Below, piece after piece: positions 1 to 64,000 of a stretch of DNA of 64,000 bases. Source of the stretch: Ectobacillus funiculus (GTDB lineage: Bacteria; Bacillota; Bacilli; Bacillales; Bacillaceae_G). Numbering within the stretch: the stretch's first letter is position 1; every line of letters begins with the position of its first letter. The stretch covers positions 124,001 to 188,000 of the forward strand of contig NZ_SCFM01000012.1 of assembly GCF_004138295.1 (NCBI RefSeq), written 5' to 3'. The translations under genes were made by a program, and so were the position numbers. The notes under the pieces were generated by a model, which ran no database searches, was not told the origin of the DNA, and saw only the letters and a program-made list of their open reading frames with translations.

Positions 1-346
1 CCGCTAAAATTAAATCGGCAGCTTTATCTTTTAAATACTCTGACAATACTTTCGCCGTTGTATACTGATCACAGATTTCTACATCATCTTCAATATTTAT
101 GAGTGCAGCCTTATCACAGCCCATCGCAAGCGCTGTACGCAGCTCCTTCTCCGCATCCTCGCCGCCAACTGTTACAACGGTCACCTCACCGCCCTTTGCG
201 TCACGGACACGGATCGCTTCTTCAATCGCATACTCATCGTATGGATTTATAATAAACTCAGCTTCCCCATCATAAATACTGCCATTTTTAATAACAATCT
301 TCTCTTCTGTATCGAACGTTCGCTTCATCAGTACGTAAATGTTCAT
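1..346 (-). CDS. etfB: Electron transfer flavoprotein beta subunit (N-terminal part, runs off the window)
   Basis: The reading frame begins at ATG 344-346 behind a GGGG-type ribosome binding site and runs off the left edge. It shows 115 N-terminal residues starting MNIYVLMKRTFDTEEKI, with the family pattern of NPYDEYAIEEAIRVRD and a GGEVTVVTVGG strand. EtfB with EtfA accepts electrons from acyl-CoA dehydrogenases in fatty-acid beta-oxidation. It lies downstream of fadB, fadR and lcfA on the same strand, as in B. subtilis, where these genes form one FadR-controlled unit. The C-terminal half is not visible. Confidence 0.93.
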   Translation of the reverse strand, partial: MNIYVLMKRTFDTEEKIVIKNGSIYDGEAEFIINPYDEYAIEEAIRVRDAKGGEVTVVTVGGEDAEKELRTALAMGCDKAALINIEDDVEICDQYTTAKVLSEYLKDKAADLILA

Positions 347-426
347 TCCACATTCCCCTTCCGAAATGTAAAACATACAATGAATTACAAATATTCAGTT
401 TATTTTTTTCGAAAAAATATAGGGAA

Positions 427-1200
427 TTATTTACCGCTGAACATAGGCTTACGTTTTTGTATAAATGCTTCGACTCCTTCTCGGCCATCCGGTGAAGTGA
501 AGACGTTACCAAACAACTGGGCTTCGCGCTGCACGCCCTCATAATACTCAGACGTTTTCACTGTCTGAAGGAGCTCCAATACGGCACGAACAGAGGCTGT
601 GCTCTTGCTTGCAGCCTTCTTCGCGAGCTTCATTGCTGCCTCCAGGTATTCCTCTTCTGGGTACGCAGCATTCGCAAGTCCCCACTGCACTGCCTGCGTT
701 CCTGTAATCGGTTCGCCCGTTAGCATCATTTCAAGCGCCTTTGCTTTACCGACATAACGAGGTAAACGCTGTGTTCCCGCAAAGCCTGGAATAATACCAA
801 GGTTTAATTCTGGTAAGCCGAGCTTTGCATTTTCGCTTACGATACGCATATGACACGCCATTGCCATCTCTAAGCCGCCGCCCAGTGCTGCACCATGAAT
901 TGCCGCAATAACAGGCTTTTGATACTTCTCCAAACGCTCAAACACAATCTGACCGTTTTGCGCCAATTCCTCTGCATCCTTTGCCTCTTCAACGACTGTG
1001 AACTCTTTAATATCAGCGCCAGCAGAGAAAAAACGACCTTCGCCATGAATCACAATCGCTCGTACGCTATCGTTTTGCTCCAGTTCATCAAGCACTTCAG
1101 ACAATCTGCGAATAATTGCCGCCGCCATCGCATTTGCAGGCGGATTTTGAATTGTAAGGACAGCCACATACTCTTCCACTTTTACAGTAAGGAACCCCAT
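427..1200 (-). CDS. fadB: Enoyl-CoA hydratase, crotonase family
   Basis: A 257-residue crotonase-fold protein for the hydration step of beta-oxidation. The oxyanion-hole segments are visible: SAGADIKEF near residue 60 and [17 protein letters not shown] near residue 105. The acid/base segment [17 protein letters not shown] follows near residue 130. The length is that of B. subtilis YsiB/FadB (about 258 aa). The ATG has a GGGGG ribosome binding site. The gene lies 15 bp after fadR and before etfB on the same strand, so co-transcription under the FadR-controlled promoter upstream of fadR is likely. Another crotonase specificity is possible, but the neighbourhood favours fatty-acid degradation. 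Confidence 0.9.
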
Positions 1201-1215
1201 ATGTATTACCCCCTT

Positions 1216-1803
1216 TTATTTTCGGCAGCCGCAAGCGTTTGCTAAAAGTTCATGCACCGTAGGAATCAAGGAAACCAAATCATATTTCCGCTCGCTCATC
1301 ACCCAGTTGGTCACCACTTCATCCAGCGTTCCGAATATCATTTGCCGTGCAATACGAACATTCAAATCGCTCTGAAACTCTCCTTTTTCAACACCCAGCA
1401 TCACAATCTCATCAATCACCCGTAGATATCCCTTTAGCACCTCATTAATACGCCAGCGAATTTCCTTATTCGACTGACGAAGCTCAAGCTGCGTCACAAC
1501 GGCAAGATGATGATTTTCCGCAAGCAAGGATAAATGGCTCTCAACTAACATAAATAACTTCTCTGCAGCACTCTCAATTCCTGCTGTCCGCTCTTTGATT
1601 ATTTCGACAAACTCTCCCATCTTCTCCTCGAACAAAGACACTAGAATATCTTCTTTATTTTTAAAATAAAGATAAATCGTACCATCTGCAACGCCCGCCT
1701 GCTTGGCGATTTTTGAAATCTGCGCCTGATAGTATCCATTCTCTGCAATCACAATTACAGCTGCATCAAGAATTTGAGAATATTTTGGCTTATTTTTCTT
1801 CAC
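1216..1803 (-). CDS. fadR: TetR-family fatty-acid degradation repressor FadR
   Basis: A 195-residue TetR regulator. The HTH (residues 8-50) contains ISKIAKQAGVADGTIYLYFKNKEDIL, nearly identical to B. subtilis FadR (YsiA). The C-terminal ligand domain keeps VTQLELRQSN and the ARQMIFGTLDEVVTNWVM segment. I choose the GTG at 1801-1803 because GAGGAG lies 9 nt upstream and the length then matches the family. A longer TTG start at 1824 has no ribosome binding site. Members of this group release DNA on binding long-chain acyl-CoA. A perfect FadR operator and a sigma-A promoter lie just upstream, so the gene is probably autorepressed and drives fadR-fadB-etfB. Confidence 0.93.
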   Translation of the reverse strand: MKKNKPKYSQILDAAVIVIAENGYYQAQISKIAKQAGVADGTIYLYFKNKEDILVSLFEEKMGEFVEIIKERTAGIESAAEKLFMLVESHLSLLAENHHLAVVTQLELRQSNKEIRWRINEVLKGYLRVIDEIVMLGVEKGEFQSDLNVRIARQMIFGTLDEVVTNWVMSERKYDLVSLIPTVHELLANACGCRK

Positions 1804-1828
1804 ATTTAACTTCTCCTCTAACAAAAAA

Positions 1829-1846
1829 TGAATGACTATTCATTCA
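1829..1846. promoter_or_regulatory. FadR operator
   Basis: The 18-bp palindrome TGAATGACTATTCATTCA matches the B. subtilis FadR consensus TGAATGAMTANTCATTCA at every position. It sits between the -10 box and the fadR start codon, where a bound repressor would block initiation or clearance. Confidence 0.9.
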
Positions 1847-1853
1847 TGTTATC

Positions 1854-1882
1854 ATCATACTGATAATCCCTTTTATTGTCAA
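1854..1882 (-). promoter_or_regulatory. Sigma-A promoter of fadR-fadB-etfB
   Basis: TTGACA (complement at 1877-1882), a 17-bp spacer and TATGAT (complement at 1854-1859) form a near-consensus sigma-A promoter reading leftward. The FadR operator begins 8 bp downstream of the -10 box. Confidence 0.85.
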
Positions 1883-1904
1883 TATGATCCTACCAAAGGA
1901 ATAC

Positions 1905-1939
1905 ATGGAAGCCATCCTCCCAAAAGAAAAGGCTTCCAT
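1905..1939 (-). terminator. Hairpin between lcfA and fadR
   Basis: A perfect 9-bp inverted repeat (ATGGAAGCC / GGCTTCCAT) separated by 17 nt directly follows the lcfA stop. There is no good U-run after it, so it may be a weak terminator or an mRNA-stabilising hairpin rather than a full stop. Confidence 0.45.
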
Positions 1940-1947
1940 AATTCCAA

Positions 1948-3621
1948 CTAATCTACCTTATCATTTGTATCCTCCTCTGCTAATACACGCCGCAAAACTT
2001 TTCCAACTATTGACTTTGGCAGCTCCTTCCGAAATTCATACACCCTCGGAACCTTATACGCTGTAAGCAGCTTACGAGCAAACTGATCCAGCTCCTCCTC
2101 CGTGCATATCACATCGTCCTTTAATACAATAAACGCCTTCACCGTTTCTCCCCGATATGAATCCGGTACCCCTACGACAACAGCTTCCTTTACCTTCTCG
2201 TGCTCATACAGCACTTCCTCAACCTCACGCGGGTACACATTAAATCCGCTTGAAATAATCATATCTTTCTTCCGATCCACAATATAGAAAAACCCTTCTT
2301 CGTCCATATAACCAAGATCACCCGTATATAACCAGCCTTCCTTCAATACAGCAGCTGTTTCCTGCTCATTCTTCCAATATCCCCTCATCACCTGAGGACC
2401 TTTCACAATCAACTCGCCAATTTCTCTAGGAGACAATCTCTCTCCTGTTTCAAGCGAAACAATATGTGCATCCGTATTCGGCCATGGTACCCCAATACTC
2501 CCCTTCACCCGCTCTGACCAAAGAAAATTAGCATGCGTAATCGGCGATGATTCGGTTAAACCATAGCCCTCAACCAATTTTCCGCCTGTGAGTGACTCAA
2601 ACTGCTCCTGCACTTCAATAGGCAGCGCAGCCGATCCGCTAAGACAAGCACGTATAGAAGATACATCAAAATCTGTCAGCCTTGGATGATTCAGCAGGGC
2701 AATGTACATCGTCGGTGCACCTGGAAATAACGTTACACGCTGCTCCTTAATCTCCTTTAACATCATATCAATATCAAACTTTGGAATCAGTACCATTTTA
2801 TATGCCTGCATAATGGAAAGATTCATTACCGCTGTCATGCCATACACATGAAAAAACGGCAGCGCTCCAAGTATAACCTCCTTCCCCTTCTCACAGTTAT
2901 ACAGCCAGTGAATGGCCATTACAGTGTTAGAAACAAGATTCTCGTGCGTAAGCATCACGCCTTTTGGAGCCCCGGTCGTTCCACCCGTATATTGCAACAG
3001 TGCTAAATCATTTGCAGGATCACATGGTACATCCGTGTGCTTTGGCGATGTATGCATAACTGTTTTCCACAAACGGACCGTCTCTGTTTCTCGTATATTT
3101 ACAATCAGCTTCGTCTGCTTCTTTTGAACGAACGGATACAGCACATTCTTCGGAAACGGCAAGTAATCACCAATACTTGTCACAATAATATTCTGTAAAT
3201 ATGTTGAAGGCACAACAGCTGATACCTTCGGATATACAAGATTCAAACATAAAATAAAGGTAGCGCCGGAATTCCGCATCTGGTACTCTAGCTCTCGCTC
3301 CGTATATAATGGATTTGTCTGCACAACAATGCCGCCTGCAAGAAGTACACCATAATACCCGATCACTGCCTGCGGACAATTCGGCAGCATAATTGCCACC
3401 CTATCTCCCTTCCGAAGCCCATTCACCTGTAAAAACAACGCAAAACGCCTTGCCTTTTCATATATCTCTGAAAACGTCACATCTTTTCCTAAAAAATGAA
3501 TAGCCTTCTTATTTGGATACTGAGAAGCAGTTTCCTCCAAATACGAATGCAGCGGCCGAAGATCATACTTTATAACAGGAGGAATTTCCTTGGGGTAGTG
3601 ACGCAGCCATGGTTTCTCCAT
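1948..3621 (-). CDS. lcfA: Long-chain fatty acid-CoA ligase
   Basis: A 557-residue ANL-superfamily adenylating enzyme that activates long-chain fatty acids to acyl-CoA. Visible motifs are the P-loop YTGGTTGAPKGVMLTHEN (near residue 212), EGYGLTESSP (near 355), the YTGDLGYMDEEGFFYIVDRKKDMI hinge (near 430) and the C-terminal catalytic-lysine segment PKSIVGKVLRR. Length and sequence match LcfA of B. subtilis (560 aa). The ATG has a GGGGAG ribosome binding site. It heads the fatty-acid cluster, but the recognisable FadR operator lies downstream of it, before fadR. I found no operator copy upstream of lcfA, unlike the B. subtilis arrangement. Confidence 0.92.
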   Translation of the reverse strand: MEKPWLRHYPKEIPPVIKYDLRPLHSYLEETASQYPNKKAIHFLGKDVTFSEIYEKARRFALFLQVNGLRKGDRVAIMLPNCPQAVIGYYGVLLAGGIVVQTNPLYTERELEYQMRNSGATFILCLNLVYPKVSAVVPSTYLQNIIVTSIGDYLPFPKNVLYPFVQKKQTKLIVNIRETETVRLWKTVMHTSPKHTDVPCDPANDLALLQYTGGTTGAPKGVMLTHENLVSNTVMAIHWLYNCEKGKEVILGALPFFHVYGMTAVMNLSIMQAYKMVLIPKFDIDMMLKEIKEQRVTLFPGAPTMYIALLNHPRLTDFDVSSIRACLSGSAALPIEVQEQFESLTGGKLVEGYGLTESSPITHANFLWSERVKGSIGVPWPNTDAHIVSLETGERLSPREIGELIVKGPQVMRGYWKNEQETAAVLKEGWLYTGDLGYMDEEGFFYIVDRKKDMIISSGFNVYPREVEEVLYEHEKVKEAVVVGVPDSYRGETVKAFIVLKDDVICTEEELDQFARKLLTAYKVPRVYEFRKELPKSIVGKVLRRVLAEEDTNDKVD

Positions 3622-3702
3622 TTTGAATCTCCCCTTATATGGCTCTTTTATATAAGGTATTCAGCGGCTGCAAAAAACAAAACGGAAATATGCATATCTG
3701 TA

Positions 3703-3833
3703 TAAAGAAAACTCGCCGATTGGCGAGCCCTGCTCTTGGGCGAAGACAGAGGCGCAGTTGCACTTATACTGTATTCCTAAAATTTCCGACTACGTCGAAT
3801 TCACTTCTAGCTAGAAATTTATACTTTTTACAG
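3703..3833 (+). repeat. Dispersed intergenic repeat, copy 1 (tandem with copy 2)
   Basis: A full copy of the window-wide element. It runs from AAAGAAAACTCGCC through hairpin CTCGCC-GATT-GGCGAG, core GGGCGAAGACAGAGGCG, CGACTACGTCG and the AAATTTCC...GGAAATTT pair to TACAGTGTAAA. It joins directly onto copy 2, which defines the unit boundary near GTAAAG. Confidence 0.85.
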
Positions 3834-3921
3834 TGTAAAGAAAACTCGCTGATTGGTGAGCCCTGACCTTGGGCGAAGACAGAGGCGCAGTTGCACTTAC
3901 ACAGTGTTCCTAAAGTGTAAA
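3834..3921 (+). repeat. Dispersed intergenic repeat, copy 2 (internal deletion)
   Basis: A shortened copy. The 5' hairpin and GGGCGAAGACAGAGGCG core are kept, but the section with CGACTACGTCG and the AAATTTCC/GGAAATTT pair is deleted, leaving TTCCTAAAGTGTAAA. Its right edge meets the cas6 terminator U-tract. Confidence 0.8.
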
Positions 3922-3926
3922 AAGAA

Positions 3927-3969
3927 AAATGTCAGCTTAGGAATCCCATATATCCCCAAACTGACATTT
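3927..3969 (-). terminator. Intrinsic terminator of cas6
   Basis: AAATGTCAG pairs with CTGACATTT across a 25-nt loop, and the leftward strand continues TTTTTCTTTTT. It directly follows the cas6 stop codon. Confidence 0.75.
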
Positions 3970-3971
3970 GT

Positions 3972-4712
3972 TTACTCAATAATTTCAAACATTCCAAAGC
4001 CTTGCGAATTTCTACCGCCAATTCCGGTATCGTACGCAAAAGTCAGCTGCTCGGGCGATGTATCTACCTCAAATGTCCCAAGCCAGCCAGTGATAATATA
4101 ACCCTTAAACGTTGTAACAACCTTGGACAATTCCCCCTCTGCAAGGGGGGATACTTTAAACTCATGCTCAGGCACTGTCCCATAGTATGCTTCATACTTA
4201 TTCACAAAATTTGCCTGTACTAAGTGAGGAAATGCAGGATCCGGCGGCTGAAAATAATGTGTTTTCTTCCGTTCCTCCTGCTCGTATGTACTATACACTG
4301 TCACTGGTGACAACATCTTAATTTTATAACATCCTTCTTGCATGCTCGTCTTGCGCACTTCAACCTTGCTAATATACAATGTTTGTCCGTTTAGCTGCAC
4401 TGTTTCAGACATAAGAAAATGCTCCCTGAGCTGTTGAATCAAATCCTCCAGCACGCTGCTTACATGCCATGTAATAGTGTCAGTAAACTCAATCTGTTTC
4501 TGCTTCGTATAGATTCTATGTGGTCCGAACAACCGGCTAAACGTAAATAGCTTAAATGTCCGTTTTCCCTTTTGGAAACCGACCTCATGGAGGAAGCTAG
4601 CAAAGCTTGTCTCTGTTAATGAACGGTACAGAAACCCTTGCAGGGCATACTGATAATTAAGAGGCAGCCTTAAAGAATTGTTAACAGGCCGCATCGTTAC
4701 CGTTAACCTCAC
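3972..4712 (-). CDS. cas6: Orphan CRISPR-associated endoribonuclease Cas6
   Basis: A 246-residue RAMP-superfamily protein of the TIGR01877-like Cas6 group. The N-terminal ferredoxin-like fold begins MRLTVTMRPVNNSLRLPLNY. His42 in FASFLHEVGF is at the usual position of the catalytic histidine. The C-terminal glycine-rich loop is GIGGRNSQGFGMFEI. The GTG start has AAAGGAGAG 7-8 nt upstream. Cas6 cuts CRISPR precursor RNA at a repeat hairpin. No CRISPR array and no other cas gene is in this window, so it must serve arrays elsewhere or have another RNA target. Its 3' end faces tandem copies of a hairpin-bearing repeat, a suggestive but unproven neighbourhood. Confidence 0.88.
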   Translation of the reverse strand: MRLTVTMRPVNNSLRLPLNYQYALQGFLYRSLTETSFASFLHEVGFQKGKRTFKLFTFSRLFGPHRIYTKQKQIEFTDTITWHVSSVLEDLIQQLREHFLMSETVQLNGQTLYISKVEVRKTSMQEGCYKIKMLSPVTVYSTYEQEERKKTHYFQPPDPAFPHLVQANFVNKYEAYYGTVPEHEFKVSPLAEGELSKVVTTFKGYIITGWLGTFEVDTSPEQLTFAYDTGIGGRNSQGFGMFEIIE

Positions 4713-5156
4713 GATTCACTCTCCTTTGTGATAAGATTTTTTCTCTCTTCTGATAATTCAAAATTTGGTAAATACTCTCTCTCCTATAAATAAAGGCTTA
4801 CGCCCACTACATTTTAATTTAACTTAGCTTACAAACTATTATGTATTATATTGTTTTTTGGATTAATGCTAGCTATTAAATTCATTTAGCATCTGAAAAC
4901 TGTATCTAGCCAATGTACCCTTTCTGACATATCCATTCAACAAATCTATTCTCATTATTGATACGCCAATACATCAGAATGGATTTATATAGTAATTTTT
5001 AATTATATCGTATCAAATACATCTAATATTGTAAATGTACGAAATTGACAATTCTTGCATACTTATAGGGTTTGGATGGAAGGGGTTTCAAATTTCTGCT
5101 TGCATTGTTTAAAAAGGAGATTTCTTAATATAGGAAAAAGATGTCTGAAGGTATAA
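4713..5156. other. AT-rich gene-free stretch upstream of cas6
   Basis: I see no credible reading frame, no CRISPR-type direct repeats and no RNA gene here. The only clear signal is the ribosome binding site of cas6 at the left edge. The stretch separates cas6 from the terminator of the small gene at 5208-5297. Confidence 0.6.
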
Positions 5157-5197
5157 AAAATCCCACCTTCTCCCATTCCGAGAGCCAAGCGGGATTT
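5157..5197 (-). terminator. Terminator of the 29-aa gene (and mutS2)
   Basis: On the leftward strand AATCCCGC pairs imperfectly with GGTGGGATT across a GC-containing loop and is followed by TTTTTT. It begins about 10 nt after the stop of the small gene. Confidence 0.75.
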
Positions 5198-5207
5198 CTA
5201 TCTCACC

Positions 5208-5297
5208 TTACGCAAAAAACATCCAATACACAACCCCAACAGCCATAAATCCCCCGCAAAGCACAAGCAAAACCTTCGCCAATTTCTCCATAAACAT
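5208..5297 (-). CDS. Predicted 29-aa single-pass membrane protein
   Basis: ATG 5295-5297 to TAA 5208-5210 encodes 29 residues starting MFMEKLAKVLLVLCGG and ending VVYWMFFA. A short positive N-terminus is followed by one hydrophobic segment of about 22 residues. An AAAGGGG ribosome binding site lies 8-9 nt upstream, and an intrinsic terminator follows the stop. It sits about 90 bp after mutS2 on the same strand, so it is the last cistron of that unit. I do not recognise the family. In B. subtilis the mutS2-lcfA interval holds the larger membrane protein YshE, to which this has no visible similarity. Confidence 0.6.
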   Translation of the reverse strand: MFMEKLAKVLLVLCGGFMAVGVVYWMFFA

Positions 5298-5389
5298 ACG
5301 CCGATACCCCTTTTTGCGAAGAATATTACTTAGATTCTACCACAGTTACGAGTTGTCTAGCAGGGATTTTAATACACATGCAGTGAATA

Positions 5390-7750
5390 TTATTTAAATT
5401 CTACCACCGTCACACCGAGACCACCTTCTCCTGCATCACCGTAACGGAAGCTTTTCACAGCGCGGTGCTTCTTCAAGTATTCCTGTACGCCCTGCCGGAG
5501 CGCACCTGTTCCTTTGCCGTGGATGATCGAGATGCGAGGGTAGTTCGCAAGTAAAGCATCATCTATATATTTCTCTACCCGATGCAGCGCTTCTTCATAA
5601 CGCTCCCCGCGCAGGTCCAGTTCAAGGCCAACATGATAGTCTTTTCCTTTGACGGTTGCAAGCGTGCGCTTTTCTGTTTGCTTTGGGCTGCTGATGTATT
5701 GCATATCCTTTTCTTTTACCTTCATTTTTAAGATACCGATTTGCACAGACCATTCCTTGTCACTGACCTTTTCCAGCAGCTGTCCTTTTTGGCCGAATGT
5801 GAGCACCTTTACTTCATCACCAGGTCGAAGTGCTTTCTGCGGTGCTGTTTGCACTTGCTGTTTCTGCTTCTTCGTCACAAGCTGCGGCACAGCCCCCTCT
5901 AGGCGGCTTTTTGCTTCAATAAGTTCATGCTCTTTCACATTAGCTAACTGCTCTTTGCGAAGATGGCGAAGCTCGCGAATAATTGTTTCTGCTTCCTTCT
6001 TTGCTTCTTCTACTTTCTCTGCCGCTTCGTTTTGCGCCTTTAGCAGCATATTGTCGCGCTGCTCGTTGAACTCAATAATTTGATTCTGCAGTTCCTTATG
6101 CAGCTTTTCAGATTGCTTGCGGAAATCCTCTGCCTCTTCCCAGGCGCGTTCCGCATTTTTTTGACTTTCCTCTAGCTTGCTGATCATATTGTCGATTGTG
6201 TTCGTTTCCGTGCTCACATGTCCGCGGGCACGCTCAATTACACGTTCGATCAAGCCAAGGCGTTTGGAAATTTCAAATGCGTTGCTTCGTCCTGGTACGC
6301 CAATTAATAGCTTATATGTTGGGCTAAGCGTATTAATATCAAATTCCACACTCGCGTTAATAACCTTTTCACGGTTATAGCCGTATGCCTTCAATTCTGG
6401 ATAGTGCGTTGTTGCCACAACTCGGCAGCCTCGATTATAGACTTCATCTAAGATCGAGATTGCAAGCGCCGCCCCTTCTTGCGGGTCTGTTCCCGCACCT
6501 AGTTCATCAAATAATACTAGGCTTTCGAAATCAGCTTCCTCGAGGATATCAACAATGTTAACCATGTGCGAAGAAAAGGTACTTAAGCTTTGCTCAATTG
6601 ATTGCTCATCGCCGATATCAGCGAATACATTGCGGAAAACGCAAATCTCCGAGCCATCGAGCACCGGAATTTGCAAGCCGGATTGCGCCATGAGTACGCA
6701 CAAGCCAACCGTTTTAAGTGTAACTGTTTTACCGCCTGTATTTGGACCAGTGATAACAATCGATGTAAAATCGCCGCCCAGTTCAACATCATTTGGTACA
6801 ACAACCTCTTGTGCAATGAGCGGATGACGCGCCTTTTTCAGCATCATATAGCGCTCATTGTTGATCTCCGGCCTTGATGCCTTCAATTTCTTTGCATAAT
6901 GTGCCTTTGCAAAAATAAAATCAAGCTCCGCCAAAACTTCCACATTTTCAAGAATAAGCTCGGCATCGTTCGCAACCTCAACGGTTAACATCTGTAAAAT
7001 GCGTTCGATCTCCTGCTTTTCTTTTCCGCGTGCTTCCTGCAGTGTGTTGTTTAAGTCCACTACAACCTGAGGCTCAATAAACAAGGTTTGCCCTGAAGCA
7101 GATTGATCATGTACAATCCCGCCGTAATGTCCGCGGTACTCCTGCTTAACCGGGATAACATATCGGTCATTACGGATTGTAATAATCGCGTCCGAGAGCA
7201 TTTTGGATGCATTGGAGGAGCGCACCATCCCTTCCAGCTTTTCGCGGATACGACTTTCGGCAGAGCGGATTTGCTGGCGAATTGTGCGCAGCTTGTCACT
7301 TGCGCTATCAAGTACCTCGCCGCCTTCACCGATACAGTTATTAATCGTACGCTCTAGGTTTTGCAAAGACAAAATGCGCTCCACGTAGGTTAAAAGAATT
7401 GGCAGCTCCGGCCCGTTCTCTGCCAAATCCTCAATAAAGTTTTTCATTTGCCGGCTCGCACGCATCGTACTTGAAATATCAAGCAGCTCATGCGGCCCCA
7501 GTACGCTGCCGATTTTTGCGCGCTTTATGTTCGCCCGAATATCAAATACGCCCCCAAGCGGCGCATTTCCGCGCAGGCGTACGACAGTTGCGGCTTCATC
7601 TGTTGTTTCCTGCAGCCGGACAACTTCATCGTAATCCGTGCTTGGCTGCAAGGCTCTGACCTTATCCCGTCCAAGTGAGGACGCAACATGCTCCATGAGC
7701 TGTTCTTTTACTTTATCGTACTCTAATACACGTAATGTTCGTTCTAACAC
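5390..7750 (-). CDS. mutS2: Endonuclease MutS2
   Basis: A 786-residue MutS2. After the MutS-like core come Walker [16 protein letters not shown] (near residue 333), Walker [14 protein letters not shown] (near 410) and a long coiled coil (about 515-635). The C-terminal Smr nuclease domain has [11 protein letters not shown] and the [11 protein letters not shown] motif. The GTG start has GGAGGG upstream. MutS2 suppresses homologous recombination and, in B. subtilis, helps split collided ribosomes. It is not the mismatch-repair MutS. It lies 16 bp after polX, as in the conserved zapA-cvpA-polX-mutS2 cluster. Confidence 0.95.
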
Positions 7751-7766
7751 AGCTTTAAAGCCCTCC

Positions 7767-9488
7767 CTATTTATTGCGGCGAATATATGCTAGCAATTTG
7801 TCTGTCTCCCAAGCGTTCAGGACCGTATCCTTTTGAATCCAGCCTTTTCTTGCCGCCGCTACCCCAATTTCTATATGCTCCAGCATATCCAATGTATGCG
7901 CATCCGTGTTAATTGCAATTTTCACACCCGCATCCTGTGCTTTTTTAAGCAGTTCAGCGCTTAAATCCAATCGATTCGGATTGGCATTAAGCTCAAGTAC
8001 CGTTCCGGTTTCCTTTGCCAGCTCAATAAGCAGATCCGTATCCACATCATATCCTTCCCGTCTGCCGATTAAACGACCGGTCGGATGGGCAATCATTGTA
8101 ACATGATTGTTCTCAATGGCAGCACGAAGACGCTTCATAATCGTCTCCCGATCCTGCGAAAAGCTAGAATGAATAGCACCAATTACAAAGTCCAGCTGTG
8201 CCAACACTTCATCATCAAAATCTAACGCAGCATCGGGCAAGATATCCATCTCTATGCCGCGCAGAATCGTAATGTCTCTATATTTTGCCCGCAGCTTCTC
8301 AATTTCTTCCCCCTGCTGAAGCAAGCGTTCCTTCGTGAGGCCATTTGCGACCTTCAAATATTGCGAATGATCTGTAATGGCCATATATTGATATCCTCTT
8401 GCAATACAAGCTTGTACCATTTCTTCTATTGAAAAAGCACCATCGCTCCACGTTGTATGCATATGCAGATCGCCTTTTATATCCTCTAGCTGGATAAAGT
8501 TTGGATATTGCTCGATCCAGTCGATTTCCCGTCCATCCTCGCGTACCTCAGGCGGGATATAGGGCAATCCAAAATGAGCAAAAAAATCCTCCTCACTCTC
8601 GAATGTTACAATCTCGCCTGTTTCAAGATTCTCTACACCATATTCACTAATTTTTTTATTTTGTGCTTTGGCAATCTGTCTCATTTTTACGTTATGATCC
8701 TTCGATCCCGTAAAATGATGCAATGTTGTAATAAATTCCACCGGCTGAACAAGACGAAAATCAACTGAAATCTCATATTCATATTGAAGGCGAAGTGAAA
8801 CCTTTGTATCGCCGCTTGCAATCACTTCTTCAATACGAGGAAATTGCAGCAGCGCATCCCGCACCGCAGAAGGATTGTTCGTAGCAATAATAAAATCTAA
8901 ATCCTTTACTGTTTCTCGTACGCGCCGCAAACTCCCCGCACGTGAAAATCGCTCCACTTCTAAGATCTCCGACAATCTTCGTTCAATTTCCGAGGCAATA
9001 GGAAGAACATCAGCAATCGGCAGCCGTTCCGGACGAGTTCCAAACTGGGCAATTGCTTCTAATATTTTCTCTTCCGTTTTCTTTCCAAAACCAGCAAGGG
9101 CCTGAACACGCTGCTCTTCGCACGCTTGTTGTAAAGAAGCAATGTCTGTTACACCAAGCTCCTTGTATAGCTTAGCCAGCTTTTTGCCGCCAAGACCCGG
9201 CAGCTTTAATAAAGGAATGAGCGTACTCGGAACCTCCTTTTCCAGCTCCTCTAAAACGGATGATTCTCCTGCTTCTATGTACTCGATAATGACAGCGGCC
9301 GTTCCTTTACCAATACCGCCAATTTTTGTGAAATCTTCAATTTCAGATAAACTGCGGTCATCTGTCTCCAAAGCAGCCGCCGCTTTACGAAATGCGGAAA
9401 TTTTAAACGGATTTTCCCCTTTTAGCTCCATATATAACGCAATTGTTTCAAGCAGCTTAATAACCTGTTTTTTATTTACACTCACCAT
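7767..9488 (-). CDS. polX: Family X DNA polymerase / PHP-domain exonuclease PolX
   Basis: A 573-residue protein matching B. subtilis PolX (570 aa). The N-terminal 8-kDa-like domain and helix-hairpin-helix segments ([32 protein letters not shown]) precede the family X palm ([16 protein letters not shown]). The C-terminal PHP domain begins at [15 protein letters not shown] near residue 338 and has further metal ligands in GAIHSSF, MIAHPTG and INTDAHT. It is a gap-filling repair polymerase with 3'-5' exonuclease and AP-endonuclease activity in the family. The start codon could be the ATG at 9488 or a GTG a few codons in; GGCGGGG lies just upstream. Confidence 0.95.
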
Positions 9489-9530
9489 TACCCCGCCTTT
9501 CCTGCCATCATTCTCCTCTAATCATAGAAA

Positions 9531-9559
9531 AAAACTTCTCCTTATGCAAAAGAGAAGTT
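9531..9559 (-). terminator. Terminator overlapping the cvpA stop
   Basis: AACTTCTC pairs with GAGAAGTT across an 11-nt loop and the leftward strand continues TTTTTTTC. It overlaps the last codons of cvpA, so polX and mutS2 may depend on read-through or their own promoter. Confidence 0.65.
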
Positions 9560-10097
9560 ATACACTATCTTCTTGAACCCATAATTCCTTCATCTTGTCC
9601 GACAAAACTGGTGTATCGTCTATAATTGTCTGGCAAAGCACAGAAGCATTCAAAGAGGATTGAAGCGGCTGAATCGGTACAAGCGTTCCGATTAAAATTA
9701 CAATAAACAGCACGATATACACCTCAACAAACCCGAGCACACCGCCGCCAAGCGAGTTTAACTGCTTTAGTATTGGAATTTGCGCAATCATATTAAGGAG
9801 TTGTCCCAAGAGAGAAAACGCAAATTTTGTAACAAAAAACAGCAGGATGAAGGCAATCACACTGTAAAACATGCTTTCCACATCCGTGCTTTTTAACCAA
9901 TCTGGCACATCGGCATGCTCCTGAAGCGGATACGGAATAGCAGTATGTAGCACCGCCGCCAAACGTTTGTAATACAAATATGCCACAATATATGCCAAAA
10001 CGTAGCCTACTAGACGTATAACCTGAAGAATGAGCCCCCGTTTCAAGCCGATAAAAAATCCTATAAGCAGCAGGATAATAATAACAATATCGATCAT
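9558..10097 (-). CDS. CvpA family membrane protein (YshB)
   Basis: A 179-residue protein with four hydrophobic segments: IIILLLIGFFIGLKRGLILQ at the N-terminus, LVGYVLAYIVAYLYYK, SVIAFILLFFVTKFAFSLLG and VEVYIVLFIVILIGTLV. This is the topology of the CvpA/colicin V production family and of B. subtilis YshB. The exact function in Firmicutes is unsettled. It lies 7 bp after zapA and before polX, as in other Bacillus genomes. Confidence 0.85.
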   Translation of the reverse strand: MIDIVIIILLLIGFFIGLKRGLILQVIRLVGYVLAYIVAYLYYKRLAAVLHTAIPYPLQEHADVPDWLKSTDVESMFYSVIAFILLFFVTKFAFSLLGQLLNMIAQIPILKQLNSLGGGVLGFVEVYIVLFIVILIGTLVPIQPLQSSLNASVLCQTIIDDTPVLSDKMKELWVQEDSV

Positions 10098-10104
10098 GAT
10101 TCAC

Positions 10105-10368
10105 TCATTCCTTTTGATTCAATTTTTCTTGCAGCCTTTCGTGTTCGTCTTTCAGTTTTATATAATCGTGCACAACGTTCACCGCAGTTAGCACTGCTAG
10201 CCTGTTTATATCAAGGGAAGGATTCTTAGCATGTATCTCACGCATCTTATCATCCACAATTGCGGCGACCATGCGAATATGACTTGTACTTTCGTCGCCA
10301 ACAACAGAATATTGCTGGCCGTAGATATCCACTGTAATTCGCGTTCTATTGTCTTTTTGCTGTGACAA
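10105..10368 (-). CDS. zapA: Cell division protein ZapA
   Basis: An 87-residue Zap[19 protein letters not shown] is followed by [36 protein letters not shown] and a C-terminal coiled coil. It bundles FtsZ protofilaments at the division site. I choose the TTG at 10366-10368 because GGAGG lies 8 nt upstream and the length then matches B. subtilis ZapA (85 aa). A TTG 15 nt further out would place the ribosome binding site inside the gene. It is first in the zapA-cvpA-polX-mutS2 cluster and divergent from rnhC. Confidence 0.93.
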
Positions 10369-10431
10369 CTTACTGTCCTCCAATCAACTTTCAGAATCCT
10401 AAACTTTATCATACCATGAAGTAGACTTAGA

Positions 10432-10460
10432 TGGAAACACTATCACATATGAGGTATGAT
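10432..10460 (+). promoter_or_regulatory. Probable sigma-A promoter of rnhC
   Basis: TGGAAA (10432-10437), a 17-bp spacer and TATGAT (10455-10460) precede the rnhC ribosome binding site by about 20 bp. The -35 box is a moderate match. Confidence 0.55.
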
Positions 10461-10494
10461 AAAATTGTAAGTAAACGGAAAAGGAGAGAACAAT

Positions 10495-11427
10495 TTGTCT
10501 AATCAAGTTATTCAAGTGAGCGCTGCAACAATCGAGCAAATGAAACAGCATTACGCAAGCATGCTAATTCCAAAGGTACCCCAAGGCGGCATCTTTTCCG
10601 CTAAAGCTCCTTCATGTAACATTACAGCCTATAAGTCTGGAAAGGTACTGTTCCAAGGAGCACGGGCCGAAGCAGAAGCAGCTCGTTGGCAAGAAAGCGC
10701 TAAATCTTCTGCATCATTGAAAACAAGTACGAATAAGCAAACGCCATACTCTCCTCCTTCCTCCATCAGCACCATGTCTATTATCGGCTCAGACGAGGTC
10801 GGCACCGGGGACTATTTCGGACCGGTTACAGTCGTAGCTGCTTACGTCTCTAAAGAACAAATTCCTCTTCTCAAGGAATTAGGCGTAAGGGACTCGAAGG
10901 ATTTAACAGATGACCAAATCACAAAAATTGCAAAGGATTTGCTCTCGATCCTCACATACAGCTCGCTCGTCTTACATAATGAAAAATATAACGAGCTACA
11001 GCAGCGTGGAATGAACCAAGGTGAAATCAAAGCATGGCTTCATAACCAGGCAATCGGTAAAGTATTAGAAAAACTGAAGCCAACGAAACCGGAAGGCATC
11101 CTAATAGATCAGTTTGTCCAGCCTGCTACATATTATAAGTATTTAGCTAAACAAAAAACGGTTCACCGTGAAAATGTGTATTTTTCCACAAAGGGCGAGA
11201 GCGTGCATCTTGCAGTTGCGGCAGCTTCCATGCTCGCACGCTATAGCTTCGTAAAGCAATTTAATGAGCTTAGTAAAAAAGCGGGCTTTACCTTGCCAAA
11301 AGGGGCGGGAGCACAGGTGGATGCGGCGGCGGCAAAATTGATACGCACACATGGAAAAGAAAAATTGAAGGAATTTGCGAAGCTGCATTTTGCGAATACG
11401 GAAAAGGCATTAGGATTACTGAAGTAG
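10495..11427 (+). CDS. rnhC: Ribonuclease HIII
   Basis: A 310-residue type 2 RNase H. The N-terminal TBP-like substrate-binding domain (about 1-85) is followed by the catalytic domain opening with IIGSDEVGTGDYFGPVTVVAAYV, the DEVG signature of RNase HIII. The acidic residues of RDSKDL, LIDQF and VAAASMLARY follow. It degrades RNA in RNA-DNA hybrids. The TTG start is supported by AAAGGAGAG 6 nt upstream. It is divergent from zapA, the conserved arrangement. Confidence 0.94.
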   Translation: MSNQVIQVSAATIEQMKQHYASMLIPKVPQGGIFSAKAPSCNITAYKSGKVLFQGARAEAEAARWQESAKSSASLKTSTNKQTPYSPPSSISTMSIIGSDEVGTGDYFGPVTVVAAYVSKEQIPLLKELGVRDSKDLTDDQITKIAKDLLSILTYSSLVLHNEKYNELQQRGMNQGEIKAWLHNQAIGKVLEKLKPTKPEGILIDQFVQPATYYKYLAKQKTVHRENVYFSTKGESVHLAVAAASMLARYSFVKQFNELSKKAGFTLPKGAGAQVDAAAAKLIRTHGKEKLKEFAKLHFANTEKALGLLK

Positions 11428-11428
11428 G

Positions 11429-11566
11429 ATAAAGAAAACTCGCCGATTGGCGAGCCCTGCTCTTGGGAGAAGACAGGGGCGTAGCCCTACTTATACTGTA
11501 TCCCTAAAATTTCTCGCTACGTCGAGCTTGCTTCCAACTAGAAATTTATACTTTCTTAAAGTGCAA
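11429..11566 (+). repeat. Dispersed intergenic repeat, copy 3
   Basis: A full-length copy that starts 2 nt after the rnhC stop, with intact CTCGCC/GGCGAG hairpin and GAAATTTATACTTT right arm. It ends at the U-tract of the terminator of the convergent glycosidase gene. Confidence 0.85.
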
Positions 11567-11572
11567 CAAAAA

Positions 11573-11605
11573 AATTGTTCTAGTGCCATAAACACTAGAA
11601 CAATT
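11573..11605 (-). terminator. Terminator of the GH4 glycosidase (bidirectional)
   Basis: A perfect 13-bp stem (AATTGTTCTAGTG / CACTAGAACAATT) with a 7-nt loop, followed on the leftward strand by TTTTTTGTTG. Confidence 0.85.
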
Positions 11606-11612
11606 CATTATT

Positions 11613-12941
11613 TTATACTTCCACTTTTTCGAAAAAATTAGGTAAATGCTCCTTATGCGCTTCTAGCATCTCATCCAAGATCGCTTTACCAACTTTATCA
11701 GAAGGAACAAGCGGATTAATTGTCATTGCAAGTAAAGCTGTATCATAGTTGCCTGTTACAGCGGCCTCAGCGCCCACACGTTCAAATGATTTGATTTGCT
11801 GTACTAATCCTCGAACGGCAACTGGAAGATCTCCGTTGATGATTGGTTTTGGACCTTCTTTTGTAATCACACAGCTTACTTCAACAGCAGAGTCATACGG
11901 AATACTTGCAATAGCCCCATTGTTAATTGTGTTAACCGGCTGAATATCACGTTTATCATTATAGATAGACGAAATAAGACGAACCGCTGCATCACTATAA
12001 TACGCTCCTCCACGTTGCTCTAATTGAGGCGGTTTAATTGCTAAATTAGGATCCTTGTATAGCTCGAATAGTTCCTCTTCCAGTTTCTGAACTACTTCAG
12101 CTCTCGTTGTGCCCTCTTTAAAGTTTTTCAGTTCTTTTTGCAGCATTTCATCTTTCTTATAATAGTATAGGTGATATGGACAAGTTAAGACGTTTAATGC
12201 TCGAATAAATTCTGGCTCCCAGCCTTGTCCTTCTATATTTTTAACAAAGCTGCTATTCTCCGGATTTGATAACAGATCAATTACCTTATCTTTTACACTA
12301 ACTCCGTCTACATACACATCTAATCCATATACCATATGATTCAGACCGGCAAAATCAATACGAATGCGGGAGTGGTCAACATCCAATAGCTTCGCAACCC
12401 CCATCTCAATGCCGATCGGAACATTACATAAGCCAACGATTTTCTTATGGTCAGTGTAACGAAGAACAGCTTCTGTCACCATGCCAGCAGGATTTGTAAA
12501 ATTGATTAACCAAGCATCTGGACATAATTCTTTAATGTCTTTTACAATATCTAAAATAATTGGAATGGTACGCAAACCCTTAAACAATCCGCCTGGTCCA
12601 TTTGTTTCTTGTCCTAACACCCCGTGGCTTAAAGGAATTCTTTCATCTTTAGCACGAGCATCCAGTAACCCTACCCGAAATTGAGTCGTAACAAAATCAG
12701 CATCCTTTAAAGCTGCTCTTCGATCAAGTGTTAGATGAACCTTGGTGGGAAGACCTGCTTTTTCAATCATTCTTTTTGCAAGGTTTCCAACAATCTCTAA
12801 TTTTTCTTTTCCTGCTTCAATGTCTACTAACCATAGCTCTCTAACCGGTAATTCATGATAGCGTTTTATGAATCCTTCTACTAATTCAGGCGTATAACTA
12901 GATCCCCCGCCAATCGTTACAATTTTAATACCTTGTGTCAT
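11613..12941 (-). CDS. 6-phospho-beta-glucosidase, glycoside hydrolase family 4
   Basis: A 442-residue GH4 enzyme of the LicH/CelF type. It has an N-terminal NAD-binding Rossmann loop IVTIGGGSSYTPELVEG and DFVTTQFRVGLLDARAKDERIPLSHGVLGQET. NFTNPAGMVTEA and the metal-binding segment LCNVPIG follow, then FAGLNHM. The family hydrolyses phosphorylated beta-glucosides imported by a PTS, using NAD+ and Mn2+ in a redox-assisted mechanism. GGGGGT lies upstream of the ATG. No PTS gene is adjacent; the partner is the divergent RpiR-type regulator 470 bp away. A GH4 enzyme of other anomeric specificity cannot be excluded. Confidence 0.88.
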   Translation of the reverse strand: MTQGIKIVTIGGGSSYTPELVEGFIKRYHELPVRELWLVDIEAGKEKLEIVGNLAKRMIEKAGLPTKVHLTLDRRAALKDADFVTTQFRVGLLDARAKDERIPLSHGVLGQETNGPGGLFKGLRTIPIILDIVKDIKELCPDAWLINFTNPAGMVTEAVLRYTDHKKIVGLCNVPIGIEMGVAKLLDVDHSRIRIDFAGLNHMVYGLDVYVDGVSVKDKVIDLLSNPENSSFVKNIEGQGWEPEFIRALNVLTCPYHLYYYKKDEMLQKELKNFKEGTTRAEVVQKLEEELFELYKDPNLAIKPPQLEQRGGAYYSDAAVRLISSIYNDKRDIQPVNTINNGAIASIPYDSAVEVSCVITKEGPKPIINGDLPVAVRGLVQQIKSFERVGAEAAVTGNYDTALLAMTINPLVPSDKVGKAILDEMLEAHKEHLPNFFEKVEV

Positions 12942-13150
12942 ACTCTATACACCCCCGGGTAATTTAATGAATAAATAGCCATTACGATTTGAAGAATCCT
13001 ACCGAAAAAATGGTAATGGAAAGTATCTTTTTAACTTTCTCTTATTTAATAAAAGAAAATTAAATTACCTATGACTGAATTGTATCTGTATTGCGTAAGA
13101 CAGTAAATAAGCTAGGAACATCTAGTTTTTAATAACACAAGAAGTCACTT

Positions 13151-13176
13151 GTTACACAGATGTAACAGCCTGTAAC
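13151..13176. promoter_or_regulatory. Candidate operator in the glycosidase / RpiR divergent region
   Basis: The palindrome GTTACACAGATGTAAC (13151-13166) is followed after 4 nt by a further TGTAAC half-site. It lies in the 295-bp divergent region 12942-13236, where no gene is seen, and is a plausible site for the adjacent RpiR-type regulator. I could not identify clear promoters on either side. Confidence 0.4.
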
Positions 13177-13236
13177 TTACGAAGAAGATGTGTTAAGATT
13201 GGGCTATAAGAGGAGATATAACAATTCACAACGGAG

Positions 13237-13374
13237 TTAAAGAAAACTCGCCGATTGGCGAGCCCTGCCCTTGGGCGAAGACAGAGGCGTAGCTGCACTT
13301 ATACTGTATTCCTAAAATTTCCGACTACGTGGAATTTGCTTCCAACTGGAAATTTATACTTTCCTACAGTGAAA
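13237..13374 (+). repeat. Dispersed intergenic repeat, copy 4
   Basis: A full-length copy with an intact 5' hairpin, GGGCGAAGACAGAGGCG core and GGAAATTTATACTTTCC right arm. It sits only 34 bp before the rightward regulator start codon and, unlike most copies, does not abut a leftward terminator. Confidence 0.85.
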
Positions 13375-13408
13375 AATATACTTTTTATAGAAGGAGAACT
13401 CTGCACAA

Positions 13409-14134
13409 ATGTTTACACACGATATCATTGCTTCATTTAATGAGTTAGAAACTTCTTTATACAATTATATTTGCCAAAATAGTGAGAAAGTTGCTTATAT
13501 GCGAATCCGTGAATTGGCAGATGAAACCCACGTATCAACAGCTACTATTTTACGCTTTTGCAGAAAATTAAATTGTGAGGGTTTTTCAGAATTTAAAGTA
13601 ATGCTTAAAATGCATTTAGGGGAAAATAAAAAGACTATTTTAAAAAGTTCCGAGCATTCCGTAGCCGAATTTTTTGAGAGGACGTTAAAAGGCGATATCG
13701 AGGAAAAAATTAGGCAGGCTGCAAGTCTAGTTAACCAAGCAGAAAGTGTAATTTTTATTGGAATCGGGAGCTCAGGCATTCTTGCCGAATATGGGGCAAG
13801 ATACTTCTCAAGCTTAGGTACATTTTCAATGTATATTAAAGATCCCCTCTTTCCGATTCACTCCCAGCTTCGTCATAATAGCGTAACAATTGCTTTATCC
13901 GTCTCGGGAGAAAATAATTTTACAGTCACTCATCTTCATCAGCTTAAACAAGAAGGAAGCAAAATTATTAGTATTACAAACAATAAACACTCGACCATTG
14001 CAAAAATCTCTGATATAAACATTCCATATTATGTGACTGAAGAGTGGTTTGAAAATGCTAATATTACTACACAAGTACCCGTTTTGTATATTCTAGAATC
14101 AATGGCTCGTGAAATATATAAACGTAAGAAATAG
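13409..14134 (+). CDS. MurR/RpiR family transcriptional regulator with SIS domain
   Basis: A 241-residue regulator. Residues 1-75 form an RpiR-type HTH (VAYMRIRELADETHVSTATILRFCRKLNCEGFSEFK). Residues 105-235 form a SIS sugar-phosphate isomerase-like domain (VIFIGIGSSGILAEYGARYFSSLG, ALSVSGENNFTVTHLHQLKQEGSKIISITNN). Such regulators sense phosphosugars. The divergent GH4 phospho-glucosidase suggests the ligand is a phosphorylated beta-glucoside or its product. An AGAAGGAG ribosome binding site precedes the ATG. A copy of the dispersed repeat lies in its 5' region. Confidence 0.88.
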   Translation: MFTHDIIASFNELETSLYNYICQNSEKVAYMRIRELADETHVSTATILRFCRKLNCEGFSEFKVMLKMHLGENKKTILKSSEHSVAEFFERTLKGDIEEKIRQAASLVNQAESVIFIGIGSSGILAEYGARYFSSLGTFSMYIKDPLFPIHSQLRHNSVTIALSVSGENNFTVTHLHQLKQEGSKIISITNNKHSTIAKISDINIPYYVTEEWFENANITTQVPVLYILESMAREIYKRKK

Positions 14135-14147
14135 GAGAATGGAAAAA

Positions 14148-14185
14148 AGGTTATTGCTTTCTAATGGCGTTAACCTGTTTTCTTT
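14148..14185 (+). terminator. Probable terminator of the RpiR-type regulator
   Basis: AGGTTA pairs with TAACCT around a 17-nt loop and is followed by GTTTTCTTTATTT. Confidence 0.5.
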
Positions 14186-14207
14186 ATTTCCCATTACTGC
14201 CATTCAT

Positions 14208-14253
14208 TTCTCCTTGTGTACAAAAACTCATCAATTTCTGTACACAAGGAGAA
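14208..14253. other. Perfect 14-bp inverted repeat after comA
   Basis: TTCTCCTTGTGTAC and its exact complement GTACACAAGGAGAA are separated by 18 nt. It lies 34 bp beyond the comA stop and about 75 bp beyond the convergent regulator. No U-run follows on either strand, so it may be a weak terminator, a 3' mRNA stabiliser or a protein-binding site. Confidence 0.6.
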
Positions 14254-14286
14254 GAAGATCTATTTATCAAAATAGTTGATTCCTCG

Positions 14287-14943
14287 TTATAATGTTTGGA
14301 AGGAAACTAACCCATACTGCTTTGCCTTCATCAACGCTTCCGTTCTAGAACGGGCCCCGAGCTGTCCAAACAGCTTTGTTAACGCATATTCTACTGCCCG
14401 TTGGCTCATGTATAAAGCTTCGGAAATTTCGCGGTTTGTCAATCCTTCTGCAATCAGCTTTAAAAGATTCTGTTCCTTCTCAGTTAGCTGAATCGATTCT
14501 TTCTCTCCTGCTCCCTTCATATGAGAGCCTTCTACTTTTTTTGTTAGCTGCCGCAATATGCTGACCGGAAGTATCGACAATCCTCTTGCAGCCGCTGTAA
14601 TACTCATCATAATATCTTCAGTGGAAGACGCCTTGCTGATAAAACCATATACTCCCGCTTCGATTAAAAGATTCATATGAGATGCCAAATCAAAGCCTGT
14701 CCAAACGACAATTTTGCTCTCTGGCTTTTCATGCAAAATGCTTTGCGCAAGCTCCATTCCATTTAGTTCCGGCATATGTAAATCAAGTAAAATTACATCG
14801 AAATCTGCTGCTTTCACCAGCTTCATCGTCTCTAAGGCAGAAGAAAGCACCGTTACTATCATGTCCGCTTTATGCTCTAGCACCGCTTTCATCCCCTGGC
14901 TTACCGCAACGTGGTCATCAACAATCAAAACTCGGATTGCCAT
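14287..14943 (-). CDS. comA: ComA-type response regulator (NarL/LuxR family)
   Basis: A 218-residue protein. The receiver domain (about 1-120) starts IRVLIVDDHVAVSQG, with the phospho-acceptor Asp in VILLDLHMPELNG near residue 53. The C-terminal LuxR-type HTH (about 150-215) reads LTNREISEALYMSQRAVEYALTKLFGQLGARSRTEAL, which parallels the B. subtilis ComA helix (LSKRSIEYSLTSIFNKLNVGSRTEAV). The ATG has GGAGG 9-10 nt upstream and overlaps the end of comP by 26 bp. It is the last gene of a comQXPA-type operon. ComA-box-like sites upstream of the operon suggest positive autoregulation. A generic NarL regulator is the alternative, but the gene set argues for ComA. Confidence 0.88.
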   Translation of the reverse strand: MAIRVLIVDDHVAVSQGMKAVLEHKADMIVTVLSSALETMKLVKAADFDVILLDLHMPELNGMELAQSILHEKPESKIVVWTGFDLASHMNLLIEAGVYGFISKASSTEDIMMSITAAARGLSILPVSILRQLTKKVEGSHMKGAGEKESIQLTEKEQNLLKLIAEGLTNREISEALYMSQRAVEYALTKLFGQLGARSRTEALMKAKQYGLVSFQTL

Positions 14944-17221
14944 AATTGTTTTCCTCCGTGTTCTCTTTTTTTGGCAACGGAAGTTCTATTCGAATGAGCA
15001 TTCCCTCATTTGGCGCAGATGAAATAGAAAGCTCCCCGTTCATTGCTTGGGTTCGCTCCTTTATTCCCACCAAGCCAAAATGCTGCTTTGGTTTGGTATT
15101 TGCAAGACAACTCATCTCCATGCCCACGCCATCATCCTCATAAACAAGCAATAATCGGTTTTCCTTCTTGTACAGGGAAATAAAGATGCAATTTGCCTCA
15201 GCATGCTTTCTTGCATTGTGAAGCAATTCCTGCATAATTCGATATAAATGTACGGTGTACCATTCACCAAGTCGTTCGGCTGTATCTAGATTGGAAGCAA
15301 ACTCAATCAAAACTTGCTCTTTCATCCTATGATTTTCTATTAATGTCTGCAGTCCATCAACAATCCCCATTTGCAACAAAAATGGCGGCCGTAGCCGATA
15401 GCATTCCTCACGAATATACTGAATTTGTTGAATTAGCTGGTCTCTTGCAGCATCTATAGCCATTCCTTGCCCAAGCTCCTGATAGATGAGGATCAGCTCC
15501 TGCAGCAGCGTATCATGAATATCTCGCGACAGACTTTCCTTCTCTTGTTCAGAAACCATAAATAACAGCTTTGACAACAGCAGGGAGGAAGCCCCCTGTT
15601 CATCACGTGTACGTTCAAACTCCCGTAATATCTCCTGCACATGAACAAAGCTTTGTAATAAAACATTCGTATGCAGTGCAATAGTATGTAGCCAGACAAG
15701 GTCATCGTGATTAAAACGAACCCGATCTTTTTTATAGCTGATGAACATACAAGTATATATCTCTGGAGTTTCACCTACCAATAGAAAATACCCGCTTTTT
15801 CCACGCATCACCGTCCCTATGACCATTTCTTCACGAATTAGGGTTTCCCGCAAAGAAACTAAATCGATTTCACAATCGTCCTCTGATAGACAAAAACGTT
15901 GCCCAGTCTTTAAAAATTCCAGCTTAAAAACCCGCTTCACAAACAATACCTTTTTCATCTCGTTTATTAAGTTATCTATTATGCTATTCGCGCTTGTACT
16001 GCTCATCCCGGCTTTAGAAAATCGTAATAAGCTAGCTTCATATCTTGCTTTATTAAACACTAGCCTGCTTTCAATCCCTACATCAGCCTCCTCCTTTATA
16101 AATAAAAGAGACGCCATAATCGCCCAGCATAAAAGATAGATTCTCAAGTAAGACAGCCATTCAAAAGAGGCTGGATGCAGAACATAAAACCCTAATATAA
16201 GTGCTAAAGCGGGAAAACATGAGAGAAGCGCATAATAGAACATTCTTTTTAGCATATAATCTATATCATGCAGTTCCTTGTTCATGACAATATATAAGGC
16301 TGCAAACGGCAAAAACGCTAAAAAGCAGGCTGTATATTCAGCAGAAACAATTACAATTCCTGTCAAAACTTTAGGAAGTGCATAAAATAAACAAAATGGA
16401 AGAAACGCAAAAAGGATTGTATAAAAAACCAGTTTTAACTTAGCAGGATTGAGCACATGTTTATAGCCTCGGCAATTCTTGTAAATAAGAGCGGCCACGG
16501 CTGCACTCATAAGTAAAAATAGGAATAGGTATATTTCCTCTGAAATATGAAAGGAACAAACAAGGATATAGCTAATGGTTGAAAGCAACACAGCACATAT
16601 ATATAAGGTATAGAGAACTATTCTAGAAAATAGCGTAATAGAATGCTCACGGTATATCTGATACATAAAATGACTCACTACAACAGGGCACATTATTAGA
16701 GATAGACCCATTACATACACACCGATTCGATCAAACCGAGCGGAAACCTCGCTGCTGACATAACACATGCTTACAATTAAAAGAAAGACAGAAAGAAGGA
16801 GAACACTTTCTGTCTCTTTAAATCTTCGATAGACATACAAAACAATAGCTAAAGTAAGCACGAACAATACAAGCGGAAAAAAGGTATAAAACAAGTATGA
16901 AATAGGGGCTCGTTCATAATTGATAAAAAAGGAGCTGTATATTCCTTTTCTTTCTATAAGTAAAGCACGTATTTTCTCTACCCTGCCATGTGTGCGTATC
17001 GTATCTACACGATCGTCCGAAATCACAATATGATCCCCTGCTCGAATGCCGTGTATGTAAGCCCAGCCGTTCGGATACACATCTGTCACGGTATAATGGT
17101 GTTCCTTTATTTGCTGCGCCTTCATTCCCATTAAAGGATAGGTGCTAATAACATACGTAAAATAAGTGGCAATACATGCAATCAAAGCGATGAAGATCAT
17201 ATACAACGTTGGCTTCTTCAT
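14918..17221 (-). CDS. comP: ComP-type quorum-sensing histidine kinase
   Basis: A 767-residue sensor kinase, the length of B. subtilis ComP (769 aa). After a first membrane segment comes a PDZ-like extracytoplasmic part (NGWAYIHGIRAGDHIVI). About seven more membrane helices follow (residues 100-375), then a cytoplasmic sensor segment with VRFNHDDLVWLHTIALHTNVLLQSFVHVQEIL, strongly like ComP. The HisKA_3 histidine is in SLSRDIHDTLLQEL near residue 570; the HATPase has ELLHNARKHA and YEDDGVGM. I choose ATG 17219-17221 for length and the MKKP start; a TTG at 17275 would overlap comX. It has no clear ribosome binding site and is probably coupled to comX translation. Confidence 0.88.
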   Translation of the reverse strand: MKKPTLYMIFIALIACIATYFTYVISTYPLMGMKAQQIKEHHYTVTDVYPNGWAYIHGIRAGDHIVISDDRVDTIRTHGRVEKIRALLIERKGIYSSFFINYERAPISYLFYTFFPLVLFVLTLAIVLYVYRRFKETESVLLLSVFLLIVSMCYVSSEVSARFDRIGVYVMGLSLIMCPVVVSHFMYQIYREHSITLFSRIVLYTLYICAVLLSTISYILVCSFHISEEIYLFLFLLMSAAVAALIYKNCRGYKHVLNPAKLKLVFYTILFAFLPFCLFYALPKVLTGIVIVSAEYTACFLAFLPFAALYIVMNKELHDIDYMLKRMFYYALLSCFPALALILGFYVLHPASFEWLSYLRIYLLCWAIMASLLFIKEEADVGIESRLVFNKARYEASLLRFSKAGMSSTSANSIIDNLINEMKKVLFVKRVFKLEFLKTGQRFCLSEDDCEIDLVSLRETLIREEMVIGTVMRGKSGYFLLVGETPEIYTCMFISYKKDRVRFNHDDLVWLHTIALHTNVLLQSFVHVQEILREFERTRDEQGASSLLLSKLLFMVSEQEKESLSRDIHDTLLQELILIYQELGQGMAIDAARDQLIQQIQYIREECYRLRPPFLLQMGIVDGLQTLIENHRMKEQVLIEFASNLDTAERLGEWYTVHLYRIMQELLHNARKHAEANCIFISLYKKENRLLLVYEDDGVGMEMSCLANTKPKQHFGLVGIKERTQAMNGELSISSAPNEGMLIRIELPLPKKENTEENNYGNPSFDC

Positions 17222-17237
17222 AGATTCTAAAAAAGGA

Positions 17238-17393
17238 TTAAGCCCAATAATATAGTTTCTCTTGGTTTCCTTCAAAGGATTTCAAAATAGCTCTTTGTTC
17301 TTCTACCGATACACCTAGCAAGTTAGACTGACCATTTTTCACACTTTCCAAAGCTTCTAGATTTTCCGTTAAATATAAAACCATTTCTTGCAT
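17238..17393 (-). CDS. comX: ComX-type pheromone precursor (51 aa)
   Basis: ATG 17391-17393 to TAA 17238-17240 encodes 51 residues, starting MQEMVLYLTENLEALESVKN and ending NQEKLYYWA. Known ComX precursors are 50-75 aa, begin similarly (MQDLINYFLNYPEAL in B. subtilis 168) and carry a single tryptophan near the C-terminus that ComQ isoprenylates. Here the only Trp is residue 50, penultimate. GGGGAG lies 10 nt upstream. The gene fits exactly between comQ (18-nt gap) and comP (16-nt gap). ComX sequences diverge widely, so position, size and Trp carry more weight than similarity. The mature peptide boundary cannot be predicted. Confidence 0.82.
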   Translation of the reverse strand: MQEMVLYLTENLEALESVKNGQSNLLGVSVEEQRAILKSFEGNQEKLYYWA

Positions 17394-17411
17394 AATTTGC
17401 ACACTCCCCAT

Positions 17412-18299
17412 TTATAATTTTTGCAAAAAGATCTCTTTTAAAGCCTGTTTGCTTTTCCTATTAACCTGCAAACTATCAATTGCAGCGATAGCTTGATTCT
17501 GATGGAGCTCTCTTACAGCGTTGGCATATACAAGTGCTCCCGAGGATTTCACAATATGTACAAGTTCCTCTTCCCTCTCTGCCAATTCCTCAAAGGAAAT
17601 AGTCCCTGCAAAATAATCACGAACAAGCTGGCCTTTTTCTACCTTTGGATGCAGTAAATATAAAATAGGCAATGTTCGTTTTTTCTTTCTCCAATCACTT
17701 TTCCCTGTTATATTAACGGCATCTCTCATATCATTGGCGATTTGTGCCGCTACTCCCATATCGCTCGCATATGAAGCAATGCAAGCGGGCACATTATCCG
17801 TTGCAAGCAAGCTGCCAAGTAAGCTGGCTAACGTAAGCAGGGAACCGGACTTCTTACGGCACATGATGATATATTGTTCTTCATTGCTAATTGCATTTTC
17901 GATATCTAAGTATTGTCCTTCTATAGAGATGTTAAGGCATTGATGCATGCAGCGTGCAGCTGCATTCTGATTTTGGAAGGATGAGGCTATAATGTGATTC
18001 ATAGAGGAATTCAAGAATAATAAAGCGATATTCAAGGCTTGTGCCTTCTCGATTTTCATCCAAGGAGCTGCTTCGGCAAGATCTTCATCCTGCCAATCAT
18101 CTATAATATCAAGCGATAAAATAAGCTGTTCTACCGCATCAGCAATTTGCTGGATATCGGGAGATGTTCCTCCAAAGACCTTGTAATGCTGCAAGGTTAT
18201 TAACCGAAATGGCGAGCCTTGCTTCTTCTTATAAGCAAAACAATCTGCATACAGCTGCTGGAGCTGCTTTTCTTGAATAAGATGCTCTGTAGTAATCAT
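17412..18299 (-). CDS. comQ: ComQ-type isoprenyl transferase
   Basis: A 295-residue all-helical prenyl-synthase-fold protein. The first Asp-rich motif is LSLDIIDDWQDEDL near residue 89. The second is in GVAAQIANDMRD near residue 187. RKKKRTLPILYLL follows, as in ComQ proteins. ComQ modifies the tryptophan of pre-ComX with a geranyl or farnesyl group and is needed for pheromone export and maturation. The comX-like frame directly downstream and comP and comA after it make ComQ far more likely than a housekeeping polyprenyl synthase. GGGGG lies 13-14 nt upstream of the ATG, a rather long spacing. Confidence 0.87.
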   Translation of the reverse strand: MITTEHLIQEKQLQQLYADCFAYKKKQGSPFRLITLQHYKVFGGTSPDIQQIADAVEQLILSLDIIDDWQDEDLAEAAPWMKIEKAQALNIALLFLNSSMNHIIASSFQNQNAAARCMHQCLNISIEGQYLDIENAISNEEQYIIMCRKKSGSLLTLASLLGSLLATDNVPACIASYASDMGVAAQIANDMRDAVNITGKSDWRKKKRTLPILYLLHPKVEKGQLVRDYFAGTISFEELAEREEELVHIVKSSGALVYANAVRELHQNQAIAAIDSLQVNRKSKQALKEIFLQKL

Positions 18300-18385
18300 G
18301 TTTTTCTACATTCCCCCTTTCTAAAACATTATCCAAAACAAAATTACCATTTATAAGGGTTTTTTATAAATTTTTGATAAATTTT

Positions 18386-18883
18386 TTATAAATTTATCAC
18401 TAAAGCAGTTATTTTTCCTAGTGCTTCTTGAGCTGCCATTATTTCTATTGTACTGTTTGAATGAGCACCTACGCTCTCCAGCAACTCCAGCGCATCGTAG
18501 GTCAGGCAAGAAGGATTAATCAATGAAATGGACCAAGCTGCCCAAAAACGACCGCTTTTATTTTCTGAAGCCAGCTCTTTCATTAGGTATGGTACACTCT
18601 TCCCTCCAATCCTTACTAATGCTAAAGCACTTGCCATTCTTGTTTGCTCCTTTGTATGAAGCAGTAATGGAGTAATTACAGGTATGGCATCTGAAAATTC
18701 CTCACCTAGCTGCTCCATCATCCTTACCGCCAGCATTTTTATAGCATCATGCTCGTCTTGCAAGGCATCTACGATAAATTGAATGACTTGTTCCTTTTGC
18801 AAGCTTTGAATCACCTTCCATGTCTCCGGAATGCTGGAACTTTCGAATTGTAGCATTTGAAGATCCACCGGAGCCTTGCTCAT
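18386..18883 (-). CDS. HEAT-repeat protein at the head of the com locus
   Basis: A 165-residue helical-repeat protein. Three HEAT-like units are visible: VIQFIVDALQDEHDAIKMLAVRMMEQLGEE, AIPVITPLLLHTKEQTRMASALALVRIGG and SVPYLMKELASENKSGRFWAAWSISLI. Such repeats usually bind proteins; no catalytic motif is present. It lies 86 bp upstream of comQ on the same strand and directly downstream of ComA-box-like sites, so it is probably the first cistron of the quorum-sensing operon. In B. subtilis this position holds degQ, which is unrelated. Its role in signalling is unknown; an accessory or immunity-like function is a guess. GAGGTG lies 9 nt before the ATG. Confidence 0.72.
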   Translation of the reverse strand: MSKAPVDLQMLQFESSSIPETWKVIQSLQKEQVIQFIVDALQDEHDAIKMLAVRMMEQLGEEFSDAIPVITPLLLHTKEQTRMASALALVRIGGKSVPYLMKELASENKSGRFWAAWSISLINPSCLTYDALELLESVGAHSNSTIEIMAAQEALGKITALVINL

Positions 18884-18991
18884 TCACAGATTCACCTCAC
18901 TTCGTTTAGTTTGTTCATTGCATACTTGGGCAGGAATTAAAAGCTCTCCAAGGAAATCATGAGCAGCGGAAGAACTTTCACTTGGATTACC

Positions 18992-19012
18992 TTTATATTA
19001 ACAGAACTACGC
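18992..19012 (-). promoter_or_regulatory. Promoter region of the HEAT-comQXPA unit
   Basis: The leftward strand has an AT-rich -10 candidate, TAATAT or TATAAA, within 18992-19000. No good -35 hexamer lies at the correct distance, and the nearest ComA box occupies that place. This is the arrangement expected of an activator-dependent promoter such as that of srfA. About 110 bp separates it from the first start codon. Confidence 0.5.
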
Positions 19013-19071
19013 TTGCGGGTTTCCGCAAACCTCTCTTCGGAAAACCGCAATTTTTTTGTAGGTTTCCGAAA
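19013..19071. promoter_or_regulatory. Three ComA-box-like sites
   Basis: Site 1 (19013-19028) is TTGCGG-GTTT-CCGCAA, a perfect match to the B. subtilis ComA box TTGCGG-N4-CCGCAA. Site 2 (19035-19050) is CTTCGG-AAAA-CCGCAA, 10 of 12 fixed positions. Site 3 (19056-19071) is TTGTAG-GTTT-CCGAAA, 9 of 12. Site starts are 22 and 21 bp apart, two helical turns, so bound dimers would line up on one face. They lie upstream of the leftward HEAT-comQXPA unit and could also influence the rightward SDR gene. Confidence 0.82.
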
Positions 19072-19087
19072 TCAGACTGCCATAAAA

Positions 19088-19198
19088 GGCGGGCCTTAGG
19101 AGAGGGCAGAGGCGTAGCCCTACTTATGCTGTATCCCTAAAATTTCTCACTACGTCGAACTGTCTTCCAGTTAGAAATTTATCCTTTTTTACATTGGA
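19088..19198 (+). repeat. Dispersed intergenic repeat, copy 5 (5' hairpin degraded)
   Basis: The core (AGAGGGCAGAGGCGTAG) and right half (CTACGTCGAA, TTAGAAATTTAT) are recognisable, but the CTCGCC hairpin is reduced to GGCGGGCC. It lies between the ComA boxes and the SDR promoter and does not abut a terminator. Confidence 0.7.
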
Positions 19199-19337
19199 AC
19201 AAAGCATGTATTGTATGGTATCCTTCCTCCTAAATAATCATAATATTTTGAATACAACCGCTTTTCAGATGGTATATAATAGCAGTAATCATCATAGGAA
19301 GGTCATGTATGCTTTTTTTAATGAAAGGAGACGATGT

Positions 19338-20036
19338 ATGGAACATGTAAAGGGAAAGGTCGTCATCATTTCTGGAGCTGGGAGCGGTTTAGGGAAGGAA
19401 ACAGCACTCGCCTTCGCAAAAGCTGGGGCGAATCTTGTGATTTGCGGTCGTAATTATGCTAAGCTCGAACAGGTGGAGGACTTAATTACAAGTCAGTATA
19501 ATGTTACAGTGCTGCCAATCCGCGCAGATGTATCATCTGAGTCTGATGTAAAAATGCTTGTGCAGGCTGCATTGGCTAAGTTTCAAAAAATTAATGTGTT
19601 AATTAATAACGCAGCCGTTTTCCAGCAATATCCTCTTATTGATAGTCCGCTAGATTCATGGGAGTACCAAATCCATAATAATGCTACGAGTGTGTTTTTA
19701 ATGATGCGGGAATGCATTCCGATTATGCGAAATCAAAAATCCGGTCATATTATTAATATTACGTCCGGGTTGGTCCGCGAAGGTGCAGCGGGCTTTGGCG
19801 CATATGCTGCGAGTAAAGCGGCAATTGAAGCATTAACGTATTCTGTTCAGGATGAAGAGCATAAAAATGGGATTCATGTGCATGTCTTTAACCCAGGTGT
19901 AATGAAAACAAATTTAGCTAATATAGGTGATGATCCTGCCAATGTTGCACCGTACGTTGTTGCATTAGCGGAGGTCCATTCTACTGGTGAAAGGCGCGTT
20001 ATTCAATTAGAAGATTTTCAACTAGCAAGAGATTAA
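19338..20036 (+). CDS. Short-chain dehydrogenase/reductase
   Basis: A 232-residue classical SDR. It has the cofactor loop ISGAGSGLGKETALAFAKAG (residue 10 on), NNAAV near 87, and the catalytic YAASKAAIEAL near 155 preceded by the serine in INITSG. The arginine in CGRNYAKLEQ, after the second strand, suggests NADP preference. I choose ATG 19338-19340 because AAAGGAG lies 8-9 nt upstream; longer in-frame extensions lack a ribosome binding site. A TATAAT at 19275-19280 is a possible -10 box with a weak -35. The substrate is unknown. It stands alone between the com locus and pheT. Confidence 0.85.
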   Translation: MEHVKGKVVIISGAGSGLGKETALAFAKAGANLVICGRNYAKLEQVEDLITSQYNVTVLPIRADVSSESDVKMLVQAALAKFQKINVLINNAAVFQQYPLIDSPLDSWEYQIHNNATSVFLMMRECIPIMRNQKSGHIINITSGLVREGAAGFGAYAASKAAIEALTYSVQDEEHKNGIHVHVFNPGVMKTNLANIGDDPANVAPYVVALAEVHSTGERRVIQLEDFQLARD

Positions 20037-20048
20037 TGCATTTTCTTA

Positions 20049-20180
20049 TAAAGAAAACTCGCCGACTGGCGAGCCCTGCTCTTGGGTGAAGACAGAGGCG
20101 GAGTTGCCCTTACACTGTATTCCTAAAATTCCCCACTACGTCGAATGAACTTCCAGCTGGGAATTTATACTTTCCTACAG
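20049..20180 (+). repeat. Dispersed intergenic repeat, copy 6 (tandem with copy 7)
   Basis: A full copy with hairpin CTCGCC-GACT-GGCGAG. It ends TTTCCTACAGTG directly joined to the next copy, giving a unit length of about 133 bp. Confidence 0.85.
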
Positions 20181-20319
20181 TGTAAAGAAAACTCGCCGAC
20201 TGGCGAGCCCTGTCCTTGGGCGAAGACAGAGGCGGAGTTGCACTTATACTTTCTTCCTAAAATTGCTCGCTACGTCGAATTCACTTCTAACTGGAAATTT
20301 ATCTTTTCTTAAAGTATAA
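20181..20319 (+). repeat. Dispersed intergenic repeat, copy 7
   Basis: A full copy directly following copy 6, with the same GACT loop variant. Its right edge meets the pheT terminator U-tract. Confidence 0.85.
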
Positions 20320-20324
20320 AACAC

Positions 20325-20350
20325 AAGGACAATGCCTCTGCATTGTCCCT
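20325..20350 (-). terminator. Terminator of pheT
   Basis: GGACAATGC pairs with GCATTGTCC over a 4-nt loop, with TTGTGTTTTAT following on the leftward strand. Confidence 0.7.
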
Positions 20351-20366
20351 GCTCATTTATTACATA

Positions 20367-22787
20367 TTACTTCCGAAGCTCCGCCCCGAATGTTTCCTCC
20401 ACAGCCTGCAACACACGGCTATGTGCTTCTGTTACTTCTTCGTCCGTTAGCGTACGCTCTGGATTGTAGTAACGAAGTGAGAATGCTAACGATTTTTTGC
20501 CTGCTTCCATTTTTTCACCTTGATATAGGTCAAATAAAGCAACTTCTTTTAACAATTCGCCGCCAGCTTCCACAATCGTGCGATGTACATCCCCAGCAAG
20601 AACGTCTGCTTTAACAACAAGCGCCATGTCACGTGTCATAGATGGGAAACGAGGAATGCTTTCATAGCTCACCTCGGCAACATCCGCACCAAACAATGCG
20701 GCAAGAGACAATTCAAAAACATATGTTTCCTTCACGTCTAATTGCTTTTGCATTTCTGGATGCACTTGACCGATATAGCCAATTTCCTCGCCATCTAACA
20801 AGATGCTTGCTGTACGTCCTGGGTGCAGATCAGCACGTTTAGCCGCAGCATATGAAATCTTTTCTGTTACACCAAGCACATCAAATAAGCCTTCGAGCAC
20901 ACCTTTCACAACATAAAAATCAACTGCTTTTTTCTCGCCCTGCCACGGGTGATTCAGCACAAGTCCAGTCATGACACCGGCAAGATGCTGCTCTTCTTTT
21001 GGCTGCTCGTCTTGTCCCGCCGGCAAGAAAACAGAGCCGATTTCATACAGTGCCACGTTTTCAATTTTACGTGCATTGTTATAAGAAGCTGCCTCTAACA
21101 AATGCGGCACCAAACTTAAACGAAGCTGGCTGCGCTCTTCGCTCATCGGAAGCGCAAGACGAATCGGCTCAAGAGCTGTTTCCTTTAATGCATATTGCTT
21201 CGCCTTTTCCGCGCTTGTTAAGGAATACGTAATTGCTTCGTATAATCCTGCTCCCTCTAAATAACGGCGTGTTTTACGACGCTTTGCCTGCTTTTCGGAT
21301 AGCTTGCCGCGTGTTGTTTCCGCCACTGGAAGCGTAGCTGGAATATGGTCATAACCATATAAACGGCCTACTTCTTCTACTAGGTCCTCTTCGATTGTAA
21401 TATCAGGTCTTCTTGTTGGCACTTCTACTTGGAATGTTCCGTTCTCTTGTGAAAATGGGAATTTTAAGTTTGTGAAAATCGCTGCTACCTCTTCAGCTGT
21501 AATGGCAGTTCCTAGCACACTGTTAATTTTCTCAACAGAGACAGAAACCGTATTTTGCTCGAGCTTCAGGTTATTCACCTCGACAGCACCTTCTAACACT
21601 TCGCCGCCTGCGTATTGTGCCATTAACGCTGCCGCACGCTGCGCTGCTTCGAATGTACGCTGCGGGTCAATGCCCTTTTCATAGCGTGCGCTTGCTTCAC
21701 TGCGAAGACCTAAGTCTTTGGACGCTTTACGAATTGCAGAGCCTGTGAAGTAAGCAGATTCAATTAACACGTTAACTGTGTTTTCATCTACCTCTGAATT
21801 TGCACCGCCCATTACACCAGCAATCGCAACACCTTTTGATCCGTTTGTGATTAACAAATGATCATTTTTCAATGTACGCTCTGTGCCATCAAGTGTTTCC
21901 ACCTTCTCGCCTTCCTCTGCAAGACGAACAACGATTTCCTTGGAGCCAAGCTTATCATAATCGAATGCATGAAGCGGCTGACCGTATTCCATCAGAATAT
22001 AGTTCGTAATATCTACTACATTGTTAAGAGGACGAACACCAGCTGCCATGAGGCGTGTTTGCATCCAAATAGGAGATGGGCCAATTTTTACGTTTTTCAC
22101 CACTTTTGCAATATACAGCGGGTTTTGCTCCGGTGCATCTACACGAATGGAAATATAGTCAGATGCTTTTTCATTTGTTTCTTGCAGTTCAATACTTGGC
22201 ATTTTCACTTCCTTGCCAAGAATCGCTGCTACCTCATATGCTACACCAAGCATGTTCAAGCAGTCAGCACGGTTTGGCGTTAAGCCAAGCTCTAGCACTT
22301 GGTCATCCAAGTTCAGTTGCTCAATCGCATCCGCTCCAACCTCTGCGTCCGCAGGAAATACGAAAATACCCTCTGAATATTCCTTCGGGACAAGCTTTCC
22401 TTCAATGCCAAGCTCTTGCAGGGAACAAATCATCCCGTGTGATGCTTCACCGCGAAGCTTCGCCTTTTTGATTTTAAGACCGCCCGGTAAACGCGCACCA
22501 ACCTTTGCGACTGCTACCTTTTGTCCTTGTGCTACATTTTTCGCGCCGCAAATAATTTGCACTGGCTCGTCTTCCCCAACATCTACAAGGCATTTGCTTA
22601 ATTTATCTGCTTCCGGATGCTTTTCGCGCTCCATCACATAGCCGACAACGACATTTGTTGCCCCTTGATTTAAAAGCTCTACGCCTTCTACTTCAATGCC
22701 GGCCTTTGTAATTTTATCAGCTAATTGCTCAGCCGTTAGACCATCAATATCTACATATTGCTGTAACCATTTATAAGATACGAACAT
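20367..22787 (-). CDS. pheT: Phenylalanine-tRNA ligase beta subunit
   Basis: An 806-residue PheT. The domain order is the tRNA-binding OB fold near 40-155 ([24 protein letters not shown]), B3/B4 editing domain near 210-400, B5 domain, core ([18 protein letters not shown]) and C-terminal ferredoxin-fold anticodon-binding domain ([29 protein letters not shown]). It forms the (alpha-beta)2 synthetase with PheS. GGGGAGGG lies 7 nt before the ATG and the gene starts 17 bp after pheS. Expression is under the T-box leader upstream of pheS. Confidence 0.97.
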
Positions 22788-22804
22788 GTTTATGCCCTCC
22801 CCTT

Positions 22805-23839
22805 TTACGCTCGTTTAAATTGCTGTAAGAATCGTACATCGTTTGTATAGAAATGGCGGATGTCATCTACGCCATATTTCAACATTGCAATACGCTCAGG
22901 TCCCATACCGAAAGCAAAGCCCTGATATTCCTTCGGGTCGTAGCCAGCCATGCGAAGCACATTTGGATGAACCATACCCGCACCCAAAATTTCAATCCAG
23001 CCTGTTCCTTTACAAGTTCCGCAGCCCTTACCACCGCACATCATACAGGAAATATCCATCTCAACAGATGGCTCTGTGAACGGGAAGAAGCTTGGGCGCA
23101 GACGGATTTCGCGCTCTTCACCAAATAATTTCTTCGCAAATGCTTGCAGCGTGCCTTTTAAATCGCTCATGCGAATATTTTTATCGATTACAAGACCCTC
23201 AATTTGCATGAACTGATGGGAGTGTGTCGCATCGTCATCATCACGTCGGTATACTTTACCTGGGCAAATGATTTTGATTGGACCTTTTTCTTCATTTTTC
23301 TCCATTGTTCTTGCCTGCACCGGAGATGTATGCGTACGAAGAAGAATTTCATCTGTAATATAGAAAGAATCCTGCATATCACGAGCTGGGTGGCCCTTTG
23401 GCAAGTTCAATGCTTCAAAGTTGTAGTAATCGCGCTCCACTTCTGGGCCTTCTGCAATTTCGTAGCCCATACCAATAAATAAGTCTTCAATTTCTTCGAT
23501 AACAGCTGTAAGCGGATGGTGAGAGCCAACACTCACAGGACGACCTGGCAATGTTACATCAATTGTTTCAGATTCTAATTGCTTCGCGATTGCCGCCTGC
23601 TCAAGCTGCGCCACTTTTTCATCTAGACGAGTTTGGATCGCTTCGCGCACATCATTCACAAGTGCTCCCATACGAGGACGCTCCTCTGCGGACAATTTGC
23701 CCATACCGCGCAAAACCTCCGTAATCGGTCCTTTCTTTCCTAAATACGCCACGCGCACATCATTTAACTCTTTCAGTTCAGATGCCGCTTCAATTTTCTC
23801 AAGCGCTTCTTGCTGCAGCTCTTTCAAACGTGCTTCCAT
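22805..23839 (-). CDS. pheS: Phenylalanine-tRNA ligase alpha subunit
   Basis: A 344-residue PheS. The N-terminal coiled coil (about 1-85) precedes the class II catalytic core with [28 protein letters not shown], the motif 2 region [24 protein letters not shown] and the motif 3 segment [21 protein letters not shown]. It charges tRNA-Phe with phenylalanine. AGGAGG precedes the ATG by 8 nt. A T-box riboswitch with a Phe specifier lies 50-290 bp upstream. Confidence 0.97.
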
Positions 23840-23886
23840 GAAAAAAACCTCCTATATATATTAATGAAGTGAAAATTTTACAAATA

Positions 23887-24125
23887 AAAAAAGCCTCATC
23901 CCTATGAAGGGACGAGACTTAGTCTCGCGGTACCACCCTAATTGGCAGAAATATATCTGCCCGCTTCATTTCGGTAACGGCATTATGCCGGAACGCCTTT
24001 ACATGATATCCATGGTCCCAGCGCCAACTCCAGAGGTGAATTCACAAATCCCTACCATAAAAATGCTTCCAGTCTTAGGCATTTTCTCCCTGTATGGCGC
24101 TCTATTTGCTACTCTTCTCTATCAT
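23887..24125 (-). promoter_or_regulatory. T-box riboswitch, tRNA-Phe, controlling pheST
   Basis: The 14-nt T-box AGGGTGGTACCGCG lies at 23926-23939 (complement). The competing terminator (GTCTCGTCCC stem followed by TTTTTTTATTT) is at 23887-23920. Stem I contains a probable specifier UUC before ACCUCUGG, the same position at which the thrS leader has ACC before ACCUCUGA. Uncharged tRNA-Phe would stabilise the antiterminator and allow pheST transcription. Confidence 0.92.
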
Positions 24126-24194
24126 CATTTTTTGTGATATGTATTTTTAGCTTTATAACAATTTATTCAAGACTTAATTATAAGTGTCTTTTTT

Positions 24195-24956
24195 CTAATT
24201 ATCAACCTTGCTTTGTAAATAATAGGCCAAAATGCCTGTCGCAACAGATACATTTAACGACTCTGCCTGCCCATAAATGGGAATGTACAAATTCTGATCG
24301 CACTTCTCTAACAATTCCGGACGTACACCGCTTCCCTCATTCCCGACGATGAGCGCGAATCTTCCAGGAGCTTTGACCTCCGTATAAGGCACCGCATGCT
24401 GCAAAGCTGTTCCATAGATTGGAATGCTAAGCTGCTGCAGCTTATCCATCCATTCTCCCAGACTTCCTTTTATAATCGGTAAATGAAACACAGATCCCTG
24501 TGTTGAGCGAAGCACCTTGCTGTTATATACATCAACGCAGCCTTCTCCGAGAATCACGGCAGTAATGCCCGCCGCGTCAGCTGTACGAATGATCGTCCCT
24601 AAATTTCCAGGATCTTGAATCCCATCAAGCAGTAGAAACTTCCCATTTTCAAGCTGAACGTTACTTTCTATTTTCTCACATACCGCAAATACGCCCTGCG
24701 GCGTCTCTGTTTCGCTGATCGCCTTACTAATAGCCTCTGTTACAACAAATACATCTGTGTTGTCCACGCTCCAATTTGCCGGCAAATCTGCCTGCTCACT
24801 TAGAATAATCTGCTGCACGACATTGGCTTTCAGCGCTTCTTCCACAAGGTGAAAACCTTCTACAATAAACGTCCCTGTTTTATCACGCTCTTTTTTTGTT
24901 TGCAGCTTCTTCCACTGCTTAATGCGCGGATTTTGTAATGAATCAATTCTATTCAT
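24195..24956 (-). CDS. TrmH/SpoU family RNA 2'-O-methyltransferase (YsgA-like)
   Basis: A 253-residue SPOUT methyltransferase. The N-terminal L30e-like substrate-binding part (IDSLQNPRIKQWKKLQTKKERDKTGTFIVEGFHLVEEAL) is followed by the knotted domain, with LLDGIQDPGNLGTIIRTADAAG near 130, ALIVGNEGSGVRPELLEKCD near 203 and IPIYGQAESLNVSVATGILAYYL at the C-terminus. These are the three family motifs. The position next to pheS and sspI matches B. subtilis ysgA. The target is probably a 23S rRNA ribose but is not settled by sequence. Confidence 0.9.
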   Translation of the reverse strand: MNRIDSLQNPRIKQWKKLQTKKERDKTGTFIVEGFHLVEEALKANVVQQIILSEQADLPANWSVDNTDVFVVTEAISKAISETETPQGVFAVCEKIESNVQLENGKFLLLDGIQDPGNLGTIIRTADAAGITAVILGEGCVDVYNSKVLRSTQGSVFHLPIIKGSLGEWMDKLQQLSIPIYGTALQHAVPYTEVKAPGRFALIVGNEGSGVRPELLEKCDQNLYIPIYGQAESLNVSVATGILAYYLQSKVDN

Positions 24957-24996
24957 GGATGATATCCCTCACTTCCCTATACATTATAAACCATTT

Positions 24997-25030
24997 TGCA
25001 TATTTCTAATAAAACAACAAACAATAATTA
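24997..25030 (+). promoter_or_regulatory. Possible forespore (sigma-G) promoter of sspI
   Basis: TGCATA (24997-25002) and CAATAATTA (25022-25030) resemble sigma-G -35 and -10 elements and lie 35-70 bp before the sspI start. The spacing and -10 match are imperfect. A forespore promoter is expected for this gene family. Confidence 0.35.
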
Positions 25031-25066
25031 CAGTGGTTTTTATATTACATAAAAGAGGTGTGCTGA

Positions 25067-25285
25067 ATGAATTTTAATCTACGCGGTGCAGTACTTGCAA
25101 ACATTTCCGGGAACTCTCAAGCGCAGTTGGAAGACACGATTGTTGATGCTATTCAAAGCGGTGAAGAAAAAATGCTGCCTGGTCTTGGTGTGTTATTTGA
25201 GGTCATTTGGAATCATGCAAGCGAGCAAGAGAAGCATCAAATGCTATCTACATTAGAGACTGGTGTAAAGAACGATAATCAGTAA
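25067..25285 (+). CDS. sspI: Small acid-soluble spore protein SspI
   Basis: A 72-residue protein starting [51 protein letters not shown], the conserved SspI (YsfA) sequence. It is a minor SASP made in the forespore and not of the DNA-binding alpha/beta type. AGAGGTG precedes the ATG. Its location beside the SpoU-type methylase is conserved in Bacillus. It is direct evidence that the organism forms endospores. Confidence 0.95.
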
Positions 25286-25290
25286 AAGAG

Positions 25291-25352
25291 GTTATATGAA
25301 AAAACGGGTGATGTAGAGATAACTTTACACCACCCGTTTTTTCCATATAACC
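25291..25352 (+). terminator. Strong bidirectional terminator after sspI
   Basis: A long stem (GTTATATG / CATATAAC outside, AAAAAACGGGTG / CACCCGTTTTTT inside) with a T-run in both directions. It serves sspI and probably the convergent amidase gene. Confidence 0.9.
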
Positions 25353-25438
25353 ATACCCGAAACTCCGCAAGAAGAAGAGTAGCTTTAAAACGCTTGCCTT
25401 ATGATAAACTGATAACAAACGGCCAACAGTTAATTTCT

Positions 25439-26617
25439 TTAAAACTGCTTTTTAGCTAAAAACTCACTCGTCCAACGCAATAACTTCAGGTCTTGGTGAC
25501 GGTTAGCAATGAACGATAACCCTATCGGGAGCCCGTTCACTTTTGTTAATGGAAGCGTGATCTGCGGTAACCCAGCTAAACCTGTGATACAAGACAGCTG
25601 CATTGTTTTCGCTCGATATTGCTCCGCTTTTTCTCCTTGCAACTTGAGCAATGGCGCTGCTCCAGGAGCAGTTGGAATGACTAATAACCCTGCTTCTCCT
25701 AAAAGATTTGACATCGATCGGCGAATCTTTTCTCTTAATTCATATTGAGGAAGACTCTCACTCTTTTTCAATGTACTTGTCCACTGAAATCTTTCAGCAA
25801 TCCCAGGTCCAAAGTTCGGATTTTCCCTGCGGATCCATTCGCCGTGTTCACTCCAAATCTCTAGTCCTTGAAGAATACGAAACGTATTCGACCACTCTGC
25901 TAGCCCCTCTTCAGAAATTTTTATCCACTCACTATGATTCATTATTTCTTTTAATGGGGGCTGAAAAGCTAACAGTGCCTCTTTGTCGTTTGTATTCAAC
26001 GCTCCCCATGCCTCTTCCGCCCAAAAGATGTTATGAAATTGCCCTTCCGCACTTTGACCATCTATCAGGATATAGGCGATCTCAAGTAGTAATTCAGGAT
26101 TCTTGGCCATCCAGCCAACTGTATCAAAGCTTTTGGCTAATGGAATCACCCCGTCAACCAAAACAGCACCGTGTGTAGGTCGGAAACCATAGATCCCACA
26201 GTAGGAGGAGGGAATCCGAACAGATCCTCCGGTATCAGTCCCTAACGCGAAGTCTACTAATCCGGCAGCTACCGCAACTGCTGATCCACTGGAGGATCCC
26301 CCTGGAATTCGATCAACAGCCTTTGGATTTACGGGTGTACCGTAATGAAAATTTTCACCGTTCAAACTATACATCAATTCATCTGTTTGTACGGTGCCCT
26401 TTAATTTCGCCCCATGTTTCAGAAGGCGCTCAATAGCGGGTGCATGTTGAGCTGCGGGCATATGTGTACGGAGCCAATCCGGATTTCCGGCTCCATTCGT
26501 ATAGCCTTGAATCGCAAACACATCCTTCACTGCAAACGTTAAACCATTTAACCGCCCTGCCCCTGTTGCTTCAATATTTATATCTTCATCTACAAATGCA
26601 TTCCACTGATCATTCAT
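25439..26617 (-). CDS. Amidase signature family hydrolase
   Basis: A 392-residue amidase. The catalytic lysine is in LTFAVKDVFAIQGY near residue 30. The serine cluster is in RIPGGSSSGSAVAVAAG near 105 and GTDTGGSVRIPSSYCGIYGFRPTHG near 128. I choose ATG 26615-26617 because GGAGGG lies 7 nt upstream; a TTG 15 nt earlier overlaps that site. It is shorter than GatA (about 485 aa) and lacks the GatA C-terminal part, so it is a free amidase rather than the tRNA amidotransferase. The substrate is unknown. It is divergent from a dicarboxylate carrier. Confidence 0.85.
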   Translation of the reverse strand: MNDQWNAFVDEDINIEATGAGRLNGLTFAVKDVFAIQGYTNGAGNPDWLRTHMPAAQHAPAIERLLKHGAKLKGTVQTDELMYSLNGENFHYGTPVNPKAVDRIPGGSSSGSAVAVAAGLVDFALGTDTGGSVRIPSSYCGIYGFRPTHGAVLVDGVIPLAKSFDTVGWMAKNPELLLEIAYILIDGQSAEGQFHNIFWAEEAWGALNTNDKEALLAFQPPLKEIMNHSEWIKISEEGLAEWSNTFRILQGLEIWSEHGEWIRRENPNFGPGIAERFQWTSTLKKSESLPQYELREKIRRSMSNLLGEAGLLVIPTAPGAAPLLKLQGEKAEQYRAKTMQLSCITGLAGLPQITLPLTKVNGLPIGLSFIANRHQDLKLLRWTSEFLAKKQF

Positions 26618-27171
26618 CGTGGATCCCTCCAATCTAATGCCATTTTTTAGTCATTTCAAATGAGACCTTTTCTACAATGAATTGTCACATCGATTTACAT
26701 AGTGAGTAATCTACAATGATTGTAAAATAACCACTAGGTAAAAACACTCATAAAAATGTAAAACATTTAGTTGTTTTATTGTTTATATTAACTAAATCAA
26801 CAAAGAAGAAAAACATGAAGTGAATTATTAGACTTTCCTGTTTTCTAAGGAACCACCTTAATGGAGGGAAAACAAAGGATTGAACGTAAGGTGAATACAG
26901 TAAACATGATGGATGCACTGGAACAGCGGTGCCTGTAATATCCCCATTCAGCAACAAACGGTATGTTACATTAAATAACACCAATTCAAACTTCTAATAA
27001 TATTATTATACATAATAACCAACTGTTTTTTTGAGTTTTAGTTAAAACATCCAATGCAAAAACCGATCGGCTAGGTTAATATATACATATTACATAACGT
27101 GTTACTTTTTATAACATCAAGTATCTTGGAAATCTCATTAAGAATTATGCAAACATGAAAGGAGAAAATGT
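26618..27171. other. Gene-free divergent region between the amidase and the dicarboxylate carrier
   Basis: AT-rich sequence with no convincing gene. A 78-codon leftward open frame (26748-26984) lacks a ribosome binding site and recognisable homology and is probably chance. The promoters of the two flanking genes must lie here, but I could not assign -35/-10 boxes with confidence. Confidence 0.55.
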
Positions 27172-28506
27172 ATGAAGCAGAAAAAAGTAAAGCCCCCCTT
27201 TTACAAAGGACTGTTTTTTCAGATTATACTATCAATTCTTGCAGGTATCTTAGTCGGTTATTTATTCCCCAAACTTGGATTAGCATTAAAACCGCTTGGC
27301 GATGGCTTTGTTAAATTAATTAAAATGATTATTGCACCTCTTGTTTTCGGTGTTGTTGTTGTGGGGATTGCAAAGGTTGGCAACATTAAAACCGTTGGTA
27401 GAATAGGCGGGAAAACACTCCTTTATTTCGAAATCATTACTACACTTGCATTAATTATCGGTATGGTTGTAGCGAATGTAACCAACCCCGGCAAGGGCAT
27501 GAATATCGACCCTTCTACTCTCACAACAACAGAAATAGAAGCAAAAACCCAAGGTGCAGAACTCCCGAGTGAAGCCGAGTTTTTACTTAATATTATTCCA
27601 GATAGTGCCGTTGGAGCATTTATAAATAACTCTATGCTGCAGGTTCTGCTAATTTCTTGCTTGTTCGGCTTTGCGCTTGTACATGTAGGTGGCCATACAT
27701 CGGAGACTATCCTCGACCTTTTAGAGAAGGTTAATAAGGTCTTGTTTAAAATCATGGATTATATTATGAAACTAACGGCAATTGCTACATTCGGCGCAAT
27801 GGCGTTCGCTGTTAGTCAGTATGGAATGGACACACTTGTATCGTTTGGTAAACTTTTTATAGCTATGACTATTGCATGCCTGGCATTTCTTCTTGTATTG
27901 GCTATCATCACGCGGGTCTTCCTCGGTCTTAGTCTCTGGAAATTAGTTCTCTATATCCGGGAAGAGATTATGCTTGCGTTTGCAACAGGATCATCGGAAG
28001 CAGTCATGCCCCAGCTGATGGACAAGTTCGAGCATGCTGGTTGTAGCCGCGCTGTTGTCGGTCTAGTGGTTCCAACTGGATATTCATTCAACCTGGATGG
28101 GGCTTCTCTTTATTTATCACTTGCGTTGGTCTTTCTTGCACAAGCGACTGGTATTGATTTAAGCCTTGTTGACCAAATCATGATTTTAGGAGTTCTCTTA
28201 TTAACCTCAAAAGGGATGGCAGGTATTCCAGGTTCAGCTTTTGTTGCACTGTCAGCAACCGCAGCAGCAACCGGCTCCATTCCTATAGCAGCAATTGCTC
28301 TCATGCTTGCTCCAGATCGTTTTATGGGCAATTACCGCACAACTGTGAACATTATCGGTTATGCTGTTGCCACGTTCATCATTGCACGATGGGAAAGATT
28401 ACTGGATATTAACCGAGCGAAAGACACTCTTGATGGTCGCATTACCTACCTCCCTAACAACACAGAGGTGAATGCTTCTAATCTAACCGATTCAAATGTA
28501 TCCTAA
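27172..28506 (+). CDS. Dicarboxylate/amino acid:cation symporter (DAACS family, DctA/GltP-like)
   Basis: A 444-residue symporter with 8 membrane segments and two re-entrant loops. Conserved motifs are the FATGSSEAVMPQLMDK hairpin near 265, VVPTGYSFNLDGASLYL near 300, SKGMAGIPGSAFVALSAT near 345 and LAPDRFMGNYRTTVNIIG near 380. It couples uptake of C4-dicarboxylates or glutamate/aspartate to H+ or Na+. The SSE motif and Asn-Leu-Asp-Gly resemble DctA, but substrate choice cannot be settled here. AAAGGAG lies 7-8 nt upstream of the ATG. Confidence 0.9.
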   Translation: MKQKKVKPPFYKGLFFQIILSILAGILVGYLFPKLGLALKPLGDGFVKLIKMIIAPLVFGVVVVGIAKVGNIKTVGRIGGKTLLYFEIITTLALIIGMVVANVTNPGKGMNIDPSTLTTTEIEAKTQGAELPSEAEFLLNIIPDSAVGAFINNSMLQVLLISCLFGFALVHVGGHTSETILDLLEKVNKVLFKIMDYIMKLTAIATFGAMAFAVSQYGMDTLVSFGKLFIAMTIACLAFLLVLAIITRVFLGLSLWKLVLYIREEIMLAFATGSSEAVMPQLMDKFEHAGCSRAVVGLVVPTGYSFNLDGASLYLSLALVFLAQATGIDLSLVDQIMILGVLLLTSKGMAGIPGSAFVALSATAAATGSIPIAAIALMLAPDRFMGNYRTTVNIIGYAVATFIIARWERLLDINRAKDTLDGRITYLPNNTEVNASNLTDSNVS

Positions 28507-28511
28507 GGATC

Positions 28512-28564
28512 CTTGCGTTAAGCTACCCACTTCTAGCTGAAAATTTATACTTTCCTACAGTGCA
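28512..28564 (+). repeat. Dispersed intergenic repeat, copy 8 (3' end only)
   Basis: Only the right part remains (CTTCTAGCTGAAAATTTATA, CTTTCCTACAGTGCAAA), beginning just after the symporter stop. Its right edge meets the T-run of the efflux gene terminator. Confidence 0.75.
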
Positions 28565-28569
28565 AAAAA

Positions 28570-28601
28570 AAGCGAACCATCCTCAAAGAGTGGTTCGCCT
28601 T
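28570..28601 (-). terminator. Terminator of the efflux MFS gene
   Basis: AGCGAACCA pairs with TGGTTCGCCT around an 11-nt loop, followed on the leftward strand by TTTTTTTTGC. It also works rightward for the symporter gene (CTTTTCTTT). Confidence 0.8.
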
Positions 28602-28618
28602 TTCTTTACTATACCTTC

Positions 28619-30451
28619 TTATTTCTTAGCTGTCTGCCGCTTACCAGAATGTAAGAAAAATGATAGTACAAGGGCAAGTCCCGATAAAACCGTTGCCACC
28701 CAGAACGCATCATTAATTCCATTAATGGTAGATAGCTTCATAACCTGACTATATAGCAGGGTTGTTTCAAGTGCGGATCCCGTCTGCGCTGGAACATGCG
28801 CAAGCGCAGCTACACCTTGTCCTGCCTGGGCAAAGCTTGTGCTTAGCACAGGGTTCGTTGCCGTCACCTGATTGGTATAATCAGCCGCATGGAAGGTGGT
28901 TTGCCGCGTCATAACTGTAACAAGAATAGCTGTTCCAATTGCACCAGCTACCGACCGCAGCGTATTTTGTGAAGCAGTACCGTGTGAAATTTTATTCATC
29001 GGCAGTGCGTTCATCCCAGCAGTCATAATAGGCATCATAATAAACGCCATCCCAAAGGAGCGCAGAATATAGATACTCATAATATGCCCGTATGACGTAT
29101 CGAGCGAAAGATGTGTATATTCATATGTTCCATACGTCATCAGAATCATACCGAAAATCGCTAACGGTCTTATGCCGTATTTATCAAATAGCTTTCCAGC
29201 GAACGGTCCCATAAGTCCCATAATTAATGATCCCGGAAGGAGCAATAATCCGGACTCAATCGGAGTGAAGCCCCGAATGTTTTGCAGATAAACCGGAAGC
29301 AACAGCATTCCGCCAAACAAAGCCATTGTAATAATCATATTAATAAACAACGTGAAGGAAAAAGCTGGAATTGAAAAAATTGTTAAATCCAATAACTTTG
29401 TCTCGGCCTTCAATTCCCAACGTACAAAGAAGACGAGTCCAATCACCCCGATTATAAACATGATAATAACCTCTGCGCTATCCCAACCCTTATTCCCAGC
29501 TTCACTAAAGCCATACAATAATGTACCGAGACCAATGGTTGAGGAAATCGCGCCAACCAAGTCAAACTTTGGTTTTGATAACGGCTGTACCAACGTAAAC
29601 AACCGAAGAGCAAGTAAAAAGATGACAAGTCCAATCACAAACATACCGTAAAACATAAGATTCCACGTATAGTTTTCGACGAGCCAGCCCGCAATTGTCG
29701 GCCCAATCGCCGGAGCTAAAATCATCGCAACACCGAGCAAGCCCATTGCCGCCCCGCGCTTTGCTGGCGGGAAGAGTGTCATGAAGATATTCATCCCAAC
29801 TGGCATTAAAATACCAGCACCGACAGCCTGAATAACACGCCCTGCCATCATAATAGGAAAGTTCACTGCTATCGCACAAACAATAGAGCCAACCGTAAAG
29901 AATATCATCGCAGCTAAAAAGAGCTTTCGATACGTAAAGGTTTGAATTAAATACGCGCTAATCGGAACTAAAATCCCGTTTACAAGCATAAATCCTGTTG
30001 ACAACCACTGACCGGTTGACGTGGAAATATTAAATTCATTCATTAATGCAGGTAAGGCAACATTAATAACTGTTTGATTTAAAATAGAGATAAACATTCC
30101 CAGCACAAGAACGGTTAAAACAGCAGCAATACTAAAAGCTGGTTTTTCCGATTGCGGCTGCTCCGATTGTGGCTGCTGCGCCGCTTGCTCCGGTGTGGGA
30201 ACTGGAATTTCTTCTTCGACCGCTGTTGCTGCGGCCTGCAAAACTTCCTCTGAAGAGGCACGCCCTTCTTCCTGAGAAGGTTCTGTTGCCTCTGCCCGAT
30301 ACACTGTTTCTTCATCATGTTCGTGTTTTACCGTACCACTGTATTCTTGAACCGCTGACTCCGCATTCTTTCTGCGACGGAGCACTAGGTTCACAGCGGC
30401 AAATATAATAACGCAAAACACAGCGTATACAGCAATAATTGTTGAGGACAT
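28619..30451 (-). CDS. DHA2 family (EmrB/QacA-type) multidrug MFS transporter with N-terminal extension
   Basis: A 610-residue MFS protein. Residues about 105-600 form a 14-segment DHA2 exporter with LNQTVINVALPALMNEFN and STGQWLSTGFMLVNGILVPISAYLIQTF (motif A region) and VIQAVGAGILMPVGMNIFMTLFPPAKRGAAMG. An extra N-terminal membrane segment (SSTIIAVYAVFCVIIFAAVNLVL) and an 80-residue acidic, Glu/Gln-rich linker with EQAAQQPQSEQPQSEKP precede it, unusual for the family. It follows the membrane-fusion partner by 12 bp, so the two form an EmrAB-like efflux pair. The substrate is unknown. Confidence 0.88.
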   Translation of the reverse strand: MSSTIIAVYAVFCVIIFAAVNLVLRRRKNAESAVQEYSGTVKHEHDEETVYRAEATEPSQEEGRASSEEVLQAAATAVEEEIPVPTPEQAAQQPQSEQPQSEKPAFSIAAVLTVLVLGMFISILNQTVINVALPALMNEFNISTSTGQWLSTGFMLVNGILVPISAYLIQTFTYRKLFLAAMIFFTVGSIVCAIAVNFPIMMAGRVIQAVGAGILMPVGMNIFMTLFPPAKRGAAMGLLGVAMILAPAIGPTIAGWLVENYTWNLMFYGMFVIGLVIFLLALRLFTLVQPLSKPKFDLVGAISSTIGLGTLLYGFSEAGNKGWDSAEVIIMFIIGVIGLVFFVRWELKAETKLLDLTIFSIPAFSFTLFINMIITMALFGGMLLLPVYLQNIRGFTPIESGLLLLPGSLIMGLMGPFAGKLFDKYGIRPLAIFGMILMTYGTYEYTHLSLDTSYGHIMSIYILRSFGMAFIMMPIMTAGMNALPMNKISHGTASQNTLRSVAGAIGTAILVTVMTRQTTFHAADYTNQVTATNPVLSTSFAQAGQGVAALAHVPAQTGSALETTLLYSQVMKLSTINGINDAFWVATVLSGLALVLSFFLHSGKRQTAKK

Positions 30452-30463
30452 ACAATCTCCTCC

Positions 30464-31117
30464 TTACTTGTGAATGCGGACTGACACGTTCATCCCAGGC
30501 ACAATGTTCACAGATTTCGTATGATCTAAAGTAATTTTCACTGGTACGACCTGCGTTACCTTTGTATAATTGGCTGTCGTGTTTCCAGATGGAAGCAAGG
30601 AGAATGTATTAGCTGTCGTTAAACCAACTTGGTCCACCACTCCTGTTAAGGTTGTATTTGGATATGCGTCAACATACACATCTACATCCTGTCCTTCTTT
30701 CACATCATCAATGTCAGTCTCTTTAATATTTGCTGTTACCCATAAATTGTTCATGTCGTATGCATATGCCAATGGAGAACCTGCAGCGATAAACGTATTT
30801 TCTGTTGCGTTAGATTGAACTACTGTGGAACCGACAGGAACTGTAATATCAAGCTGTTGCACACCTGCAGCACTGCTTGCTTGAACAGTACCCACCTTTT
30901 CACCGGCACTGTATGCTCTTCCTGTTGTCGCTGTCCATTCAGTAAGCTGTCCAGCTGCAGGAGAAGCAATTGAAATTGCCTTTCCATCAACTTTGGCATT
31001 GTCCGTTGTTAAATAATTTTGTGCTTGATTGTAATAATAATAGCCAAGAAAACCTCCTCCTATCAATACAAGCAAAGTGATAATATTGACTGCTACGAGT
31101 CGGCGAAACTGATTCAT
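30464..31117 (-). CDS. HlyD/EmrA-like membrane-fusion (adaptor) protein
   Basis: A 217-residue protein. One N-terminal membrane anchor (VAVNIITLLVLIGGGFLGYYYY) is followed by a barrel-sandwich/lipoyl-like half (TTDNAKVDGKAISIASPAAGQL, TVPVGSTVVQSNATENTFIAAGSPLAY). A beta-barrel part (NLWVTANIKETDIDDVKEGQDVDVYVDAYPNTTLTGVVDQVG) follows. The coiled-coil hairpin of Gram-negative EmrA is nearly absent, as in Gram-positive homologues. It probably works with the MFS exporter directly downstream. A palindrome about 85 bp upstream of the start may be an operator. Confidence 0.85.
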   Translation of the reverse strand: MNQFRRLVAVNIITLLVLIGGGFLGYYYYNQAQNYLTTDNAKVDGKAISIASPAAGQLTEWTATTGRAYSAGEKVGTVQASSAAGVQQLDITVPVGSTVVQSNATENTFIAAGSPLAYAYDMNNLWVTANIKETDIDDVKEGQDVDVYVDAYPNTTLTGVVDQVGLTTANTFSLLPSGNTTANYTKVTQVVPVKITLDHTKSVNIVPGMNVSVRIHK

Positions 31118-31200
31118 TTATTTTCTTCCCTTCCTTTTTATCGTCTCTTAACTATAATGTGAAAAACAGCCGACCTGGATTCCTATTTTTTATTAAACAA

Positions 31201-31220
31201 AACAAATTGTTAACAATGTT
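31201..31220. promoter_or_regulatory. Palindrome upstream of the efflux operon
   Basis: ATTGTTAACAAT (31206-31217) is a perfect 12-bp palindrome inside a longer imperfect one. It lies about 85 bp upstream of the adaptor gene and could bind a MarR- or TetR-type repressor. No regulator gene is adjacent. Confidence 0.4.
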
Positions 31221-31350
31221 AATTAAATGGCAAAAGCATACGAATCCACTATGCCAGTCTCATTTTTCCTTTCAGTAAGAGCATACTTTCATATTATAAA
31301 GAGTTTTTTCGAAGATAGAAACTAATTTGTTTTAAAAAATCTCACATAAA

Positions 31351-31489
31351 GTAAAGAAATTTTCGCCGTTTGGAAAATATCCCCTTTAGATGAAGACAGA
31401 GGCGCAGCTCTACTGATACTGTATTCCTAAAATTTCCCGCTCCGTCGAATTCGCTTCTAGCTGAAAATTTATACATTCCTATAGTACAA
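31351..31489 (+). repeat. Dispersed intergenic repeat, copy 9 (diverged 5' end)
   Basis: The right two thirds are well kept (GAAGACAGAGGCGCAG, CTGTATTCCTAAAATTTCC, TTCTAGCTGAAAATTTATA). The 5' hairpin has decayed to TTTCGCCGTTTGG. The right edge meets the M42 peptidase terminator. Confidence 0.8.
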
Positions 31490-31491
31490 AA

Positions 31492-31519
31492 AAGCGAAAG
31501 GTTATCCCCCTTCGCCTTT
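31492..31519 (-). terminator. Terminator of the M42 peptidase gene
   Basis: AAGCGAA pairs with TTCGCCTT around GGTTATCCCCC, followed on the leftward strand by TTTTGTAC. Confidence 0.65.
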
Positions 31520-31526
31520 TTCCCTC

Positions 31527-32612
31527 TTAGTCAAAGGTAATACGATGTACAGTCATCCCATCCAATCGTTTAATCACTTCTACAAGTAGCTTTACTGCAT
31601 TTTCATAGTCATCTCGATGAAGCATTGCAGCATTGGAATGAATATAACGCGTAGCAATTGTAATGGACATAGCAGGTACACCATTAAGCGTCACATGAAT
31701 AGCACCAGCATCCGTTCCACCGCCCGCCATTGAGTCGTATTGATATGGAATGTTTAATTCATCCGCTACCCCAACAACAAAATCGCGTAGACCCTTATGT
31801 GATACGATAGACGCATCATATAAAATAATTTGCGGGCCTTTTCCAAGCTTTCCTTGCGCTTCTTTTTCGGTTACGCCTGGCGTGTCTCCTGCAATGCCAA
31901 CATCAACCGCAAATGCAATATCTGGATCGACAAGGTGTGCAGATGTTTTTGCACCGCGCAGACCAACCTCTTCCTGTACAGTCGCGACCCCATACACTGT
32001 ATTCGGATGCGATTGATTCTTGAGCTGCTTTAACACATCGATCGCAATCGCACAGCCAATACGGTTATCCCATGCTTTTGCAAGAAGCATTTTTTCATTT
32101 TTCATCACTTGAAATTCAAAATACGGCACAACTTGATCACCTGGACGAACTCCCCACTCTGAAGCTTCATCCTTGCTGGAAGCACCGATATCAATAAACA
32201 TATCTTTAATTTCCACCGGCTTTTTGCGTGCTTCAACCGGCAAAATATGAGGAGGCTTTGAACCGATAACACCTGTGATATTTCCGCTTCTTGTCACAAC
32301 CGTTACACGCTGCGCTAACATCACCTGCCCCCACCAGCCGCCAACTGTTTGGAAGCGGAGAAAGCCCTTGTCATCGATTTGTGTTACCATGAAACCAACC
32401 TCGTCCAAATGTCCAGCCACCATAATTTTTGGACCACTCGCATCACCTGTTTTTTTGGCAATTAAGCTTCCAAGATTATCTGTCATGATTTCATCCGCAT
32501 AGGGTGCTATGTATGTTTTCATTACCTCGCGTACTTCACGTTCATTTCCAGCAACGCCATTCGCATCTGTTAATTCCTTAAGCATCTTTAATGTAGGATC
32601 TAGATTTTGCAT
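31527..32612 (-). CDS. ysdC: M42 family metallopeptidase (glutamyl aminopeptidase-like, YsdC)
   Basis: A 361-residue di-metal aminopeptidase, the length of B. subtilis YsdC. Metal and catalytic motifs are [12 protein letters not shown] (His/Asp) near 64, [17 protein letters not shown] near 175, [19 protein letters not shown] (Glu-Glu) near 210, [14 protein letters not shown] near 232 and [15 protein letters not shown] near 315. I choose the third of three consecutive ATGs because GGAGG then lies 8 nt upstream. It trims N-terminal residues from peptides in the cytosol. Confidence 0.9.
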
Positions 32613-32681
32613 CATCATACCCTCCTTTTTGTCTATCTCTTCCATTATACAGGAGGGTATGATGATGTTCAAAGCATGCCC

Positions 32682-33173
32682 TTAGTAGCCTTGCGTTTGA
32701 CGCTGATGATTGACCTCGTTCTTAGCCAGATAGGCCCTCTCAATATCCTCCTGCGAAAAATCAAGCGCTTGTCCAAGTCGCAGATAGCTTGTAAATAATT
32801 CAATATAGTTTGTAATAGACGGCTGATCGTGGAAGCGAATCACCCTTGCATATACATCTAAAAAGGTTTGCACAGTTGTCTTATTCGCGTGTGCACACTT
32901 ATAAAATAAAAAGTTTTTATCCACACCTAAATCGATCCCAACCGATAAAATAAAATGAAACCCGTCTACATATTCCTCTAAAATAACCTCCCGCTCTGAG
33001 GACGGCCTTGTACTCCAATATTTAAAGCAGCGCGTTTCGTTAGCCAATTCTCCTATTTCCACAAGCAGTGCAAGTGTTTTTTCCTTTAATAGCTTCTTTG
33101 GCTCTAAATTATGTTCCTTCAGGATACGCTCATCTAATTCTTTTTGCAGCTTAAACAAATGTAATAAGTCCAC
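32682..33173 (-). CDS. All-alpha dUTPase (MazG-like, dUTPase_2 family)
   Basis: A 163-residue all-alpha NTP pyrophosphatase. The helix LLHLFKLQKELDERI is followed by the metal-site motif LALLVEIGELANETRCFKYW near 40 and EREVILEEYVDGFHFILSVGID near 68, the ExxE...ExxD pattern of dimeric dUTPases. It hydrolyses dUTP to dUMP and protects DNA from uracil. The GTG at 33171-33173 is chosen because GGGGGAAT lies about 6 nt upstream. This type is found in phages and in many Bacillus chromosomes; nothing else here suggests a prophage. Confidence 0.85.
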   Translation of the reverse strand: MDLLHLFKLQKELDERILKEHNLEPKKLLKEKTLALLVEIGELANETRCFKYWSTRPSSEREVILEEYVDGFHFILSVGIDLGVDKNFLFYKCAHANKTTVQTFLDVYARVIRFHDQPSITNYIELFTSYLRLGQALDFSQEDIERAYLAKNEVNHQRQTQGY

Positions 33174-33284
33174 GTTTGTATTCCCCCTAGCTTTCTCAAG
33201 CTTCATTATATCAGTGCGCTTTTATTGAGGAAAGACGATTTATTAACAGGTGCTATCTCATATTTTATGTACTAGATGAAAAAC

Positions 33285-33316
33285 AAAAAGGCCAGAGGTA
33301 AGATTACCCGGCCTTC
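33285..33316 (-). terminator. Terminator of the acetate transporter gene
   Basis: AAGGCC pairs with GGCCTT with further pairing of GGGTAA/TTACCT inside, followed on the leftward strand by TTTGTTTTTC. Confidence 0.8.
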
Positions 33317-33357
33317 AATTAAAGATTCAATTAAAACTATAATAGCTTGCACCTATA

Positions 33358-33972
33358 TTATTTCTTGAATATCCCAAATGGCTTGCCAACTGGAAGAACA
33401 ACTCGTCCAAAATGTGTGTTCAACACTGCGGCAGCCGAAGCATAAAACGAAAATAGCGCAATGAATAACTCCGCAAATGCCGCAATTTCATGAGTAAATT
33501 CAGGAGCAACACCTAACGTACTTAATGACAAACCGATAAATAAGAAATCAATAAGAACAAAAATGATAAATAGTACTTTATGTGTTTCCATTGCTCCAAT
33601 TGTCATAAAAATGCTAAAAATTAAATAACCAATAAATGCAATGCCCAGTTGCTTTGGGTCAGCAGCTTTCGCCAATGCCTCTCCAAACACTCCTAGATTA
33701 ATCAGCCACGATGTACCAACACCGAACCAAAACAAAGCAAATGCGCCAAAAGCTGTTGTTCCGAACGTGTTATTGTGCTTTGCATCGTGAATACATGCAA
33801 ACAATTGAGCAAAGCCACCTAAGAAAATGGCCCATGGCAGAACAAGAGAAACTCCTTCGGTCCAACCGAGCTTTTGTGAAGACGCGACAAGCGTCACCAT
33901 CGCAAGACCGAATAACCCAAGTGCAGATGGATCTGCCGTTGTAATTTTAACTTGCTGTACTTGACTGTTCAT
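33358..33972 (-). CDS. GPR1/FUN34/YaaH (SatP) family acetate/succinate transporter
   Basis: A 204-residue six-helix membrane protein. The family N-terminal signature appears as ADPSALGLFGLAMVTLVASSQKLG, then IFLGGFAQLFACIHDAKHNNTFGTTAFGAFALFWFGVG, the FGTTAFGAFALFW block typical of the family. It imports or exports acetate and related short acids. GGGAGG lies 5-6 nt before the ATG. A good sigma-A promoter and a consensus cre site lie upstream, so carbon-catabolite control by CcpA is plausible. Confidence 0.9.
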   Translation of the reverse strand: MNSQVQQVKITTADPSALGLFGLAMVTLVASSQKLGWTEGVSLVLPWAIFLGGFAQLFACIHDAKHNNTFGTTAFGAFALFWFGVGTSWLINLGVFGEALAKAADPKQLGIAFIGYLIFSIFMTIGAMETHKVLFIIFVLIDFLFIGLSLSTLGVAPEFTHEIAAFAELFIALFSFYASAAAVLNTHFGRVVLPVGKPFGIFKK

Positions 33973-34007
33973 GTGATCCTCCCTTATTTTTTAAAACATA
34001 CTTGAAA

Positions 34008-34036
34008 ACGATACAAAATTCGACAAGATCTGTCAA
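34008..34036 (-). promoter_or_regulatory. Sigma-A promoter of the acetate transporter
   Basis: TTGACA (complement at 34031-34036), a 17-bp spacer and TATCGT (complement at 34008-34013). A partial cre-like sequence TTGAAAACGATACAA overlaps the -10 box. Confidence 0.75.
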
Positions 34037-34115
34037 GAGCATCAGCAGTATAGCTCTATACGTGTTTTTAGATACAAGACTGCAAATAACACGAAGAAAG
34101 ACAATTTCCAACACA

Positions 34116-34130
34116 AGGATACGCTTACAT
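34116..34130. promoter_or_regulatory. Consensus cre (CcpA) site
   Basis: ATGTAAGCGTATCCT on the leftward strand matches WTGNAANCGNWNNCW at every fixed position. It is about 80 bp upstream of the -35 box of the acetate transporter promoter, so activation is more likely than repression if it is used. Confidence 0.55.
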
Positions 34131-34164
34131 GAATATTTTATCTTTTAATAATTTTATCTACCCT

Positions 34165-34298
34165 GTAAAGAAAACTCACTGATTGGCGAACCATTCGATA
34201 AAGACAAAGGCGTAGTTACACTTATACTGTATTCTTAAAATTTCCAACTACGTCGAATTGGCTTCCAGCTAGAAATTTATACTTTCTTAAAGTGTAAA
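34165..34298 (+). repeat. Dispersed intergenic repeat, copy 10
   Basis: A full-length copy with point changes in the hairpin (CTCACT-GATT-GGCGAA) and a shortened core. The right edge TTAAAGTGTAAA meets the rplT terminator. Confidence 0.82.
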
Positions 34299-34305
34299 AA
34301 GTAAA

Positions 34306-34335
34306 AATCCCTTCAGGACGTGTCCTAAAGGGATT
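34306..34335 (-). terminator. Terminator of infC-rpmI-rplT
   Basis: AATCCCTT pairs with AAGGGATT, and AGGAC with GTCCT inside it, followed on the leftward strand by TTTTACTTTTTAC. Confidence 0.85.
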
Positions 34336-34342
34336 CAATAAA

Positions 34343-34702
34343 TTACTTATTTAAGCTGCTTTTCGCAGCTTCCGCTAATTGTGCAAAGCCTTGTGCATCA
34401 GTTACAGCAAGGTCAGCAAGCATTTTGCGGTTTACTTCGATGCCAGCTAATTTTAAGCCGTGCATGAATTTGCTGTAGGAAAGACCGTTGATACGAGCAG
34501 CCGCATTGATACGAGTAACCCAAAGTTTGCGGAAGTCACGTTTCTTTTGGCGACGGTCGCGGAATGCATACATTAAAGATTTCATAACCTGTTGGTTAGC
34601 AACTTTAAATAATGTATGTTTAGAACCGTAGAAACCTTTAGCTAATTTTAAAACTTTTTTACGACGTTTACGAGTAACTGTACCGCCTTTTACTCTTGGC
34701 AT
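34343..34702 (-). CDS. rplT: Large ribosomal subunit protein bL20
   Basis: A 119-residue bL20 starting [68 protein letters not shown], the conserved sequence. It binds 23S rRNA early in 50S assembly. In B. subtilis it also represses its own operon through the infC leader. It is the last gene of infC-rpmI-rplT. Confidence 0.98.
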
Positions 34703-34743
34703 ATTTCTTACCTCCTAAGATATCTATGTTAACCGAAGTCTGA

Positions 34744-34941
34744 TTAAATGTTGTCAAGCATTTGGCGAATACGTTTGAAATCGCCTGCGCTTACTACTCC
34801 AGCTTTACGAAGCTTGCGTTTTGCTTTTGTAGATTTGTTAGCGAATAAGTGGCTTGTGTAAGCATGGGAACGCTTAAGCTTACCAGTTCCAGTCTTTTTG
34901 AAACGCTTTGCAGCGCCACGGTGAGTTTTTTGTTTAGGCAT
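34744..34941 (-). CDS. rpmI: Large ribosomal subunit protein bL35
   Basis: A 65-residue basic protein, [62 protein letters not shown], the full bL35 pattern. It lies 17 bp after infC and 41 bp before rplT. Confidence 0.98.
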
Positions 34942-34958
34942 GTGGGTTTCCTCCTCTA

Positions 34959-35477
34959 TTACTTGCTATCGTTTTTAGGTGCTAAAACTAAGAACATGCT
35001 GCGACCGTCCATACGCGGAGCGGATTCCACTGTACTTACCTCTGCACAAGCTTCAGAGAAACGATCTAATACGCGTTGACCGATTTCTTTATGAGTAATC
35101 GCGCGTCCTTTAAAGCGAATAGATGCTTTAACCTTATCGCCTTTCTCTAAAAACTTAATGGCATTGCGAAGCTTCGTGTTGAAGTCATGCTCATCAATTG
35201 TCGGGCTTAAACGAATTTCTTTAATACTAATAATTTTTTGGTTTTTACGCTGATCTTTCTCTTTCTTTTGCTGCTCAAAGCGGAATTTTCCGTAGTCCAT
35301 AATGCGGCACACAGGTGGTTTCGCAGTTGGAGCAACCATAACAAGATCGAGATTCACATTGGCAGCGATTTCCATCGCTTCTTGACGGGATTTAATTCCA
35401 AGCTGATCGCCAGTCGGTCCAACTAAACGTACCTCACGAGCACGAATTTGCTCATTGATCATCATGTCCTTGCTAAT
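34959..35477 (-). CDS. infC: Translation initiation factor IF-3
   Basis: A 172-residue IF-3. The N-terminal domain is [35 protein letters not shown] and the C-terminal domain begins near residue 85 ([40 protein letters not shown]). I choose the rare ATT at 35475-35477: GGAGG lies 9 nt upstream and the length matches the family. ATT starts of infC are known in E. coli and Geobacillus, where they allow IF-3 to limit its own synthesis. ATG at 35463-35465 would lose four residues. Confidence 0.93.
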
Positions 35478-35693
35478 AGTAAGCCACCTCCAAGGTTTTA
35501 TGAGAATACTTCTGCGGCAGAATGTTTGCGCCCAATAAAAAAGTGCGGGCATATACAATACACCCACACTGTAACTGTTTATATCCGTTACATACAACAT
35601 ATGTTGTAACCTGTTAACTGCCTTCTAGCGTCAATCAGGTGAGAAGCGGGTGCTCCTGCTTGTTCACAAATTAAGTATTCTTTTTCCTCAGAA
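35478..35693 (-). promoter_or_regulatory. L20 leader of infC-rpmI-rplT
   Basis: The transcript between promoter and infC contains AGCACCCGCTTCTCACCTG and TTGACGC near its 5' part, as in the L20 leader family. A downstream attenuator hairpin lies at 35536-35571. In B. subtilis L20 binds this leader and stabilises the terminator. Confidence 0.78.
35536..35571 (-). terminator. Attenuator in the L20 leader
   Basis: CAGTGTGGG pairs with CCCGCACT with one mismatch across a TATTGTATAT loop, followed by TTTTTTATT on the leftward strand, about 60 nt before the infC start. Confidence 0.8.
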
Positions 35694-35723
35694 ACTATAC
35701 CATATTTGGTAATCCTATGTCAA
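35694..35723 (-). promoter_or_regulatory. Sigma-A promoter of infC-rpmI-rplT
   Basis: TTGACA (complement at 35718-35723), 18-bp spacer, TATAGT (complement at 35694-35699), about 215 bp upstream of the infC start codon. Confidence 0.85.
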
Positions 35724-35871
35724 GAAGTCACATGTAAAAGTAACAACAAAAAGTATTGTAGCAGAGAAACGGAAATGATGCAATATTTTTTTAAAGGAGT
35801 ATGTTTAGAACACAGTCCTTTTGACTAGACTATAGTGTTTCTTTTTACGATGCTAACAAATTAAGGCGGAA

Positions 35872-35990
35872 TAGAGAAAACTCACTGACTGGCGAGGACA
35901 GCGGCGTAGTTGCCCTTATACTGTATTCCTAAAACTTCCGACTACGTCGAATTCACTTCTAGCTGGAAATTTATATTTTCCTACAGTGCA
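35872..35990 (+). repeat. Dispersed intergenic repeat, copy 11 (short core)
   Basis: Hairpin CTCACT-GACT-GGCGAG runs straight into GACAGCGGCGTAG, so about 17 bp of the usual spacer are missing. The rest is intact and the right edge ACAGTGCAAAA meets the thrS terminator. Confidence 0.82.
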
Positions 35991-36022
35991 AAAAGGTGCC
36001 GTTCATGATGCGGCACCTTTTT
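35991..36022 (-). terminator. Terminator of thrS
   Basis: AAAAGGTGCC pairs with GGCACCTTTT over a 12-nt loop, with TTTTTGCAC following on the leftward strand. Confidence 0.88.
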
Positions 36023-36039
36023 ACAAGAAGCAAGCCTTC

Positions 36040-37971
36040 TTATCGTTTTCCTTCTTTTCGAATCATATCTACAAACGCTGCAAGCGGCATTGTTTCTGAC
36101 TTTTGCTCACCGTACTTACGCACATTAACACCAGTTTCCTGTACCTCGTTATCACCAACTACGAGCATGTACGGAATTTTTTGCATTTGTGCCTCGCGGA
36201 TTTTGTAGCCGATTTTCTCGTCGCGTGTATCCAGCTCAACCCGGATCCCTGCAAGCTGAAGCTCCTCTTGTACCTTCTTCGCATAATCCAGATGTACTTG
36301 AGGAGAAACAGGAATCACCTGCACCTGTACCGGTGCAAGCCATGTTGGGAACGCACCTTTGTATTCCTCAATTAAGAACGCAACAAAACGTTCCATTGTA
36401 GAAACAACGCCGCGGTGGATGACAACAGGGCGGTGATGCTTGCCATCTTCACCGATATATGTTAAATCAAAGCGCTCTGGAAGCAAGAAATCAAGCTGTA
36501 CAGTAGACAATGTTTCATCCTTGCCAAGCGCTGTGCGCACCTGCACATCCAGCTTTGGACCGTAGAATGCAGCTTCACCCTCTGCCTCATAGTAGTCGTA
36601 GCCCATTTCATCCATAGCTTCCTTCAGCATGCTTTGTGCTTTATTCCACATTTCGTCATCATTGAAATATTTCTCTGTATCTTCTGGGTCACGATACGAT
36701 AGACGGAAGGAATAGTCTTCTAAACCAAAGTCCTTATACACCTCTAAAATCAAGCGAACAACACGGATAAACTCTTCTTTAATTTGATCTGGACGAACAA
36801 AGATATGAGCATCATTCAAAGTCATGCCGCGTACGCGTTGCAAACCTGTTAACGCCCCGGACATCTCATAACGATGCATTGTGCCAAGCTCTGCAATCCG
36901 AATCGGCAGCTCGCGGTAGCTATGGATATCATGCTTATATACCATCATATGGTGCGGACAGTTCATCGGACGAAGCACAAGCTGTTCATTGTCCATTTCC
37001 ATTGGAGGGAACATGCCATCCTGATAGTGATCCCAGTGACCAGATGTTTTGTACAATTCAACGCTTCCCATAACTGGTGTATAAACGTGATCATAACCGA
37101 GTGCTACTTCCTTATCGACAATATAACGCTCGATAATGCGGCGGATTGTCGCGCCCTTTGGCAGCCAAAGCGGCAAGCCTTGCCCAACCTTTTGCGAGTT
37201 TGTAAATAGCTTTAATTCCTTGCCAAGCTTGCGGTGGTCGCGCTCCTTCGCTTCCTCTAGCAGGCGAAGATGCTCCGTAAGCTCTTCCTTCTTTGCAAAC
37301 GCAGTACCATAGATGCGCTGAAGCATTTTGTTTTTGCTATCACCGCGCCAGTAAGCACCCGCCACGCTTAATAGCTTAAATGCTTTGATTTTTCCTGTAG
37401 ACGGAAGATGGATGCCGCGGCATAGGTCAAAAAATTCACCTTGCTCATAAATAGACAATGTTTGATCCGCAGGAATGTCATTAATCAGTTCTAACTTTAG
37501 ATAATCACCAATTTCTTCATAACGGCGCAGCGCCTCCTCACGGCTCACCTCTTGGCGCACAATCTCAATATTTTCCTTTACGATGCGCTCCATTTCCTTC
37601 TCAATCTTCGGGAGATCTTCTGCTGTAATTGGCTCTTCTAAATCGATATCGTAGTAAAAACCATTTTCAATAACTGGTCCGATGCCAAGCTTCACATCTT
37701 TATACAAACGCTTTAATGCCTGTGCAAGCAAATGGGCTGTAGAGTGACGCAAAATCTCTGCGCCTTCCTTAGTATCCAATGTAACAATGGCGATGCTGCC
37801 ATCCTCTTGAATAGGTGTCTTCAAGTCAAGCAATGTATCATTCAACTTTCCTGCCACAGCCTTTTTCTTTAAGCCAGGGCTAATGGAAGCAGCGATGTCT
37901 TCTGTTGTTGTCCCGTGCGGAAACTCCTTTACAGCTCCATCTGGGAATGTAATTTTAATACTTTCTGCCAT
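36040..37971 (-). CDS. thrS: Threonine-tRNA ligase
   Basis: A 643-residue ThrS. It has an N-terminal TGS domain ([26 protein letters not shown]), an SAD editing domain with [11 protein letters not shown] near 72 and class II core motifs [11 protein letters not shown] and [57 protein letters not shown] is followed by the anticodon-binding domain. I choose ATG 37969-37971, which has AAGGAG 9 nt upstream; an earlier ATG lacks a site. It is controlled by a T-box leader with a Thr specifier directly upstream. Confidence 0.97.
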
Positions 37972-37996
37972 GTCATTCAGCTCCTTCATAAAAATA

Positions 37997-38205
37997 AAAA
38001 ACACCCGTCCCCAAAAAGGGACGAGTGTTGATTTCTCGTGGTTCCACCCTTGTTCCGATTCACATCTATGAATCGCTCAAGTATTATAACGGTGTTTACC
38101 GTCAGCAATTACTATCAATTCATCGCTGAAGTTCAGAGGTGGTAAACAACTTTTTCGTATTAGGAAGCTCACAGCCTAAGGCCTCCCTCTCTGAGAATCG
38201 TAAAA
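37997..38205 (-). promoter_or_regulatory. T-box riboswitch, tRNA-Thr, controlling thrS
   Basis: The T-box AGGGTGGAACCACG lies at 38037-38050 (complement). The terminator (AACACTCGTCCC / GGGGACGGGTGTT then TTTTATTTTT) is at 37997-38029. The probable specifier ACC precedes ACCUCUGAAC in stem I. Confidence 0.92.
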
Positions 38206-38292
38206 AGAAATTCATGTCCTCATCATTACTTATGTTATATTCACATTATGTACGTAATTATATTCGCAACGCAAAAGAAAAGCAAGGGAGCA

Positions 38293-39150
38293 TTACTGTT
38301 TTCTTACCTGCTTGCCCATCATTTTTTCAAACTCTCCGATAGTATGAACAATTACACGTTCTTGAAACACATTTCGAATTGTAATAATCATATTGTCATC
38401 TATATGAGCGGTATATAGATAAATCGTTTTCGGCGCAATCGATAACAGCGGCGCAATAATATTAGGATCGATATACGACTCTTGATTGTACACAATACCC
38501 TCGTCTATATATTGGACCAACCTCTCCTGATTTAAACAAGAGCCACGTTCATCGTAAAAAGTGAAACTTCCGTTATAGACGAGATGAAGGCAAGACAGCC
38601 GAGGTTTTCGTGTATACACATGCTGCCGAAGCAGTTCCACAAAGGACTGATACTCCTGCTCAAGCTTATATTCATCAATCGCAAGCTCTGTTAATCGAAC
38701 CAAATACGCCATATAGTACCTCAAACGAAACTTCACATAGGAATCAAAGGAAAAGGAAATAGGGTTTTGTACAAATTCCGCCAGAGACGCCTCTAGCAAA
38801 CTTCTCCTTTCTTTCTGCAGACCCTTATATGGTATATCCTGCAATTTCCCGTCTAATAGCGAATGAACAATATGTAGAATTTGCATCCGTTCGTCCTGAT
38901 CGCGATATAAAAAGGCCTGTTCTAAAATCGATAAAATCCATTTTTCTTCCTTCACATCTGTAATAAAACGAATAATTGCCGGAATCAATACTTCATCTGC
39001 ACACCATACGTCCCCAGGCGGAATATGAACGACCACTGTTGATTCCTCCAAAAGCACGCTCATACTTTCATGCGCAGTTTCCGCACCTTTCAGCAAATGC
39101 TCGTACATCATGCGCGCATCATGCTCTTCTTCAAAGCGGATTTCGATCAC
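38293..39150 (-). CDS. ytxC: YtxC-like sporulation protein
   Basis: A 285-residue protein matching the YtxC family in length (281 in B. subtilis) and position between thrS and dnaI. Recognisable segments are the SFDSYVKFRLRYYMAYLVRLTELAIDEYKLEQEYQ block near 160 and LHLVYNGSFTFYDERGS. The GTG at 39148-39150 has AAAGGGGGG upstream; the longer in-frame extension has no ribosome binding site. Its molecular function is not known. Confidence 0.87.
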   Translation of the reverse strand: MIEIRFEEEHDARMMYEHLLKGAETAHESMSVLLEESTVVVHIPPGDVWCADEVLIPAIIRFITDVKEEKWILSILEQAFLYRDQDERMQILHIVHSLLDGKLQDIPYKGLQKERRSLLEASLAEFVQNPISFSFDSYVKFRLRYYMAYLVRLTELAIDEYKLEQEYQSFVELLRQHVYTRKPRLSCLHLVYNGSFTFYDERGSCLNQERLVQYIDEGIVYNQESYIDPNIIAPLLSIAPKTIYLYTAHIDDNMIITIRNVFQERVIVHTIGEFEKMMGKQVRKQ

Positions 39151-39230
39151 TTTTGTCCCCCCTTTAAGATCATCACCTATTTTATGTATATTAAAAGGGG
39201 GAGCAAAAAATGATACAAGAAACTCTTGAC

Positions 39231-39264
39231 AAAAAAAAGAAAAGCGGAATCCAATCGCTTTTCT
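39231..39264 (-). terminator. Terminator after dnaI
   Basis: AAAAGCG pairs with CGCTTTT around ATTGGATTC, followed on the leftward strand by CTTTTTTTTG. Confidence 0.85.
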
Positions 39265-39332
39265 CCTGTAGTAAAACAACCTTTGCATAAACCTACGTAT
39301 ATACATCAAAAGACAAAGGAAGCAAGCTGTCC

Positions 39333-40286
39333 TTACTCCCCTTGATTACTCCCTTGATGGCGGCGATTCTCACCTTTGACTTGCACTGGCTTCGCCAAAT
39401 ATTTAATTCGTTCCATAATACGAGCCGCCTTCATCCGCTCCTCTTCTCCGCGCTGCGAATAGGTTAAATGATGCTCAAGTTCCTGCATGTTGAAATTAGA
39501 AGTAAAGAAGGTTGGCAGATTTTCCAGCATCCGAAATTGCAAAATAGCTCCTAACACATCATCCCGAACAAAGCTTGACATCGCTTCTGCCCCAATGTCA
39601 TCAAGCATCAGAACCGGTACTCGCTTCACCGCGTCAATTTTATCACTGATTGTATTATCCTGAATGGAGCTTTTGATTTCACGCAGGAATTCTGGTAAGT
39701 ATACAAGCATAGAAGAGATTTTCCGTTCGGCTAATTCATTAGCAATCGCACCTAAAATATATGTCTTTCCTACCCCAAATGGTCCATATAGATATAAACC
39801 CTTAACCTTCTTGCCAAGCTCATATTCCTTTAGAAATTCGCTAGCGGCACGAATTGCTTGTACTCTTTCTAATTGCGAAAGATCTAGTCCTCCCATAGAT
39901 GCTTCTAATATGTCCCTTGGAACATACAAGCTTTGAATAAGAGACTCCTGCTTTTTACGCTCATCGTACGCCACCTTACGCGGACAGCGGTCATATTGAA
40001 TATCAATCCGTTTCCCTTGAATCACAAGATGGGGATGGTAGCCCTGCAGCATATTTTTACATTGTTCCAATGTTTGACATTCATCACAGTTCATACTTTG
40101 ACCTATATATTCATACAGCTTCACAAGGCTGCCTTCAAGCATAGAAGTGGTTACCTCCCCCTCTTGCTCAAGCAGAAATCGTTGAATACGCGGATGTGAC
40201 AGCACCTGCTCCTTCAACGAAGCATATCGTTTCTTGAAATCCTCATTTTTCATGAGATTGGCGAAGGAGTTTTGAACATGTTCCAT
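39333..40286 (-). CDS. dnaI: Primosomal protein DnaI (helicase loader)
   Basis: A 317-residue AAA+ helicase loader. The N-terminal domain has the cysteine cluster CDECQTLEQC and CPRKV. Then come Walker A LYGPFGVGKTYILGAIANEL near 168, Walker B VPVLMLDDIGAEAMSSF near 228 and sensor 1 FTSNFNMQEL. It loads DnaC helicase at the origin and at restart forks. ATG 40284-40286 has GGAGG 7-8 nt upstream. It follows dnaB by 29 bp, the conserved order. Confidence 0.95.
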   Translation of the reverse strand: MEHVQNSFANLMKNEDFKKRYASLKEQVLSHPRIQRFLLEQEGEVTTSMLEGSLVKLYEYIGQSMNCDECQTLEQCKNMLQGYHPHLVIQGKRIDIQYDRCPRKVAYDERKKQESLIQSLYVPRDILEASMGGLDLSQLERVQAIRAASEFLKEYELGKKVKGLYLYGPFGVGKTYILGAIANELAERKISSMLVYLPEFLREIKSSIQDNTISDKIDAVKRVPVLMLDDIGAEAMSSFVRDDVLGAILQFRMLENLPTFFTSNFNMQELEHHLTYSQRGEEERMKAARIMERIKYLAKPVQVKGENRRHQGSNQGE

Positions 40287-40315
40287 CTTTTCACCTCCAA
40301 AGGACACAAATTCCT

Positions 40316-41704
40316 TTATTCCTTCTTATACATTTTTAACTCTTCCTCTAAGCGACGTCGTTCTTCTTCCAAATCGATTGCACTCTCTGTTTGACTCTGA
40401 GAAGTTGCTGACTGTTGCTTTTGTTCCTCCAGCCATTCCGGCAGCTGCTCCTTGCGCGTTGTTGCGCGCTTCTTCGGCGTCTTTTTCGAGGTAGCCCATT
40501 CTTGATATTGACGGTTTTCTTCTTTTGCGAGCATCATGGCGTCCTGTACGGTTGTTACTTTCTTACGTGCCCAATGCCCCGCTATTTTCTCAACATATGT
40601 TTTGGAGAGCTTCATATCTGTTCTCAGCATAACGTAATAAATGAGTACATTTACCACACCTGGCAACAGCTTTTGTGACAGCATAACGTCCTCTATAATC
40701 TTTAAGTCTGCCGCAGTCGGCTCTGTACCGCCTGAGATTTCCTTTAACAGCTCCCGCGGTGAAATTTGCTCAAGCTGCTGAATAAGCAGTTCCTCCTGAC
40801 TAGACGGTTCTTTATGCTGCATCGTTCTTGCATCAAGCGGCTGCACACGTTCGCTGAATACGGGCACAGCACTTCCATTTTCAAATTGATACCAGTCTCG
40901 TGCACCTTTGCGCAGCTTTTCCATATCAATCGTATGATGCTCCGTTACTGCGCCAAGCACGACATTTTGCATCGCCAATGCATTCATACCGTATACATAA
41001 GCAAGCTTCACAATAGCTTCCTTTACATGTGCCGTAAGGGCCTTTTTCGGAACAAGTGCTGAAAGCCCTTCTGCAAACAGCTCGAAGTCAAAGAAATCAT
41101 TCCAAATACTCGGTGCCTTGCCAGCTGTCCGGCCCGGTGCCGCAAATCCTGAAGGCACACTCACTTCCTCCTGTAAAGAGGCGATTTGTGAAGGAGAAAA
41201 CGATTGGAACACATCATTAAAAGAATGCGTTACTTCGCTGTAAGCCGAAGCATCAGATTCCTGCTCCAAAAAGGATTGCTTCAGCTTGTTGTACTTTGTT
41301 TTACCAAGACGATTATATAAAAAGATATTTAACACAACATCATCAAAAAACTGCTTAGGCGACAAGGGCGGCTGTAATTCATACAAAAATGAACGGATGT
41401 CCTGTTCTTTTTTTACATACACCTTTAATAGCCCCAACGCCTCTAGCTTCATGCGTTCTTCATAAATTTCAGGAAGCGGCATGTACATATGAATCATCAG
41501 TGCATGATGATTGCTTTCTTCACCACCCGAAACGTACTGTTTCAGTTCACCCCACAATGTATTGTATAAGCCGATTGCTTTACTGCCAATCAACGGCTGA
41601 TACAGCATCGTTAACATATGACGGTCATGCTCATGCAGCAGTCCGCTGGCACATACACGATACCGATCCACCGGCAGCAGCTCTCTCCATGACTGTCTTT
41701 CCAT
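40316..41704 (-). CDS. dnaB: Replication initiation and membrane attachment protein DnaB
   Basis: A 462-residue Firmicute DnaB (not the helicase). It has N-terminal winged-helix DDBH1 (WRELLPVDRYRVCASGLLHEHDRHMLTMLYQPLIGSKAIGLYNTLW) and C-terminal DDBH2 near 300-400 (ISPRELLKEISGGTEPTAADLKIIEDVM, LPGVVNVLIYYVML). A charged Lys/Glu-rich tail follows. With DnaD and DnaI it loads the replicative helicase. It lies between nrdR and dnaI as in B. subtilis. Confidence 0.95.
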   Translation of the reverse strand: MERQSWRELLPVDRYRVCASGLLHEHDRHMLTMLYQPLIGSKAIGLYNTLWGELKQYVSGGEESNHHALMIHMYMPLPEIYEERMKLEALGLLKVYVKKEQDIRSFLYELQPPLSPKQFFDDVVLNIFLYNRLGKTKYNKLKQSFLEQESDASAYSEVTHSFNDVFQSFSPSQIASLQEEVSVPSGFAAPGRTAGKAPSIWNDFFDFELFAEGLSALVPKKALTAHVKEAIVKLAYVYGMNALAMQNVVLGAVTEHHTIDMEKLRKGARDWYQFENGSAVPVFSERVQPLDARTMQHKEPSSQEELLIQQLEQISPRELLKEISGGTEPTAADLKIIEDVMLSQKLLPGVVNVLIYYVMLRTDMKLSKTYVEKIAGHWARKKVTTVQDAMMLAKEENRQYQEWATSKKTPKKRATTRKEQLPEWLEEQKQQSATSQSQTESAIDLEEERRRLEEELKMYKKE

Positions 41705-41777
41705 CTTAATTGATTCCTTTCACTGTATATTGATGCGGATAAAAAAGAGCCGATAGCACTTATGCCTCAAGCTCTTC

Positions 41778-42239
41778 TTACTTCCCGCCTTTTTGCAGAA
41801 TATCCTTTAATTCCTCAATAAACACATTTAAGTCTTTAAATTGTCGATAAACTGAGGCGAAGCGCACGTAAGCCACCTCATCAATATCCCTGAGCGCTTC
41901 CATTACCATTTCCCCTACTTTATCGCTTTCCACCTCAGATACCCCGATGTTGCGCAGCTCTCGTTCTACATGCTGTGTAACATCTTCAAGCTGCTTCAAG
42001 GAAACAGGCCGTTTTTCACAGGCCTTAATCAGCCCTCGTAACATTTTTTCTTTGCTAAACTGCTCACGTGTTCCGTCCTTCTTGACAACAATCAGCGGCG
42101 TCTCTTCCACACGCTCAAATGTTGTAAAACGATATAGACAGCTTTCGCATTCTCTGCGTCTGCGAATAGATCGTCCATCATCAACCGGACGAGAATCGAG
42201 CACTCTTGTACCATTATGAGAACAATTCGGACAACGCAT
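41778..42239 (-). CDS. nrdR: Transcriptional repressor NrdR
   Basis: A 153-residue NrdR. The N-terminal zinc ribbon ([43 protein letters not shown]) precedes the ATP-cone domain ([46 protein letters not shown]). It represses ribonucleotide reductase genes in response to dATP/ATP. ATG 42237-42239 is chosen because GAGGAG lies 8 nt upstream. It starts the nrdR-dnaB-dnaI group. Confidence 0.96.
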
Positions 42240-42276
42240 CGTCATCACTCCTCATTTATTTCTTTTCCTTTGCTCG

Positions 42277-42678
42277 TTATAGCTTTGCGCCTAATCCCGA
42301 TCCAATAAACACGAGCTGCTTGTCCAATTGGTTATACAGCTCCATAATAACCTTCTTACTAAATCCGAAATCACTCGGCAACGGCGTTTCAGTCGTAACG
42401 GAGAAATCAATTGCCGTCTCAAATGGACGAATTGTAATGACAGTCACAACAACAAATGCTTTCCTAGATCCAGCAATATTCACACTCATTTCCCCGCGTT
42501 CAGGAGAAACGGATGTAACTGTATAGCCTTTTAAACCACGAATAACATCTTCAACAGCCTTTAACGCATTTTGTGTATTTGTTTTATAATAACGGCTGCG
42601 CAGCTGTTCGTCCGAGTGTGAATCCATTGTTTCAGCATGTGTGGAAAAAACCTGCTTCACCTTCTGCATGATGCTCAT
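42277..42678 (-). CDS. Conserved hypothetical cytosolic protein
   Basis: A 133-residue soluble protein with no signal or membrane segment. An N-terminal helical part (MSIMQKVKQVFSTHAETMDSH) is followed by an alpha/beta region with VEDVIRGLKGYTVTSVSPERGEMSVNI and AFVVVTVITIRPFETAIDFSVTTETPLPSDFGFSKKVIMELY. A similar uncharacterised protein occupies this place beside nrdR in B. cereus-type genomes. No catalytic motif is visible and I assign no function. AGGAGG lies 5-6 nt before the ATG. Confidence 0.75.
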   Translation of the reverse strand: MSIMQKVKQVFSTHAETMDSHSDEQLRSRYYKTNTQNALKAVEDVIRGLKGYTVTSVSPERGEMSVNIAGSRKAFVVVTVITIRPFETAIDFSVTTETPLPSDFGFSKKVIMELYNQLDKQLVFIGSGLGAKL

Positions 42679-42738
42679 AAAACTCTCCTCCTACACAACA
42701 ACAAGTTATAGTTCTATCACCAATGATATTTTCTACAG

Positions 42739-42878
42739 TGTAAAGAAAACTCGCCGATTGGCGAGCCTGCCCTTGGGCGAAGACAGGGGCGTAGCCCTAC
42801 TTATACTGTATTCTTAAACTTTCCAGCTGCAGCGAATTGTCTTGCAGCTAAAAATTTAGCCTTTTCTTAAAGTGTAAA
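42739..42878 (+). repeat. Dispersed intergenic repeat, copy 12
   Basis: A full-length copy with an intact hairpin, preceded by TTTTCTACAGTGTAAAG (42728-42744), which looks like the right end of another deleted copy. Its right end TTAAAGTGTAAA is followed by the old speD terminator. Confidence 0.83.
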
Positions 42879-42883
42879 CTAAA

Positions 42884-42909
42884 AAAGAGGTGCGTTCTAC
42901 ACCTCTTTA
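42884..42909 (-). terminator. Terminator retained behind the speD remnant
   Basis: AAAGAGGTG pairs with CACCTCTTT around a 7-nt loop, followed on the leftward strand by TTTTTTAGTTT. Confidence 0.8.
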
Positions 42910-42955
42910 CATTTTAAAGCAAATATATTGTTTTTTAAAGAGCTTTTGCATCTCG

Positions 42956-43108
42956 TTAGTTAATTTCAAAGCCTTCAGTTCCACGCGGAGGTTCGATGCT
43001 TTCGCGTGTTGTCGCATCAAGGCTTTCTGCAATATCGTCAACTGTTACATGCAGGTTAATACGATCACCACATGTATAAACATCAATACTTCCTCTGCAG
43101 ACGTTCAT
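42956..43108 (-). pseudogene. speD: Truncated S-adenosylmethionine decarboxylase (speD remnant)
   Basis: The C-terminal about 44 codons of speD remain in frame: SIDVYTCGD, then [15 protein letters not shown] and [17 protein letters not shown] before the stop. B. subtilis SpeD has [25 protein letters not shown] and SIELPRGTGSFEI here. The N-terminal two thirds, including the autocleavage serine that generates the pyruvoyl cofactor (SESHLTIH region), are gone. The frame now opens MNVCRG 12 bp after the gapB stop. gapB-speD is the normal Bacillus order, so this is a deletion in place. The product cannot be an active decarboxylase; another speD may exist elsewhere. Confidence 0.85.
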
Positions 43109-43120
43109 TATCTATTCTGT

Positions 43121-44149
43121 TTAGGCGGGCTGCGCCTTCCCTCTCGCTGCGAACTGCTCAGTAACCATTCCTACAAGATCTACAACACGTTTAGAGTATC
43201 CCCATTCATTATCGTACCACGCCAGTATCTTTACTTTACGTGTTCCCATCACCATCGTGGATAACCCATCAATAATCGCGGAGCTGGCGTTTGTATTAAA
43301 ATCCACTGATACGAGCGGTTCGTCGCAAACTTCAATAATTCCCATCATGGAGCTTCTGGCAGCAGCCCGAAACGCATCGTTAATTTCCTCCGCGGTAACA
43401 TCTCGTTTTACATCAACAACAAGATCAATAAGCGATACATTTATTGTTGGTACACGAAGGGCCATACCATGAAGCTTGCCTGACAGATGAGGGAGAACCT
43501 TGGATAACGCTTTGGCCGCTCCTGTTGTTGTCGGAATAATAGACTGTGCACAAGCTCGTGCTCTTCGTAAATCCTTGTGTGGGTTGTCAATGTTTTTTTG
43601 GTCATTTGTATATGCGTGAACGGTCGTCATCAAACCGTTTTCAATACCGAACTGCTCATCAAGAATTTTTACAACAGGCGCTAGGCAGTTTGTCGTACAA
43701 GAGGCATTCGAAATGATAGTATGCTGTGCAATATCAAGCTGCTGTTCATTAACCCCCACTACAACTGTAATATCCTCACCTTTGCCTGGCGCTGTTAAAA
43801 TAACCTTTTTTGCTCCTGCTTCAACATGGTCCATTGCTTTTTCCTTCGCATTGAATTTCCCCGTTGCTTCGATCACGATATCAATGCCGAGCTCTTTCCA
43901 AGGTAGCTTCCTTGGATCGCGTTCATTTAATAAGCGCACCTTTTTTCCATCGACTAACAAATGATCCTCAGACGCTTCCACTGTTCCATCAAATTTCCCA
44001 TGAACCGTATCATATTTGATTAAATGAGCTAATGTCTCAGCGGGATAGCTGGCATTAATCGCTGTAATTTCAAATGCACTTTCTTTAATTGCCTGACGGA
44101 ACACCATTCTACCAATACGACCAAACCCATTAATCGCCACACGCACCAT
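43121..44149 (-). CDS. gapB: Glyceraldehyde-3-phosphate dehydrogenase, gluconeogenic (GapB)
   Basis: A 342-residue GAPDH. NAD(P)-binding AINGFGRIGRMVFRQAI at the N-terminus is followed by the active-site SNASCTTNCLAPVVK near 150, HAYTNDQKNIDNPHKDLRRARA and LSGKLHGMALRVPTINVSLIDLVVDV. Its place next to coaE and speD identifies it as GapB, the NADP-preferring gluconeogenic enzyme, rather than glycolytic GapA of the cggR operon. Paired CcpN-type operators upstream fit glucose repression. Confidence 0.95.
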   Translation of the reverse strand: MVRVAINGFGRIGRMVFRQAIKESAFEITAINASYPAETLAHLIKYDTVHGKFDGTVEASEDHLLVDGKKVRLLNERDPRKLPWKELGIDIVIEATGKFNAKEKAMDHVEAGAKKVILTAPGKGEDITVVVGVNEQQLDIAQHTIISNASCTTNCLAPVVKILDEQFGIENGLMTTVHAYTNDQKNIDNPHKDLRRARACAQSIIPTTTGAAKALSKVLPHLSGKLHGMALRVPTINVSLIDLVVDVKRDVTAEEINDAFRAAARSSMMGIIEVCDEPLVSVDFNTNASSAIIDGLSTMVMGTRKVKILAWYDNEWGYSKRVVDLVGMVTEQFAARGKAQPA

Positions 44150-44162
44150 TTTCCAGCCCCCT

Positions 44163-44213
44163 ATTTATGTTATACTTTTAACTCATAAACCCCATAAATA
44201 GTATAACATAAAT
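44163..44213. promoter_or_regulatory. Paired CcpN-type operators upstream of gapB
   Basis: A perfect 14-bp inverted repeat, ATTTATGTTATACT (44163-44176) and AGTATAACATAAAT (44200-44213), is separated by 23 bp. Each arm contains TATGTTATACT, a full match to the CcpN consensus TRTGHYATAYW as I remember it. The distal arm carries a TATACT that can serve as the gapB -10 box. CcpN represses gapB and pckA during glycolytic growth in B. subtilis. Confidence 0.75.
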
Positions 44214-44254
44214 GGATATATAGTCACCAATAAATTCATATTATGGGTATTTCG

Positions 44255-44857
44255 TTATAATTCGAGTGACCATTTTTCTAAAATGCTGACTAATTGAGTT
44301 TTTGTATGTTCTATTGTGCCATTATTATTAATCACTTCATCTGCTAATGTTATCTTTTTCCTTAAAGGCATTTGCGAGGCTATACGCGCCCTCGCCTCCT
44401 CTGCTGTTAAATGGTTACGCTGCATGAGCCTATGTAATTGTACCTCCTCGCCTACGTATACAAGCAGCACCTTATGGACAAGCGAAGTTAGTTTGCTTTC
44501 AAAGAGAAGCGGAATATCCAGAACAATTGCTTTCTCACCCTGTTCAATATACATGTCTTTTTGCCGGTTCATTTCCATACGAATAGCAGGGTGGACAATA
44601 CGATTCAAAAGAAGGCGTTTTTCCTCATTATGAAATACAATGCTTCCGAGCTTCTGACGGTCAATCTCTCCATTTGTTTGTAAGATTTCTTGTCCAAAGG
44701 CATCAATAATTCCTTTATATGCTTCCTTTCCAGGTTCCACCACTTCCCTTGCAATGATATCTGCATCAATTATGGGAATATGGAAATCACGCAGCATAGC
44801 GGCAACAGTACTTTTGCCGCTTGCGATACCTCCTGTTAACCCAATTACAATTGTCAT
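44255..44857 (-). CDS. coaE: Dephospho-CoA kinase
   Basis: A 200-residue P-loop kinase. Walker A is [34 protein letters not shown] near 36 and [14 protein letters not shown] follow, then [10 protein letters not shown] near 112 and [20 protein letters not shown] near 140. It performs the last step of coenzyme A synthesis. It lies between ytaF and gapB, as in B. subtilis. Confidence 0.95.
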
Positions 44858-44955
44858 ATAGCATCTCTCCTGTCATTTTATCCCTATTATTATACTTCAT
44901 CCTTCCGGCAAACTTTTCAAAAAGCTACGCTGTCTGAATTCTCAAAACTAAGAAA

Positions 44956-45000
44956 GAGGTGACTCACAAGAGAAAAAAACCTCCTCTTGGGAATCACCTC
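44956..45000 (-). terminator. Hairpin after ytaF
   Basis: GAGGTGA pairs with TCACCTC and inside it CAAGAG with CTCTTG, followed on the leftward strand by TTTCTTAGTTTT. It is probably the terminator of ytaF. Confidence 0.6.
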
Positions 45001-45058
45001 ATACGTGTAAGTATAGAAAATACATTTAAGCTGACACAGATTTCTTACAGCAGCTCCC

Positions 45059-45694
45059 CTACATCTTCCAAATACCAATAATAATAAGCAAAATACCGGG
45101 CAGGAATGTCAATCGCTGCAGCCATGAAACACCAGAAAACCACATACCGACCTTCATGCCCACTGTTAAAAATATAGAGCTCATCACTGCAACCAATATA
45201 GCAAGAAGCACCGGAGAAAACCCAAGCAACGAGGCTCCAATCCCGGCCCCAAAAGAGTCTAGCGATAGCGCTAACCCTAACATAAGGGCTTCAATGCCGG
45301 AAATTATACCAGATTTATCAAAATCGGCCATCGTCGGCTTCCTCAAGATCTGAATAACAATACCAAGAGAACGGATTTCCAGATTCCACACTGTTGTTTC
45401 CTCTACTGGCGGCTCTTCCTTTTTGTCTGCTTGAAAAAATTGATATAACACCCATGCACCTATCCCAATAAGAACAGCCCCCCCAATCTTTGTTGCGAGA
45501 GCGGGTGAAAAAACTTGCGCAACGAGATGACCAATCCCCATAGAAAGGATCATGACAACTGCTGAACAAAGGGATATTACAATAATTGATTTTGCCGGAA
45601 TCCTCACCTTTCTCAGTCCATACGTAAGGCCTACGCTGCAGCTGTCAAGGCTTAGCGTCAATGCCAAAAGAAACAAAGCAACATAATGGTGCAT
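45059..45694 (-). CDS. ytaF: Sporulation membrane protein YtaF (MntP-like fold)
   Basis: A 211-residue membrane protein with six hydrophobic segments. It has two internally similar halves, each with LSLDS: LTLSLDSCSVGLTYGLRKV near 12 and GLALSLDSFGAGIGASLLGFS near 140. This is the pattern of YtaF and the related MntP metal-efflux family. ATG 45692-45694 has GGAAGGGAG upstream. It lies between coaE and mutM, as in Bacillus. The transported ion, if any, is unknown. Confidence 0.9.
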   Translation of the reverse strand: MHHYVALFLLALTLSLDSCSVGLTYGLRKVRIPAKSIIVISLCSAVVMILSMGIGHLVAQVFSPALATKIGGAVLIGIGAWVLYQFFQADKKEEPPVEETTVWNLEIRSLGIVIQILRKPTMADFDKSGIISGIEALMLGLALSLDSFGAGIGASLLGFSPVLLAILVAVMSSIFLTVGMKVGMWFSGVSWLQRLTFLPGILLIIIGIWKM

Positions 45695-45807
45695 CGTTGG
45701 GCTCCCTTCCATATGTCCGCCTTTCCCTTTAGATTTAGGGGAAAGCTTCGTTTATGTTCATATGGTGTATATATATGACAAAAGCCTATCCGATGTTATT
45801 GTCCTTT

Positions 45808-46632
45808 TTAGTTTTGGCAAATTGGGCAATAGTGCGTACCTCGTCCGCCAACAACTGTTTTCTCAATTGGCGTCCCACATGACGGGCAAGATTCACCCTT
45901 TCGGCCATAGACATATAAACTTTTCTGGAACGTCCCAATTTTTCCTTGGGAATTGATATATGTCCGGATCGTGCTTCCACCTTTTTCTACCGCCTCTGTT
46001 AGCGTTGCGACAATTTCCTTCTGCATTGCTTCAATTTCAGAAAGCTGTAAGGAAGAAGCCTCCCGTTCTGGGTGAATATGAGAACGAAATAGTACTTCAT
46101 CTACATAAATATTTCCCAGTCCAACAAGTATACGCTGATCCAACAGAACAGCCTTAATTTTCCGCTGCGTTTTCTTCAGCTTTTCCATCAAATATACCGC
46201 AGTCAACTCGTCTGAAAAAGGCTCTGGCCCTAAATCGGCAAGAGACGGACAAAGATGCTCTTCTCCTTTTTTATACATATGCATCGTCCCAAATTTACGA
46301 ACGTCATTGTAGTGCAGCTCGGTTCCATCGGTAAACTGAAAGCGTACATGTGTATGCTTGTCCACAGGCTCACTCGCATCCTGCAGACGGTATTTCCCTT
46401 CCATGCGCAAGTGAGAGACAAGCGTATAGTGCGTCAAATCAATTAATAAAAACTTCCCTCTGCGCCGTATTCCTTCAATGACTTCACCCTTTAGCATCTC
46501 CTGGAATAATTTGACATCGTCGGGTTCTTTGACAAGTTTTCCATATGTCACAATTACATCTTCAATTTGCTTTCCTTCGACAAGTATCTCTAGCGTTCGT
46601 CTCACCGTTTCTACCTCTGGCAGTTCAGGCAT
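45808..46632 (-). CDS. mutM: Formamidopyrimidine-DNA glycosylase
   Basis: A 274-residue Fpg. It starts MPELPEVETVRRTLE with the catalytic proline after Met removal and Glu3. Lys57 is in the RRRGKFLLIDL segment, the H2TH domain holds ILVGLGNIYVDEVLFRSHIHP, and the C-terminal zinc finger is CPSCGTPIEKTVVGGRGTHYCPICQ. It removes 8-oxoguanine. The start is set at the ATG giving MPELPE, since the proline must be residue 2. It lies downstream of polA. Confidence 0.97.
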   Translation of the reverse strand: MPELPEVETVRRTLEILVEGKQIEDVIVTYGKLVKEPDDVKLFQEMLKGEVIEGIRRRGKFLLIDLTHYTLVSHLRMEGKYRLQDASEPVDKHTHVRFQFTDGTELHYNDVRKFGTMHMYKKGEEHLCPSLADLGPEPFSDELTAVYLMEKLKKTQRKIKAVLLDQRILVGLGNIYVDEVLFRSHIHPEREASSLQLSEIEAMQKEIVATLTEAVEKGGSTIRTYINSQGKIGTFQKSLYVYGRKGESCPSCGTPIEKTVVGGRGTHYCPICQN

Positions 46633-46676
46633 ATCTATCACATCCTTACATTGTTATCATGAAGCTTCTAGCTGCT

Positions 46677-46796
46677 GAAAACTCGCCGGCCCTTAGGCGA
46701 AGACAGAGGTGTAGCTGCACTTATCCTGTATTCTTAACATTTCCGACCACGTCGAATTCGCCTCCAGCTGGAAGTTTATACCTTATCACAGGGCAA
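46677..46796 (+). repeat. Dispersed intergenic repeat, copy 13 (shortened 5' part)
   Basis: AAAACTCGCCGGCCC fuses the left half of the hairpin directly to the CTTAGGCGAAGACAGAGG core, a deletion of about 14 bp. The rest is intact and its right edge meets the polA terminator. Confidence 0.8.
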
Positions 46797-46829
46797 ACAA
46801 AACTCCCTCGCAATTAGAGGGAGTTTTGT
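46797..46829 (-). terminator. Terminator of polA
   Basis: CAAAACTCCCTC pairs with GAGGGAGTTTTG around a 7-nt loop, a strong stem with TTTTG on the leftward strand. Confidence 0.85.
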
Positions 46830-46838
46830 CACAGTCCT

Positions 46839-49469
46839 TTATTTTGCATCATACCATGTTGGACCATAGGAGTAGTCCACCTTTAATGGCACAGATAACT
46901 CAACCGCATGCTCCATCACTTCTGGAACAAGCTTCTCCAATTTTTCGATTTCTTCCTTCGGAGCCTCGAAAATCAATTCGTCATGTACCTGAAGCAAGAG
47001 GCGCGCAGTTAATTTTTCCTCCTGCAAACGCTCAAACATTACAATCATCGCCTGCTTAATAATATCAGCCGCACTTCCTTGGATAGGTGTATTCATCGCA
47101 GTACGCTCGGCAAAGCTTCGCAAATTAAAATTACGACTCGTAATTTCAGGAATGTAGCGACGGCGATTTAATAGCGTTGTTACATACCCTGCTTGCTTCG
47201 CTTCCTGCACAATGCTATCCATATACTCCTTTACACCAGGAAAGCTTCGGAAGTATGTTTCAATAAAGTCAGCAGCAGCTTTTCTTGTAATCCCAAGGTT
47301 TTGCGATAAGCCATAATCGCTAATTCCATATACAATTCCGAAGTTTACCGCCTTTGCTTGACGTCTCATATTAGATGTTACTTCATCCTGATTTACGCCA
47401 AATACGTCCATCGCGGTTTTCGTATGAACATCCATATCCTGCAAAAACGCATCCATTAAGCCTTTATCCTTGGCAATGTGAGCAAGAACGCGCAGCTCGA
47501 TTTGCGAATAATCTGCCGCAAATATAACCCATCCTTCCTGCGATGGGATGAACGCTTCGCGAATTTTCCGGCCTTCTTCAAGTCGAATCGGAATGTTTTG
47601 CAGGTTCGGCTCCGTCGAGCTTAAGCGTCCTGTTTGGGTTAGCGCCTGCTGAAAGCGTGTATGGATTTTGGAGGAATCACTATGCACAACCTTAAGCAGC
47701 CCCTCAATGTACGTTGAATATAATTTTCCAAGCTGGCGATAATGCAGGATTTTTGGGACGATTTCATGATGGTCAATTAGCTTCTCAAGCACATCTGCTG
47801 AAGTTGAATAACCTGTTTTTGTTTTTTTGAATACCGGCAAGTTTAGCTTATCAAATAAAATAACCCCAAGCTGCTTTGGTGAGTTAATATTAAATTCACT
47901 GCCTGCTAGCTCATGAATATCTTTTTCAATCGCCTGCAACTGTACGGACAAATCCTCTCCCATACGCAGCAAACGATTCGTGTCTACTTTCACGCCCAGA
48001 TACTCCATTTCCCCGAGCACTCGAGATAATGGCAGCTCTAAATCTGTAAACAGTCCATACTGCTCATTCTTTTTCAATTCTAAGACAAATGATTCTTTCA
48101 CCTCATACAGCACCCGAGATTTGCGTGCCACGTGCTCCGATAAGACCTCTTGATTTGGAACGGCCCGCTTCGCACCTTTGCCATACACCTCTTCATCGGA
48201 TTTCACTGCATGAGCATCCTTCATCTTCGCAACAGCGCGAAAATCCTTATCTGTCTCGGATGGATCAAGCAAATAAGCAGCAAGCAGCAAGTCGAAATCA
48301 ATTCCTCTTAGCTCTAGACCCTTCCACTTTAAAGCGACGATTGCCCGCTTCACATCGAATATGCTTTTTTTCACACTATCATCAGCAAGCCATTCTCGAA
48401 AGCGTTCTGAGTTCAGTCCGGCTTCCGCAGGAATAAAATAGCTGCCCGTCTCATTGGTAATACCGAAGCCCTGCACCTCAGCACCATGATAGTTTTCTTC
48501 CTGCACCTCAACAATTATCGAACTTCCGCTTCGCAGTATATTCTCATTTACTTCCTCCACAACGGTAAACGATAGCTCATCTAGCACCGTTTCCGCTACT
48601 TCTCCTGGAAGCTGGAACTTATCCAGCAAGGAATTGAAGCCTAGCTGCTTGAAAAGAGGGATAACAGCTCCCTGCTCGTACCCTTTGTATTCAATATCCT
48701 GTAAATGAAGTGTAATTGGCGCTTCCCTATAAATGGTTGCCAACTCCTTGCTCATCAAGGCCTGCTGTTCATGTTCCTCGAGCTTTTCCTTTAGCTTCTT
48801 TCCGCTGACGCTGCCTAAGTTTTCATACAGTTTTTCTATTGTCCCAAACTCCTTGAGCAGCTTAATTGCCGTCTTTTCCCCTACACCAGGTACGCCCGGA
48901 ATGTTATCGGACGGATCGCCCATTAGACCTTTCATATCAATAATTTGATCCGGCTGGAGCGACAGCTTTTCAAATAAGGTTTCTGGCGTGTATTCATCAA
49001 CTTCTGTAATACCTTTTCTCGTAATTAGTACACTCGTATGCTCCGACACAAGCTGAATAAGGTCGCGATCTCCTGAAATAACTCTCACTTCAGCACCGTC
49101 TACATCCGCTTCTTTCGCTAATGTGCCGATAATATCGTCAGCTTCATAATTTTCAAGCTCATAACGGGAAATTTGAAGATTGTCCAGAAGCTCACGAATA
49201 AATGGAAATTGCTCTGACAGTTCTGGCGGTGTTTTTTGACGCCCCCCCTTGTATTCCCCGAAGGTTTTATGACGGAATGTCGTTTTCCCCGCATCAAATG
49301 CAACGAGCATATGCGTTGGTTTCTCTTCCTCAAGAATCCGCATCAGCATCATTGTAAAGCCGTACACGGCATTTGTATGTATTCCCTTATCATTATTGAG
49401 CAGCGGCAACGCAAAAAAGGCGCGGTATGCGATGCTATTGCCGTCAATTAATACTACTTTTTTCTTCAA
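46839..49469 (-). CDS. polA: DNA polymerase I
   Basis: An 876-residue Pol I. The 5'-3' exonuclease domain spans about 1-290 (VLIDGNSIAYRAFFALPLL, MVAFDAGKTTFRHKTF, DMKGLMGDPSDNIPGVPGVGEKTA). A 3'-5' exonuclease-like domain near 300-470 lacks the acidic residues, as in other Bacillus Pol I. The polymerase domain has FAADYSQIELRVLAHIAKD (motif A), RRQAKAVNFGIVYGISDYGL (motif B) and LLLQVHDELIFEAPKEE (motif C). The TTG at 49467-49469 has GGGGAGG 10 nt upstream; a TTG 9 nt earlier is too close to it. Confidence 0.97.
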   Translation of the reverse strand: MKKKVVLIDGNSIAYRAFFALPLLNNDKGIHTNAVYGFTMMLMRILEEEKPTHMLVAFDAGKTTFRHKTFGEYKGGRQKTPPELSEQFPFIRELLDNLQISRYELENYEADDIIGTLAKEADVDGAEVRVISGDRDLIQLVSEHTSVLITRKGITEVDEYTPETLFEKLSLQPDQIIDMKGLMGDPSDNIPGVPGVGEKTAIKLLKEFGTIEKLYENLGSVSGKKLKEKLEEHEQQALMSKELATIYREAPITLHLQDIEYKGYEQGAVIPLFKQLGFNSLLDKFQLPGEVAETVLDELSFTVVEEVNENILRSGSSIIVEVQEENYHGAEVQGFGITNETGSYFIPAEAGLNSERFREWLADDSVKKSIFDVKRAIVALKWKGLELRGIDFDLLLAAYLLDPSETDKDFRAVAKMKDAHAVKSDEEVYGKGAKRAVPNQEVLSEHVARKSRVLYEVKESFVLELKKNEQYGLFTDLELPLSRVLGEMEYLGVKVDTNRLLRMGEDLSVQLQAIEKDIHELAGSEFNINSPKQLGVILFDKLNLPVFKKTKTGYSTSADVLEKLIDHHEIVPKILHYRQLGKLYSTYIEGLLKVVHSDSSKIHTRFQQALTQTGRLSSTEPNLQNIPIRLEEGRKIREAFIPSQEGWVIFAADYSQIELRVLAHIAKDKGLMDAFLQDMDVHTKTAMDVFGVNQDEVTSNMRRQAKAVNFGIVYGISDYGLSQNLGITRKAAADFIETYFRSFPGVKEYMDSIVQEAKQAGYVTTLLNRRRYIPEITSRNFNLRSFAERTAMNTPIQGSAADIIKQAMIVMFERLQEEKLTARLLLQVHDELIFEAPKEEIEKLEKLVPEVMEHAVELSVPLKVDYSYGPTWYDAK

Positions 49470-49506
49470 GATATGCAAGCCTCCCCACTATATAGCATAA
49501 ATCAGA

Positions 49507-49643
49507 GAAAGAAAACTCGACGATTGGCAAGCCCTGCCTTCGGGCGAAGACAGAGGCGTAGTTGTACTTATACTTACTCCTAAAATTTCTCACTACGTCG
49601 AATAGTCTCCCAGCTAGAAATTTATACTTTCTTAAAGTATAAA
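49507..49643 (+). repeat. Dispersed intergenic repeat, copy 14
   Basis: A full-length copy with hairpin variants (CTCGAC-GATT-GGCAAG) about 40 bp upstream of polA. A weak imperfect hairpin (CCGTT...AACGG, 49652-49706) lies to its right. Confidence 0.82.
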
Positions 49644-49739
49644 ACAAAAAACCGTTTCTTCCCTCCTCTATATTAGCATGACCTAACGAGAGAAGGAAAA
49701 TAACGGCTTAATAAAAGTATATACACAGGATTTTGCAAG

Positions 49740-49862
49740 AGAGCTCTCACCAATTCAGGAACTGTTCGGCGAGGACAAAGATGCAGATACACTTAGATCT
49801 TACATGTATCCATTTCCACTACAGTCAGTTGCCTTCATGCTACATTTCACCTGTTGTTACAA
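49740..49862 (+). repeat. Possible decayed copy 15 of the dispersed repeat
   Basis: GGCGAGGACAAAGATGCAGATACACTTA resembles the core GGGCGAAGACAGAGGCGTAGTTGCACTTA, and the length and position (ending at the phoR terminator) fit. The right half is hardly recognisable. Confidence 0.4.
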
Positions 49863-49865
49863 GAT

Positions 49866-49905
49866 AAAAAGGCAGGCGGAAACGGAAAATCATGTTTCCG
49901 CCTTG
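49866..49905 (-). terminator. Terminator of phoPR
   Basis: GGCGGAAAC pairs with GTTTCCGCC across 10 nt, followed on the leftward strand by TGCCTTTTTATC. Confidence 0.85.
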
Positions 49906-49998
49906 AACTACTCCTTGGATGAAGGGGTTTTCGTTAACTAGAATAACAAATCTTTATTAATATAAAATAAATATATTGTTAATATACTGTAAATTTGT

Positions 49999-51756
49999 CT
50001 AAGTCTGTTTCTGACGAAGCATCACTGTAAAAGTAGTACCGACCCCTACATCACTTTCTACCGTAATAAGTCCGCGATGCGCTTCAACAAGATGCTTTAC
50101 GATGGACAGACCAAGGCCTGTACCGCCCGTATTACGGCTGCGTGCTTTGTCCACGCGGTAAAAGCGTTCAAAAATCCGTGGAATTTCAGCTTTCTCAATA
50201 CCAATCCCTGTATCTGATACTTTTACGCTCACCCAATGATGAGATGTCTCTAGGGAGACAACAACCCTTCCTCCTGCCGGTGTATACACAATTGCATTAC
50301 TAATTAGGTTAAGAAAAATTTGCTTCATTCGATGCGGATCTCCAGGAATGGTGACATCCTGAGCTGCTTGCAGCTGCAAATCAATTGTTTTATTAGCTGC
50401 TTTTCCTCTTAGCATCACTTCAATTTCCTCAAGCAGCATCTTTAAATTCACATTTCCCATTTGCAGCTTAAAGCCTTGTTGCTCAATTTTAGATAAATCT
50501 AATAAATCGGCAATCAAGTTTTGCATTCGATCGCTTTCTTTCAAAATAATAGTTAAAAAATATTCCCGAAGCTTTCGATCCTCCATCGCCCCGTCAAGCA
50601 GCGTTTCAGAAAAGCCCTTAATAGAAGTAATCGGCGTCTTCAGCTCATGCGATACATTCGCTAAAAAGTCCTTTCGCATTTGCTCTAACCTTTTCAGCTC
50701 AGTAATATCATGGAATACAAGAATAATTCCCTTCCACTCATGATTTGTCCCAATAATCGGTGCACCGTATACTTCAAAATGCTTACGCTCAATTCCAAGA
50801 GGCAGCAGCATTTGCTTACGTACCTTTACCTCCGTCATGAAAATCTCTTCGACAAGTTCAATGATTTCCTGATGATCAAATGCCTCATAATAAAGACGAT
50901 CTAAATATCGCTCATTTGTCGCATGAAACGTTTCTTTGTATGAGCGATTTACAAGACTAATATATCCGCGGCTATCAATTAAAATCATGCCGCTTCCCAT
51001 GTTCTCAATAAGCGTATGCAAACGGTCCTGCTGCATCTCCTGTGCTAATGTCATCTCCTGCAAGTTCCGTGCTAAAATATTGATTGCCTGACTCAGCATG
51101 CCCGTTTCATCAGCACGATTTTCATACGCACGAGCCTTATAATTTCCCTTCGCAAGCTCAATCGCAACTCTTGTCGCCGATTCAATCGGTTTTGTATACT
51201 GGGCAATAATTCTAAGTCCTAATAAAAGGATGACAATAAATGCGATAAAAAAGCTGCTAATAAGCAAGCCCCATACTTTTTGCTGCATATATGAAAATGA
51301 GCTCATCGACAAATGTACGATTAAATACGCTTCATCATAGCGCCTGTCACTCAATAATACCCCATAATAATACGTATCGTTGCCCGTATACCTCATCTCT
51401 ACATTTTGAGGATTGTCCTTTAAATCTGACAAAAGCTTTTGCACTGCTTCCGCATTATCCTGGTCCTTCTTCTCCTCTGAACCGTATAACAGTTTCCCTT
51501 TTAAATCTAATAGGGTAATGTTTACCTTCAACTTCTCTTGTATCTGAATAAGAGTCTCCGGACGAAGCAATGTTTCATGAATTCCTGTTTTCTCCAAAAC
51601 AGAAGCGGTATAGCGAAGCTCTCTTTCCATTCGTTCATTGAAGTTCTCAATATAAAAGCCTTTAAAAAGCTGACCCAGCAGCAGCCCTAATCCAACAAGG
51701 ACCGCAACAATCAATGAAATCAAGGCTAGAATAAGTTTCGAGCGAAACTTATTCAT
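49999..51756 (-). CDS. phoR: Phosphate-regulation sensor histidine kinase PhoR
   Basis: A 585-residue kinase. Membrane segments near 9-30 and 160-183 enclose an extracytoplasmic domain. A HAMP domain (near 185-235), a PAS domain (GMILIDSRGYISLVNRSYKETF) and the HisKA box FLANVSHELKTPITSIKGFSETLLDG near 365 follow. The HATPase has LISNAIVYTPAGG, DTGIGI and GTGLGLSIVKHLVEAH. Domain order and length match B. subtilis PhoR (579 aa). It overlaps phoP by 8 bp. Confidence 0.94.
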   Translation of the reverse strand: MNKFRSKLILALISLIVAVLVGLGLLLGQLFKGFYIENFNERMERELRYTASVLEKTGIHETLLRPETLIQIQEKLKVNITLLDLKGKLLYGSEEKKDQDNAEAVQKLLSDLKDNPQNVEMRYTGNDTYYYGVLLSDRRYDEAYLIVHLSMSSFSYMQQKVWGLLISSFFIAFIVILLLGLRIIAQYTKPIESATRVAIELAKGNYKARAYENRADETGMLSQAINILARNLQEMTLAQEMQQDRLHTLIENMGSGMILIDSRGYISLVNRSYKETFHATNERYLDRLYYEAFDHQEIIELVEEIFMTEVKVRKQMLLPLGIERKHFEVYGAPIIGTNHEWKGIILVFHDITELKRLEQMRKDFLANVSHELKTPITSIKGFSETLLDGAMEDRKLREYFLTIILKESDRMQNLIADLLDLSKIEQQGFKLQMGNVNLKMLLEEIEVMLRGKAANKTIDLQLQAAQDVTIPGDPHRMKQIFLNLISNAIVYTPAGGRVVVSLETSHHWVSVKVSDTGIGIEKAEIPRIFERFYRVDKARSRNTGGTGLGLSIVKHLVEAHRGLITVESDVGVGTTFTVMLRQKQT

Positions 51757-52465
51757 TGATTTTCGGCTCTTCCAGCTTATACCCTAAACCGCGAATTGTT
51801 TTAATATAAACTGGCTTTTTTGTATTGCTCTCGATTTTATCGCGCAAATGACTAATATGAACATCCACAATACGAGTATCTCCGGCAAAGTCATAGTTCC
51901 AAACGGCACTTAACAGTTGATCACGCGTTAGTACACGCCCCTTATGCTTAGCCAAATAGACAAGAAGTTCAAATTCCTTTGGTGTTAGCTCCAGCTTCTC
52001 CCCGCGGTAGTACGCTTCGTAATACTCCGGCATAATTTTCAAATCAGCAATCATAATACGGCTCGTATCTTGCTCTTCCTGTGCGTTATCCTCACTCATT
52101 CTCGTCCGGCGCAAAATCGCTTTAACTCGCGCAATAACCTCTCTAGGGCTGAACGGCTTTGTCATATAATCATCTGCGCCTAATTCAAGACCGAGTACCT
52201 TATCAAATTCATCATCTTTAGCGGTTAGCATTAAAATCGGCGTCATGATACGACGCAGCCGAAGCTCCTTACATACTTCCATTCCATCCATTTTCGGCAG
52301 CATTAAATCTAGTATAACTAAATCCGGATTTTCTTCTGTTGCTTTACGAAGACCCTCTGCTCCATCCATAGCGGTGATGACTTCAAATCCAGCTTGCTGT
52401 AAATTAAATTCTATTAACGTTAAGATAAATTCCTCATCATCCACTACTAAAATACGATTGCTCAT
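51749..52465 (-). CDS. phoP: Phosphate response regulator PhoP (OmpR family)
   Basis: A 238-residue response regulator. The receiver is RILVVDDEEFILTLIEFNLQQAGF with phospho-Asp in DLVILDLMLPKMDGMEV near 53. The C-terminal winged helix is LTPKEFELLVYLAKHKGRVLTRDQLLSAVWNYDFAGDTRIVDVHISHLRDKIE. The ATG at 52463-52465 has GGAGG 7 nt upstream. With PhoR it controls the phosphate-starvation regulon. A sigma-A promoter is visible about 70 bp upstream. Confidence 0.95.
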   Translation of the reverse strand: MSNRILVVDDEEFILTLIEFNLQQAGFEVITAMDGAEGLRKATEENPDLVILDLMLPKMDGMEVCKELRLRRIMTPILMLTAKDDEFDKVLGLELGADDYMTKPFSPREVIARVKAILRRTRMSEDNAQEEQDTSRIMIADLKIMPEYYEAYYRGEKLELTPKEFELLVYLAKHKGRVLTRDQLLSAVWNYDFAGDTRIVDVHISHLRDKIESNTKKPVYIKTIRGLGYKLEEPKINE

Positions 52466-52534
52466 TCTACGCCTCCAGATTAAAAAGTAAAACCCTTCCT
52501 CATCCAATGAATATTTGTCTATTTTATTAGTTGT

Positions 52535-52563
52535 ATCATACTAGAAAACAAATAATTGCTCAA
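52535..52563 (-). promoter_or_regulatory. Sigma-A promoter of phoPR
   Basis: TTGAGC (complement at 52558-52563), 17-bp spacer, TATGAT (complement at 52535-52540). Confidence 0.75.
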
Positions 52564-52634
52564 CCTAAAGCCCCACACTGCCCCAAGCAGGGCATATTGT
52601 TGAAGGAGGTTTCCTTCCGATAGGTATAGCTGCT

Positions 52635-53552
52635 TTATTTCGGAACGCTTTGTGTAATAGTCGGCGATGGCTGAGAATTATACACTTGTGAAAACGGCGG
52701 AACAGAATGAGTGAGCCAAACATTGCCCCCGATGGTAGAATCATGCCCTACTACTGTATCTCCTCCAAGAATTGTAGCACCAGCATAAATCACAACTCCC
52801 TCCTCGATTTCAGGGTGCCTCTTGATTCCTTTTATCGGATTCCCATTCTCATCAAGCGGAAAACTTTTTGCTCCAAGTGTCACACCTTGATATATTTTTA
52901 CATTCTTCCCAATAATACATGTTTCACCGATTACAACGCCTGTCCCGTGATCAATAAAGAAGCTTTCTCCGATTTCAGCGCCCGGATGAATATCAATTCC
53001 CGTTAGCTGATGAGCATATTCCGACATCATTCTCGGTATGAGAGGTACATGCATCGCGTATAATACGTGCGCAATTCTGTATATACTAATAGCCTCGATA
53101 GAAGGATAGCTAAGCAAGATTTCTTCCGTATTTAATGCTGCTGGGTCCCCATTATAGGCAGCCTCAATATCTGTATTTAACGTTTCGCGTATTTCAGGCA
53201 GCTTATTAATCAAATGGATCGTAATTTCATTTGCACGATCCCGTCGTTCCACCAATGTTTTATACTTCATCGCACACTCATTCTTAAAGGCCTTCTCGAT
53301 TAAGTTACTCAAATCTACAGCCGCATTTCGGATTCGATTCCCGATTAGAATGTTCGCTCTCGTCTCATCAATAGGGTAGTTTTCGTACACCCCAGGAAAC
53401 AATGCAGAGCGCAAGTGAAACAATACCTTGTAGACAATCTCTTTACCAGCAAACCCGATTGTCTTTTCCTTGAAAAAATGATCCATATTAATCTTTTCCA
53501 ACTTTTGTGCTACCTCAGGCATATCCCGATTTAACCAGTTGTTCAGCTCCAT
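52635..53552 (-). CDS. Serine O-acetyltransferase (EpsC/CysE family)
   Basis: A 305-residue protein. The N-terminal helical domain (about 1-180) resembles the EpsC-type SAT N-terminus. The C-terminal left-handed beta helix has hexapeptide repeats: [47 protein letters not shown] and [47 protein letters not shown]. The His-Gly-Thr-Gly and Lys-Arg-His-Pro motifs are those of SATs. It makes O-acetylserine for cysteine. It is not beside cysS or gltX, so it is probably a second SAT, of the longer type. It stands alone between phoPR and mdh. Confidence 0.87.
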
Positions 53553-53599
53553 TGCAGTGCTCCTTTTGATCGAAATATTTCTTTATACAAACAGCTCTT

Positions 53600-53734
53600 T
53601 GTAAAGAAAACTCGCCGACTGGCAAGCCGCTAGGCGAAGACAGAGGCGTAGTTGCACTTATACTTTGTTCTTAAAATTTCCGACTGCGTCGAATTCGCTT
53701 CTCGCTGGAAATTTATGCTTTCCCAAAGTGTAAA
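53600..53734 (+). repeat. Dispersed intergenic repeat, copy 16
   Basis: A nearly full copy with hairpin CTCGCC-GACT-GGCAAG and a shortened spacer. To its right AAGAGAGATTCACTCTT may be a decayed terminator. Confidence 0.82.
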
Positions 53735-53865
53735 GAGAGATTCACTCTTCTTTATGCTAAAGGTTTCATCATTCTTATTCAACTAAAAAATATGAAAATT
53801 GAAAACCCCTTTCCGGATCCCCTGTTTGTTTAAAAAAGGAATAGTACATAAAAACTTACATCCTT

Positions 53866-53982
53866 GAAAAAGTCACCGATTGGCGAAGACAGAGGGGTAG
53901 TTGCACTTATGTTGTACTCCTAAAATTTCCGATTACGTCGAATTCACTCCTAGCTGGAAATTTATACTTTCTTACAATGTAA
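53866..53982 (+). repeat. Dispersed intergenic repeat, copy 17 (5' hairpin merged into core)
   Basis: AAAAAGTCACCGATTGGCGAAGACAGAGG fuses the hairpin to the core, losing about 18 bp. The right half is intact and ends at the mdh terminator. Confidence 0.8.
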
Positions 53983-54015
53983 AAAAAGATTCGAGGAGTC
54001 CCCCGAATCTTTTTT
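53983..54015 (-). terminator. Terminator of mdh
   Basis: AAAAAAGATTCG pairs with CGAATCTTTTTT around a 9-nt loop. Confidence 0.9.
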
Positions 54016-54024
54016 CTAAATTTA

Positions 54025-54963
54025 TTAAGCAAGTACTTTCATTACGTTGCGTACAGCTTCGACAGAACGGTCAAGTGCCGCTTTTTCTTCGTCAAGAAGA
54101 TCCAGCTCGATAACCTTTTCAATTCCGTTTCCGCCAAGAATAACAGGAACACCTAAGTATAAATCGCTGTAGCCATACTCACCTTCTAAATAAGCAATAG
54201 CAGGCAATACGCGACGCTGATCTTTTAGGATTGCTTCTGTCATTTCAACAAGGGAAGCAGCCGGAGCGTAGTATGCACTGCCGTTTCCTAAAAGGTTTAC
54301 GATTTCACCGCCGCCTTTACGTGTACGCTCGACAATCGCATCTAAACGGTCCTTTGGAATTAATGTCTCCAGTGGAATACCGCCAGCATAGGAATAACGT
54401 ACAAGCGGAACCATATCGTCACCGTGACCGCCTAATACGAAGCCTGTCACATCCTTTACAGACAGGTTTAATTCCTGCGCTACAAACGTACGGAAGCGAG
54501 CCGTATCAAGTACGCCGGACTGCCCAATTACACGCTCTTTTGGAAGGCCAGACTCCTTAAAGATTGTATAAGTCATCGCATCAACAGGATTCGTTAACAC
54601 AACAATTGTTGTGTTTGGAGAATACTTTACGATTTCTTTAGCTACACTCTTCATAATTTTGGAGTTTGTTGCCACAAGATCATCACGGCTCATACCAGGC
54701 TTACGTGCAATTCCTGCAGTAACTACAACCACATCGGAATCAGCAGTGTCAGCATAGTCAGCAGTACCGATAATATTTGCATCAAAGCCTTGTACTGGGC
54801 TTGCTTCAAGCATGTCCAGCGCTTTTCCCTTAGTCGGGTTTTCTAATGGTGCAATATCAACTAATACTACATCAGCTAATTCCCTTTGCGCTAGTAAGAA
54901 TGCTGTTGTTGCTCCCGTAAACCCTGCACCGATAACAGAAACCTTTTTACGTTTGATTGTCAT
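54025..54963 (-). CDS. mdh: Malate dehydrogenase
   Basis: A 312-residue LDH-like malate dehydrogenase. It has the Rossmann motif [30 protein letters not shown], active-loop [55 protein letters not shown], and the catalytic histidine in [17 protein letters not shown] near 180. It oxidises malate to oxaloacetate with NAD+. ATG 54961-54963 has AGGGGGA upstream; an upstream in-frame extension lies in the icd-derived duplicate and has no ribosome binding site. Confidence 0.96.
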
Positions 54964-54983
54964 GAGAATTCCCCCTGCTCCTG

Positions 54984-55190
54984 TTACGCGTTTACTTGAA
55001 ACGCGCTCCATGTTTTTAATTAACTTATCGCCAAACCCAGAGCATTTCCTTCTGTTGCTCCGTCCATTAAACGTGCGAAATCGTATGTTAACACTTTAGA
55101 AGCAATTGTTTTCTTCATAGACCCTATCCAATCAGGTTTGCAGCTTCGTTTCAGCCAAGATGTTCAAGCGTTAATACACCTGAAACCTGC
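54984..55190 (-). pseudogene. Decayed tandem duplicate of the icd 3' end
   Basis: This 207-bp stretch repeats the last about 66 codons of icd that lie at 55191-55397. It has the same TTACGCGTTTACTTGAA start, GTTGCTCCGTCCATTAAACG, CGTGCGAAATCGTATGTTA and GTTAATACACCTGAAA. Substitutions and a net insertion near 55128-55140 break the frame relative to icd, and no start codon or ribosome binding site is present. It separates icd from mdh and looks like a tandem duplication of the gene end that is now neutral. Confidence 0.85.
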
Positions 55191-56480
55191 TTACGCGTTT
55201 ACTTGAACCGTGTCCATGTTCTTAATTAACTCGTCGCCAAACTCAGAGCATTTTACTTCTGTTGCTCCGTCCATTAAACGTGCGAAATCGTATGTTACTA
55301 CTTTAGAAGCAATTGTTTTCTCCATAGATCCTACAATTAGGTTTGCTGCTTCGTTCCAGCCAAGATGCTCAAGCATTAATACGCCTGAAAGGATAACAGA
55401 AGACGGATTCACTTTATCAAGTCCTGCATACTTCGGAGCTGTACCGTGTGTCGCTTCGAAAATAGCATGTCCTGTTACGTAGTTGATGTTAGCGCCAGGT
55501 GCAATACCAATGCCACCTACTTGTGCTGCTAATGCATCAGAAATATAGTCGCCGTTTAAGTTCATTGTTGCCACTACGTCGAACTCTTTTGGACGAGTTA
55601 AAATTTGTTGCAAGAAAATATCTGCAATAGAATCCTTCACGATGATTTTGCCAGCTGCTTCTGCTGCTGCTTGCGCTTCATTCGCTGCTTGCTTGCCTTG
55701 CTCTTCTACAAGACGATCGTATTGCGCCCAAGTGAACACTTGATCGCTGAACTCTTGCTCAGCCACTTCGTAACCCCAGTTCTTGAACGCACCTTCTGTA
55801 AACTTCATAATATTTCCTTTGTGAACAAGCGTTACAGATTTACGGCCATGATCAACTGCATATTGGATAGCTGCGCGAACCAAACGCTTTGTTCCCTCTT
55901 CAGAAACAGGCTTAATACCGATACCAGATGTTTCAGGGAAGCGGATTTTCTTTACGCCCATTTCAGTTTGCAGGAATTCAAGCACCTTTTGGACTTCTGC
56001 AGAGCCTTTTTGATATTCAATACCTGCATAGATGTCCTCAGTATTTTCACGGAAAATTACCATATCAGTGTCTTCTGGACGCTTTACTGGTGACGGAACT
56101 CCTTCAAAATAGCGAACAGGACGTACACATACATACAAGTCAAGTTCTTGACGCAATGCCACGTTTAGAGAACGAATACCGCCGCCTACTGGAGTTGTTA
56201 AAGGACCTTTGATCGCAAGCAAGTACTCATCAATTAAATTAAGTGTTTCTTGAGGAAGCCACTCACCTGTTTGGTTGAAGGCTTTCTCACCCGCAAGTAC
56301 TTCCTTCCAAGCGATTTTCTTCTCGCCTTTGTATGCTTTTTCAACTGCTGCGTCTAATACACGTACAGAAGCTGCCCAAATATCCGGACCTGTTCCATCT
56401 CCTTCGATGAAAGGAATGATTGGGTTGTTTGGTACGTTCAATACACCGTTCGTTACTGTAATTTTTTCACCTGTAGTCAA
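55191..56480 (-). CDS. icd: Isocitrate dehydrogenase (NADP+)
   Basis: A 429-residue enzyme close to B. subtilis Icd (423 aa). Visible are GDGTGPDIW near 30, the substrate/phosphorylation loop [64 protein letters not shown] and [41 protein letters not shown]. The TTG at 56478-56480 is chosen because GGGGG lies 7-8 nt upstream and the length matches. It decarboxylates isocitrate to 2-oxoglutarate and lies in the citZ-icd-mdh cluster. Confidence 0.97.
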
Positions 56481-56616
56481 TGTAATTACCCCCATGCTTA
56501 TAAAATATGTATGAAACAGACTAGAGACCCGCAAGCGGGTCCTAATCAACCTCAATAACTAGTTGTCATATTGCCACTATTCAGTCTACCCGAAACAGGC
56601 AAACTTTCAAACAAAA

Positions 56617-57735
56617 TTATCCTCTTTTCTCAACAGGCACATACGTTTGATGTGTAGGACCTGTATAATCCGCACGCGGACGGATTAGGCGATTGTTTTC
56701 GTACTGCTCAAGAATGTGCGCAAGCCAGCCAGACATGCGGCTAATCGCAAAAATTGGTGTAAATAAATCATGATCAATTCCTAAACAATGGTACATAGAA
56801 GCAGAATAGAAATCTACATTTGGCGGTAAATTTTTGGAAGATGTTACGATTTCCTCAATTTGCAAGGACATTTCATACCATTTCGTTTCGCCTGTAACTT
56901 CACCAATTTTCTTGGACATTTCCTTTAAGTGCTTTGCGCGTGGATCTCCACCTCTATATACACGATGTCCAAAGCCCATAATCTTTACTTTGTTGTTCAA
57001 CGCATTTAAGATGTATGGCTCTACATTTTCTACATCGCCAATCTCCATAAGCATCTTCATCACATTTTCATTTGCACCACCATGAAGAGGGCCTTTTAAC
57101 GCTCCAATTGCAGCTGTAATACCAGAATACACATCCGAAAGCGTCGCTACGCACACACGCGCCGTAAATGTCGATGCATTCAGCTCATGGTCAGCATGAA
57201 GAACGAGCGCTTTGTCAAATGCTTGAATCTCAATTTCATTCGGCTCTCTATTATTCAGCATGTACAAAAAGTTAGCTGCGAAGCTGAGTTTTGTATTGGG
57301 AGCAACTGGTTCCAAGCCTTTGCGGATACGGGAATATGCGGCTACAATTGTTGAGACCTGTGCTTGCAGTTTAACCGCTTTCAAATAATTAGATTTTCCT
57401 TCCATCGATTCTGCGCTTTCATCATATAAGGATAGCATGGAAATAACTGTACGAAGGACAGACATTGGATGGGCTGTATTTAAGTTTGTTGCTTTTAGAT
57501 ATGCGATAATTTCTGCAGGAATTTGCGCGTTTTCAGCTAGCTGAGATTTTAGCTCCTCTAGTTCTGTTTTGTTTGGAAGCTTGCGGTGCCACAATAAATA
57601 CACAACCTCTTCAAACGAAGCGTGCTCTGCCAAGTCATCGATTGTGTAGCCTACATATGTTAAAGTGTCATCAATAATAGAACTAATCGATGAGGTTGTG
57701 GCTACTACCCCTTCAAGACCTCGAGTAACTGCCAT
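56617..57735 (-). CDS. citZ: Citrate synthase
   Basis: A 372-residue citrate synthase, identical in length to B. subtilis CitZ. Catalytic segments are LHADHELNASTFTARVCVAT near 189, GALKGPLHGGANENVMKMLMEIG near 220, MGFGHRVYRGGDPRAKHLKEMSKK near 260 and the Asp in PNVDFYSASMYHCLGID near 312. First gene of citZ-icd-mdh. Its promoter lies about 160 bp upstream and the leader contains a strong hairpin. Confidence 0.96.
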   Translation of the reverse strand: MAVTRGLEGVVATTSSISSIIDDTLTYVGYTIDDLAEHASFEEVVYLLWHRKLPNKTELEELKSQLAENAQIPAEIIAYLKATNLNTAHPMSVLRTVISMLSLYDESAESMEGKSNYLKAVKLQAQVSTIVAAYSRIRKGLEPVAPNTKLSFAANFLYMLNNREPNEIEIQAFDKALVLHADHELNASTFTARVCVATLSDVYSGITAAIGALKGPLHGGANENVMKMLMEIGDVENVEPYILNALNNKVKIMGFGHRVYRGGDPRAKHLKEMSKKIGEVTGETKWYEMSLQIEEIVTSSKNLPPNVDFYSASMYHCLGIDHDLFTPIFAISRMSGWLAHILEQYENNRLIRPRADYTGPTHQTYVPVEKRG

Positions 57736-57800
57736 AGTAATCTCTCCTTTTCCACAAATTTCTCCCCAACCCTAAAGCGCCGAGACGAAAAATAACACGA

Positions 57801-57832
57801 CATAAAACAATGCACCTTGGCATTGTTTTATG
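57801..57832 (-). other. Perfect 13-bp hairpin in the citZ leader
   Basis: CATAAAACAATGC and GCATTGTTTTATG are exact complements across 6 nt, about 65 nt before the citZ start and downstream of its promoter. It could be an attenuator, a leader-stabilising structure or a terminator of the upstream DUF441 gene. Confidence 0.6.
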
Positions 57833-57897
57833 TTGGTGCTACTTTTCCACCACACAATTCTCGTTGTTGATCTATCCCAGGCACTCCCTTACGTACC

Positions 57898-57926
57898 ATT
57901 ATAAACAATTATCTGACTTTTGTGAA
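57898..57926 (-). promoter_or_regulatory. Sigma-A promoter of citZ-icd-mdh
   Basis: TTCACA (complement at 57921-57926), 17-bp spacer and TATAAT (complement at 57898-57903). ATAA/TTAT half-sites in and around it (ATAAACAATTAT, 57901-57912) are compatible with a CcpC site but not diagnostic. Confidence 0.75.
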
Positions 57927-57966
57927 TGAAAAGAATTCAGATAATTTATATCAAGATAAAAATGCT

Positions 57967-58428
57967 CTACTTTAATATTTGTACCACATGCAGTACCATA
58001 TATGCAATACCCGCCCCAACAAGAGGCCCAACCGCCACCCCATTAAAAAGCGCAACTGCTATCACTGTTCCAAGAACAAGTGCAGTTGTAATATGAGGAT
58101 CACTGGCAAGCAGGCTTAGCCCTCCCTTAGCCAGCAGCGCAACAGCAATACCAGATGCCAACGCAATCCAAGCATAATAGGATTTGATCGCTTCCGTCAA
58201 CTGTCTAAAGCCGATTTCTCCCGAGGCAATCGGGACAAGAACAGCAATTGTAATAATTGTTACACCAAAGTTAATTCCCTTCTGTTGTAAGTATGAAAAC
58301 AATTTTTCGTTAAGGGGTGTCCATTTTATAAGGAGAAGCACCAGTACAGCAAATGTAAGCGATTGATTTTTAGCCAGTAAGCCAATAGCAAGCAAAATGA
58401 ATAAAAATAAAACAGATTGATTAAACAT
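57967..58428 (-). CDS. ytwI: DUF441 family membrane protein (YtwI)
   Basis: A 153-residue protein with four hydrophobic segments, the size of YtwI. Conserved parts include LLAIGLLAKNQSLTFAVLVLLLIKW, GVTIITIAVLVPIASGEIGF and the C-terminal HITTALVLGTVIAVALFNGVAVGPLVGAGIAYM. ATG 58426-58428 has AAAGGAT upstream; the 60-codon in-frame extension lacks a ribosome binding site. Function unknown. It lies next to citZ and divergent from ytvI, as in B. subtilis. Confidence 0.88.
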   Translation of the reverse strand: MFNQSVLFLFILLAIGLLAKNQSLTFAVLVLLLIKWTPLNEKLFSYLQQKGINFGVTIITIAVLVPIASGEIGFRQLTEAIKSYYAWIALASGIAVALLAKGGLSLLASDPHITTALVLGTVIAVALFNGVAVGPLVGAGIAYMVLHVVQILK

Positions 58429-58606
58429 AACTTGTTTATCCTTTCCTATAAAAATAATATTTCGTAAATACCCAAGAAAAAGCAGGAAAATATTGCCTAA
58501 TAACGGCTTTTTTTTCTCCTTAATACGATGTAAAATAAGAGATGGGAAAAACTTCACCTTCCCCATAATATAAAAAAAAATACACTCCGAACAGGAGGAA
58601 TGTTCC

Positions 58607-59722
58607 ATTTTAAATCGAGATTACCTGTACATGGGGCTTCGGCTTATTTTTGTGGCAGCGTTAATTATAATTGGCCTGTACATTCTTTTTTATATCTCAG
58701 GTCTAGTATATCCATTTATTATTGCTCTTTGTTTGGCATATGCGATGCATCCAATCGTCGATCTACTCGAGAAAAAACTTCTCTTCCCGCGCCCGCTTGC
58801 GGTGTTTGTAACGCTCATCCTTGTATTTGGGGCAATAGTAGGGCTTGTTATTCTTCTCGTAACAGAGACCATCGCTGCCGCTACGTACTTGCTTGAGATT
58901 TTGCCAAATCAATTTCCGAAACTTGTTGTATATGTACAGAATATTATTGTTCATAATATCATGCCGTTATATGAAGATTTAGCTACAAAATTTAATCGTC
59001 TTGGAGAGACGCAGCAAAATACAATCTCCTCTAATATTCAAAATCTTGGTTCAGACCTCACACAAAAGGCGCAAGATTTACTTACATCCATTTTGAGCGG
59101 ATTGACCAATTTTTTACGCGTTCTTCCAACCACAGCAACCGTTCTGATTTTCATTTTGCTTGCCACGTTTTTCATTAGCAATGATTGGTACAAAATGGGG
59201 CAACGTCTAAAGCGCATACTGCCAACACGTATTCATCTATATAGTGAAACGATTTTTGGAAATTTGCGTAAAGCGCTCCTTGGCTTCATTAAAGCGCAAT
59301 TTACGCTTGTCTCAATGACAACCATTATCGTACTTGTCGGATTGCTTGTTTTGCGTGTGCCATATGCTATTACAATTGCTATCGTGACTGGAATTGTTGA
59401 TCTATTACCGTATCTTGGAACAGGAGCAGTATTTGTACCGTGGATTTTATACGCCTACTTCACAGGCAGTACTCCGCTCGCTGTTGGACTTCTTGTTTTA
59501 TATATCGTCGTCATTGTACAGCGACAAATTATGGAACCGAAAGTACTATCCTCCAATATCGGTCTCGACCCGCTTCCAACACTTATTGCGCTTTTTGTTG
59601 GGTTCAAGCTATACGGTTTTCTTGGTCTGATTATCGGTCCAGCAACGCTTGTTCTTCTTAAAACATTGTATGACGCAAAGGTATTTCGTGATCTTTGGCG
59701 TTTTATTAAAGATGCTAAATAG
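58607..59722 (+). CDS. ytvI: AI-2E family permease (YtvI)
   Basis: A 371-residue permease-like protein of the AI-2E/TqsA-PerM superfamily. It has eight or so membrane segments, the loop VTGIVDLLPYLGTGAVFVPWILYAYFTG and the signature VQRQIMEPKVLSSNIGLDPLPTLIALFVGFKLYG. The start is uncertain. The first in-frame ATG (58631) has no ribosome binding site, whereas AGGAGG at 58593-58598 is 8 nt from an in-frame ATT (58607). That start gives LNRDYLYMGLRL, which aligns with MNRTVLLRTLRL of B. subtilis YtvI. I therefore prefer the rare ATT start; CTG 58625 is another option. The substrate is unknown. Confidence 0.85.
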   Translation: MLNRDYLYMGLRLIFVAALIIIGLYILFYISGLVYPFIIALCLAYAMHPIVDLLEKKLLFPRPLAVFVTLILVFGAIVGLVILLVTETIAAATYLLEILPNQFPKLVVYVQNIIVHNIMPLYEDLATKFNRLGETQQNTISSNIQNLGSDLTQKAQDLLTSILSGLTNFLRVLPTTATVLIFILLATFFISNDWYKMGQRLKRILPTRIHLYSETIFGNLRKALLGFIKAQFTLVSMTTIIVLVGLLVLRVPYAITIAIVTGIVDLLPYLGTGAVFVPWILYAYFTGSTPLAVGLLVLYIVVIVQRQIMEPKVLSSNIGLDPLPTLIALFVGFKLYGFLGLIIGPATLVLLKTLYDAKVFRDLWRFIKDAK

Positions 59723-59829
59723 CCTGCAGGGCGAAGACAGAGGCATAGTTGCACTTACACTTTGCTCTTAAAATTTTCTGACACGTCAAACTCCTTTCCT
59801 CCTGGAAATTTTCACTTTCCTAAGGTGAT
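59723..59829 (+). repeat. Dispersed intergenic repeat, copy 18 (5' hairpin missing)
   Basis: It starts in the core (GGGCGAAGACAGAGGCATAG) one base after the ytvI stop. The right half is diverged (GACACGTCAAA, CTGGAAATTTTCAC). It ends at the fxsA terminator. Confidence 0.78.
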
Positions 59830-59830
59830 A

Positions 59831-59864
59831 AAAAGCGATTCGGACTGTGACCGAATCGCTTTTT
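59831..59864 (-). terminator. Terminator of fxsA (and ytvI)
   Basis: AAAAGCGATTCGG pairs with CCGAATCGCTTTT around a 7-nt loop, with T-runs on both strands. It directly abuts the fxsA stop. Confidence 0.92.
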
Positions 59865-60255
59865 ATTTCCAAATGATTGTTTGGTTATTTTTCTTTATTT
59901 TCTTCTCGATCCATTTCAAGAACCAATATGTAACGATCTTTCTTGTAATAGGAAACAGAAGTAAAAAACCGATAATATCGGTAGCATAGCCTGGTGTAAG
60001 CAGCAATATTCCGCCAATCAAAATACAACCTCCATCTAGAAGAGATTCTGTCGGCATTTGCCCGCGGCTCAGACGATACTGCACCTCTCGCAACACTGCT
60101 ATTCCTTGCTTCTTTGCTAAATATGCGCCAATGATTCCGGTTGCTATAATCATCAAAAATGTCGGCCAAATACCAATCCAATGACTCGACGCCACAAGCA
60201 GTGTAACCTCTAAAGCAGGTACAATAATAAACAAGAGGATAAGAAGCTTCACCAT
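59863..60255 (-). CDS. fxsA: FxsA family membrane protein
   Basis: A 130-residue protein with four hydrophobic segments: KLLILLFIIVPALEVTLLVASSHWIGIWPTFLMIIATGIIGAYLAKKQG near the N-terminus and GGCILIGGILLLTPGYATDIIGFLLLFPITRKIV in the middle. These are the FxsA signatures. E. coli FxsA affects exclusion of phage T7 when overexpressed; the normal role is unknown. AGGAGGG lies upstream of the start. Position between ytvI and pyk is conserved. Confidence 0.93.
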   Translation of the reverse strand: MVKLLILLFIIVPALEVTLLVASSHWIGIWPTFLMIIATGIIGAYLAKKQGIAVLREVQYRLSRGQMPTESLLDGGCILIGGILLLTPGYATDIIGFLLLFPITRKIVTYWFLKWIEKKIKKNNQTIIWK

Positions 60256-60372
60256 TATTTTCCCCTCCTATTAAGAATAAATTTCCATAATCCAGCCTTT
60301 TCACCGAAAAACATTCTGGAGAGCTGAAGCAGACAATGTGAGCTAGACACCCATCAAAATTTTTCCTAGTCG

Positions 60373-60508
60373 AATAAAGAAAACTCGTCGATTGGCAAGC
60401 CCCGCTCTTGGGCGAAGACAGAGGCGTAGTTGCACTTATACTGTATTCCTAAAATTTCTAACTATGTCGAATTGTCTTCCAGCTGGAAATTTATACTCTC
60501 TTAAATGT
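60373..60508 (+). repeat. Dispersed intergenic repeat, copy 19
   Basis: A full-length copy with hairpin variant CTCGTC-GATT-GGCAAG and an intact core. Its right end merges with the U-tract of the pyk terminator. Confidence 0.84.
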
Positions 60509-60513
60509 GAGAA

Positions 60514-60541
60514 AAAGGGAGAGATTCACTCTCTCCCTTCC
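60514..60541 (-). terminator. Terminator of pfkA-pyk
   Basis: AAGGGAGAG pairs with CTCTCCCTT around a short ATTCA loop, followed on the leftward strand by TTTCTCAC. Confidence 0.82.
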
Positions 60542-60548
60542 TTATCCC

Positions 60549-62306
60549 TTATAGAACTATTGCATGTCCGTTATAAACAATCCCTCGTGCTGCATCAACT
60601 GTTACTTCCTGATCATCCTTTAGAATAGAAGTAGCGTTATTTACACCTACGATAACTGGAATACCGATAGATACCCCTACAACAGCAGCATGACTTGTTA
60701 AACCGCCTTCTTCAATTACAAGCGCGCTTGCTTGTTCAACTGCCGGCATCATATCCTTGTCTGTGCTAGTTGTAACTAAAATAGCTCCTGGGTGCATCTT
60801 TGCAAGTGCTTCTTCAGCCGTTTTCGCAACAACAACTCGCCCTTTGCTGCTTTTGCGGCCAATACCTTGCCCTTTAACAATTTGCTCGCCTACAACATGA
60901 ACCTTCATTAAGTTTGTTGTTCCTGTTTCACCAATAGGCACACCTGCTGCGATTACAACTGTATCTCCTGATTTTACAATGCCTGTGTCTTTAGATGCTT
61001 GAATAGCGCCCTCAAGCATTTCATCCGTAGAATATACAGGATCTTGTGCTAAATATGCTTGTACACCCCATACAAGTGCAAGCTTACGACATACACGATC
61101 ATCTGCAGAAACCGCAATAATTGGAGACTTTGGACGATATTTAGAGATCATTTTTGCTGTATGACCACTCTCTGTAGGCGCCACAATTGCTACCACATCT
61201 AAAGAAAGAGCTGTATGCGCAACTGATTGACAGATTGCATCTGCAATACTTGGGCGTACTTCTTCAATACGCTTGCGGAAGATATCTTGATATACTAGAG
61301 ATCTTTCTACGCGAGTAGCAATAGTCGCCATCATTTTAACTGACTCTACAGGATATTGTCCCGCAGCAGTTTCACCAGAAAGCATAATTGCATCTGTACC
61401 GTCAAAAATTGCGTTGGCTACGTCACTTGCTTCAGCGCGTGTCGGACGAGGGTTGCGTTGCATGCTATCAAGCATTTGTGTTGCTGTAATAACAGGCTTT
61501 CCTTGAAGATTACACTTGTTAATTAGGCTCTTTTGTACGAGTGGTACTTCTTCTGGCGGGATTTCTACACCCAGGTCACCACGAGCAACCATAAGACCGT
61601 TGGAAACCTCTAGAATGGCATCAATATTGTCAATACCCTCTTGGTTTTCGATTTTTGGAATGATTTGAATGTGTTTCGCGCCTTTTTCTGCTAACAGCTC
61701 ACGAATTTCTAAAACGTCAGATGCTTTACGCACAAAGGAAGCCGCGATAAAGTCTACGCCCTGCTCAACACCAAAAAGAATATCCTGCACGTCTTTTTCA
61801 GTGATACCAGGCAACTTGATACTTACATTTGGTACGTTTACACCCTTTTTATTTTTAACAAGACCGCTATTTAATACTTTGGTACGAATTTCACCATTTG
61901 CTTTACCAATAACCTCTAATTCAATCAAACCGTCATCAATTAAAATGCGTGATCCTGTATCAACATCATCATACAAGCCTGTATAGGATACTGAGAATTT
62001 TTCCGCTGTTCCTAAAACCTGCTCCATGGAAATAATAACTTCCTGACCTGTTTTTAATTCCGCTTGTCCATTCTCAAAATCGTGCGTACGAATTTCAGGG
62101 CCCTTTGTATCAAGCAAAATTGCAATTGTTTTTCCTGTTTGCTTTGCCGCTTCACGAATATTAGTAATACGTGCTGCATGCTCCTCGTGACTGCCATGTG
62201 AGAAATTCAAACGAGCAACATTCATACCTGCTTCCATGAGTTGCGTTAGCTTCTCAATACTTTCACTTGCCGGTCCAATAGTACATACTATTTTCGTCTT
62301 ACGCAT
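60549..62306 (-). CDS. pyk: Pyruvate kinase
   Basis: A 585-residue pyruvate kinase with the extra C-terminal PEP-utilising-like domain usual in Bacillus. N-terminal [16 protein letters not shown] and [11 protein letters not shown] are followed by the active-site signature [17 protein letters not shown] near 216, [16 protein letters not shown] and TATQMLDSM. The C-terminal domain (about 475-585) has [28 protein letters not shown], resembling the EI/PPDK phosphohistidine loop. It makes ATP and pyruvate from PEP. It lies 66 bp after pfkA, and a cre-like site sits in that gap. Confidence 0.97.
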
Positions 62307-62325
62307 ACAATACCTCCGCTTTTTT

Positions 62326-62340
62326 ATGGAAACGTTCCCA
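62326..62340. promoter_or_regulatory. Consensus cre (CcpA) site between pfkA and pyk
   Basis: ATGGAAACGTTCCCA matches WTGNAANCGNWNNCW at every fixed position. It lies 20 bp upstream of the pyk start codon inside the pfkA-pyk intergenic gap. Confidence 0.55.
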
Positions 62341-62372
62341 ATTTTGACGTACCAAATTTCAATTATGTCCTA

Positions 62373-63338
<966 letters not shown>

Positions 63339-63420
63339 TCACCTCGAAAGTTTATTTGCCCTCTAATAAAATACCATGAAAAATTACGGAAGCACAATGG
63401 GAAGATGCATATTTGAGAAG

Positions 63421-63459
63421 AAAAAACGTGCATTCTGAGAAAGGAATGCACGTTTTTTT
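63421..63459 (-). terminator. Terminator between accA and pfkA
   Basis: AAAAAACGTGCATTC pairs with GAATGCACGTTTTTT around an 8-nt loop. About 185 bp of apparently empty sequence separates it from the accA stop. The pfkA promoter must lie in the 90 bp to its left, but no clear boxes are seen. Confidence 0.9.
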
Positions 63460-63647
63460 CTATTAAGTAAGGGTGTATAGCTTTTGGAATATCGTCTAGC
63501 GTATGCGATCTACTTCAGTCCCCAAATTGTTCTCACACATAAAAGTTCCTGAACCGCATAGAACATATGAAAAGATTCCATACTCGGCTTCACTACAGAG
63601 ACACGCTTGTTTGCCTGTCGACTAAACAAAACAGGGAGCTTACGCTT

Positions 63648-64000
63648 TTATTGTGCCCCAATTGATTCCTCAGCAAACGAAACCTGCCCCATTTTCATAT
63701 ACTTCTCATATCTTTGCTCAAGAAGCTCTTCTTCGGTCATCTGTCTTAGCTTCTCTAGTGACTGCCTCAGCACTTCATCCATGAGTTTCGCCTGCTGCTT
63801 CACATCACGATGTGCTCCTCCCCGCACCTCAGGAATGATTTCATCAATAATGCCCAGACGCTTCAAATCCGCTGCCGTAATGCCCATCGCCTCTGCTGCT
63901 TCCTTTGCTTTGCTTGCATCTTTCCAAAGAATAGTTGCGGCCCCTTCTGGAGAAATAACAGAATACGTTGAATTCTCCAGCATATGCACATAATTCCCGA
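63648..64000 (-). CDS. accA: Acetyl-CoA carboxylase carboxyltransferase alpha subunit (C-terminal part, runs off the window)
   Basis: The last about 117 residues are present: [65 protein letters not shown], the characteristic AccA C-terminus, with a helical tail ending EESIGAQ. The N-terminal part continues beyond the right edge. AccA with AccD transfers the carboxyl group from biotin to acetyl-CoA in fatty-acid synthesis. It lies upstream of pfkA as in B. subtilis. Confidence 0.95.

Follow-up and report, generated by a model that had tools for sequence, protein, structure and literature searches.

ComA-dependent promoters of Bacillus subtilis are, in the accessible text of Wolf et al. (PMC4797271), built around a core module in which an inverted repeat is followed by a half-site (RE3), often with a further half-site (RE4) after 5 nt, and which adjoins a poor -35 and an extended -10. 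In synthetic promoters described there, output fell more than 10-fold when the promoter-proximal position was occupied by a perfect inverted repeat. As to control of the signalling genes themselves, the available part of a comQXPA census gives one common promoter in front of comQ and putative ones in front of comX and comA, and cites negative feedback through ComQ (PMC4008528), and B. subtilis ComQXPA is reported, in the portion of Dogsa et al. at hand (PMC7794433), to operate without signal-dependent positive feedback. The agr and comCDE peptide systems are named as positive-feedback systems in the accessible part of PMC8895600. ComA sites ahead of comQ are mentioned in none of the available portions of PMC4008528, PMC8895600, PMC12935306, PMC8055654 and PMC5385187, and our search of the open-licence literature, represented mostly by titles, returned no description of them.

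Here we describe a comQXPA locus in a 64,000-nt stretch of Ectobacillus funiculus DNA (hereafter the window), which resembles that of B. subtilis in the gene order comQ-comX-comP-comA and in its protein families. The putative transcript runs leftward and begins with a gene for a 165-aa HEAT-repeat protein (18386-18883, minus strand; PF13646, 48.4 bits against a cut-off of 27.7). It is followed on the same strand by comQ, encoding an isoprenyl transferase (17412-18299; PF00348, polyprenyl synthetase), comX, encoding a 57-aa pheromone precursor (17238-17411; PF05952, 44.6 bits against a cut-off of 25), comP, encoding a sensor kinase (14918-17275; HATPase_c at 47.6 bits, HisKA_3 at 20.7 bits, below its cut-off of 24), and comA, encoding a response regulator (14287-14943; Response_reg and GerE), so that both the gene order and the ComX domain of a ComQXPA locus are present. 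The best PDB matches of the ComA DNA-binding domain are B. subtilis ComA (2krf/3ulq); its recognition helix SQRAVEYALTKLF aligns with SKRSIEYSLTSIF of B. subtilis and keeps the R-x-x-E-Y pattern. An AT-rich gap of 86 bp separates the HEAT gene from comQ, and no terminator-like site was called within it; we infer co-transcription across this gap, and a second promoter may lie in it or inside the operon. BLAST found no HEAT gene ahead of comQ at any of 52 other ComX loci, some of which had no DNA upstream of comQ, and the only HEAT match among them was a distant one in L068, far from comQ, on the strength of which HEAT was rejected as a general comQXPA partner.

Between the HEAT gene and a divergent, rightward gene for an SDR oxidoreductase (19338-20036, plus strand) lies an array of three inverted repeats. 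Direct reading and a pattern search place box 1 at 19013-19028 (TTGCGGGTTTCCGCAA; TTGCGG-N4-CCGCAA, no mismatches), box 2 at 19035-19050 (CTTCGGAAAACCGCAA, minus strand TTGCGGTTTTCCGAAG; 2 mismatches, 10/12) and box 3, a weak inverted repeat, at 19056-19071 (TTGTAGGTTTCCGAAA, minus strand TTTCGGAAACCTACAA; 3 mismatches, 9/12), all assigned to the minus strand and with starts 22 and 21 bp apart. Read on that strand the order is TTTCGG-N4-CTACAA, N5, TTGCGG-N4-CCGAAG, N6, TTGCGG-N4-CCGCAA, then GCGTAGTTCTGT and TAATAT. The first-pass annotation had reported a perfect box with two weaker copies at 21-22-bp steps and, leftward, an AT-rich -10 without a proper -35, and both descriptions held (TAATAT or TATAAA; -35 match 2/6).

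Taken singly, boxes at up to 3 mismatches are no commoner in the window than chance predicts (20 observed, 25.1 expected), so one weak box by itself carries little meaning. The array was therefore judged as a set against 20,000 dinucleotide shuffles of the intergenic region (18884-19337, both strands), with scored spacings that had been picked after the data were viewed. A perfect box was reached in none of the shuffles, the triple-box score of 31/36 was never equalled (best shuffle, 24), and the score of inverted repeat plus half-site, 16/18, was matched once. The perfect box and the phased set are thus above chance expectation. That they are nevertheless a product of chance or of structural repeats, either terminator hairpins or a dispersed 138-145-nt repeat, is barely credible: short hairpins are possible by eye at boxes 1 and 2, but no terminator-like site was called at the boxes, and similar modules precede the com operon in the families f17 and f40 described below. 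The outer half of box 3 does overlap the ungapped register (19063-19207) of a degenerate copy of the dispersed repeat, but boxes 1 and 2 lie outside it. Box 3 is the least secure part of the array.

The dispersed repeat itself is found in the window at 11430-11574, 13238-13382, 19063-19207 (degenerate, 66%), 20049-20193 and 20183-20327, the similarity of the copy next to the boxes being convincing by eye only from about 19088. It has at least 73 matches genome-wide, with head-to-tail arrays at steps of about 132-134 nt, and matched no Rfam family at or above cut-off at these positions.

Since single weak boxes occur at chance level and box 3 is the weakest, we dropped the reading of three equal boxes for one of an inverted repeat plus a half-site: box 2 and the left half of box 1 appear to form a ComA core module better than three equal boxes would. 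In this register box 2 is the inverted repeat (10/12), and 6 nt further the first half of box 1 on the minus strand (19023-19028, TTGCGG, 6/6) takes the place of the promoter-proximal half-site RE3, which is followed after 22 nt by the candidate -10 TAATAT with a TGT extension (18995-19000, minus strand; 4/6). The inner half of box 3, CTACAA, falls at the position of an upstream half-site (RE0), 5 nt ahead of box 2. A rival -10, TATAAA (18992-18997, minus strand), lies 25 nt past RE3 and beats TAATAT by match count (5/6). The -35 is poor, the hexamer 17 nt upstream of TAATAT matching TTGACA at 2/6 positions. A consensus promoter scan of 17400-19400 did not call the proposed com promoter; its sole match was leftward and outside the array (19268-19240; 1 found, 4.9 expected).

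With rapA, rapF, srfAA and pel of B. subtilis, as far as these are covered by the accessible text of Wolf et al. (PMC4797271), the array shares the canonical inverted repeat (TTGCGG-N4-CCGCAA) and, after it, a TTGCGG half-site adjoining a poor -35, although the extended -10 described there has only a candidate counterpart in the window. Unlike the B. subtilis core promoters, the array has no RE4 direct repeat 5 nt after RE3 (the position reads CGCAAG, 1/6), its half-site opens a second, perfect inverted repeat, and its target is the regulator's own operon. The RE4 position also reaches only 1-2/6 in the eight f17 and f40 modules. As RE4 is degenerate in several B. subtilis targets according to the available portion of PMC4797271, we regard it as typical, not required.

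From this architecture we think it likely that 18995-19071 is a leftward, ComA-activated promoter of HEAT-comQXPA, which would place the system under positive feedback; the arrangement of the elements is also what suggests ComA binding, the transcription start, and the direction and sign of regulation. Starting from a presumed basal expression, ComX would be modified by ComQ, build up outside the cell and be sensed by ComP, leading to phosphorylation of ComA. ComA dimers would then occupy box 2 and box 1, perhaps also box 3, from the same side of the helix and recruit RNA polymerase to the promoter with its poor -35, so that transcription of HEAT, comQ, comX, comP and comA rises and both signal and receptor are amplified. 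The agr and comCDE systems work in a similar way, the signal operon being transcribed more strongly under its own response regulator. Their regulator families and signal chemistry are unrelated to those of ComQXPA.

Several com loci allowed this architecture to be compared. A search for ComX was positive in 52 of 397 genomes of the order, the window's own among them, and another 52 loci were retrieved; searching with PF05952 around f17 and f40 turned up no additional com loci. The module was sought in the 400 nt upstream of each com operon, with 500 shuffles for each, so that p could not fall below 0.002. The test covered 48 of the 53 loci, L070, L090, L098, L100 and L103 being without a usable comQ start or upstream DNA; at L105, where the ComX match fell short of the cut-off and had the opposite orientation to the com genes, comQ was tested in its own orientation. 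Nine of the 48 loci reached p=0.002, namely the window, five of six f17 loci and three of four f40 loci, and the other 39 had no module, among them L081 (p=0.026) with a 6/12 repeat.

The f17 loci with modules are L065 (Schinkia azotoformans), L069, L073, L074 (Calidifontibacillus oryziterrae) and L078 (C. erzurumensis). Four of them carry CCGMAA, N5, the inverted repeat, N5, TTTCGG or TTACGG, N22 and TACAAT or TATAAT about 85 nt ahead of comQ, and in L078 the module lies at -275 with a poor -10. These Schinkia and Calidifontibacillus modules are thus like the window in having an inverted repeat, a half-site, N22 and a -10 before the com operon; they differ from it in their N5 spacing, in standing directly before comQ and in that no HEAT gene was found with them. 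The f40 modules show no -10 at N22 and have a likely one at N38 past the half-site, a spacing picked by eye. An upstream half-site (at least 4/6 to CCGCAA at N5) accompanies seven of the eight f17 and f40 modules as well as that of the window; the background rate is 2.3% per position. In a tree of ComA, ComQ and ComP (46 rows; L075 and loci lacking ComA or ComQ left out), three f40 loci, each with a module, form the sister group of the window with support 1.0, and the window's ComQ is 37-39% identical to three f40 counterparts. Two other loci come from Bacillus thermotolerans (L082) and Bacillaceae bacterium SAS-127 (L084). One f17 genome, G078, has a second, divergent comQXPA locus without a module (L085, contig C43).

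The B. subtilis-type loci, a group (f43) assigned from ComA identity, are arranged differently. All 13 have a two-mismatch box 386-458 nt ahead of comQ, no HEAT match was found at any of them, and within the 400 nt tested none showed a module at p<0.05 (lowest, 0.056). At the four f43 loci displayed, TTTCGG comes 16 or 17 nt after the box and a -10-like hexamer another 22 nt on, the distance from half-site to -10 equalling that of the four f17 loci whose -10 is good. In L096 a short DegQ-like ORF and a terminator-like hairpin lie between box and comQ. The gene degQ is activated by ComA. This spacing bears on a reading of opposite sign, in which ComA on the perfect box, covering the -35, would block RNA polymerase and damp com expression. 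Box 1 does overlap the -35 position of the proposed promoter, and a perfect inverted repeat so placed performed poorly in the B. subtilis synthetic promoters; yet there is no good -35 to block (2/6), and half-site and TAATAT are spaced as in the f17 modules and at the box ahead of the degQ-like ORF. Such negative autoregulation is, to our mind, improbable but deserves some weight. For ComA activation of HEAT-comQXPA, as the first-pass annotation had proposed, the orientation, the register and the modules at related loci all speak; what did not survive of that proposal is the trio of equal boxes, replaced by inverted repeat plus half-site.

A scan for further ComA boxes, suggested by the first-pass annotation as a way to the regulon, showed the perfect box to be unique in the 5,446,075-bp genome, where it is intergenic and belongs to the proposed com promoter; the seven other boxes, with one mismatch each, all lie within ORFs. 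Among 19 genomes of the family there are two perfect boxes, the second being inside an ORF in G002. Boxes with up to 2 mismatches number 147 genome-wide against 103 for the reversed pattern, a mild excess; part of the 147 were listed, and genomic context was examined for the perfect and one-mismatch ones. At up to 3 mismatches, the module with N5 between inverted repeat and RE3 has 10 matches (0 reversed), 2 of them from the com locus, and that with N6 has 5 (0 reversed), 3 of them from the com locus, including the two best. The best N5 match elsewhere (L108, 2 mismatches) is within a long ORF, as are L112, L113, L114 and L116; L115 and L117 are in ORFs of only 98 and 95 aa, which may not be genes, and L111 (3 mismatches) lies between ORFs. 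The two N6 matches beyond the com locus coincide with the one-mismatch boxes of L002 and L005. Modules with N16 spacing gave 4 matches against 3 in the reversed control, the best two in ORFs. Among the best-matching sites inspected, the array is the only strong intergenic one, an indication that the com operon ranks among the main targets of ComA in this genome. The sites might be real and serve another regulator of the NarL/LuxR type, as genomes of this kind have several such response regulators; but the motif is the one published as the ComA consensus of B. subtilis, it adjoins the comA operon, and the local DNA-binding domain is nearest to ComA in the PDB, and we hold this reading to be highly improbable. 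A first contig scan with a single ComQ query returned no relatives, and comQ is absent from the other 18 genomes of the family, so that no close relative is able to show conservation of the array.

The rightward SDR gene had also been put forward as a target of the boxes. The perfect box is symmetric, and on the plus strand CTTCGG comes 6 nt after it, but that strand has no good -10 at ComA spacing. The SDR gene probably has its own promoter, TATATAAT at 19273-19280, some 200 bp away from the boxes; this element and its flanking bases recur upstream of the SDR ortholog of G002 (84% identical), near which there is no box with up to 3 mismatches. In G002 none of the listed ORFs around the ortholog is a com gene, and its genome gave no ComQ match. 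These features make the SDR gene an unlikely target, and action of the boxes on it, alone or in addition to the com operon, is in our estimate very improbable; here the earlier suggestion was abandoned.

For a wider sample, named genomes were scanned and 50 relatives of ComQ obtained, of which 47 were tested (L200, L201 and L202, with partial ComQ matches, were left out). Eight of the 47 loci repeat earlier ones and were counted once (L155=L078, L160=L065, L163=L073, L165=L082, L168=L074, L169=L084, L182=L056, L193=L057). Two of four Desulfosporosinus loci, L159 (UBA4726; p=0.007) and L176 (D. fructosivorans; p=0.017; 300 shuffles), have a half-site, N5, TTGCGGTATCTTGCAG, N6, TTTCGG or TTTCTG, N22 and TAAAGT, 180 and 203 nt ahead of comQ; the other two, L156 and L164, have no module upstream of comQ. 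These arrays are weaker evidence than the f17 and f40 modules, because the repeat is only 9/12, many loci were tested, the best -10 by count is at N17 (4.5) and not N22 (4.0), and the register of L176 was chosen by eye to match L159, the automated pick being a different register of equal total score. Chance alone should yield a few p-values near 0.01 among 47 loci tested. L166 (Paenibacillus curdlanolyticus), the only Paenibacillus locus at p<0.03 (p=0.010), was not counted as a module, its repeat being only 7/12.

Taken together with the f17 and f40 modules, these loci allow a tentative scenario, which we consider possible though rather doubtful. ComA self-activation would be old and widespread in comQXPA (several Bacilli families and Desulfosporosinus) and would have disappeared from the B. 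subtilis group once degQ, bringing its terminator, had inserted between module and comQ; the HEAT gene would be a parallel capture, in which feedback was kept because no terminator came with it. If so, B. subtilis, the best-studied member, would be the exceptional case, its feedback having been lost. Should relatives drive their com promoter through ComA, the same components would occur both as a looped and as an unlooped circuit, and a single promoter swap could show how feedback affects threshold sharpness, heterogeneity and cost.

Other features were noted along the way. A perfect 6-4-6 inverted repeat before comQ, considered as a feature common to the families lacking the box, was set aside, such repeats being seen only within f43. 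In f36 (L056-L062, L071) and f35 (L076, L080), CCTACCTATTC or a similar stretch followed by a GGTAGGC-like one recurs before comQ in several loci, and the loci with it have no ComA module. In the window, the com block and the SDR gene are flanked on one side by genes resembling PheT/PheS (20367-23839) and on the other by one resembling RNase HIII (10495-11427), named by eye. Upstream of comQ in three loci of another family (L063, L064 and L072) there is an ORF of 804-831 aa, which may mark the same chromosomal site. In the window, two T-box leaders (23905-24134 and 38014-38235) and an L20 leader (35531-35667) are present, all on the minus strand.
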